The notes below the pieces were generated by a model that searched no databases, had not been told where the DNA came from, and worked only from the letters and a program-made list of their open reading frames with translations. From the NCBI GenBank assembly GCA_947311315.1, contig CAMZKN010000127.1:1-36474 (forward strand): a stretch of DNA of 36,474 bases. Direction: 5' to 3'. The stretch comes from an uncultured Desulfobulbaceae bacterium (lineage in GTDB: Bacteria > Desulfobacterota > Desulfobulbia > Desulfobulbales > Desulfocapsaceae). Position 1 is the stretch's first letter, and each line of letters begins with the position of its first letter. A program made the translations under genes and the position numbers. Below are positions 1-36,474 of the stretch, in pieces.

Positions 1-39
1 CTCAGCTTTGACGTACGAGCAGTTTTAGATCACTTAAAA

Positions 40-142
40 ATGACGAAAAATTCCTGTGCCAATTGAAAGAGTTGGCGGTTAGCATTAATTTACCCTGGCC
101 TCTTCCCAGCCGGAGAGACCGAGATTGACTTCCTCGAAATTA
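40..142 (-). pseudogene. decayed C-terminal tail of the upstream porC-gltD-like gene
   Basis: Just past the stop codon of the fusion gene, the minus strand still encodes family-like sequence in other frames. One frame reads NNFEEVNLGLSGWEEARVN then stop (about 85-145). This matches the 'F.EVELG...EEA..EA.RCL.CG' tail of GltD-like proteins. The next bases, in yet another frame, read NANRQLFQLAQ where an iron-sulfur motif beginning ANRC.NCG would be expected, but the cysteines are lost. Two frame changes plus lost cysteines suggest real decay rather than a single sequencing error. This reading rests on family memory, not on an alignment. Confidence 0.45.
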
Positions 143-1990
143 TTATGAAAGCTGTTCATAACCCTGTGCCGATCCTCGTGGGGCGGAATAATCGGGAAAT
201 GGGAAAAACGAATATGGGCTGGTGCTACGGTTGATTGTCAGGTTTTTTGGCAGGATATCAAGATTGTTTTTTTGACCAAGAGCGAGAAGCACGGTATTGC
301 AGGAGAGTTCCACTGTTTTGTCGGTGACTATAGGCCGGCGGCGTCCGTCTTTTTCCTGCGGGCCAGGCTCCACTTCGGCAAGTATAATCCCGCTAATATG
401 TTTGTCACCGACAAAGGCAACCGGCTGTCGCTGGGTGAGCAGTTGTACGCCTTCCCGGCAGCCATCTTCGATTTCCTCGATAATGGCGGGCATTTCCTCC
501 CGACTGCGACGGTAGACGAGTTTGACTGAAGAGGCACCCGATCGTAGAGCACTGCGGGCACAGTCCATGGCAGTATTACCTCCTCCAACCACAATAACTG
601 TACCATTGAGGCGAACGTTTTGTTTTTTGCTGGCCGCCAGATAGTCAAGGCCCTGTTGTACGCCTTCGAGTTGTTCTCCAGCCGCATGTATTGCATAGGG
701 TTGGCCGAGGCCTATACAGATGATTACTCCGTCATATTCCTGTTGCAGTTGTATCAGATTTTCCTGATTGAGAGTACTATTGCAGAGAGTATCAATATCA
801 AGCTCAAGAATCCGGTCTATATCCCGATCGAGTATTTCGCCTGGGAGGCGATAGATGGGGATACCGGAGCGCAGGACGCCGCCGAGTTTATCTTCTTTTT
901 CGTAGATACTGACTTTTTGCCCAAGTATGGCTAAATGATAGGCGCAGCTTAATCCGGCAGGGCCGCCACCGATGACCGCAAATGATTTTGCGTCGTTGTC
1001 CTGTTTGGGCAGTGGTTGAGGATATTCCTGATCCGCTATCCAACGTTCAAGGCTGCGGATATTGACAGCTCCATCAAGAAAAATACGGTTGCAGGCTGTC
1101 ATGCATGGGGCCGGACAGACTCTGCCGCAGACAGAAGGGAGTGGTTGGGTTTCCAGCAAAATTTTGGCTGCAGCTTCTGGGCCATTGTCCTTTACGGCCT
1201 GGATGAAACCAACCACATCATTACCGGCGGGACAGGCAACCGAACAGGGCGCTGCATATTCCTGATAACATGGGGTTTGACTGCTCCAGGCACCGGTCAT
1301 AAGAGACGACGGGATGTCTCTGTGGTGCTCTGTCATTGGTAAAACGGTAGCAGGTGTGCTTTCTGGTTCTTTGTTGTGTGCAGGGGGAGATGTTTTTTCA
1401 ACCGGTTCAAAAATGTGCACAGCCTCACTTGCAGCACGGGCTGCGTCGAGATCACCGGCTAGACCAAAGGCCGTATAGGAGCGCTCCAGTGCATCCGCTG
1501 GTAAGCCCATAAACGTTGCATAGGCTCCGACAATGGTGGTGTTGATGATGACTACAGCACTGGTGCCGATACCGTGTTCCCGGGCAATGCCAGTCGCATC
1601 AATGACTGCAAACCGGTAAAGGGGGAATTGCTTTTGCAGAAGATCCGGAGGTTCATTGCTGTTGATCAGAATGGAGGCTCCAGCTCTGACCCCTTCAAGA
1701 ATTCCGGGCCCGAGCAGGCTGGGGTCAAGAATCAGTAAATGATCGGGCCGATATACTTTGTTCCGATTTTTAATGACCTCGCGATCAACCCTGGTAAAGG
1801 CACGTACAGGCGCCCCTGAACGTTCAGCCCCATAGTCGCCAAAAGTCTGGACGAAGAGTTCTATTTGCGCATACGTCGCCGCAATGAGTTTGGCGCAGGT
1901 TACTCCACCCTGGCCGCCACGTCCATGAACACGGATTTCGAGTGGTAACGAAAGTGTGTCGGGAATGGTGTTGCTTGTTTCGTTTTCCAT
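143..1990 (-). CDS. 2-oxoacid:ferredoxin oxidoreductase gamma subunit fused to GltD-type flavoprotein, truncated
   Basis: The 615-residue ORF has two parts. Residues about 18-195 are a gamma subunit (PorC/PorG) of the pyruvate/2-oxoacid:ferredoxin oxidoreductase family, with the typical GRGGQGG start and GDYGAERSGAPV motif. Residues about 225-585 resemble the glutamate synthase small subunit (GltD) family: an N-terminal Fe-S segment with Cys 241, 249, 253 and Cys 288, 292, 296, 300, a first FAD-binding motif (IGGGPAG near 340) and a second nucleotide-binding motif (VVGGGNTAMD near 468). Such fusions are expected to link 2-oxoacid oxidation to NAD(P)H and ferredoxin. The family's C-terminal FAD motif (GD...AI..GR) is missing, and the last ~30 residues look like out-of-frame sequence. 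The alpha and beta subunit genes are not in the window. A GGAG lies just upstream of the ATG. The gene may be decaying or hold an assembly indel. Confidence 0.8.
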   Translation of the reverse strand: MENETSNTIPDTLSLPLEIRVHGRGGQGGVTCAKLIAATYAQIELFVQTFGDYGAERSGAPVRAFTRVDREVIKNRNKVYRPDHLLILDPSLLGPGILEGVRAGASILINSNEPPDLLQKQFPLYRFAVIDATGIAREHGIGTSAVVIINTTIVGAYATFMGLPADALERSYTAFGLAGDLDAARAASEAVHIFEPVEKTSPPAHNKEPESTPATVLPMTEHHRDIPSSLMTGAWSSQTPCYQEYAAPCSVACPAGNDVVGFIQAVKDNGPEAAAKILLETQPLPSVCGRVCPAPCMTACNRIFLDGAVNIRSLERWIADQEYPQPLPKQDNDAKSFAVIGGGPAGLSCAYHLAILGQKVSIYEKEDKLGGVLRSGIPIYRLPGEILDRDIDRILELDIDTLCNSTLNQENLIQLQQEYDGVIICIGLGQPYAIHAAGEQLEGVQQGLDYLAASKKQNVRLNGTVIVVGGGNTAMDCARSALRSGASSVKLVYRRSREEMPAIIEEIEDGCREGVQLLTQRQPVAFVGDKHISGIILAEVEPGPQEKDGRRRPIVTDKTVELSCNTVLLALGQKNNLDILPKNLTINRSTSPYSFFPFPDYSAPRGSAQGYEQLS

Positions 1991-2017
1991 ATGCGCTCCA
2001 GATTCAGTAAAAATCAG

Positions 2018-2140
2018 TAACTGTTTAGCAGCACCTCACCTGCCCACGATCAGACCGCTCAGCATACAGGTGTATCGAAGTCTGTCGCTTATCTGCTAAT
2101 CGGACTGCTTATGGACATGTAAGGCACTGCTAAACAGTTA
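2018..2140. repeat. 14-bp perfect inverted repeat enclosing ~95 bp
   Basis: TAACTGTTTAGCAG at 2018-2031 is matched by its exact reverse complement at 2127-2140. A short direct repeat, ATCAGT, lies at the outer edges (2013-2018 and 2146-2151). It sits between the sigma-54 regulator stop and the porC-gltD start and contains no ORF. It could be a miniature inverted-repeat element or a long-armed transcript structure; there is no T-run typical of a terminator. Confidence 0.5.
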
Positions 2141-2206
2141 TACTCATCAGTTATACGTAATTCCCAGCTTGGTGCTGACCAGTTACAAAAAACGATTGAT
2201 TGTTAA

Positions 2207-3583
2207 TTATCTGTTGCTGGAAAGTTTATTATATTTTTTGAGTTTTCGCCATAGAGATACTCTGTCGATGCCGATGATTTTTGCAGCCTTTGTCTTGTTG
2301 CCATCGACATTTTTAAGGACTGAAAGAATATATTCGCGTTCATTTTCTTCAAGGCTCTTGTTAGGCTCTGTCGGGTAAAAAGATGGTTTTGAAACCGGGA
2401 TGTTTTGGTTGATATCCGGTGGGAGGTGGTGAATTTTTATTTCTGAATCATCGCAAAGAGCAAGAGATCGCTCAATGGTGTTTTCAAGTTCCCGGGCATT
2501 TCCTGGAAAGTCGTGCTCCTGAAGACGCAACAGGGCTTCTGGGGATATTCCTTTGATAACTCCATCCGATGGAGCAAATTTGGCAAGAAAATAGTTGACC
2601 AGGAGAGGAATATCATCTTTTCTCTCACGCAAGGGAGGAATGTGGAGGTGAACAACATTGAGTCGATAAAAGAGATCCTGGCGAAACGTCCCTTTTTCTA
2701 CTTCATCTTTGAGGTTTCTGTGGGTAGCAGCTAAAATGCGTACATCAATTGAAATTTCTTCAGTGCCACCAACCCGGATAATTTTCCTGTCCTGCAGTAC
2801 CCTTAAAAGCCGTACCTGCATGGAAAGCGGCATTTCACCGATTTCATCAAATAAAATGACGCCACCATTTGCAGATTCCAGCAGCCCGAGCCGCATGGAT
2901 CCGGCATCTGTGTAGGCATCTTTTTCATGGCCAAAAAGCTCATTCTGCATGAGTTCTTCTGTCATGGCCCCACAATTAAGAGGGAGAAAACGCCTGTTTG
3001 CCCGCGGGCTCAGTTCGTAGATAATTTTTGCTACAAGTTCCTTGCCTGTACCTGTATCACCGGTGATTAAAATATTACAGTCGAGCTGAGAAAAATGTGC
3101 TATGGAATCCTTGAGTTTGAGTATTTCAGGATTTTGTCCGATAAATTGAGTGGTCTCTTTTTGGGCATTAATGCGTTGTTTGAGACGACTGATCTCCCAG
3201 CGGAGCAATGTCTTTTCTGTGGCTCGAGTTACGAGTGTGAGCAATTCTTTGAGTTTAATTGGTTTTGAAAGATAGTAAAATGCACCCTGAGCCATGGCAT
3301 CTACAGCAGAGTTCACCGTAGCATAGCCGGTAACAATGATGACCTCAATTTCCGGATGGAGTTTTTTGGCAGTTTTCATCACCTGAACACCATCAATATC
3401 GTGCATTTTAAAATCTGTCACAACCAGATCAAAATGAGAGTGTTGCAGGAGTTCTATGGCTTCTTCCCCGCTTGCCGCAGTTGTAACAACGAACCCCTTT
3501 CGACTTAGAAAATGACCGACATTTTCCAGGTTGATGATTTCATCATCGACCAGCAGAATTGCAATTTTATTTTCGTCTGACAT
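2207..3583 (-). CDS. NtrC-family sigma-54-dependent response regulator
   Basis: 458 residues with the full NtrC layout. The receiver domain is residues 6-120, with acid pocket D13/D14, phospho-acceptor D57, T85 and K107. The AAA+ sigma-54 interaction domain follows (about 148-385; Walker A GDTGTGKE at 175-182, Walker B with D246/E247, R-finger region FYRLNV). A Fis-type helix-turn-helix closes the protein (about 412-455). It would activate sigma-54 promoters when phosphorylated. The loop that contacts sigma-54, normally GAFTGA, reads DAYTDA (222-227), which is unusual. It lies 15 nt downstream of the histidine kinase gene in the same direction, so the two form a cognate pair. Its receiver closely resembles the receiver inside the Lon-type protein at 9410-11437. 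Targets are likely the genes preceded by the TGTTGCA dyads. Confidence 0.93.
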   Translation of the reverse strand: MSDENKIAILLVDDEIINLENVGHFLSRKGFVVTTAASGEEAIELLQHSHFDLVVTDFKMHDIDGVQVMKTAKKLHPEIEVIIVTGYATVNSAVDAMAQGAFYYLSKPIKLKELLTLVTRATEKTLLRWEISRLKQRINAQKETTQFIGQNPEILKLKDSIAHFSQLDCNILITGDTGTGKELVAKIIYELSPRANRRFLPLNCGAMTEELMQNELFGHEKDAYTDAGSMRLGLLESANGGVILFDEIGEMPLSMQVRLLRVLQDRKIIRVGGTEEISIDVRILAATHRNLKDEVEKGTFRQDLFYRLNVVHLHIPPLRERKDDIPLLVNYFLAKFAPSDGVIKGISPEALLRLQEHDFPGNARELENTIERSLALCDDSEIKIHHLPPDINQNIPVSKPSFYPTEPNKSLEENEREYILSVLKNVDGNKTKAAKIIGIDRVSLWRKLKKYNKLSSNR

Positions 3584-3598
3584 TATTTTACCTGATAA

Positions 3599-5047
3599 TC
3601 AACCTTTGTCAGAAATATCAACGTCTTCGTTGTCTGTATAAAGAGGGAGCTCTGTGATAAATCGTGCGCCTTCTCCAACTTCCGATTCAACCCTGATGGA
3701 TCCCTGCAGCTTCTTTATAATGCCGTAAACAACGGCAAGTCCCAAACCGGTACCATCTTCTGCGTTTTTTGTGGTAAAGAAAGGGTCAAAGATCTCCTGA
3801 AGGTGTTCTTTTTCAATGCCGGTACCGGTATCTGCAACAGTAATGACAGCAGTATTGTCCCCAGAGTTTTTTTCAGCATAAATATAGACTGTACCTGGAG
3901 GTGATGGTATAGCCTGGATAGCATTAATGGTTAAATTGAGCAGGGCCTCGACCATTTTCTGTACGTCAATGAGAATAGTTATATCTTTTGGAATATCTGT
4001 TTTTAAAATAATGCCTGCCGGAACTTCACTGGCAACCAGTTGAGATACCTTGTTGACTACGGTGAATAAAAGACATGGTTGGAGGGAGAATGATTGCGTT
4101 CTTGAAAACTCGAGAAGGCCACGTACTATTTCTCCAGCTCGTTGGGTTTCCTGATTGATCGTGTTCAGCATTTTGACAACAAACGGATTTTGTTTTTCAT
4201 TGAGATCTGCAAGGGCAAGCTGACAGGAGGTTGAAATATTATTAAGAGGATTGTTTATCTGATGTGCTGTGCCAGATGCCAGTGTGCCAATAGAGGATAA
4301 TTTTTTTGCCTGGAAAAGTTGTTTTTGGTGTTCATCAAGATCTGTGACCATTTTGTTAAATGCCTGAAGAACTCGACGAACCTCACCTTTTTCTTTTTCT
4401 ACGGGCAAAAGTGTGAACGTTCCATTTCTTACACCAATTGCCGCATTCTCAACCATTTTTAATGGAGTGACTATCGATGTGTACAGAAGAATCCCGGTAA
4501 GGATTGAGAGTAGAACAAGAAAAAGCACAGCTTCTGCAAGGCGGTTATAGAATTTGTGGATGAATTCCTTCATATTCCGTTGTTCATATTGGACAAGATT
4601 TTCAGAAATAGTTACAAGCTCCTGGCCAAGATCGCGGATGATTTTTCTGGATGGGCACTGGGCAAGTGTCGTTTGGCGAGTGCATTCAACTTTTATTATT
4701 AAAAAACTGGTTTTGTATTTATCAATTTTGGCAGAAAAATCTCTAAGTTGTTCCGGTTGTGAAACGATTTTAAGATCATCTCTTAAAAGAGCTACTGATT
4801 TTTTGGCATCATTGATGTAGCTGAGTACTTTTTCAAAATCTTCATTGTCATGTCGGATAAGATAGTTTTTCTCATATCGTCGAATTTCCAGACAGATATT
4901 ACTGAGGTTTCCGGCACGCATTAAGAGTTCAACATCATCATTGAATAATTCGAAATCTTTTAAAAAAGTAATGCCTACAATAATGTGAAAAAGCAGGTGT
5001 AGAGCAAAACAGCCCACCATTTTCTGACGTAAATTAAGAGAGATCAT
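3599..5047 (-). CDS. membrane sensor histidine kinase
   Basis: 482 residues. Two transmembrane helices (about 11-29 and 173-190) bracket a ~140-residue, largely helical extracytoplasmic sensor region. A HAMP linker follows (about 190-243), then a HisKA dimerisation domain with phospho-acceptor H262 (TAHQINNPL) and an HATPase_c domain with N371/N375, D406 (DTGTG) and GTGLGLAVV near 432-440. The NtrB/ZraS-like H-box fits a partner of the sigma-54 regulator 15 nt downstream. The signal is unknown; the neighbouring Na+ and K+ transport genes suggest ionic or osmotic stress (inference). AGGGA is well placed before the ATG. The only reading frame upstream is doubtful. Confidence 0.93.
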   Translation of the reverse strand: MISLNLRQKMVGCFALHLLFHIIVGITFLKDFELFNDDVELLMRAGNLSNICLEIRRYEKNYLIRHDNEDFEKVLSYINDAKKSVALLRDDLKIVSQPEQLRDFSAKIDKYKTSFLIIKVECTRQTTLAQCPSRKIIRDLGQELVTISENLVQYEQRNMKEFIHKFYNRLAEAVLFLVLLSILTGILLYTSIVTPLKMVENAAIGVRNGTFTLLPVEKEKGEVRRVLQAFNKMVTDLDEHQKQLFQAKKLSSIGTLASGTAHQINNPLNNISTSCQLALADLNEKQNPFVVKMLNTINQETQRAGEIVRGLLEFSRTQSFSLQPCLLFTVVNKVSQLVASEVPAGIILKTDIPKDITILIDVQKMVEALLNLTINAIQAIPSPPGTVYIYAEKNSGDNTAVITVADTGTGIEKEHLQEIFDPFFTTKNAEDGTGLGLAVVYGIIKKLQGSIRVESEVGEGARFITELPLYTDNEDVDISDKG

Positions 5048-5372
5048 AGGGCATCCCTGATATATTGTTGTAGGGGAGAAGAATTGTAAACAATAAATGC
5101 ATATCTAATTCACACTGTAAATAAAATGTATCTCGATCTTTATAGGGTAAAGCGCTAACGCCGTAAACCGCAAGTAAGTACCTTGGAGGTATATACTTAT
5201 TTACCCGGTTCAATACTCCACTTAGTGTCTTATTTTTTGTTACAGCTTTTGGGGAGTATGGTACTAAGTACTGAAAAGGTACTTTCAAATCACTACTAAG
5301 CAATTTTAAAGCCAAGTAACTGGAAAACTCATTTTCATCATCAGGCTCTACTGAGTAGCCTCTATCATACAT
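5034..5372 (-). CDS. doubtful 112-residue hypothetical protein
   Basis: This reading frame starts at an ATG at 5372 and ends 14 nt inside the start of the kinase gene. The translation (begins MYDRGYSVEPDDENEF) has a balanced composition with no membrane helix, and I do not recognise it. Against it: no good ribosome binding site, AT-rich codons, and a position in a regulatory gap full of dyads. In favour: the overlap with the next gene is typical of an operon leader gene, and an 11-bp dyad (5361-5399) wraps around its start region, which would allow control of translation. It could be a small regulator or chance. Confidence 0.2.
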   Translation of the reverse strand: MYDRGYSVEPDDENEFSSYLALKLLSSDLKVPFQYLVPYSPKAVTKNKTLSGVLNRVNKYIPPRYLLAVYGVSALPYKDRDTFYLQCELDMHLLFTILLPYNNISGMPYDLS

Positions 5373-5399
5373 ATAAAAGTTGTCTCTCTGTATGATAGA
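5361..5399. promoter_or_regulatory. 11-bp dyad, 17-nt spacer
   Basis: TCTATCATACA (5361-5371) is perfectly complementary to TGTATGATAGA (5389-5399). It abuts the next dyad at 5399. It may be an operator or, on the minus strand, an RNA hairpin covering a possible start codon at 5370-5372. Confidence 0.55.
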
Positions 5400-5458
5400 A
5401 CACTGTTGCATAAACGCAACAGTGTTGCAATATGCAATGTTGTTTTTTGCAACATTGC
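5399..5458. promoter_or_regulatory. tandem TGTTGC/GCAACA dyads, candidate activator sites
   Basis: AACACTGTTGC (5399-5409) and GCAACAGTGTT (5416-5426) form a perfect 11-bp dyad with a 6-nt centre. Directly after it, GCAATGTTG (5434-5442) pairs with CAACATTGC (5450-5458). Overlapping both is GTGTTGCAA-TA-TGCAAT (5422-5438), which recurs with only the two central bases changed upstream of uspA. The pattern fits upstream activator sites of a Fis-type sigma-54 regulator, probably the one encoded at 2207-3583 (inference). Confidence 0.6.
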
Positions 5459-5723
5459 CTCTGGGGCGTCGCATGATGTTGTGAACATATAGTGCAAAAA
5501 ACGGTATGTTTTCAGTAAAAAACCCCAATTATTCAATATTTTTCTTAAACTGTTACATCCTGCAACACCAAAGTGTTTAGCATATCTCCTGTTGCTTTTT
5601 GAATTGCAATTTAGAGGAGTGAATTCCACGAAATTTACAACTTTGATGTAACAAAAGAAAAAACGGCATACGGGTTGCAGACTCACCGCAATATCTCTGT
5701 TATCAAATTTATTTGGTAGGTGG

Positions 5724-5739
5724 TGGATACCACTTTGCC
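5724..5739 (+). promoter_or_regulatory. sigma-54 promoter candidate for the permease-nhaD genes
   Basis: TGGATACCACTTTGCC has the invariant GG and GC 10 nt apart and a good TTTGC -12 element; the -24 element is weaker than TGGCAC. It lies ~210 nt before the permease start and ~270-300 nt downstream of the dyads at 5399-5458. Confidence 0.4.
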
Positions 5740-5948
5740 ACGAATTTTTTAAACTTTTGGAGGGGAAAATGAGAATTATGGTCAAAAAAGTAAAAACGGG
5801 ACAGAATACACATTCTCCACCGTGGTTTTGGTGTGGTTTATGTAGTTTGGATGGAGGTTTTTCCTGTAGTGACAAGAGTTATGTCCCATGGGATGCAAGG
5901 ATGTCTTACCACCAACCAGTTATGGAAAAATAGGATACTAAGGAAAAA

Positions 5949-7760
5949 ATGACTTTACCAATAATATTGGTCATGGCCGTTCTGGTCCTGGCTATTCTAC
6001 TTTTTATTTTTGAATGGGTTCGTGTGGATGTTGTTGGCATCCTGATGATGATAATTCTTCCTCTTCTTGGATTGGTTACTCCAAAGGAGGCTATCAGTGG
6101 ACTATCAAGTAATGCTGTTGTTTCGATCATCGCTGTAATTATAATAGGTGCGGGTCTTGATAAGACAGGAGCGATGAATTCTCTTGCCAGAATTTTATTA
6201 AAATTTGCGGGCAAAAGTGAATCCAGGATTATGGTTCTTATCTCGGGCACGGTAGCATTTATCTCAAGTTTTATGCAGAACATTGGCGCTGCAGCCCTCT
6301 TTTTGCCGGCGACAAAAAGAATTTGTCGTCAGACAAATATCCCGGTATCACGCATTCTTATGCCCATGGGTTTTTGTGCAATTATTGGTGGTTGTATTAC
6401 CCTCATTGGATCGAGTCCCCTTATTTTGCTCAACGATGTGATGAAAATCTCTGACCCGGATGTGGAGCCTTTTGGGCTTTTTGCCGTAACTCCGGTGGGG
6501 CTTGCCCTGATTGTGGCCGCTCTTATATATTTTGTTGTGTTTGGCCGTTTTGTGCTGCCTGCCGGCAGCGGAGACGAAGGCGGTGAGGGGCCGATGTCCC
6601 AGGAGCTCCAAAGGACATACCGCGATATTGGTAGATTGTACGAAATAGAGGTGCCAGATACTTTTGAAGGACCTCAGACACTCGATGAGTTGGATATAAG
6701 AAGAATGTTTTTTTGTACAATTCTTGGTATTGCAGGCAAGAGTCAACCCTCAGTGGCTTCTCCGGGATTTTCTGATTCCATTAATCCCGGTGATACTATC
6801 ATTGCAGAGGGGCCTCCTGATCTTGTAGCTAAAATGGCTCAAGCTTTTGGTTGGATAATAAAAGATGACCTTGAGATTTTTGCTGAAGCGATGTCACCTA
6901 ACAATTTTGGTACCATGGAGGCGATTATCACGCCTAGATCTGAGCTGGTTGGCAATACCATGCGTGATCTGTCATTCAGGAAAAAAAATGGTGTCAGTCC
7001 TGTGGCTGTATTCAGGGATAACAAGACCTTTGTTGGTGATATCTCAACAATGAAACTTCAATCAGGTGATGCCCTGTTGTTGCAGGGGACCTGGGAAAAT
7101 TTCCATTATTTGAAAGAAAAAACAGGCATTGTTTTAAGTGAAAATGTGCAGGGTGAAATACTTCGGACAGATAAAGTCAAGTTCGCGGTTGGTAGTTTGA
7201 TTCTTGCCTTAACAATGATTCTTGGTTTCCATGTACAACTTTCCATTGCTCTTCTCACAGGTGCTCTGGCAATGATCCTTACCAAGGTATTATCGATTGA
7301 TGAAGCCTATGATTCAGTGGATTGGATGACTGTTTTTCTGCTTGGTGGTCTTATTCCATTGGGAATTGCCTTTGAAAAAACAGGTGCTGCAAAATTAATA
7401 GCTGAAACCATCATGGGTTCCATGGGAGTTGTGGCACCCATAGTGCTCTTAACAGTTATTGCAATTTTGACATCATTTTTTACCCTTGTGGCTTCAAATG
7501 TTGGTGCAACTGTTCTCATGGTACCATTAGCTATGAACATGGCAGGTTCAGCCGGGGCTGATCCCAGAATTGCTGCGCTTGTGGTGGCAGTAGCGTGTTC
7601 GAACACATTTATTCTTCCAACTCACCAGGTCAATGCGTTGATTATGCGTCCGGGTGGCTATAAAACAAAAGACTATTTTAGAGCAGGTGCTGGTATGACT
7701 ATTTTGTACCTGGTTGTGATGATGGCAGCTATTGCCGTGTTTTATGGGGTCAACGGTTAG
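5949..7760 (+). CDS. SLC13-type permease with two RCK_C (TrkA-C) domains
   Basis: 603 residues, an inner-membrane transporter of the divalent anion:Na+ symporter/ion transporter superfamily. The first helix block is about 3-203. A cytoplasmic loop of ~200 residues carries two RCK_C domains (about 228-305 and 322-395, the second ending DISTMKLQSGDALLLQG). The second helix block is about 410-600. Conserved transport motifs are FMQNIGAAALFLP (108-120) in the first half, and SNVGATVLMVP and SNTFILPTHQVNAL in the second. RCK_C domains usually sense small ligands. The substrate (sulfate, dicarboxylate or other anion) cannot be read from the sequence. AAGGA lies 6 nt before the ATG. nhaD follows after 108 nt, probably in the same transcript. 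The long upstream gap suggests activator control. Confidence 0.85.
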   Translation: MTLPIILVMAVLVLAILLFIFEWVRVDVVGILMMIILPLLGLVTPKEAISGLSSNAVVSIIAVIIIGAGLDKTGAMNSLARILLKFAGKSESRIMVLISGTVAFISSFMQNIGAAALFLPATKRICRQTNIPVSRILMPMGFCAIIGGCITLIGSSPLILLNDVMKISDPDVEPFGLFAVTPVGLALIVAALIYFVVFGRFVLPAGSGDEGGEGPMSQELQRTYRDIGRLYEIEVPDTFEGPQTLDELDIRRMFFCTILGIAGKSQPSVASPGFSDSINPGDTIIAEGPPDLVAKMAQAFGWIIKDDLEIFAEAMSPNNFGTMEAIITPRSELVGNTMRDLSFRKKNGVSPVAVFRDNKTFVGDISTMKLQSGDALLLQGTWENFHYLKEKTGIVLSENVQGEILRTDKVKFAVGSLILALTMILGFHVQLSIALLTGALAMILTKVLSIDEAYDSVDWMTVFLLGGLIPLGIAFEKTGAAKLIAETIMGSMGVVAPIVLLTVIAILTSFFTLVASNVGATVLMVPLAMNMAGSAGADPRIAALVVAVACSNTFILPTHQVNALIMRPGGYKTKDYFRAGAGMTILYLVVMMAAIAVFYGVNG

Positions 7761-7773
7761 TAAGAATTCTTCA

Positions 7774-7805
7774 GCGGCTGCTTCTATGCATTACAGGGCA
7801 GCCGC
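7774..7805 (+). other. intercistronic hairpin between permease and nhaD
   Basis: GCGGCTGC (7774-7781) pairs perfectly with GCAGCCGC (7798-7805) across a 16-nt loop. No T-run follows, so it looks more like an mRNA-stabilising or attenuating structure than a terminator. Confidence 0.5.
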
Positions 7806-7868
7806 ATGATTTGCCATTCATAAAAGTCTACTTTTCACCAATTCTTTTAAAATACAAGGATTCCTGTA

Positions 7869-9293
7869 ATGAAGATTTTCCTGTCGTGCTCTGTTTTTCT
7901 GCTTGCTGGTGCTGTTCAGGCGTTTGCTTCCTCCGGCCACGGAGAAAGTGGTTCTACAATGACGTTTACTTCAACGGCTCTTGGCTATGCGTCGCTTGTT
8001 ATTTTTGTTCTAGCCTATGCTCTTGTAATATTTGAAGAGAAAACGCATCTGCGTAAGAGTAAGCCGGTGATGATGGCGGCCGGGATTATCTGGATTCTGC
8101 TGGCGATAACATTTCGCATGGCAGATCTTCCTCCAGAAATGGCGCATAATGCAATTCTGCACAATATGACAGAGTACGCTGAGTTGATGCTTTTCCTGCT
8201 CTCGGCTATGACATATATTAACTCAATGGATGAACGTAATGTCTTTCAGGCCTTGCGCTCTACACTCGTTTCCAGGGGGTTTTCGTTGCGGGTTATCTTT
8301 TGGATCACCGGTTTTCTCGCCTTTGTCATATCACCGGTTGCAGATAATCTGACCACTGCACTGCTTATGGGGGCGGTGGTTATGGCTGTGGCAAAAGACA
8401 ATAAAAAATTTGTTGCTCTGGCGTGTATTAATATAGTCGTGGGTGCTAATGCCGGTGGTGCTTTTTCTCCTTTTGGTGATATTACTACTTTGATGGTTTG
8501 GCAGAAAGGGCAGGCTACATTTGGTCAGTTTTTCTATCTTTTTGCGCCCTCTCTTTTAAACTGGGTGATTCCTGCAGCGATAATGAGTCTCTTTGTATCA
8601 AAGGATGTTCCGCAACCACTCGATGATAAAGTCACCATGAAGTTTGGGGCTAAAAGGATCATGTTTCTCTTTATCATGACCATTGTTACTGCAGTATCAT
8701 TCCATAATTTTCTTGATCTTCCACCTGCTGCCGGCATGATGCTGGGGCTGTCATATCTTGGCTTTTTCTCCTACTATATTAAGGTAAAAGAGAAACGAAA
8801 GATCGAATATGACGCACCTTTTGGTAGGGCTGAGGGTGGTGAGCAGTCTGAGTCGTTTGATATATTTAAGAAAATTGCCAGGGCGGAATGGGACACATTG
8901 CTCTTCTTTTATGGTGTCATTCTCTGTGTCGGTGGTTTGTCGCAATTTGGCTATCTTGCATTGGTCTCTCATCAGATGTATGTAGGGCTGGGTGCAACAT
9001 ATGCAAACGTCCTTGTGGGAATTCTGTCTGCTATCGTTGATAATATTCCGGTCATGTTTGCAGTATTGACAATGGATCCGGTCATGCCACTGGGGCAGTG
9101 GCTCCTGGTTACTTTGACCGCAGGTGTCGGCGGGAGTCTGCTCTCAATTGGTTCTGCTGCAGGAGTTGCCTTGATGGGAACAGCCAGGGGCACATATACT
9201 TTTGGAGCACATTTGAAATGGGCACCGGTTGTTGCTCTGGGATATGCTGCAAGTATTTATTGTCATATACTTCTTAACAGTCGTTTGTTTTAG
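7869..9293 (+). CDS. nhaD: NhaD-type Na+/H+ antiporter
   Basis: 474 residues. A signal-like N-terminal helix (about 3-20, ending near AFASS) is followed by a short polar stretch and ~12 membrane helices. Family landmarks are HNMTEYAELMLFLLSAMTYINSM, SPVADNLTTALLMGAVVMAV, NAGGAFSPFGDITTLMVW and, near the C-terminus, NIPVMFAVLTM and GVGGSLLSIGSAAGVALMG. NhaD proteins exchange cytoplasmic Na+ (or Li+) for external H+ and serve pH and salt tolerance. The gene follows the SLC13-type permease and precedes the receiver-Lon protease. An AAGGA lies 9 nt before the ATG. Confidence 0.93.
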   Translation: MKIFLSCSVFLLAGAVQAFASSGHGESGSTMTFTSTALGYASLVIFVLAYALVIFEEKTHLRKSKPVMMAAGIIWILLAITFRMADLPPEMAHNAILHNMTEYAELMLFLLSAMTYINSMDERNVFQALRSTLVSRGFSLRVIFWITGFLAFVISPVADNLTTALLMGAVVMAVAKDNKKFVALACINIVVGANAGGAFSPFGDITTLMVWQKGQATFGQFFYLFAPSLLNWVIPAAIMSLFVSKDVPQPLDDKVTMKFGAKRIMFLFIMTIVTAVSFHNFLDLPPAAGMMLGLSYLGFFSYYIKVKEKRKIEYDAPFGRAEGGEQSESFDIFKKIARAEWDTLLFFYGVILCVGGLSQFGYLALVSHQMYVGLGATYANVLVGILSAIVDNIPVMFAVLTMDPVMPLGQWLLVTLTAGVGGSLLSIGSAAGVALMGTARGTYTFGAHLKWAPVVALGYAASIYCHILLNSRLF

Positions 9294-9318
9294 TGCCTCA
9301 CTCGTAAAGACACCTACA

Positions 9319-9334
9319 AGGTATATTACTTGCA
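9319..9334 (+). promoter_or_regulatory. weak sigma-54 promoter candidate before the receiver-Lon gene
   Basis: AGGTATATTACTTGCA has GG and GC 10 nt apart and a perfect TTGCA -12 element, but a poor -24 element. It is ~75 nt before the ATG of the protease gene. Confidence 0.3.
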
Positions 9335-9409
9335 GCTTGTCTGCATTAGTGTCTTATCGTTTGCTGGTGGAACCACAATAAATCATTTAAATTGCATGCA
9401 TAGGAAATA

Positions 9410-11437
9410 ATGGGTTTCTTCTCAAAAAATGAAAATAATTCAGCTGCAAAGGAACCGGTGGTCTCCCACAGTTCACAACAGATTGAAGATCTGAAGAGCA
9501 AAGTGAGCAGCATAGATTTGCCAGTCTATGTTGCACGGCAGATTACTTCTGAACTGGACAGGCTTGAAAAAACTGATCCGGTTGCTGCTGAATTTTCCAT
9601 AAGTGTAAATTACATAGAACTTCTTCTTTCTCTGCCGTGGTTCAGTGAAACCAAAGATAATCTGGATCTTAACCGGGCGGAGATGATCCTCGCCACGCAC
9701 CATCATGGGCTTGATGCCGTCAAGGAACGTGTACTCGAATTTCTGGCGGCCAAGACGCTTAAAAACCTTCAGAAATCGAGAATGCTTATTGTCGATGATG
9801 AAGAAATTGCCCGGGAAAATTTGAGTCACTATTTTAAAAAACTGGGCCATACTGTTCAGATGGCCGCAAATGGTGTTGAGGCTCTTGAGCAGATAGCAGA
9901 TAGTGATCATTTTGATGTGATGATTACAGATCTGAAAATGGATAGAATGGATGGGCTTACTCTGATCGAGGAAGTTGCCAAAACTTCTCCTGAGACCAGT
10001 GTGGTAATGGTTACCGGCTATGCAACGGTTTCCAATGCTGTGGATGCCATGCGAAAAGGTGTGACCCATTACCTGCCAAAACCCGTTAAGCTCGAAGAGC
10101 TCAAAGAGACAGTGGAAGAGTTGCTGCAGAAACAGAAAAAGCTCCAGATAAGCCAGGGGCCGATTCTCTGTTTTGCAGGCCCCCCCGGGACAGGAAAGAC
10201 GTCAATAGGTGAATCTGTTGCCGCTTCTCTTGGTCGGGAATTTGTTCGCCTGTCCATGGCGGGTTTGCGTGATGAGGCGGAGATACGTGGGCACCGAAGA
10301 ACCTATGTTGGTGCAATGCCCGGCAGGATTATCAGTGAAATTAAGAGAGTAGGTGTGACAAACCCCTGTTTTATGCTTGATGAAATTGATAAAATCGGAC
10401 AGGATTTCCGTGGCGATCCTGCTTCTGTCCTTCTGGAGGTACTTGATCCGGAGCAGAATAAAAATTTCACTGATCATTTTCTTGATATTCCGTTTGATCT
10501 GTCTGGTGTACTGTTTATTGCTACCGCCAATGATATTTCGAAACTTCCGGGACCATTGCTGGATCGTCTGGAGGTAATAGATTTTTCAAGCTATTCTTTT
10601 AAAGAAAAAAAAGTGATTGCCAGAAAATATCTCTTGCCCAAGCAACTCAATGCACATGGTTTAAAGGAAAGGAATCCACAGTTTACGGAGGCAGCGCTCG
10701 GCAAACTTATCACTGACTATACCCGGGAGTCAGGTGTGCGTGGGCTCAACAGGGTGATTGGTAAGATATGCCGTAAACTTGCTCTGATAGCGCTTAAAAA
10801 TGATCCGGATGAACCTCTGCCTGACCTTGATGAACAGGATATCACACCGATGCTCGGGCCCCGGAAATATCGACAGGAAGCGGCCGAGGGAGAGGATAAG
10901 GAAGGTGTGGTAACAAGTCTTGTCTGGACCAGATTCGGTGGCGAAATTATGTTTATTGAGGCGCTGGCGATGCGGGGGAGTACCAACCTCATTCTTACCG
11001 GTTCACTGGGAGAGGTTTTGCGTGAATCAGCGCAGACTGCTTTAAGTTACATTCGCAGCAACACAGAACAGTTTGGCATAGAAGATGATTTCTATGATCA
11101 TTCCGATATCCATATTCATCTTCCTGCCGGTGCTGTGTCAAAGGATGGTCCTTCAGCCGGTCTTGCCATCGCCGTCGCCCTTGTTTCTCTATTGACGCAC
11201 CGCCCAGTTCATCGAAATGTCTCAGTTACCGGCGAGATGACTCTTACGGGACAGGTTCTTCCTGTTGGGGGCGTACGGGAAAAGATATTGGCCGGCGTGC
11301 GAACCGGTTGTGTCAAAGTAGTTTTGCCTGCAAAAAACCGGGAAGATGTGGCATCTCTTAACAGTGATGTTACAGGTCAGTTAGAGCTTGTCTATGTTGA
11401 TACTCTTGAGGAGGCAATAGAACATATGCTGGTTTGA
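9410..11437 (+). CDS. Lon-type (S16) AAA+ protease with internal response-regulator receiver domain
   Basis: 675 residues. The start lacks the Lon N-terminal PUA-like substrate domain; residues about 22-121 match the helical arm that normally leads into the AAA+ module (YIELLLSLPW, NLDLNRAEMIL, HGLDAVKERVLEFLAAKTL). A complete receiver domain is inserted at about 122-245, with acid pocket D129/D130, phospho-acceptor D174, T202 and K224. Lon sequence then resumes exactly at GPILCFAGPPGTGKT (Walker A, K263), with Walker B D324/E325 and GHRRTYVGAMPGR near 294-306. The protease domain has catalytic S582 (KDGPSAG) and K625 (GGVREKILAG), 43 residues apart as in E. coli Lon. All active sites look intact, so this should be a cytoplasmic ATP-dependent protease gated by phosphorylation, with the nearby kinase the obvious donor (inference). 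A strong terminator follows. Confidence 0.92.
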   Translation: MGFFSKNENNSAAKEPVVSHSSQQIEDLKSKVSSIDLPVYVARQITSELDRLEKTDPVAAEFSISVNYIELLLSLPWFSETKDNLDLNRAEMILATHHHGLDAVKERVLEFLAAKTLKNLQKSRMLIVDDEEIARENLSHYFKKLGHTVQMAANGVEALEQIADSDHFDVMITDLKMDRMDGLTLIEEVAKTSPETSVVMVTGYATVSNAVDAMRKGVTHYLPKPVKLEELKETVEELLQKQKKLQISQGPILCFAGPPGTGKTSIGESVAASLGREFVRLSMAGLRDEAEIRGHRRTYVGAMPGRIISEIKRVGVTNPCFMLDEIDKIGQDFRGDPASVLLEVLDPEQNKNFTDHFLDIPFDLSGVLFIATANDISKLPGPLLDRLEVIDFSSYSFKEKKVIARKYLLPKQLNAHGLKERNPQFTEAALGKLITDYTRESGVRGLNRVIGKICRKLALIALKNDPDEPLPDLDEQDITPMLGPRKYRQEAAEGEDKEGVVTSLVWTRFGGEIMFIEALAMRGSTNLILTGSLGEVLRESAQTALSYIRSNTEQFGIEDDFYDHSDIHIHLPAGAVSKDGPSAGLAIAVALVSLLTHRPVHRNVSVTGEMTLTGQVLPVGGVREKILAGVRTGCVKVVLPAKNREDVASLNSDVTGQLELVYVDTLEEAIEHMLV

Positions 11438-11465
11438 CGGGTTGAAACGTTTTAAATTGGACTTG

Positions 11466-11505
11466 GGGTGCATTCAGGATGTTTTTCGGAATGCACCCTT
11501 TTTTT
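11466..11505 (+). terminator. rho-independent terminator of the receiver-Lon gene
   Basis: GGGTGCATTC (11466-11475) pairs perfectly with GAATGCACCC (11489-11498), followed by seven Ts. This ends the upstream transcript, so uspA must have its own promoter. Confidence 0.9.
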
Positions 11506-11539
11506 GTTGCATATTGTTACACAGTTTCATCATGCAACA
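11505..11539. promoter_or_regulatory. TGTTGCAT ... ATGCAACA half-site cluster
   Basis: TGTTGCAT (11505-11512) and its complement ATGCAACA (11532-11539) flank TGTTACA (11515-11521). The half-sites match those in the permease upstream region. The cluster is ~245 nt upstream of the sigma-54 promoter of uspA. Confidence 0.45.
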
Positions 11540-11666
11540 GTTCAGCGATATTCTCGACAGGAATTGGAGGCATATGTATATAGACTGTTTAATCAGTATG
11601 TTAGCGTCAATGTTATCGTGTTTTGAAGAGCTGGGCGTAGTGTCTTTTGGTAGAGAGGAAAAAAAA

Positions 11667-11683
11667 GTGTTGCAAGCTGCAAT
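11667..11683. promoter_or_regulatory. shared dyad GTGTTGCAA-GC-TGCAAT, candidate activator site
   Basis: Fifteen of 17 positions equal the site at 5422-5438, only the two central bases differing. It lies ~100 nt upstream of the sigma-54 promoter at 11782, the usual distance for an enhancer-binding protein. Confidence 0.6.
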
Positions 11684-11781
11684 TATTCGCTCATTACATT
11701 TTGATTAAAACTGAGATTGATTAGACGTAAAACTTATGTAACATGCTGATATAATACTTTAATATGTGGTGAATGTCAGGC

Positions 11782-11797
11782 TGGCATGGTATGTGCT
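11782..11797 (+). promoter_or_regulatory. sigma-54 promoter of uspA
   Basis: TGGCATGGTATGTGCT matches the -24 element TGGCA and the -12 element TGCT with the required 10 nt between GG and GC. The predicted start of transcription is near 11808, ~54 nt before the uspA ATG. It is the best sigma-54 match in the window. Confidence 0.65.
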
Positions 11798-11861
11798 AAA
11801 TAAGGTGTATAAGGACAAAACTTACTATTCATAAACATATCCATTTTAAAAGGAGAACATC

Positions 11862-12416
11862 ATGGGCTTTACAGATTGGTTTACATTTGGAAAGAAAAAA
11901 AATACAGATGTCAACGTGCAGAAAATCAAAAAACAATCTGTTGATATCGGCGCAACAGCTTTAGGCAGCGGTGCTGCGGCAGCAGATGCGATTGCCAAAA
12001 TGGTGGATCAGGAAAATGCTCCGACAAAGGTACTCATGGTTCAGGATGGAGAGTATATGAGTCAGGTTACAGAGTATGCGTTGAAAATGGCCCAACGACT
12101 CGATTGTGAGATTATAGCTCTTGATGTAACGGAGAAACCACTCAGTTTTACAGGAGAGAGAAGAACGCGTGAGAGTGATCGTTTTATTGAGATGGCCACC
12201 AAAAATGCGGAGCAGTTCGCTCTGCAGGCAAAAGCCCGGGGTATTAAAGTCGAACATATTATGGATATCCAGAGTCCCGAAGAGGTTGTTGCCCGCGTGA
12301 GTCATGCTGATGCTGGAATTCGCTATGTCTTGAGTAAGCCTGAAGGTGGTGCAGCAAGAGCAGATCAGGAACGCGCGCATGTGCCGGTAATTGATCTCCA
12401 TTGTTCACGTTTGTAA
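11862..12416 (+). CDS. UspA-family universal stress protein, degenerate nucleotide site
   Basis: 184 residues. An N-terminal extension of ~52 residues, starting MGFTDWFTFGKKK with a small-residue run AATALGSGAAAADAIA-like near 31-45, precedes one USP domain (about 54-182: KVLMVQDG... YALKMAQRLDCEIIALDV ... HVPVIDL). The ATP-binding loop typical of many USPs (G..G then nine residues then GS) is absent; the region reads SKPEGGAARADQERAHVPV, so it is probably a non-nucleotide-binding, signalling-type USP. AGGAG lies 7 nt before the ATG. The sigma-54 promoter at 11782 and the dyad at 11667 suggest control by the two-component system. A small membrane-protein gene follows after 15 nt. Confidence 0.8.
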   Translation: MGFTDWFTFGKKKNTDVNVQKIKKQSVDIGATALGSGAAAADAIAKMVDQENAPTKVLMVQDGEYMSQVTEYALKMAQRLDCEIIALDVTEKPLSFTGERRTRESDRFIEMATKNAEQFALQAKARGIKVEHIMDIQSPEEVVARVSHADAGIRYVLSKPEGGAARADQERAHVPVIDLHCSRL

Positions 12417-12431
12417 ATAGAGAGGTACACT

Positions 12432-12710
12432 ATGGAACCCTTGACTATATTTGCTTTGACTTTAGGCCTTATCTGCGCCTTTCATTTAGTATCCACGATT
12501 GTGAATCGATTTGGTAAGGGCATATACAATTATGGGCCTCAAAAAAAGAAACGGGATGACTGGTTCTGTTTCTTTAGGACGTCAACTCTGCTTGGTGAAG
12601 ATTGCGCAACTGAAAGTGATGTAAATAAACAACAACCAACAGCCATTCGTCCTGAAAATATGGAGCAGCGACGTAAGCAGCAGGCCCGTCGCCCTCGTCT
12701 TCACGTATAA
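12432..12710 (+). CDS. small single-span membrane protein of unknown function
   Basis: 92 residues. One hydrophobic helix (about 4-26, IFALTLGLICAFHLVSTIV) is followed by a basic, proline-containing cytoplasmic tail rich in K, R and Q (MEQRRKQQARRPRLHV at the end). I do not recognise a family. GAGAGG precedes the ATG at good distance. It lies 15 nt after uspA and just before a terminator, so the two are very likely one transcript. It might be a membrane partner of the USP protein (inference from linkage only). Confidence 0.7.
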   Translation: MEPLTIFALTLGLICAFHLVSTIVNRFGKGIYNYGPQKKKRDDWFCFFRTSTLLGEDCATESDVNKQQPTAIRPENMEQRRKQQARRPRLHV

Positions 12711-12720
12711 TTGTGTCTTC

Positions 12721-12759
12721 AGGCTGCCTTGGAAAAACGCTGATTTTTCAAGGTAGCCT
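12721..12759 (+). terminator. hairpin terminator after uspA and the small membrane gene
   Basis: AGGCTGCCTTGGAAAAA (12721-12737) pairs, with one mismatch and one bulge, with TTTTTCAAGGTAGCCT (12744-12759). A T-rich stretch follows. Confidence 0.7.
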
Positions 12760-12910
12760 GTATTTGTTACCAATCCTTTCATTTTCCTTCCCGTTGTACT
12801 GTATTTTCCCCATTGTGTAATTCAAGCTAGAAAAAGCTGAAGAAATAAGATAACTTCTCCCGGAGTACATGTGATTGTTCCTGACTTGTCACTATTATTT
12901 TGAGAGTGTT

Positions 12911-14248
12911 ATGGATATTCTGGTTTATGGTGCAACGGAATTCAGTTACCTTGTTGCATCACGTCTACATCATCAACATAATATTACCATCCTCCATGAC
13001 AATGATGAACCTGGTGAGAAATTCAGCAACCTGGATGTAAGCATTGTTGAGGGAAGTGGTGGCGATATATCTGTCCTGGAACGCATCGAGGCCCAGAAGA
13101 TTGATCTCTTTATAGCCTGTTCTGCCATTGATGAGGCGAACATAGTTGCCTGCTGGACAATAAAGAAAATCACCGATACGGAAACGATCTGTTTTATAGG
13201 CAAAGCGGCTCTCTATGCAAACTTTTCCATGATGACAGATAATCGCTATCTGACACGCTATGATATAGATTCCATAATCTGGCCGGAACAGCTTCTTACC
13301 CAGGATATCTTTCGTATTATTTCAGTCCCTGAAGCCCTTGATGTTGAGTATCTTGCGGGTGGAAAAGCCAAGCTTTTTGAATACAGGATTAAAGAAGGTT
13401 CGGCAATTCTCAATACCTCGATCAGCAAGTGTAATTTCCCCAATAACGTGCTTATTCCCGGAATAACAAGAGACGGAAAGCTGTTCATTCCCAATGGTTC
13501 AACGATAATCGAGTTACATGACAAGGTGTTTTTTATCGGGACGGGGATGGCCCTTGATACCCTGGCCGCTGACTTTTTTGAACATGACCTGAAAGTGAAA
13601 AATGTTTCTATCATTGGTGGTGGAAGTGTTGGTTTCATGCTGGCGGAAAAACTAGAGCAAACTGGTATCAGGGTTAAAATTATTGAGCAGCAGCAGAAAA
13701 GATGTGAGTTCCTGGCCGATTCGTTGAAAAAAACACTGGTTTTACAGGGTAATGGCACTGACCTGGAATTGCTTGAAAGTGAAGCTATTGCTGCAGCAGA
13801 TGTGTGCGTCTGTACGACCGATAATGATGAGAAAAATCTGCTCTGCTCCCTGTTGATTAAACAGCTGGGCTCAAAACGAATAGTAACAAGGGTTGGAAAT
13901 ATCCAAAATTACGAACTTTTTGAGCATGTAGGTATTGATGTTGTTGTTTCCCCAAAGGCATCGGCTTTAACCGAAGTGCTTAATCGCGTACAGATTCAGA
14001 ACGTGGATGTTATAGCCCTTATTGAAGGGGGAAAAGGTGAGGTACTGCGGCTGACTCTCCCGGATACTTTTGAGGAAATCAGGATGCGGGATCTGAAATT
14101 GCCGGTAAATGCCATTGTCGGCGTGGTAATACGAGGGCACAAAGTCATTATTCCCCATGGTGACACAAGGCTTTTACCCGGAGATAGGCTGAAAATTTTT
14201 ACGATGATTGAAGATTCCGATCCCATTAAGAATTTCTTTTTCTCATGA
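12911..14248 (+). CDS. trkA: Trk K+ uptake regulatory subunit TrkA
   Basis: 445 residues from the ATG at 12911; an in-frame ATG 12 codons upstream adds residues unlike the family. Two RCK_N/RCK_C repeats are visible. The second nucleotide-binding fold is intact (SIIGGGSVGFMLAEKL, then GNGTDLELLESEAI and CTTDNDEKNLLCSLL). The first reads MDILVYGATEFSYLVASRL, which lacks the GxGxxG pattern, so only the second half is likely to bind NAD(H)/ATP in the classical way. TrkA is the peripheral cytoplasmic gate of the TrkH channel. Its stop overlaps the trkH start by 4 nt (ATGA), so the two are translationally coupled. Confidence 0.92.
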   Translation: MDILVYGATEFSYLVASRLHHQHNITILHDNDEPGEKFSNLDVSIVEGSGGDISVLERIEAQKIDLFIACSAIDEANIVACWTIKKITDTETICFIGKAALYANFSMMTDNRYLTRYDIDSIIWPEQLLTQDIFRIISVPEALDVEYLAGGKAKLFEYRIKEGSAILNTSISKCNFPNNVLIPGITRDGKLFIPNGSTIIELHDKVFFIGTGMALDTLAADFFEHDLKVKNVSIIGGGSVGFMLAEKLEQTGIRVKIIEQQQKRCEFLADSLKKTLVLQGNGTDLELLESEAIAAADVCVCTTDNDEKNLLCSLLIKQLGSKRIVTRVGNIQNYELFEHVGIDVVVSPKASALTEVLNRVQIQNVDVIALIEGGKGEVLRLTLPDTFEEIRMRDLKLPVNAIVGVVIRGHKVIIPHGDTRLLPGDRLKIFTMIEDSDPIKNFFFS

Positions 14249-15705
14249 GACTCTCATTTATTTCCAAGGCCTTAGGTATAATTCTTCTTGCCTTTGGTGC
14301 CATCATCCTTCTGCCGATTACTTTCGGTATTATTGAAAAAGAGTACAGCACAACAGTTCCTTTTCTTGTTGCTTCGATCAGCTCTTTTATTCTTGGCCTG
14401 GTATGTCGGTGGTATGGTCGTTTGTGCGGCAATTTTGATTCGTTGAAGCGTACGGAAGGCTTACTTATTGTAACGTTAACCTGGGTTGTTTCAGCCCTGA
14501 TCGGTGCCATACCCTATCTTTTTTTCGGTCTCAGTCCACTTGATGCCTATTTTGAATCGGTTTCAGGGTTTACCACAACAGGGGCCACCATTCTTACCGA
14601 TTTTTCACGTTATCCGGATGCGTTTTTTTTCTGGAGAAGCCTCACCCAGTGGTTGGGAGGTATGGGAATTATCGTGCTTTTCGTGGCTATCCTGCCCCAG
14701 TTTGGTGTTGCCGGCCGAAAAATATTTTTTGCTGAAGCACCGGGGCCAAGCGAAGATAAAATAACCCCCCGCATTGCCCATACAGCCAAGGCACTCTGGC
14801 TCATTTATGTTTTACTGACGTTTTTTCAGGTAGGTTTTTTATTTCTTGCCGGTATGCCGTTTTTCGATGCACTCTGTAATTCTCTGTCGACGATGGCAGC
14901 AGGTGGATTTTCACCCAATCCTCAATCGATTATGGGCTATGAAAACCCCGCTGTCACCTGGATAATCACACTTTTTATGCTGCTTGCCGGTACTAACTTT
15001 GCCCTGCAGTATAAATTTTTTATTAAACGAAAAATCGGGCCACTTGTATCAAATGATGAATTTCGTTTTTATTGCGCTGTCATTTTCACTTCATCACTTC
15101 TTCTCTGTTATTTTCTTTTTTTCGGGCAACAGAATTCATGGTCTGTGAGTCTGCGTGACAGTTTATTCCAGATTGTTTCCATTGTCACAACAACCGGTTT
15201 TTCTTCGGCGGATTTTGCCCTCTGGCTTGTTCCGGCACAAATAATTCTCTTTGGTATGATGCTTGTCGGAGGCTGTGCAGGCTCTGCAGGTGGCGGCATT
15301 AAGGTCATTCGGATACTTTTTGTGTTCCGCTTCCTTAAACGTGAAATAGATCAAACCGTACACCCCAAAGCAATATTACCAATAAAAATCGACAGGTCAT
15401 CTGTACCGGATGATATCCAGAGGCAGATGCTCAGTTTTCTGCTTTTTTATATGGTCATTATGATTTTTTCAGGGCTGGCCGTTACTATTATTGAGCATGA
15501 TGCTGCTATTGGCTTTGCGGGAACGGCCGCCACCATAGGCAACGTAGGGCCAGGATTTGGTGAGATCGGGCCCATGGGATCTTTTGGTGGCTTGCATCCG
15601 TTGACGAAAGTAATTTTTATTTTTGATATGATTATCGGCAGACTGGAGCTGATTCCCTTTTTGGCTATGCTTTGTCCAGATTTCTGGTCATTTTCCCGTA
15701 GCTGA
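14245..15705 (+). CDS. trkH: Trk K+ uptake membrane subunit TrkH
   Basis: 486 residues, inner-membrane K+ channel-like protein. The four selectivity-filter loops are recognisable: SGFTTTGAT, LSTMAAGGFSPN, IVTTTGFSSADF and AATIGNVGPGF, each with the central glycine that coordinates K+. Ten or more membrane helices, length normal for TrkH. It starts inside the stop of trkA (ATGA). It ends tail-to-tail with the pseudouridine synthase gene on the other strand, with an 18-nt overlap of the coding regions and no terminator between them. Confidence 0.95.
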   Translation: MRLSFISKALGIILLAFGAIILLPITFGIIEKEYSTTVPFLVASISSFILGLVCRWYGRLCGNFDSLKRTEGLLIVTLTWVVSALIGAIPYLFFGLSPLDAYFESVSGFTTTGATILTDFSRYPDAFFFWRSLTQWLGGMGIIVLFVAILPQFGVAGRKIFFAEAPGPSEDKITPRIAHTAKALWLIYVLLTFFQVGFLFLAGMPFFDALCNSLSTMAAGGFSPNPQSIMGYENPAVTWIITLFMLLAGTNFALQYKFFIKRKIGPLVSNDEFRFYCAVIFTSSLLLCYFLFFGQQNSWSVSLRDSLFQIVSIVTTTGFSSADFALWLVPAQIILFGMMLVGGCAGSAGGGIKVIRILFVFRFLKREIDQTVHPKAILPIKIDRSSVPDDIQRQMLSFLLFYMVIMIFSGLAVTIIEHDAAIGFAGTAATIGNVGPGFGEIGPMGSFGGLHPLTKVIFIFDMIIGRLELIPFLAMLCPDFWSFSRS

Positions 15706-16605
15706 AAAGAGTTTATGGAACGCGGCCGGTATGACTGTCTCAAAGCGGCAGGATTTACCGGTGCGGGGATGTGTGAACTCAAGCACCTGTGCATGCAAGC
15801 CCATGCGTCGTATGGGATTAAGAGTCGAGCCGTATTTTTTATCGCCAATTATCGGGTGGCTGATCTCCTGCATATGTACCCTGATCTGGTGTTTTCTTCC
15901 CGTTTGCAGGTTGAGATGCAGGAGGGAAAACGTACTGTTATCCTTTAGCACTTTGTAACTGGTGATTGCTTTGTGCCCATGCTTTGGGTTTTGAGATGAG
16001 TAGACAATAAATGCCTTGCTTTCCTGCAGCCAAGAGGTAATGGTACCCGTTGCTTTTTTTAATTGGCCTTCCACAACTCCCACATAGGTTCGTTTACTGA
16101 CGGTTGTGTTCCATGTCTTCTGGATCTCATGTTTGACGGATCCATTCTTGCCAAACATCAACAATCCTGAGGTCTCCCGATCCAGCCTGTGGATGATAAA
16201 GATTTTATTGTCAACATGTTGCGTTTTCACGTAATTGCTGAGGATTGAGTAGGCTGTTTTCCTTTTTTCCTTATCCGTTGCAACCGTGAGCAGTCCTGAG
16301 GGCTTGTCTATTATAATGAGATCTTCGTCCTCATAGACGATACTTAACCCATGGGGCTGTTGTGCCGGTGTACGTTTTTCCCAGTGTACTTCAATATGCT
16401 GGCCGGGATTGATCACATGATCAAACTGGGTGATGGCGTTTTCGTCTACAAAAACCTGTTTATCACGTAAAACCGCTTTGACTGTTTTTTTGCTCTTTTG
16501 GGGAAGTTGCGCAAAAAGATAGTGCAGAAGCGTATCTTTTTCTGCGACTGTGAAAGAGTGGGAGGTTTGTTTCTTCTTTTTATCGTGGTGCCGGAGCTTT
16601 TTCAT
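15688..16605 (-). CDS. RluA-family 23S rRNA pseudouridine synthase
   Basis: 305 residues from the ATG at 16605; the open frame extends 33 codons further but that part is unlike the family. A lysine-rich start (MKKLRHHDKKKK) is followed by an S4-like RNA-binding domain (about 18-80) and the PseudoU_synth_2 catalytic domain with HRLDRETSG, whose Asp is the catalytic residue. Further landmarks are IIDKPSGLL before it, and GRKHQIRVHM and HPIIGDKKYG after it. It isomerises uridine in structured RNA; whether it is RluC, RluD or another type cannot be told. It overlaps trkH tail-to-tail by 18 nt. Confidence 0.88.
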   Translation of the reverse strand: MKKLRHHDKKKKQTSHSFTVAEKDTLLHYLFAQLPQKSKKTVKAVLRDKQVFVDENAITQFDHVINPGQHIEVHWEKRTPAQQPHGLSIVYEDEDLIIIDKPSGLLTVATDKEKRKTAYSILSNYVKTQHVDNKIFIIHRLDRETSGLLMFGKNGSVKHEIQKTWNTTVSKRTYVGVVEGQLKKATGTITSWLQESKAFIVYSSQNPKHGHKAITSYKVLKDNSTFSLLHLNLQTGRKHQIRVHMQEISHPIIGDKKYGSTLNPIRRMGLHAQVLEFTHPRTGKSCRFETVIPAAFHKLFSATGK

Positions 16606-16713
16606 ATGAAATTGATATATGCTAAAAACGATGGGGATACTATAGCTGACAGGTTTCGTGGTAAGGCGCAATTTAGGTGAGCCCGTTGCTGAGGGACTCA
16701 CCATATTAGCTGA

Positions 16714-17280
16714 TTATCGTTTGATGTAGCTGAACTTCTGGCCGCCAACACTGGCCTCATACATTAATCCACCCTTGGTAATAGTGAATGTGGCCATACC
16801 TTTGTTGTACCCACTTTCGCCAATTTTGGCATTGTTTTTACCCCCACTAACTGTGGCCGAGCTACCGCCGGTATTGGCTGATGCGCCAACTGAGGCAGTT
16901 AATGCAACAGCCTCGACATCTGCACCGAACTCGAAATTACCGGTAATGAATTCGGCAAATGCACGTTTATCCTGAAAAAAAACGATTTGACTGAAGCCTG
17001 AGCCTCCAATTTGAAAACCTATTGTTGCCTGGGTCATGGCGGTGTCACCATAATACTTGTCCTGTACATATACGCGCCCCTTGCCATATGCTCCACCAAT
17101 AACAAATCCGGCTTTACCAATGGTGGGAAAGAGTGCGTATCCATACGAACTTGCAAACATGTTTGAGAGCCCGGAGTCTTCAAACATTTTCTTTGTGTCC
17201 GAATACTCATCGGCCCAGGCGGAGGAAAAGGCCAGGGATAAGATTGTACTAAGTAGAACAATGCGCAGGATGATTTTCAT
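16714..17280 (-). CDS. secreted SYLF/Ysc84-domain protein
   Basis: 188 residues. A signal peptide (MKIILRIVLLSTILSLAFSSAWA) is followed by a SYLF (DUF500) domain: SGLSNMFASSYGYALFPTIGKAGFVIGGAYGKGRVY, GFQIGGSGFSQIVFF, then FGADVEAVALTASVGASAN. SYLF proteins bind lipid; bacterial secreted forms are periplasmic and poorly understood. The ATG at 17280 is chosen because the signal peptide begins there and it overlaps the upstream EamA stop by 4 nt (ATGA), implying translational coupling. An imperfect GGTGAG/CTCACC hairpin lies just downstream (about 16675-16703) without a T-run. Confidence 0.85.
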   Translation of the reverse strand: MKIILRIVLLSTILSLAFSSAWADEYSDTKKMFEDSGLSNMFASSYGYALFPTIGKAGFVIGGAYGKGRVYVQDKYYGDTAMTQATIGFQIGGSGFSQIVFFQDKRAFAEFITGNFEFGADVEAVALTASVGASANTGGSSATVSGGKNNAKIGESGYNKGMATFTITKGGLMYEASVGGQKFSYIKR

Positions 17281-18188
17281 GTTTGTCTTCCTTTTTTGCT
17301 GAGGTTCTGGCTTAAAATAACACCGCCGATTATGACTGCTGCTGCAAAGTATTGGTTGGTTGTGAAAGATTCTCCCAATATGAACCATCCCAGTATAACA
17401 GAAAATAAGGGAATCAGGTTCACATAAGATGCAGCTTTACTTGCTGGAACATGTTTGAGGGCATAACTGTACAGGCCGTATGCTCCGAGGGTGATAACAC
17501 CTCCGAGGTAAATGATGGCGAAGGTGGAGGTGGTGTGAACGGCTTGAGGGAGGTGTACAGAGGGTAAAAAGATAAGAGGGAAGTAGAAAATACAGCCGAT
17601 AAAAGCCTGAATTGCAGTGAGGAAAAATGGTGAATATCTGCTGGTTAGATACTTGAGGGTGATCGTATAACCAGCGGCACATATCATAGCCAAAAATTCG
17701 TAAAAGTTGCCGAGAATGGGGTTTGGCCCATTTGCACTTGGATTACTTTCCAGGGTTAGCCAGCATACCCCTCCAACAGCAATGATTGCACCCAGCCATG
17801 ATTTGCCCTTTATACGCTCTTTCAGTATCTGGCTGGCACCAATCATTACCAGTACAGGCAGTATTGCTGTGATTAGTCCGGCCTGGGACGCAGTTGTGTG
17901 AACGATGGCTCTTGCTTCAAAAAGAAAATAGAGACAGGGCTCACAAAAGCACATAAACAGCAGGAGCTTATAGTCACCTTTGCGGTAATGTAGGGCACGG
18001 GTAACCCGTTTGGCTACGATGAGAAAACAGATGCTTGCCACAAGCATACGGCCAAAAATGACCACCATAGGATCGTAGGATCGAAAGGCTATTTTAAGGG
18101 CAATAAAAGAGCTTGCCCAGAGAAGCATTGCCAGTATCAGCCCTAGAGTGGGCAGGAGGGTTGTTTTTCCAGTTGAGATTTTAACCAT
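17277..18188 (-). CDS. EamA-family (DMT superfamily) transporter
   Basis: 303 residues with ten predicted membrane helices in two homologous EamA halves. The first half starts LGLILAMLLWASSFIALKIAF and contains FEARAIVHTTASQAGLITAILPVLV. The second starts near residue 160 (FYEFLAMICAAGYTITLKYL) and ends VNLIPLFSVILGWFILGESFT...AAVIIGGVIL. EamA proteins export or import small metabolites; the substrate cannot be inferred. The stop overlaps the start of the SYLF gene by 4 nt. The upstream gap to the glycine-zipper gene contains a terminator, so this gene begins a separate transcript. Confidence 0.9.
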   Translation of the reverse strand: MVKISTGKTTLLPTLGLILAMLLWASSFIALKIAFRSYDPMVVIFGRMLVASICFLIVAKRVTRALHYRKGDYKLLLFMCFCEPCLYFLFEARAIVHTTASQAGLITAILPVLVMIGASQILKERIKGKSWLGAIIAVGGVCWLTLESNPSANGPNPILGNFYEFLAMICAAGYTITLKYLTSRYSPFFLTAIQAFIGCIFYFPLIFLPSVHLPQAVHTTSTFAIIYLGGVITLGAYGLYSYALKHVPASKAASYVNLIPLFSVILGWFILGESFTTNQYFAAAVIIGGVILSQNLSKKGRQT

Positions 18189-18209
18189 GGAGTGGTGGAA
18201 AAAGAAAAA

Positions 18210-18258
18210 TAAAAAGAGATGCCCGCATTTTGGATAATAATTTCCAGAATGCGGGCAT
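18210..18258 (-). terminator. terminator of the glycine-zipper lipoprotein gene
   Basis: ATGCCCGCATT (18219-18229) pairs perfectly with AATGCGGGCAT (18248-18258), with TGGA/TCCA extending the stem inward. Read on the minus strand it is followed by a strongly T-rich run. Confidence 0.85.
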
Positions 18259-18303
18259 GGATCAATTATTTTGTAGCAGAGTAGTTTGCGTTGGTTGATT
18301 TAC

Positions 18304-18759
18304 CTAGTTTTGCAGTTCCCACTGGCCTGCTGCATTTCTACAGGCTGTGGTGTATGTTTTTTCTGTCTTGCCGTCAATGGTTGCAAGAATTTCTGCCTTT
18401 CTGCAAGGTCTGCTTGGAGCTGCGGCGGTTGTGTATGCTGGCTGCGGGGTAACCTTGTAATTATTGCCGCTGTCCGGGTTTTGCCAGGTGGTGGTTTGGC
18501 CGGATTTGCCAAATTCATATGTCTGATTCAGTTCCTGTCTGTCGAATTTGTCCATTTCGTTGCCCACAATATATCCAAGCATGGTACCAACGGCAGCACC
18601 GATAAGCGTTGCTTCAGTGTTGCGACCAATGGCCTGCCCAATAATAGCACCACCGGCAGCTCCAATTCCTGCGCCTTTCTGGCCTTTGGAAAACTGGTCA
18701 CCGCAGGAACTGAGACCAAGTATAAGTAAAGGAAGAAGGATAAGAATTATTTTTTTCAT
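18304..18759 (-). CDS. glycine-zipper outer-membrane lipoprotein
   Basis: 151 residues from the ATG at 18759, which has GGAG 7 nt upstream. The N-terminus is a lipoprotein signal peptide with lipobox LGLSSC. A glycine-zipper membrane segment follows (KGAGIGAAGGAIIGQAIGR ... GAAVGTMLGYIVGNEMD). The C-terminal part (FGKSGQTTTWQNPDSGNNYKV, then PCRKAEI and TTACRNAAGQWEL) resembles the 17-kDa surface-antigen family. Such proteins sit in the outer membrane and are often linked to envelope stress; the role is unknown. Transcribed alone, with its own terminator. Confidence 0.85.
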   Translation of the reverse strand: MKKIILILLPLLILGLSSCGDQFSKGQKGAGIGAAGGAIIGQAIGRNTEATLIGAAVGTMLGYIVGNEMDKFDRQELNQTYEFGKSGQTTTWQNPDSGNNYKVTPQPAYTTAAAPSRPCRKAEILATIDGKTEKTYTTACRNAAGQWELQN

Positions 18760-18858
18760 TTTTTTCTCCATTGTAAAATTAGAAATTTATTAAATGTTTA
18801 AAACACTTATACTCATAGTCATTTTTCTGGGGTATTGCAAGCAGACATAGGTAGACAT

Positions 18859-19977
18859 CTATTGTTCTTCTTCGATGGGTATCGGTTTTCCTGTTGCAGT
18901 GGGGCGGGATAGTTTGAGATTTGAGAAAAATGCGGGAAGCTTCTCTTTTTGTTTTTTCTCTTCAGCTTGGTCTTTCAGGTAGTGGTCTATTTCTCCAAAA
19001 GTATCTGTGTAGACGCCGTCAATACAGGCCTGGTTGAAGTATAGATCCAGCAGTGCCGAAAAATCACTGGCAAAAGGAGGGAGCCCATCAAGTCGATTGT
19101 TGAGAGAGTATGTGAAGACCTGCAGGCCGTACTGGTGGATATCCTGGATGTATTCGGTAAGGAGAATATTTCCGTTACGGTCGACAATGGAGTTGCTCGG
19201 TAGGGCAATGGCTGTAGCGTAAGAGGCGATCATGCGCAGGCCGATATTGGTAAAAAGCCAGTCGTAATTATATGGCTCCCATTTGCCTTGATTGAGTTGC
19301 CTGGTTTCCTGTCCGTCATTGGTGCCAATCAGCTGTATTAAGGGGATCTTGAGTTGTCTGGCAGGTAAAAGTGTACCACTGATTCGTTGTAATTCCTCCG
19401 GGTCAAAGCATTGGATATAGAGAGTATTGTTTTCGGTGCCGTAGTTAAAAAATTGTAATGTATCGATGGTTGCGGCACTGATATCCTTGCCTGTTTTTCG
19501 GTAAAACCAGGGGTGTTTGATTTCAATTGCTATCTTGATGCTTTTATTGAAATGCTCTTCGAGTTTACGGATGAGGCCCAGTTCCTCAGCAAGTGTTGGA
19601 ATTGGTGTCGCAAGTACATATTCACTTGCTGTAAAAGGGTTTGATACACGGAGCTGTTGTATTTCCCGTAAGGTGAAGTCAATAATATAATAGCCACCGT
19701 CTTCACGATTTCTGTCGGGGAACAACCTCGCAACGTCGGTGATTCCGTTGAGCAGTAAATCCTGAAAGACGACTATCTTATCATCCGAGGTCATTGCCAG
19801 TTGAAGTTCGATGAAATCGATACTTGTTGCGATTGCCACTGATGTCGCGGTAAGGGAATTTTCGATAAGCCCGGTTGATAGATCACCTTCTGCGATGATG
19901 GTTTTTTCAGCTGCGTGGAGAGTTGAGGTAAAAAACAGAGGCAGGATGATGATACAGCTTAATAATCGTAAAAACAT
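18859..19977 (-). CDS. secreted glycerophosphodiesterase-like protein, catalytic residues lost
   Basis: 372 residues from the ATG at 19977 (a TTG 8 codons upstream is the alternative). A signal peptide ends near TSTLHA. The rest follows the GDPD (GlpQ/UgpQ) TIM-barrel pattern: IENSL for PENTL, DFIELQLAMTSDDKIVVFQD for the 'IE.D...T.D...V..HD' motif, IAIEIKHPW for the later acidic/lysine motif, and GLQVFTYSLNN. Key residues have changed: HRG has become AEG (29-31), ExD has become ELQ (57-59), and the second catalytic His has become Gln (72). The Glu residues E39, E57 and E152 remain. This looks like a periplasmic pseudo-enzyme or a binding protein rather than a working phosphodiesterase. Confidence 0.75.
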   Translation of the reverse strand: MFLRLLSCIIILPLFFTSTLHAAEKTIIAEGDLSTGLIENSLTATSVAIATSIDFIELQLAMTSDDKIVVFQDLLLNGITDVARLFPDRNREDGGYYIIDFTLREIQQLRVSNPFTASEYVLATPIPTLAEELGLIRKLEEHFNKSIKIAIEIKHPWFYRKTGKDISAATIDTLQFFNYGTENNTLYIQCFDPEELQRISGTLLPARQLKIPLIQLIGTNDGQETRQLNQGKWEPYNYDWLFTNIGLRMIASYATAIALPSNSIVDRNGNILLTEYIQDIHQYGLQVFTYSLNNRLDGLPPFASDFSALLDLYFNQACIDGVYTDTFGEIDHYLKDQAEEKKQKEKLPAFFSNLKLSRPTATGKPIPIEEEQ

Positions 19978-20058
19978 AGTGGTCGATGTTCCTTTTTTCA
20001 AAAGTATTGAAGATGGAAATCCGTTATTTTTGTAAGTAGTGTAACTAGTGTCCTCTCG

Positions 20059-20745
20059 CTATTCAACAATACATTGTTTGAAATTGACAACTGAGAGGTA
20101 TTTTTTTGAAAAAGTGGCCGGCAGCCTTGTACTCGGTTTGGCGATGTGGACAAGGTGAGAAATACCATATGCGGCTGCTGAATCGAGGACTTTTTCAGTA
20201 TCGTCGGCAAAAAAAGTGGTTGTTGAGTCATAGGGCAGCAGTGTCTGCAGTTTTTCCCAGAATTCCGGTTGTTCTTTGGCTGCACCCACTTCCTTGGAAC
20301 ATATTGATTGTGTGAACAGGTGACTCAGTTGAGCTTTCTCCATTTTTATTGCAAGTGTTTTGGGGTGGGCATTGGTAATGAGATATATATTTTTCCCTCT
20401 TTTTTTCAAAAAATAGAGAAAGTCGGTGACATGGGGAAGTATGTTTACCAGGTGGATTATCTCTTTTTTGAGCATTGGGATATCGAGCTCAAGACGATGT
20501 GACCAGTAATCAAGATCGGTCCATTGCAGAGTTCCTTCCACACTCTGGTATACTTTTAGCAGCTGTTTTTTGGTCTCTTCCGGTTCGAGGTCATGATGGC
20601 GGGAATACATTTCCGGGACAAAGTGTTCCCAGAAGTAGTCGTCATAATATTTATCGAGAAGAGTCCCGTCCATATCAAGGAAAACTGTCTTTATATCGTT
20701 CCAACAAAATGCGGGGTATGTATCGGAGCTGCTTTTATTTCCCAT
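20059..20745 (-). CDS. HAD-superfamily nucleotidase, GMP/IMP nucleotidase (YrfG) type
   Basis: 228 residues from the ATG at 20745, chosen because the length and N-terminus then fit the family; earlier in-frame ATGs run into mfd. HAD motif I is LDMDGTLLD, motif II is ITNAHPKT (LITNA), and motif IV is FFADDTEKVLDSA. The stretch following motif I (YYDDYFWEHFVPEMYSRHH) is characteristic of the E. coli YrfG group, which dephosphorylates GMP and IMP. The start overlaps the end of mfd by 11 nt, so the two are likely co-transcribed. Exact substrate is uncertain. Confidence 0.85.
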   Translation of the reverse strand: MGNKSSSDTYPAFCWNDIKTVFLDMDGTLLDKYYDDYFWEHFVPEMYSRHHDLEPEETKKQLLKVYQSVEGTLQWTDLDYWSHRLELDIPMLKKEIIHLVNILPHVTDFLYFLKKRGKNIYLITNAHPKTLAIKMEKAQLSHLFTQSICSKEVGAAKEQPEFWEKLQTLLPYDSTTTFFADDTEKVLDSAAAYGISHLVHIAKPSTRLPATFSKKYLSVVNFKQCIVE

Positions 20746-23700
20746 GGTGTAGGAGTTGCGTAAGGTCATGAAGTGTTGTTTTGATGCTTTCAAAAATATG
20801 TTCGATAGATGCAAGTGTGCCGTTGATAATCAACCGTCCGTCCGGGGTGAATTTAGCGGAAGCGCCTTTTTTACGGCTTGACTTCTTTTTCAGAAAATCC
20901 AAAAGCATTTCTGCGGATAGTGGTGTGTCGTCAAGGAATGAGAAAACCAAGGTGTTACGACCTTGCTCGAGCTTGCTGATACGTAGTTCGATCAGTTCCT
21001 TTTTAAGAGTCACAATACGGAACAGAGTAGTTGTTTCCTGGGGTAGAGGACCATATCGGTCCACCAGCTCGTCCTGGAGATCGAGAAACATTTCGGCTGG
21101 AGATGAGGCAAGTGCGGCTATTCTGCGGTAGGTTATATACCGTTGACTGATATCAGGGATATAGTGGTCAGGAATATATGCAGAAAGCTGGAGGTTGACT
21201 TCAGGGGTATAATCATCGTTTTGAACGGTCTCATCAGAATATGTCGCTTTTGCCTTAAGGTCTGCAACTGTTTTTTGCAGGAGATCAAGGTAAAGATCAT
21301 AGCCGATGGCAGCAATATTACCGCTTTGTGAAATGCCAAGCAGGTTGCCACCACCTCGTATCTGCAGATCACTCATCGCAAGTTTAAACCCTCCACCGAG
21401 TTCGTTGCAATCCAGCAGTGCCCGGAGCCTTTCCCGGGAGTCTTTACTGAGACTGTCGATATTGGGTACGAGCAGATAGGCATAAGACTGGACGGAGGAT
21501 CTGCCAACTCTGCCGCGTAACTGATAAATTTCCGCAAGGCCGAGCATATCGGCCCGGTTGATGATGATGGTGTTGGCGGAAGGAATATCGAGACCTGATT
21601 CTATAATGGTGGTGCTGACAAGGACGTCAATGTCCTTGTTGACAAAAGAAACCATGATATCTTCAAGTTCTTTGCCGGACATCTGGCCATGGGCAACGGC
21701 TATCCGGGCCGTGGGCACGAGTTTTTGTATTGACTCTGCCATTTTATAAATGGATTTCACTCGGTTATGGACAAGGAAAACCTGTCCATTCCGACGGATT
21801 TCTTTTGTGACCGCCTCTTTGATGACCAGTTCATCATACCTAGCTACAAAGGTTTTTACCGGTTGCCTATGTTCGGGCGGGGTGGATATGACAGAGAGAT
21901 CCCGGATGGAGAGAAGAGACATTTGCAGCGTTCGGGGAATTGGTGTTGCCGTAAGTGTGAGAATATCTACTTCTGCCCGCATCTTCTTTAATTTTTCTTT
22001 GTGGGCAACACCGAATCTGTGCTCTTCATCAATAATGAGGAGGCCAAGGTTTTTAAAGGTAATGTCTTTGGAGAGGAGTCTGTGGGTACCAATGATGATA
22101 TCAAGAGCGCCTTTACTTAAGTTGTCGCATATTTTTCGTTGCTGGGCTGGAGTTCTAAAGCGGTTGATACAGCCAATATTTACAGGAAACCCCTGCAAAC
22201 GTTCTGCAAACGTTTTGGCATGCTGTTCGGCAAGAACTGTTGTTGGCACAAGAATGGCTACCTGATACCCATCTTCAACAACCTTAAAAGCTGCGCGAAT
22301 GGCAACCTCTGTCTTGCCGTAGCCCACATCCCCGCAAATCAGGCGATCCATCGGATTTTCAGAGGTGAGATCGTCAATAACGTCATCAATCGCTTTAGCC
22401 TGGCCGGGTGTTTCATCAAAGGCAAAGGACTCTTCGAGTTCGTGAAACAGGGCGCCCGGAGCTGAAAATTGCCGCCCCTGTCTTAGCTCTCTTTTTGCAT
22501 AAATATCCAGGAGTTCCTGGGCAACTTTCCACACCTCTTCTTTGACTTTTGCTTTGGTTGTCTTCCAGCTCTGGCTGCCAAGTTTATCAATTTTAGGCGT
22601 GCGGTCGGAGATGCCCTGGTACCTGTTGATAAGATTGAGTCTGTCAACAGGAAGATAGAGTTTGTCTGCATCCCGGTACTCGATCAGCATGAAATCATTT
22701 ACCACAGACTGGAATTCGACGGTACTGAGTCCCCTGTATATTCCAAGACCATGGTCACGATGAACGACAATATCGCCTTCGTTCAGTTCTGAAAAGAGAA
22801 GTGGGTCACTTTTTGCGACCTTCTTTGATTTCTTTCCTAGGCGCATCTCACCGAAAAGTTCACTCTCGGAAAGAAGGTGAAACTTTTTTTCCGGTAGGGA
22901 AAAACCTTGAGAGAGTGAGTGATCACAGAGGAACAGCGTGGGTTCGCTTGTTTCCTGGGTGAGTTTTTGAATATCAAGCGGTGGTGGCAGGAGTTCGACC
23001 TGATGCTGATGCCTGGTGAGCATATTTGCCAGGTTTTTTGTATGTTTGGACGAACGACAGCAGATAACAACGTGATCCTGATTCTGCAGCCACTCAGATA
23101 TCTGGCTGGACAGAGGTGCAAGAAGCCCCAGTTGAGCCCTTTTCAGTGTAATATTTTGTTTGAGTAACTGGTGATTGCTGCTGCTTATGGCAATGGTATG
23201 ACTCTTTTCGTCTGGAAAATCGGTGAACCTCAGTTGCTGGAATTTGTCCATTTGCCTGGTGATTTCTTTTCGATCCAGAAACAGCTCATCCGGCGGTAAT
23301 GCAGGAGTGCCATTGAGCTTTGCCGTCTGGTAATTTTTTTCTATTCTCTCGAGGCTGAGATCCATTGACTGGCTGGTGGCCTCAGCGTCCACGATGATCA
23401 ATAGAGAATCCTTAGCTAGAAAATCAAAAACGGTGGAGTTTTGTTGCGGACTGTTTTGATAGAAAATGGGCAGGAAAAATTCCATTCCAGCAAAATTCTG
23501 TCCATTGCGGACTCTTTCGGCAATACGAGCTGATTCCTCACTTTCCCAGTTGTTCGTTTCTGCCTGTTGCAGTAACAGGGCAGCACTGGTTTTATCACTA
23601 TCCCCGGAGTTGTATCCCCTGAGGACATCGGTTACCGGCAGGAGTGTTACTTCAGGGATTTCTCCTTTGGAGCGTTGGCTTAAGGGATCGAAAAAACGTA

Positions 23701-24289
23701 TTGATTCTACCGTATCACCAAAAAAATCAAGACGAAGCGGGCCTTCGTGGATGTCTCCTGTTTCAAGACCAAACGGGGGAGGGTAGACATCGACAATTCC
23801 ACCTCTTACTGCAAAATCGCCAACAGATTGTACCAGGGCCACTTTTTCGTAACCAAGCAGGACGAGTTTTTCCAGGAGCTCATCCCGGTCACATTCCTCT
23901 CCGGCAAGGAGATATTCTGAACTCTTCATCAGCACAGAGGCAGGCATGGTTCTCCGCAATAGTGCTTCAATAGAGGTGACTACGAGCTGTTTGTCGCCGT
24001 TGTGCAGGCGATAAAGGGTAGAGAGCCTGGCTGCAGTGATTCTTTGATCTGGCGATAGAGGTGTGTAAGGGGGAATCTCATGGCCCGGATAGTGTAGGAT
24101 TTGCCGCTTGGAAAAAAGCCTTAAGTCTCCCTCGAAAAGAGTAGTAAGATGTTCATCCGGGACAATACAGCAGCAACTCTGCTCCTGTGAGAGCATGGCT
24201 GCAAGCCATGTCGGGCTGGATCCACGCAAGCCTGAGATGGAAACAGTTCTATCCGTTTGTAGTTTTTTTGCTATATATGTGTGTGTCAT
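20735..24289 (-). CDS. mfd: transcription-repair coupling factor Mfd
   Basis: 1184 residues, normal length. The UvrB-like N-terminal region (about 1-340) includes GDFAVRGGIVDVYPP (157-171). The CarD-like RNA polymerase interaction domain starts near 502 (NEGDIVVHRDHGLGIY). The RecG-like translocase has Walker A GDVGYGKT (653-660), the DEEH box, the TATPIPRTLQMSL motif and the TIIESGLDIPSANT and QLRGRVGRS motifs. A C-terminal D7 domain follows. Mfd removes stalled RNA polymerase and recruits UvrA. The ATG has no clear ribosome binding site. The HAD gene starts within its 3' end. A terminator for bamA lies directly upstream. Confidence 0.97.
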   Translation of the reverse strand: MTHTYIAKKLQTDRTVSISGLRGSSPTWLAAMLSQEQSCCCIVPDEHLTTLFEGDLRLFSKRQILHYPGHEIPPYTPLSPDQRITAARLSTLYRLHNGDKQLVVTSIEALLRRTMPASVLMKSSEYLLAGEECDRDELLEKLVLLGYEKVALVQSVGDFAVRGGIVDVYPPPFGLETGDIHEGPLRLDFFGDTVESIRFFDPLSQRSKGEIPEVTLLPVTDVLRGYNSGDSDKTSAALLLQQAETNNWESEESARIAERVRNGQNFAGMEFFLPIFYQNSPQQNSTVFDFLAKDSLLIIVDAEATSQSMDLSLERIEKNYQTAKLNGTPALPPDELFLDRKEITRQMDKFQQLRFTDFPDEKSHTIAISSSNHQLLKQNITLKRAQLGLLAPLSSQISEWLQNQDHVVICCRSSKHTKNLANMLTRHQHQVELLPPPLDIQKLTQETSEPTLFLCDHSLSQGFSLPEKKFHLLSESELFGEMRLGKKSKKVAKSDPLLFSELNEGDIVVHRDHGLGIYRGLSTVEFQSVVNDFMLIEYRDADKLYLPVDRLNLINRYQGISDRTPKIDKLGSQSWKTTKAKVKEEVWKVAQELLDIYAKRELRQGRQFSAPGALFHELEESFAFDETPGQAKAIDDVIDDLTSENPMDRLICGDVGYGKTEVAIRAAFKVVEDGYQVAILVPTTVLAEQHAKTFAERLQGFPVNIGCINRFRTPAQQRKICDNLSKGALDIIIGTHRLLSKDITFKNLGLLIIDEEHRFGVAHKEKLKKMRAEVDILTLTATPIPRTLQMSLLSIRDLSVISTPPEHRQPVKTFVARYDELVIKEAVTKEIRRNGQVFLVHNRVKSIYKMAESIQKLVPTARIAVAHGQMSGKELEDIMVSFVNKDIDVLVSTTIIESGLDIPSANTIIINRADMLGLAEIYQLRGRVGRSSVQSYAYLLVPNIDSLSKDSRERLRALLDCNELGGGFKLAMSDLQIRGGGNLLGISQSGNIAAIGYDLYLDLLQKTVADLKAKATYSDETVQNDDYTPEVNLQLSAYIPDHYIPDISQRYITYRRIAALASSPAEMFLDLQDELVDRYGPLPQETTTLFRIVTLKKELIELRISKLEQGRNTLVFSFLDDTPLSAEMLLDFLKKKSSRKKGASAKFTPDGRLIINGTLASIEHIFESIKTTLHDLTQLLHHGK

Positions 24290-24292
24290 GAA

Positions 24293-24327
24293 TAAAAGTG
24301 CCGGTTATGAAAAAGACATAACCGGCA
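24293..24327 (-). terminator. terminator between bamA and mfd
   Basis: TGCCGGTTATG (24299-24309) pairs perfectly with CATAACCGGCA (24317-24327). On the minus strand a short T-rich stretch follows the stem. The mfd start codon begins only ~10 nt beyond it. Confidence 0.7.
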
Positions 24328-24357
24328 TGAAAGAAAAGTTGTTCTTTGCTATCTGTT

Positions 24358-27045
24358 TTAGAAAACACCACCGACGGAGAAATCCCAGACTGATTCATCT
24401 TCATCCGGTAATGGATCGAGGTTGTATCCCCAGACAACGCGAAGCGGACCCATGGGGGAGAGCCATCGTATTCCAAGGCCGGCCGCTTTTTTGATTGAAT
24501 CGTTTGTGTCGGTCCAGTCTTCATCGTCAGTGTACACTCGGCCGGCATCAAAAAAGACTACGCCGTTTAAGCCCTGGGTTTCAAGAAGTGGGAAGATAAC
24601 TTCTGTGTTAGTGTACCACATCTTGTCGCCACCGACACGTTCGCCGGATTCAGCGTCAATGGGGCTGATCTTGCCGTACTCAAAACCTCGAATGGAATTG
24701 AGGCCACCGAGATAGAACCGTTCATAAACCGGTAGTTTATCTGTTTCATTTTCAAAAACCTGACCAAAAGCACCTTTGATGTGGAAGACTGTCTTAAAGA
24801 GCATAGGGAAGTACCAACTTGAAGCACCTTCCAATTTGGTAAACTGAGAATCGCCTCCCAGTGGCCCACCAGCGTACTTGACACTCAGTGCATTTCGCGA
24901 GCCTTCACTGGCGCCGAATCTTCTATTTTTTGTGTTGCGGACAAGGGAGAACTTCAGGGCACTCGTGACGTGAATGTCGACTGAGTTCTTGATAATAAAA
25001 GATGCATTTTCAGACACATCGGTAAGGTCAGTATCTGTGTAGCTGTAGTTACCATAGAGCCTGAATTTTTCGAAAACCGGATAACCAATACGGATGCCGC
25101 CACCCACGGAATCCTTGGTGTAATCATCGTATTCCCGGTTAGTACTGAAAAAATCAGTTCCCCAGGAGAGGGCTGAATCATTAAGGTGCGGGTTGGTATA
25201 GGCCAAGTTGTATCGTGCACTTGAGCCACCTACATTGGCGCTTAAGGCCAATGTATCACCCCTACCAAGAAAGTTGTTCTCAGAAATTGTACCCATGAGC
25301 AGGAGTTTGTCGACAGAACTGTAACCGGCACCAATACTAAAAGTTCCTGTGCTCTTTTCTTTTACTTCGACAATAACATTCATGCGATCCGGGTCGATGG
25401 AAGGTTCTGGCGTGATGTTGACCTCTTCAAAATAACTGAGCCGCTGTAATGCCTTGGTACTGTTACGTAGAGCCTTGGAGTTGAAGATACCGCCTTCTGC
25501 GATTCTCAGTTCGCGGCGGATAACATTGTCCCTGGTCCGGTTGTTCCCTTTGATGGTAATTCTGTCAATATAGACCAGATTGCCTTTTTTGATCTTAAAA
25601 TTAACATCGATGCGATTGCCGCTTTTAGCCTTTTTGGTTGTTGGCCTGATATTGGCAAAGGCATAACCTGCCACAGCATAGTGGTCGGTTAATTTCATTA
25701 TATCATCTCTTAGTGTCTGGCGGCTGAGGTATATGCTGTTGCGAATAGTAAGCAGATCAAGCAATTCATTTTTACCGTCAATAAGATCCCCGGTAATGTC
25801 CACGGTACCAACACGAAAGCGCGGGCCTTCTTCGACGATGAATTTAAGGTAGAGCCACTCTTTTTCCTGCCGTATAACCGGTTCACCAATTTTTGCCTCG
25901 AGAAAACCGTTGTTATTATAGAAAGCTACGATACGCTGTGCGTCCTGGTGGATCTTATTCATGTCGAGCAGTCCGGACTCTGTCAGCCAGGAGAGAAACC
26001 ATTTTTCACCGGTCTCGATCTGGTCGAGCAGTTCGTCGTCATCAAAGGTTTCGTTACCTTCGATGGTAATTTCTTTGATGTATACTTCTTTTCCCTCATC
26101 TATGATAAATCGGACAATGGCTCCTTTATCATTTGGATAAGAGATTTTTGTGGTGACTTTGCTGTTGTAGAAACCTTTTGTTTTGTAGAGTTGCTGGATG
26201 GCCTGCCGGGCAAGAGTAATTTTTGCAGGATTGAGAATAAAGTGTGCTTTGATATTGGCAGCCTCTTTGACATCATCCTCTTTGAGCTCGTCGATACCTT
26301 CAAAAAGCACAGATTGGATTACCGGCTTTTCAATAACACGGAAGATGATTTTTTTTCCCTTTGTGGTGTCGGTGACATCGATCTGTACATCATTGAAATA
26401 CCCCATCTTATATATTGCCTTGAGGTCTTTTCGTAGCATCGCCTGATTATATATGTCGCCTTGTTTTGTTTTAATTTTCCGTAAAATGGCACCGGAATCA
26501 ATTCTTTTGTTCCCTTCAGGTGCTATTGAGGCAATGAGGAATTCTCTTTCCGTATACGTATTAATATCTCTGATAATTTTCTCAAACGCCTCCGACAGAT
26601 TGTCAAGGGAGTCTGCGGTGCTGAAATAAAAAGTAGGGTTGGCTGGAGAGAGGGTGTCAAAGAGTTTAACATCAATGCTGATCTGATTACCGAGCATGGT
26701 CAGGTTACTTGCTGCTACGTTGTACAGACCTGCCTTTTCGGCAATGATACTGAGGCTCTTTGCCGGGGGAGGCCATGCACCCTTGTAATCGACAACCTGT
26801 GAAACCTCGCTGCGGGGAATCAGATCGATCTCTGTTTTTGCGAGTGCCGTATGTAACCTGTCATCAATATCTGCAATCATAGTCTTTGTTGTTTCAGGCC
26901 CTATGACGTTAAGTGGCAGAAAACCTGTCTTCTGGCTGGCCGCCTGTGTAGCAGGCGATGAAACGCAAAGAAGAAGAACTATAACAGAGAAAACGAAAAG
27001 AGATCGCATAACCTGTGAGAAATGGAATAACTTCAAAAAAGTCAT
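24358..27045 (-). CDS. bamA: outer-membrane protein assembly factor BamA with extra N-terminal domain
   Basis: 895 residues from the ATG at 27045 (GAAGG 6 nt upstream); the open frame extends further but without family support. A signal peptide ends at about residue 35 (ATQA). An extra ~125-residue domain follows (FLPLNVIGPETTKTMIADID ... TYFSTADSLDNLSEAF-like), resembling the N-terminal fold of TolB-type proteins. Then come five POTRA repeats (starting near IASIAPEGNKRI, IQSVLFEGID, IKEITIEGNETF, VGTVDITGD and IDRITIKGNNRT) and the Omp85 barrel (about 560-895) with SIRGFEYG in the conserved lid loop and a terminal Phe. BamA inserts beta-barrel proteins into the outer membrane, so the organism is diderm. 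Confidence 0.95.
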   Translation of the reverse strand: MTFLKLFHFSQVMRSLFVFSVIVLLLCVSSPATQAASQKTGFLPLNVIGPETTKTMIADIDDRLHTALAKTEIDLIPRSEVSQVVDYKGAWPPPAKSLSIIAEKAGLYNVAASNLTMLGNQISIDVKLFDTLSPANPTFYFSTADSLDNLSEAFEKIIRDINTYTEREFLIASIAPEGNKRIDSGAILRKIKTKQGDIYNQAMLRKDLKAIYKMGYFNDVQIDVTDTTKGKKIIFRVIEKPVIQSVLFEGIDELKEDDVKEAANIKAHFILNPAKITLARQAIQQLYKTKGFYNSKVTTKISYPNDKGAIVRFIIDEGKEVYIKEITIEGNETFDDDELLDQIETGEKWFLSWLTESGLLDMNKIHQDAQRIVAFYNNNGFLEAKIGEPVIRQEKEWLYLKFIVEEGPRFRVGTVDITGDLIDGKNELLDLLTIRNSIYLSRQTLRDDIMKLTDHYAVAGYAFANIRPTTKKAKSGNRIDVNFKIKKGNLVYIDRITIKGNNRTRDNVIRRELRIAEGGIFNSKALRNSTKALQRLSYFEEVNITPEPSIDPDRMNVIVEVKEKSTGTFSIGAGYSSVDKLLLMGTISENNFLGRGDTLALSANVGGSSARYNLAYTNPHLNDSALSWGTDFFSTNREYDDYTKDSVGGGIRIGYPVFEKFRLYGNYSYTDTDLTDVSENASFIIKNSVDIHVTSALKFSLVRNTKNRRFGASEGSRNALSVKYAGGPLGGDSQFTKLEGASSWYFPMLFKTVFHIKGAFGQVFENETDKLPVYERFYLGGLNSIRGFEYGKISPIDAESGERVGGDKMWYTNTEVIFPLLETQGLNGVVFFDAGRVYTDDEDWTDTNDSIKKAAGLGIRWLSPMGPLRVVWGYNLDPLPDEDESVWDFSVGGVF

Positions 27046-27416
27046 AAAATACCTTCGTTGTAATTGAAACCACAAAAAAAGAGTTAGTGCCTTACTACAT
27101 AAAACCCGCGTAGGAAAACAAGACACTAGAGTAGTGTTAAATTCAAATGAGTAAGAACAGCACCATGGCACGTATTTCCCCGCAGAATCTGTCGTTTACC
27201 TGCGGGGCACCAGATACCTGAATCGCGGTGCTGAATCAAGAGTAACATCTGGATTTGTTGTGCATAATTGTTTTTAATAAACCACCTCATGGAGGTTCTT
27301 GACACAAACTCGGGTATTATGCCATGTTTCGTCCCAATTGCAAAGGATACAAATTGTCAATTTGGAAAAATTCAAAGATTGTTTTGAACAAAAAATCTGA
27401 TTTCGCCAGGTTCCTC
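27046..27416. other. bamA upstream region with GC-rich hairpin
   Basis: No gene seen. CCCCGCAG (27178-27185) pairs perfectly with CTGCGGGG (27200-27207). It could end the comF transcript on the minus strand or act as a leader structure. A single perfect DnaA-box match, TTATGCACA, reads on the minus strand at 27259-27267. The promoter of bamA must lie here but no clear element stands out. Confidence 0.5.
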
Positions 27417-28160
27417 TTAATCAAAAGTTTTATCAGCACGACATATAGTGAGAACTTCAACCCTGTTACTCCCTGCTCTTTTGAGTGTTTTTGCACATTC
27501 CTGCGCTGTTGTTCCGGTGGTGAATACATCATCAAAAAGTAAAATATTTCTGCCGTTAACTTCTTCAGGCTTTTCGATGATAAAAGCATTTTTAAGGTTT
27601 TTTCGTCGGCTGGTGCCGCTTAAGTCTGTTTGCGAGTGCGTGTCTCTTTTACGAATAAGAAGATCGCATCTGATTATATGTCTTTCTGTCGGGAAGAGAT
27701 TTCTTGCCAGAATCAGTGCTTGATTGAATCCACGTTGTCGTAATCGTTTTATATGAAGAGGAACGGGAACAATCAAATCAGCAGTGGCAAGGTCATGGAG
27801 AACATTGCTTTGTCTGGCCAAACGGCAAAAGGTGATGATTCCGGTCATATCACCAGAATATTTCAGGTTGTGAATTAATCGAGCGATAACTTTTTCATAA
27901 ATTAAAAGAGAACGGGCTCTGTCAAAAGTCCAGAAAGGTTTGATGCAGTCTTTACAGAGATGGTTTGCTCTGGTTCCAGGCAATGCTTTGCCGCAGTAGG
28001 AACAGTACGGAATTTTAATAAATCTGAGTTGCCTGTAACATTCCAGGCAGAGAAACCTGTTGTTATCTGCAGTCGGTTTTTTACAACAGGGGCAGGCCGG
28101 TGGAAAAAGTAGATCCAGGCAGGCTCTGACAATAGTTTGTGAATACTCTTTTACCAGCAT
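27417..28160 (-). CDS. ComF-family protein (phosphoribosyltransferase fold)
   Basis: 247 residues. The N-terminal part is a four-pair zinc-finger-like region: PACPCC, CLECYR, CSYCG and CKDCI. The C-terminal phosphoribosyltransferase domain has VPVPLHIKRLRQRGFNQA and the PRPP-binding loop ILLFDDVFTTGTTAQEC. ComF proteins support DNA uptake and transformation in some bacteria; in others the role is not known. No other competence gene is in the window. It stands alone between bamA and the dnaA upstream gap. Confidence 0.9.
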   Translation of the reverse strand: MLVKEYSQTIVRACLDLLFPPACPCCKKPTADNNRFLCLECYRQLRFIKIPYCSYCGKALPGTRANHLCKDCIKPFWTFDRARSLLIYEKVIARLIHNLKYSGDMTGIITFCRLARQSNVLHDLATADLIVPVPLHIKRLRQRGFNQALILARNLFPTERHIIRCDLLIRKRDTHSQTDLSGTSRRKNLKNAFIIEKPEEVNGRNILLFDDVFTTGTTAQECAKTLKRAGSNRVEVLTICRADKTFD

Positions 28161-28884
28161 GGCAAAAGAGTATAGTTCTTAATCACAATTTCGGCCAGAA
28201 TATATACATCAATGGCTTGACAGAGAGTAATATGCAATAGTGATGACCTGGTAATGTTGTCCAATTGCAAGAGCAAGAAAAGGATTATTCTTGCTCTTAT
28301 ATTCATGTGCATACCACAATGTAGATGTGTCTCCAGCTGATAAAAAAAAGTAAAAAAAATTGAACTCGCTTATGTCCTCTGAACCCCCTGTAATGACGGT
28401 GATACGCCATATGTGATGGAGTAAAATTAAGATATATTGCGAGATATCTTAAAACATCGATAAATTTTAAGTATAATAAAAAACTTAAATTGTTGATAAC
28501 TTTGGGCATAGATGGCTAAGAGTGCTATATGTCGCAGGAAAAAGGTCATTGTACTAAAAGTGCTGATAATAAGGGTTTCTAAGGTGTGCTTGTTCTCGAT
28601 GTAACTTTTCAGGGGGATTGAGGCGGCTGTTGATAAGAGGTTACTCTCATAAGAAAATATCCCAGTATCGTCTTTGACGGTACGCACAAATTCGAGTTAG
28701 CTCTGCGTCATAATTCACATGTCGGGTGTATCCTCTCGACAGTTCTGTTGATCATGTTGTGTGGCTGTAAATTTGTTTCTGGTTTCGTGTTTTGAACGTG
28801 CATGAGAGTTTTCTTCTGTAATTGCAGGATTGTCTTATTTGGTTCATTATTGATTTTTTCCATCAATGAGGGGGAAGGGGTTTT
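28161..28884. other. ~720-bp AT-rich gap before dnaA; possible replication origin or dnaA control region
   Basis: No believable gene. AAGAGCAAGAA (28269-28279) pairs perfectly with TTCTTGCTCTT (28288-28298). A very AT-rich stretch spans 28420-28500 and ends at TGTTGATAA (28491-28499). The same 9-mer, one base off a consensus DnaA box, recurs at 28628-28636, and a near copy lies at 28746. An AT-rich stretch next to DnaA-box-like repeats upstream of dnaA is what a bacterial origin looks like, but the boxes are few and imperfect. Confidence 0.35.
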
Positions 28885-30222
28885 ATGGTGTGGGAGAAAA
28901 TTAAAGGAAGTTTGAAAGAGGCGTTGGCTGAAAATGTATTCAACCTGTGGATTGAACCAATACAGCTGGTAGAGTTGGAAAAGGATTGCCTCTGCCTTTC
29001 AAGTCCTGACAGGTATTTCAGTGCGTATGTAAAACAAAATTTTCTCGAGATTATAACTGATAAGGCGGAAAAACACGGATTGTCTGCAATCAAAGTAGTG
29101 TTTTGTGAAAAGGCGGAAAAAAGAGTAAACATCAGGCCAGGAGGCAAGGCGAGACCCGGAGTACAGATGCGGCTTCCCAATGTTCCTGTGAATAATTCGA
29201 AATTTCGACCACTTCATCCTCAGTATACCTTTGATGAATTTATGGTTGGAGAGAGTAATATACTTGCAGAATCAGCATGTAAGTCTGTGGTTGCAAAGGA
29301 TGGAATGGTTGGTCCATGTCTCTACATAAACAGCGATACGGGGCTTGGAAAAAGTCATTTGACCCATGCCGTTGCCCATAAAGTTCTTGCTGAAAGTCCT
29401 ATGACCAGGTTGCACTATGTGACTGCAAAACAATTTGCGGCTGAAATGGTTCGGGGTATACAAACTAACACCATGGAGCAGTTCAAGCGTAAGTATCAGG
29501 AACAATGTGATATTTTGCTTGTTGAAGATGTGCATTCCCTGACAGGCAAGAAAAAAACACAGGAAGAGCTTAACGATATTCTTGATACCCTGATAAAATC
29601 GGGGAAAAGAGTCGTTATGACGTCCAAAAGTGCACCAAGAGATCTGGTTGGTATAGATAACGAGTTCTGTTCACGAATGACTTCGGGGCTGGTTACCAGC
29701 ATAAAGGCACCTGATATTTCAACCCGGCTTCGCATTGTTGAAAAAAAGGCTGTGCAGCAACAACTTATGCTCGATGAAGAGTTGATTGGATACTTGGCCA
29801 GCCACATTCGCGGTGATGTCCGGAAAATTGAGTCGGCGCTGATATCCATTCGTGCAAAGGCTCAACTCGTTGGTGGGGTTGTTGATATGGATCTTGTCAA
29901 GGATGTGGTTACTTCTGTTATCGGAGCAAACAATATCGTCACAGCAACAATGATCTGTGAGCTTGTTGGTGGACAGTTTAATGTGAGCGTGAAAGAACTA
30001 CAGTCAAGATCGCGTAAACGAACGGTTGCTTTTCCCCGGCAGATAGGCATGTATCTGGCACGAAAATATACCGACGAATCTCTGGCGGATATTGGTAAGG
30101 TTTTTAATCGCGACCACTCCACGGTGCTGCATTCCATTAAGGTTGTTTCAACCAAAGCGGTACGTGATACTTCAGTAAGCGGTCAGCTTAATATTCTTGG
30201 TGACAAGGTAAAGCAGTTGTAG
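28885..30222 (+). CDS. dnaA: chromosomal replication initiator protein DnaA
   Basis: 445 residues with all four DnaA domains. Domain I is about 1-75 (ENVFNLWIEPIQ). A short linker follows. Domain III AAA+ is about 110-340, with FDEFMVGESN, Walker A SDTGLGKS (150-157), Walker B LLVEDVHSLTGKKKTQEEL (212-230), and the sensor region SRMTSGLVTSI. Domain IV, the DNA-binding part, ends in the signature SLADIGKVFNRDHSTVLHSI (399-418). Two ATPase motifs differ from the E. coli form: the first P-loop Gly is Ser, and the Walker B Asp-Asp is Glu-Asp. These may be normal for this bacterial group. A strong AAGGGG precedes the ATG. dnaN is not adjacent. A second dnaA elsewhere cannot be excluded. Confidence 0.9.
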   Translation: MVWEKIKGSLKEALAENVFNLWIEPIQLVELEKDCLCLSSPDRYFSAYVKQNFLEIITDKAEKHGLSAIKVVFCEKAEKRVNIRPGGKARPGVQMRLPNVPVNNSKFRPLHPQYTFDEFMVGESNILAESACKSVVAKDGMVGPCLYINSDTGLGKSHLTHAVAHKVLAESPMTRLHYVTAKQFAAEMVRGIQTNTMEQFKRKYQEQCDILLVEDVHSLTGKKKTQEELNDILDTLIKSGKRVVMTSKSAPRDLVGIDNEFCSRMTSGLVTSIKAPDISTRLRIVEKKAVQQQLMLDEELIGYLASHIRGDVRKIESALISIRAKAQLVGGVVDMDLVKDVVTSVIGANNIVTATMICELVGGQFNVSVKELQSRSRKRTVAFPRQIGMYLARKYTDESLADIGKVFNRDHSTVLHSIKVVSTKAVRDTSVSGQLNILGDKVKQL

Positions 30223-30260
30223 GGGCGGCTGCATATTTTTCGCCACCGTGTCTAGAGAGT

Positions 30261-30296
30261 GCCTGACGTGTAATACGATCAGGCCCTGTTTTTTTT
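30261..30296 (+). terminator. terminator of dnaA
   Basis: GCCTGA (30261-30266) pairs with TCAGGC (30279-30284), followed closely by eight Ts. It sits between two converging genes. Confidence 0.75.
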
Positions 30297-30297
30297 G

Positions 30298-31701
30298 TCA
30301 AAAATAAACACCTTTTATCTCCGGGCCTGAACCTTCTGTCGGGGCGGGGGTGGTGATGCTTACAGCTACTTCTGTACCATCCTTTATCATATCATTAATG
30401 CCAATACCTCCCCAGCCAAAGCCACAGATGTGCAGTCCCTTGTGTTTTGTCTCAGATTTCTTTTTCCATTTCAGCAGTGCCGGAAAGTGCTGTTCCAGTT
30501 GCGGGATGCCACTCTTTGAACGCAAGACTGTTGTATAGGTCGGTTTCTCGCGAATGTTGAGAATTTGCTGGACATCCTTTAATGCGAGTCTGGTGAGGCT
30601 CTGGTCGTCGAGATCGAGGCGTTCCGGGTGTCGTCTGCCACCGACCAGTGTTTCAAAGACGATATGGCCTTCCGGCGCTCTTCCCGGGAACATATTTGAT
30701 GAAAAAAGTGCGCCGAGGCAGAAGCGTTTTTCAGCTTCCGGGGTGAGAAAACCAAAGCCCGGCGGGAGGGCAACGCTATTTTTAAAACCGGACACAACCG
30801 TTGCAATACGAGCCTGTGGAATAGCTTTTTGCGGGATATCATCGCATACTGAACTGAGGAGGCGTAAGGCTTCATTGACAGGCAGAGCCAGTACAATATT
30901 TTTTACCTGGTACGATTTTTTGTTGGTATGGATCTGCCACCTGTTCTTTGAGTGGTGGAGGGCCGTGACGCATGTCTCGGTAAAAAGATTTTCGCCATGG
31001 CTCAGGTTTTCGGCTAATCTGTCGGACAGACGCTGCATACCCGATGGAAAGCTCGTCATAGCAGGCATGCGTAATGTTGTTTTTTCCTTGGCCCCTTTTT
31101 TTCGTTGCAGTGTTTTTTTAAGGAGGCCGCGCAGGACAGAACCATGTTCTTTTTCAAGGGCGCGAATGCCGGGCATCACGCTGTCTATGGTGAGCCTGTC
31201 ATAGTCACCGGCATAGGTTCCCGTATATATGGCATCGATAAATGGGAGGAGGGCCGGGCCAAACCGATGGGAAACCCATTTGGCAACCGTTGGCTCACCT
31301 TTAAGTACAGGCTGCCAGAATTCGGCAAGAACCCGCAATTTGGCAGGCCAGGAGACGATTGGTGCCAGAAGAATTTTTCCAGGAGTCTGAGGGATGAGGT
31401 TAAGTTTGTCACGCAGGTACACATATCTGACAAAATCAATCAGTGGGGCTTTGACGCATTCCTCATCAAGTCCGGTATCTTTGAGCAGTTGCTTGCTTTG
31501 CCTGCAATTGTCTAAAAAACCATGGGGGCCGATCTCGGTGATATATCCGCCGTCGTGGTGGGTTTTGATGGCCCCTCCTGTGCGACCACTTTTTTCCAGT
31601 ACAAGAAAACGGTGTTTTGGCGCCTGCTGCAGCAGATTGTGGGCAACGGTTAATCCAGATAATCCCCCGCCTATAATTATTGTTTGGTATTGAGTGTTCA
31701 T
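30298..31701 (-). CDS. hemY: HemY-type protoporphyrinogen oxidase
   Basis: 467 residues of the FAD-dependent amine-oxidase/HemY family. The N-terminal FAD motif is TIIIGGGLSGLTVAHNLL, with EKSGRTGGAIKT and TEIGPHGF following. The middle has FIDAIYTGTYAGDYDRLTIDS, and the C-terminal FAD segment is GLHICGFGWGGIGINDMIKDG. It oxidises protoporphyrinogen IX to protoporphyrin IX, the step before iron insertion into heme. Members of this family usually use O2, so its presence in a probable anaerobe implies another electron acceptor or oxygen tolerance. The start overlaps the stop of the metallophosphoesterase gene by 4 nt. Confidence 0.88.
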   Translation of the reverse strand: MNTQYQTIIIGGGLSGLTVAHNLLQQAPKHRFLVLEKSGRTGGAIKTHHDGGYITEIGPHGFLDNCRQSKQLLKDTGLDEECVKAPLIDFVRYVYLRDKLNLIPQTPGKILLAPIVSWPAKLRVLAEFWQPVLKGEPTVAKWVSHRFGPALLPFIDAIYTGTYAGDYDRLTIDSVMPGIRALEKEHGSVLRGLLKKTLQRKKGAKEKTTLRMPAMTSFPSGMQRLSDRLAENLSHGENLFTETCVTALHHSKNRWQIHTNKKSYQVKNIVLALPVNEALRLLSSVCDDIPQKAIPQARIATVVSGFKNSVALPPGFGFLTPEAEKRFCLGALFSSNMFPGRAPEGHIVFETLVGGRRHPERLDLDDQSLTRLALKDVQQILNIREKPTYTTVLRSKSGIPQLEQHFPALLKWKKKSETKHKGLHICGFGWGGIGINDMIKDGTEVAVSITTPAPTEGSGPEIKGVYF

Positions 31702-32381
31702 TGAAGAGTGACTTCCAGTTGAGAATTAATAAGGTTGATAGTTACCCACCCACCATGTTTAAGCATTCCGTGGTTGAAAACAGGGGTGGCATCTATCATG
31801 TCCTGCCCTTTTGCCTCATGTATATGGCCGCAGATACAGAGATCTGGCTGGTACTGTTCAATGCTGGAGCGAATGGCTTTTGAACCGACGTGTCTACCGC
31901 TTCTGATTCTGTCCAGCTTTGTATTAAAAGGTGGAGGGTGGCTGATGAAAATTTGTGGGATTTCTCTTTTATGTAAAGGTCTGGCAAGTGAAATATAATC
32001 AAGTCCCTGTTGAAAGGCAGTGTGGGCAATTTTTTTAAGCTCTGATTCTGAAAATTCGGAAGGGGTTGAAAAGGGGGTCGGATTTGAGCCTCCGACGCCT
32101 ACGATGCACACCTCCCGGTTAACAAGATGGGCCTGGCCATGCAGGTTTAAACCAAGATCTTCGAGGTAGGTGTTTATTTCTGGAGAATCGAGGTTGCCAA
32201 ATTGCGCAAGGACATTTTTGTTGAGTTGCAGAACCTCGTCAAGAATAGTTCGGACTTCTCTGGTGCCTCCGTAATTTGTGATATCACCATTGAGTATTAC
32301 CAGGTCGGCGTCAGTTATGTCCGGAATTCGCCTGGCCTCTGCAATAGCCATATGTATGTCGCCAAAGACGATTATTTTCAT
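31698..32381 (-). CDS. calcineurin-like metallophosphoesterase
   Basis: 227 residues from the ATG at 32381; a longer open frame exists but residue 1 here starts the family's first strand. Metal-binding motifs are GDIH (7-10), LNGDITNYGG, FGNLDSPE (GNxD as in YfcE-type enzymes), FISHPPPFN and CGHIHEAKG. It is a cytoplasmic phosphoesterase of unknown substrate. It overlaps the protoporphyrinogen oxidase start by 4 nt (ATGA), which suggests a joint role or only shared expression. The start region faces the htpG promoter. Confidence 0.85.
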   Translation of the reverse strand: MKIIVFGDIHMAIAEARRIPDITDADLVILNGDITNYGGTREVRTILDEVLQLNKNVLAQFGNLDSPEINTYLEDLGLNLHGQAHLVNREVCIVGVGGSNPTPFSTPSEFSESELKKIAHTAFQQGLDYISLARPLHKREIPQIFISHPPPFNTKLDRIRSGRHVGSKAIRSSIEQYQPDLCICGHIHEAKGQDMIDATPVFNHGMLKHGGWVTINLINSQLEVTLQ

Positions 32382-32464
32382 GGGAATGTGCTCTGGTTTG
32401 TCGGAGAAAAACGGTTGATTTCCCGTCACAAATAAGAGGGATAATCGGTGAACAGTTAAACGTC

Positions 32465-32493
32465 TTGACAGATGTTCAACTATGCTTAACATT
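32465..32493 (+). promoter_or_regulatory. possible promoter of htpG
   Basis: A perfect TTGACA -35 element (32465-32470) is followed after 17 nt by AACATT, a poor -10 element. No CIRCE element was seen. The site lies ~80 nt before the htpG ATG. Confidence 0.3.
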
Positions 32494-32574
32494 TTCGCCG
32501 ACTTTATAGAAAAAATCAATGGGACGGAGAAATGTTTTTCCTTCTTTAACGCAATGTACCGTATGAGGTGAATT

Positions 32575-34464
32575 ATGACAACCGAAACCAATACTTATGA
32601 ATTTCAGGCAGAAACAAAAAAACTGCTCGATATCGTTATCAACTCCCTTTATACCGAACGTGATGTTTTTGTTCGTGAATTGATTTCCAATGCGGCCGAT
32701 GCCCTTGAAAAAATGCGGCATGAAAGTATCACTGAAACAGATGTCTTTGATGGTCATCTTCCCTTGGAAATATCAATAGACCTCGACTCTGAAAAAAAGA
32801 TTTTTACCATAACGGATACCGGTATTGGTATGACCCGTGACGAACTTGAGCATAATCTTGGTACGATTGCCCATTCCGGATCGAACACATTTCTCTCCGA
32901 CCTCGCCGAGGCGGCCAAGAAAGATGTGAGCCTTATCGGACAGTTTGGCGTGGGGTTCTATGCGGCATTCATGGCCGGTCATACCGTGCGGGTGCAGACC
33001 AGATCCTGGGACAAGAGTGAAGGTCATGAGTGGGTATCCGATGGTTCCGGGACGTTTACGATTTCAGAAATGAAGGGCCTGCGCCGGGGAACAAAAATCA
33101 TTGTTGAGCTCAAAGATGATGCAAGCGAGTACGCCGAAAAGTTTAAAGTTGATTCAATTATTAAACAATATTCGTCGTTTGTCTCGTTTCCTGTGAAGCT
33201 TGATGGCGAGGTCGTGAACACTGTTAAGGCCATTTGGACGCGAAATAAGAACGAAATTACAGCTGAAGAGTATAACGATTTTTATAAATTTGTTGGCAAT
33301 GCTGCAACCGACCCAATGTACCAGCTCCACTTTTCAGCAGATGCGCCACTGGCGATTAATGCCCTGTTGTTTGTACCGACTGAGAATTTTGAAGTATTTG
33401 GTTTTGGTCGTGTTGACCCCGGTGTGAGTTTGTATTGTCAACGAATTCTCATCGATCAGCATTCCGAAAATATCCTTCCCGAATGGTTGCGGTTTTTAAA
33501 GGGAGTTGTTGATAGTGAAGACCTGCCATTAAATATTTCAAGGCAGGCTTTGCAGGACAATGCCCTTGTTGCCAAACTGCGCAAGGTTATTACCAAACGT
33601 TTTCTTAAACACCTCAATGAAGAGGCGAAAAATGATCCGGAAAAATATGAAAAATTCTGGTCCACCTTTGGTATTTATTTAAAAGAAGGTGTTACTTCTG
33701 ATTATGAATACCAGAAGGAAATCGGCAAACTTCTCCGTTTTGAGTCGTCCAAATCCGATGCGGGTAAATCAATCTCACTGGCCGATTATATCCTGCGGAT
33801 GAACCCGGATCAGGAGGAAATATATTATATTAACGGCCCCAACAGGGCAGCCATTGAGGCGGGCCCGTATGTGGAGATGTTCACCAAAAAGGATATTGAG
33901 ATTATCTATACCATGGAGCCGATTGATGATTTCGTGCTGAATCATCTTGGCGAGTTTGAGGGCAAGAAACTTGTCTCTGCCGACAGGGCTGATCTCTCCA
34001 TTGCCAAAGATGATGATGTGGAAAAAGATGATGCCGGAGATGACGATACAAAAAAACTGGCAGATGATGAGGTCACCCAGTTGACCGAGTGGATGAAAAA
34101 GGTTCTTGAGAAAACAGTTGCAGATGTGATTGTCTCTAAGCGTCTGGTTGACTCGCCTGCGGTGATCGTTAATCCCGATGGCTATATGAGTTCTTCCATG
34201 GAGCGTATTCTTGCTGCTAATCGCAAGGAAAAAGGAGTGGTTGATATGCCTGGAATGGGAGGGTCAAAGAAAAACCTTGAGATAAATATGAAAAATCCGC
34301 TGATTGTGCAACTGGCCCGGTTGCAGAAAAAAGATGAGAAATTTGCAACAGAAGTCGCTCTACAGATCCATGACAATGCGATGCTTCAGGCAGGGCTTCT
34401 TGTTGATCAACTGGAGATGGTTGAAAGGAACTATAGGATCTTAAGTCGCGTCGTTGAAGAATAA
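32575..34464 (+). CDS. htpG: molecular chaperone HtpG (Hsp90)
   Basis: 629 residues. The N-terminal ATPase domain has the GHKL motifs RELISNAADAL, ITDTGIGMTRDEL, LGTIAHSGS and IGQFGVGFYAAFM. The middle domain contains the conserved LPLNISRQALQDN and RLRKV-type segments, and the C-terminal dimerisation domain follows an unusually acidic stretch near 485-505 (KDDDVEKDDAGDDDTKKL). Hsp90 refolds and stabilises client proteins in the cytoplasm. It has its own upstream gap and terminator, so it is monocistronic. Confidence 0.97.
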   Translation: MTTETNTYEFQAETKKLLDIVINSLYTERDVFVRELISNAADALEKMRHESITETDVFDGHLPLEISIDLDSEKKIFTITDTGIGMTRDELEHNLGTIAHSGSNTFLSDLAEAAKKDVSLIGQFGVGFYAAFMAGHTVRVQTRSWDKSEGHEWVSDGSGTFTISEMKGLRRGTKIIVELKDDASEYAEKFKVDSIIKQYSSFVSFPVKLDGEVVNTVKAIWTRNKNEITAEEYNDFYKFVGNAATDPMYQLHFSADAPLAINALLFVPTENFEVFGFGRVDPGVSLYCQRILIDQHSENILPEWLRFLKGVVDSEDLPLNISRQALQDNALVAKLRKVITKRFLKHLNEEAKNDPEKYEKFWSTFGIYLKEGVTSDYEYQKEIGKLLRFESSKSDAGKSISLADYILRMNPDQEEIYYINGPNRAAIEAGPYVEMFTKKDIEIIYTMEPIDDFVLNHLGEFEGKKLVSADRADLSIAKDDDVEKDDAGDDDTKKLADDEVTQLTEWMKKVLEKTVADVIVSKRLVDSPAVIVNPDGYMSSSMERILAANRKEKGVVDMPGMGGSKKNLEINMKNPLIVQLARLQKKDEKFATEVALQIHDNAMLQAGLLVDQLEMVERNYRILSRVVEE

Positions 34465-34482
34465 TAGATTGTTTTTACAGGA

Positions 34483-34520
34483 AAGAGCCCGTGTCAATTG
34501 TAGAATTGATGCGGGCTCTT
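34483..34520 (+). terminator. terminator of htpG
   Basis: AAGAGCCCG (34483-34491) pairs with CGGGCTCTT (34512-34520). The inner TCAATT/AATTGA extends the stem around a GTAG loop. A T-rich stretch follows. Confidence 0.8.
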
Positions 34521-34665
34521 GTGCTTTGCTCCAGTTCGTTTTCTGTAACTATTCGTTGAAATAATAGAGACCACAGGCTATAGAGTAACACGTTAGGCCG
34601 GGCTCGTAGAATTTTTAGAGGTGCCTGGAAATAATACAATACCAATTTTGACTTTGGAGATTTGT

Positions 34666-35052
34666 ATGGGTTTGAGGGTGTGGTGTTATCTATTGCTGTC
34701 GATGGTTTTTATGCTTTCAGGCTGTTACAACAAACCGGTTCGTCATCTGGCTGCGGATGCGTCATTGCTTATCGTAGGTGAGTCAACCAAGGAGGATGTG
34801 CTCATTTTTCTCGGTGACCCTGATGAGCAGCAGGAACTTGGTGATGGTGTTGAAAAATGGCTCTATAAAAATAAGGATATGAGTCTTTTTGAAAAGACAC
34901 CTTTTATTGGCAGGCAATTTGGTGCGCCGGAATATCAGCGGGTGGTCGTTACTCTTAGTCGGGGAATTGTCACCAAGTGTACGTATTCTGCCGATGATGA
35001 GGATGATCGTGATTGGGCGGATGACTATTCCTGGCAAAAGAAAAAGAAATGA
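34666..35052 (+). CDS. BamE/SmpA-like lipoprotein
   Basis: 128 residues from the ATG at 34666 (GGAG 8 nt upstream). The lipoprotein signal peptide ends at lipobox LSGC. The mature part, LLIVGESTKEDVLIFLGDPDEQQELGDGVEKWLY, has the SmpA/OmlA (BamE) pattern 'G.t...v...lG.P......g...w.Y', then a hydrophilic tail rich in D, E and K. Members of the fold act in outer-membrane assembly, but many short lipoproteins share it, so a BamE function is not proven. It overlaps pcm by 4 nt (ATGA). Confidence 0.7.
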   Translation: MGLRVWCYLLLSMVFMLSGCYNKPVRHLAADASLLIVGESTKEDVLIFLGDPDEQQELGDGVEKWLYKNKDMSLFEKTPFIGRQFGAPEYQRVVVTLSRGIVTKCTYSADDEDDRDWADDYSWQKKKK

Positions 35053-35696
35053 TGGATCAGTATCGGACAGTCAGGGAGAGGATGGTTGAGGAACAGATTG
35101 TCCGTCGTGGTATCACTGATAAAGGGCTTATTGCGGCCCTTCTCGCAGTACCCAGACATTTTTTTGTCGACGATGCCATGGGGGGGAGAGCCTATGGTGA
35201 TCACCCTTTACCGATTGGAGCCGGTCAGACTATTTCCCAGCCCTATATTGTGGCATGTATGACGGAGGCTCTGGAGCTTCATGGAACTGAAACGGTACTT
35301 GAAATTGGTACCGGATCCGGATATCAGGCAGCTGTACTTTCAAGGTTGTGTGCCCAGGTGTATAGTGTCGAAAGAATGAATTCACTTCTCGCTGGTGCAC
35401 GAAAAAATTTTGATAAACTGCGTTATTATAATATTCGATCAAAACTTGATGATGGCACACTTGGCTGGCCTGAATGTGGTCCGTATGATGCTATTATTGT
35501 CACTGCCGGAGGCCCTGAAATTCCGGAACTACTGATTGATCAGCTTGCTGATCCGGGCAGGCTGGTTATACCTGTTGGTGATCAACATGAGCAGGAATTG
35601 CAGCTTCTGGTAAAAAATAATGGACAGGTGGATGTTACTCATCTTGCCCGCGTCCGTTTTGTTGATTTGGTGGGAGAATATGGTTGGGACGACTGA
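35049..35696 (+). CDS. pcm: protein-L-isoaspartate O-methyltransferase
   Basis: 215 residues, usual length. Family marks are RHFFVDDAMGGRAYGDHPLPIGAGQTISQPYIVA-type sequence (35-68), the SAM-binding motif VLEIGTGSGYQAAVLS (83-98), YDAIIVTAGGPEIP and GRLVIPVGD. It repairs isoaspartyl residues in aged proteins with S-adenosylmethionine. It lies between a lipoprotein gene and a VTT membrane gene, both overlapping, so the three are one operon. The start ATG overlaps the previous stop. Confidence 0.95.
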   Translation: MMDQYRTVRERMVEEQIVRRGITDKGLIAALLAVPRHFFVDDAMGGRAYGDHPLPIGAGQTISQPYIVACMTEALELHGTETVLEIGTGSGYQAAVLSRLCAQVYSVERMNSLLAGARKNFDKLRYYNIRSKLDDGTLGWPECGPYDAIIVTAGGPEIPELLIDQLADPGRLVIPVGDQHEQELQLLVKNNGQVDVTHLARVRFVDLVGEYGWDD

Positions 35697-36297
35697 ATCG
35701 GCAGATAAGCCAAATATAGTACGAAGAACTTATGACCAGTGTATGGAGTGGATAAGTGGGCCTTATGGCATATGGGTTCTTTTTTGTATTGCAGTTGTCG
35801 AATCCTCTTTCTTTCCCATCCCGCCTGATGTATTTCTCATTGCCATGTGTGTGGCTGTACCGGCAAAATCATTTCGTTATGCGGCGGTTTGTGCGGCGGG
35901 ATCTGTTATTGGTGGAGCTTTCGGGTATGGCTTGGGCTTCTGGTTTATGGATAGTGTTGGTATGCCAATTGTCAACTGGTATGGCCTGGCTGACAAATAT
36001 GATATGGTTCGGCACTATTTCATGGAATACGATGTATGGATTGTGGGCACGGCGGGGTTTACTCCGATTCCTTATAAGCTGTTCACGATTACAGCAGGGT
36101 TTGTTCATTCGAACTTCCTTACTTTTATGTTGGTATCACTGGTGGCCCGTTCGGCAAGGTTTTTTCTGGTCGCGGGACTTGTCTGGAAATTTGGTCCTCA
36201 GATAAAGGGATTTATTGACAGATATTTTAACATCCTCTCCGTTGTCTTTACGGTTCTCCTTGTCGGAGGATTTGTTCTTATTAAGTATATTTTATAG
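35680..36297 (+). CDS. VTT-domain (YqaA/DedA-like) inner-membrane protein
   Basis: 205 residues from the ATG at 35680, which overlaps the end of pcm by 17 nt and has GGGAG just upstream. Helices are predicted near 28-48, 55-80, 120-150 and 180-204. Motifs are ESSFFPIPPDVFLIAM (40-55), GGAFGYGLGFWF and GFTPIPYKLFTITAGF, typical of the VTT/SNARE-associated family. Recent work ties DedA-type members to lipid carrier and phospholipid flipping; YqaA-type members are less known. The third gene of the lipoprotein-pcm operon. Confidence 0.85.
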   Translation: MVGTTESADKPNIVRRTYDQCMEWISGPYGIWVLFCIAVVESSFFPIPPDVFLIAMCVAVPAKSFRYAAVCAAGSVIGGAFGYGLGFWFMDSVGMPIVNWYGLADKYDMVRHYFMEYDVWIVGTAGFTPIPYKLFTITAGFVHSNFLTFMLVSLVARSARFFLVAGLVWKFGPQIKGFIDRYFNILSVVFTVLLVGGFVLIKYIL

Positions 36298-36474
36298 TTG
36301 TACCCTGTCTTAAAGACGCCCTGGAATGAGAAACTTGTTTCCTGTTTTCAATGGTGTATCTCTGTTTTTTGTAACTTCTCCAAAAGTGTTGGTAAAGTCC
36401 ATTCTAACCGTCGCATAGCATCTTACGAAAATCTTTAACCAGTGGAAGGCCATACATAGCTTTTATTGAAGTGA

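Follow-up and report, generated by a model that had tools for sequence, protein, structure and literature searches.

The window analysed here, the whole 36,474-nucleotide stretch of DNA from an uncultured Desulfobulbaceae bacterium, encodes a Lon-type protease, hereafter RR-Lon, that carries a receiver domain within its own chain and belongs to an old, conserved and widespread family found in two phyla. Two-component systems mostly have a transcriptional output, and a response regulator with an ATP-dependent protease as its output would let a sensor kinase act on protein destruction directly, with no adaptor in between. We consider it probable that RR-Lon forms the protein-degrading branch of a three-component system, in which phosphorylation of D174 by a shared kinase gates the protease.

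A Lon protease with an inserted receiver

RR-Lon, 675 amino acids long, is the product of the open reading frame at 9410–11437 (+). Pfam matches cover a receiver (Response_reg, residues 126–235, 94.8 bits), an AAA+ module (AAA, 253–390), a lid (Lon_lid, 415–465) and the protease domain (Lon_C, 474–675), and the score with the NCBI endopeptidase La model TIGR00763 ‘lon’ is 700 bits, above the cut-off of 608. As expected of a LonA protein, both PF00004 and PF22667 are matched by the AAA+ module and lid, and LonA proteins are the best relatives of known structure. Alignment to these structures places a helical arm at residues 24–118 (9479–9763, +), equivalent to residues 9–103 of Bacillus Lon 3m6a, followed by the receiver at residues of about 122–243 (9773–10138, +); the core restarts at 243/248 and comprises the AAA+ module and lid (residues 248–465; 10151–10804, +) and the S16 protease domain (10829–11434, +). 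The insertion point corresponds to the interval between residues 338 and 346 of MtaLonA.

The residues on which both activities depend are intact. The receiver retains D129, D130, D174 (the phospho-Asp, at 9929–9931), T202 and K224; the protease domain has the Ser-Lys dyad S582 (11153–11155) and K625 (11282–11284), 43 residues apart and in the KDGPSAG context of the S16 family; and the Walker A motif GPPGTGKT and the Walker B pair D324-E325 are invariant among RR-Lon relatives. The substrate-binding N-domain, PF02190 (LON_substr_bdg), gave no match in RR-Lon even at E = 10; it is present in the genome's other two Lons, which are of the ordinary kind (809 and 812 aa). The earlier note, made from the sequence alone, had given the open reading frame, the layout, each of these receiver and dyad residues and the missing N-domain correctly. 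The receiver, which the note suggested may replace the N-domain as control point, does not occupy its position in the chain, since the N-domain has been lost at the N-terminus and the receiver lies on the other side of the arm. At the N-terminus itself, RR-Lons of the two phyla have in common a short conserved tag, M-x-(F/L)-F-x-(K/R) (9410–9433, +; 84/85 by a loose pattern), possibly for docking or self-recognition.

Thus arranged, RR-Lon resembles two kinds of protein. With LonA (E. coli Lon, MtaLonA, Bacillus Lon 3m6a) it shares the arm, AAA+ module, lid and Ser-Lys domain, with a core about 50% identical, but it is without the N-terminal substrate-binding domain or collar, has the inserted receiver and occupies a separate tree branch. 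With NtrC-type sigma-54 response regulators (EBPs) it shares a similar receiver sequence placed directly before an AAA+ ring module, whereas its AAA+ module is of a different clade, an arm precedes its receiver and its output is expected to be proteolysis rather than sigma-54 activation.

An AlphaFold2 model built with 31 sequences (mean pLDDT 82.8, pTM 0.73) has an intact receiver and the fold of LonA protomers, with a TM score to 3m6a of 0.94 on the target. In the model, arm helix 102–120 leads into receiver strand 1, and receiver helix alpha5 (228–248) abuts the first AAA+ strand (252–256). With such short joints, the receiver would be well placed to relay a presumed conformational change.

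Distribution and ancestry of the RR-Lon family

The earlier note had named conservation of the insertion point as a check on its reading, and relatives without D174, or a receiver seen only as an assembly chimera, as grounds for giving it up. The receiver stands at the same point in all aligned full-length RR-Lons, between arm and AAA+ core and 5–14 residues before the core, and the layout recurs in independent genomes. Among 88 aligned relatives, counting members with a residue at the position in question, D174 is found in 88/88, D129 in 87/87, T/S202 in 88/88 and K224 in 88/88, and the protease dyad is equally constant (S582 88/88, K625 87/87); once the second phylum is added, D174 is present in 108/108 receivers. 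The invariance of both sets of residues makes it unlikely that the receiver is a dead spacer.

Full-length matches bearing the receiver account for 28 of 57 relatives. RR-Lon occurs in 37 of 297 genomes of the phylum, in 103/297 genomes of an order that includes a Desulfonauticus genome, and in 25 of 198 genomes of a second phylum, which was reached via a Nitrospirae-labelled locus; loci L026–L056 come mostly from Desulfobulbaceae and Desulfocapsa MAGs. A search of a plasmid collection returned as its best matches only ordinary Lons, with 75–87% query cover. In a Lon tree built with the receiver left out, 57 RR-Lons fall on one side of a branch and 44 ordinary Lons on the other (SH-aLRT 100), and a single fusion event is therefore the simplest history.

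The window comes from a draft genome of 230 contigs, a setting in which one might suspect a chimera, from assembly or recombination, or a gene in decay. The probability of this is negligible: the layout is found in independent assemblies from two phyla, including single-contig genomes, the catalytic residues are intact, and the family forms one strongly supported branch of the Lon tree. RR-Lon is a real and conserved protein, and by its sequence it looks functional.

Kinase, sigma-54 regulator and shared repeats

A kinase-EBP pair lies 4 kb upstream of RR-Lon. It comprises a histidine kinase with an N-terminal helical sensor and HAMP, HisKA and HATPase_c domains (3599–5047, −), the probable cognate kinase judging from Pfam and linkage, and an NtrC-type EBP (2207–3583, −). 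Divergent from this pair are an SLC13/CitMHS-type anion transporter with TrkA_C domains (5949–7760, +), an NhaD Na+/H+ antiporter (7869–9293, +; NCBI model search) and RR-Lon, and these are followed by a gene for a 184-aa Usp-like protein, linked to RR-Lon and below the Pfam cut-off (11862–12416, +), and by TrkA-TrkH. The Usp-like protein is degenerate and is conserved beside RR-Lon; its start, MGFTDWFTFGKKK, resembles the RR-Lon N-terminal tag.

The partnership is conserved. Of the 50 RR-Lon loci flanked on both sides by 4 kb or more of DNA, 40 have both kinase and EBP within 8 kb, and none of 23 ordinary-Lon control loci has a kinase or EBP nearby. Other neighbours are Usp genes (27/50 loci), the SLC13-type transporter (22/50) and NhaD (10/50). 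In the second phylum, kinase and EBP accompany RR-Lon in 18 of 20 loci, mostly in the order RRLon-HK-EBP and in one direction. At one such locus (L222), Pfam identifies divergent Usp-like, TauE/SafE and tandem Usp genes, as described for Desulfovibrio vulgaris, and genes of similar length to these recur in other second-phylum loci. L029, L030, L034 and L037 have another kinase-regulator pair directly beside the RR-Lon-linked one, its members sharing about 33% and 42% identity with those of the linked pair.

The earlier note knew of no characterised protein of this layout, but one was reported in 2011: DVU3303 of D. vulgaris. This RR-Lon was placed in a ‘three-component system’ alongside a histidine kinase and a sigma-54 regulator, and it was proposed that its protease activity may need phosphorylation (Rajeev 2011, PMC3333781). 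Both the layout and, as speculation, its phospho-control are thus already published; our literature searches for further work on Lon-receiver proteins returned only D. vulgaris papers. The targets given for the regulator are its own operon, DVU3302-3298 (UspA-type and membrane proteins) and a potassium transporter, and orthologues are mentioned in Thermodesulfovibrio, Thioalkalivibrio and Dechloromonas (PMC3333781). In a 2023 fitness study of D. vulgaris, DVU3303 and the kinase and EBP genes have pairwise cofitness above 0.9, disruption is beneficial in chlorate, and the anion transporter DVU3299 is named as a target (PMC10102598). The cofitness could in part be polarity, because DVU3303-DVU3305 form one operon.

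The system in the window is alike in that DVU3303, a Lon-bearing response regulator, stands beside histidine kinase DVU3304 and sigma-54 regulator DVU3305, and RR-Lon has a linked kinase and sigma-54 regulator at 2207–5047. Among the targets of the DVU3303 system are an anion transporter, Usp-type proteins and membrane proteins; in the window, Usp-like and transporter genes are linked and have shared inverted repeats upstream. The arrangement differs: instead of one operon of three genes, the kinase-EBP pair is separated from RR-Lon by 4 kb and lies on the other strand, with the transporter and NhaD genes between them. The presumed orthology with DVU3303 draws on the published description and on L149 and L150, two members of the family in which the genes are ordered as in D. 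vulgaris.

The receivers themselves point to a common kinase. Of the 78 receivers in the genome, that of the neighbouring EBP is nearest to the Lon receiver (46% identity; the next, 39%). Helix alpha1 of receivers is the docking helix for kinases, and at its position 137 an Asn is found in 106/108 Lon receivers and 67/68 partner EBPs as against 1/14 other EBPs; the other cleanly aligned receivers among the 30 top-scoring ones of the genome all lack it. Covariation of alpha1 between cognate Lon and EBP receivers is weak, being reached by 17 of 500 permutations, and a receiver tree has too few columns to show whether or not the Lon receiver is a copy of the one in the partner EBP. The best reading of these sequences is that one kinase phosphorylates both EBP and RR-Lon.

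The likeness extends to helix alpha4, in which Lon receivers are 59% identical to partner-EBP receivers and 40% to those of other EBPs. Sister receivers of this kind are also what one would expect if the receiver served mainly to capture substrate, pairing through its alpha4-beta5-alpha5 face with the phosphorylated EBP, or with other regulators, and feeding it to the protease in a negative feedback. Capture would suit a protein without the normal substrate-binding N-domain, and the genes for RR-Lon and its EBP partner appear co-regulated through the inverted repeats described below. In D. vulgaris, however, mutants in the protease gene have the phenotype of kinase or EBP mutants rather than the opposite one (PMC10102598), although polarity could mask a difference. 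We regard capture as the main rival to direct phospho-gating, and as improbable.

An inverted repeat, TGTTGC-N5-GCAACA, occurs seven times in the window against 2.0 expected, a number reached by none of 100 shuffles, and six of the seven sites fall in intergenic stretches 5048–5948 and 11438–11861. Three repeats with N5 or N6 spacing stand in the gap between kinase and transporter (5404–5421, 5423–5439 and 5438–5454), the one at 5404 being a perfect N6 variant, and a further one, TGTTACATCCTGCAACA (5551–5567), has the same site in five other loci (L027, L028, L031, L032, L046). Upstream of the Usp-like gene are two repeats at 11505–11521 and 11523–11539 and a third, TGTTGCAAGCTGCAATT (11668–11684), with the same site in L028 and L035. 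Allowing at most one mismatch, 65 sites were counted in 192 kb of non-coding DNA at RR-Lon loci, versus 3 in 784 kb of coding DNA; they stand upstream of RR-Lon, kinase, transporter and Usp genes, and because some of the loci are close relatives, not every site counts as independent. In the second phylum, 7 sites fall in 60 kb of non-coding DNA and none in 283 kb of coding DNA. We infer that the repeat is the putative binding site of the EBP.

Weak sigma-54-like −24/−12 sites are found at 5664–5679 (+; CGGCATACGGGTTGCA), a candidate promoter of 5949–11437, and at 5299–5314 (−; TGGCTTTAAAATTGCT), a candidate kinase-EBP promoter, and another sigma-54-like site lies upstream of the Usp-like gene at 11782–11797 (+; TGGCATGGTATGTGCT). 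A scan of the window for such elements gave 20 matches where 22 are expected by chance, and these sites, none above chance, are therefore only suggestive.

The repeats appear to tie transcription of RR-Lon to the EBP, and transcription alone might then control a constitutive protease whose receiver serves as a phosphate sink or as a spacer in the structure. We think this quite improbable. The five invariant receiver residues would be superfluous in a spacer, as would an intact Walker/Ser-Lys enzyme in a pure sink, and in the model the extended alpha5 helix links the receiver to the AAA+ core.

Proposed control of proteolysis by the receiver

Direct phospho-gating is the best-supported mechanism. 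The membrane histidine kinase would phosphorylate two response regulators with sister receivers, the EBP and RR-Lon. The phosphorylated sigma-54 activator would turn on the anion/cation transporter, the Usp genes and the system's own genes; phosphorylation of D174 would most likely shift the alpha4-beta5-alpha5 face and the alpha5 helix of RR-Lon, and in this way gate either assembly of the ring or substrate entry. New transcription would thereby be coupled to selective protein degradation during ion, pH or oxyanion stress. The earlier note's proposal of a protease switched directly by phosphorylation is supported in part: it fits the invariant phospho-site, the conserved kinase partner and the predicted joining of alpha5 to the AAA+ module.

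Gating and receiver pairing may also be combined, in a phospho-gated Lon ring whose receiver pairs with that of the partner EBP, one kinase setting both transcription and its proteolytic shut-down; we put this forward as a tentative idea, more doubtful than probable. Were gating and receiver pairing both true, no response regulator before RR-Lon would have been shown to carry an ATP-dependent protease as output in its own chain. RssB and CpdR, receiver-type adaptors of ClpXP, offer a close precedent for proteolysis under the control of receiver phosphorylation, but these are separate adaptor proteins, whereas the receiver of RR-Lon is part of the protease itself.

Residues 253–784 of E. coli Lon, which are without the N-domain and correspond roughly to RR-Lon minus its receiver, are hexameric and cannot degrade casein or HspQ (PMC8835725). 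Because that fragment fails on casein and HspQ, RR-Lon is unlikely to be a general quality-control protease, and by the same analogy its layout might make a poor protease whatever the phosphorylation state. Since such a minimal E. coli Lon shows no activity on standard substrates, RR-Lon, with a receiver but no N-domain, would also be a clean system in which to study the role of the Lon N-domain.

Elsewhere in the window, 143–1990 (−) encodes a 615-aa fusion of a 2-oxoacid:ferredoxin oxidoreductase gamma subunit with an NADPH-type pyridine nucleotide oxidoreductase. Other genes encode a YSC84-like protein that scores below the cut-off (16714–17388, −), a glycine-zipper protein (18304–18771, −) and a VTT-domain protein (35620–36297, +).
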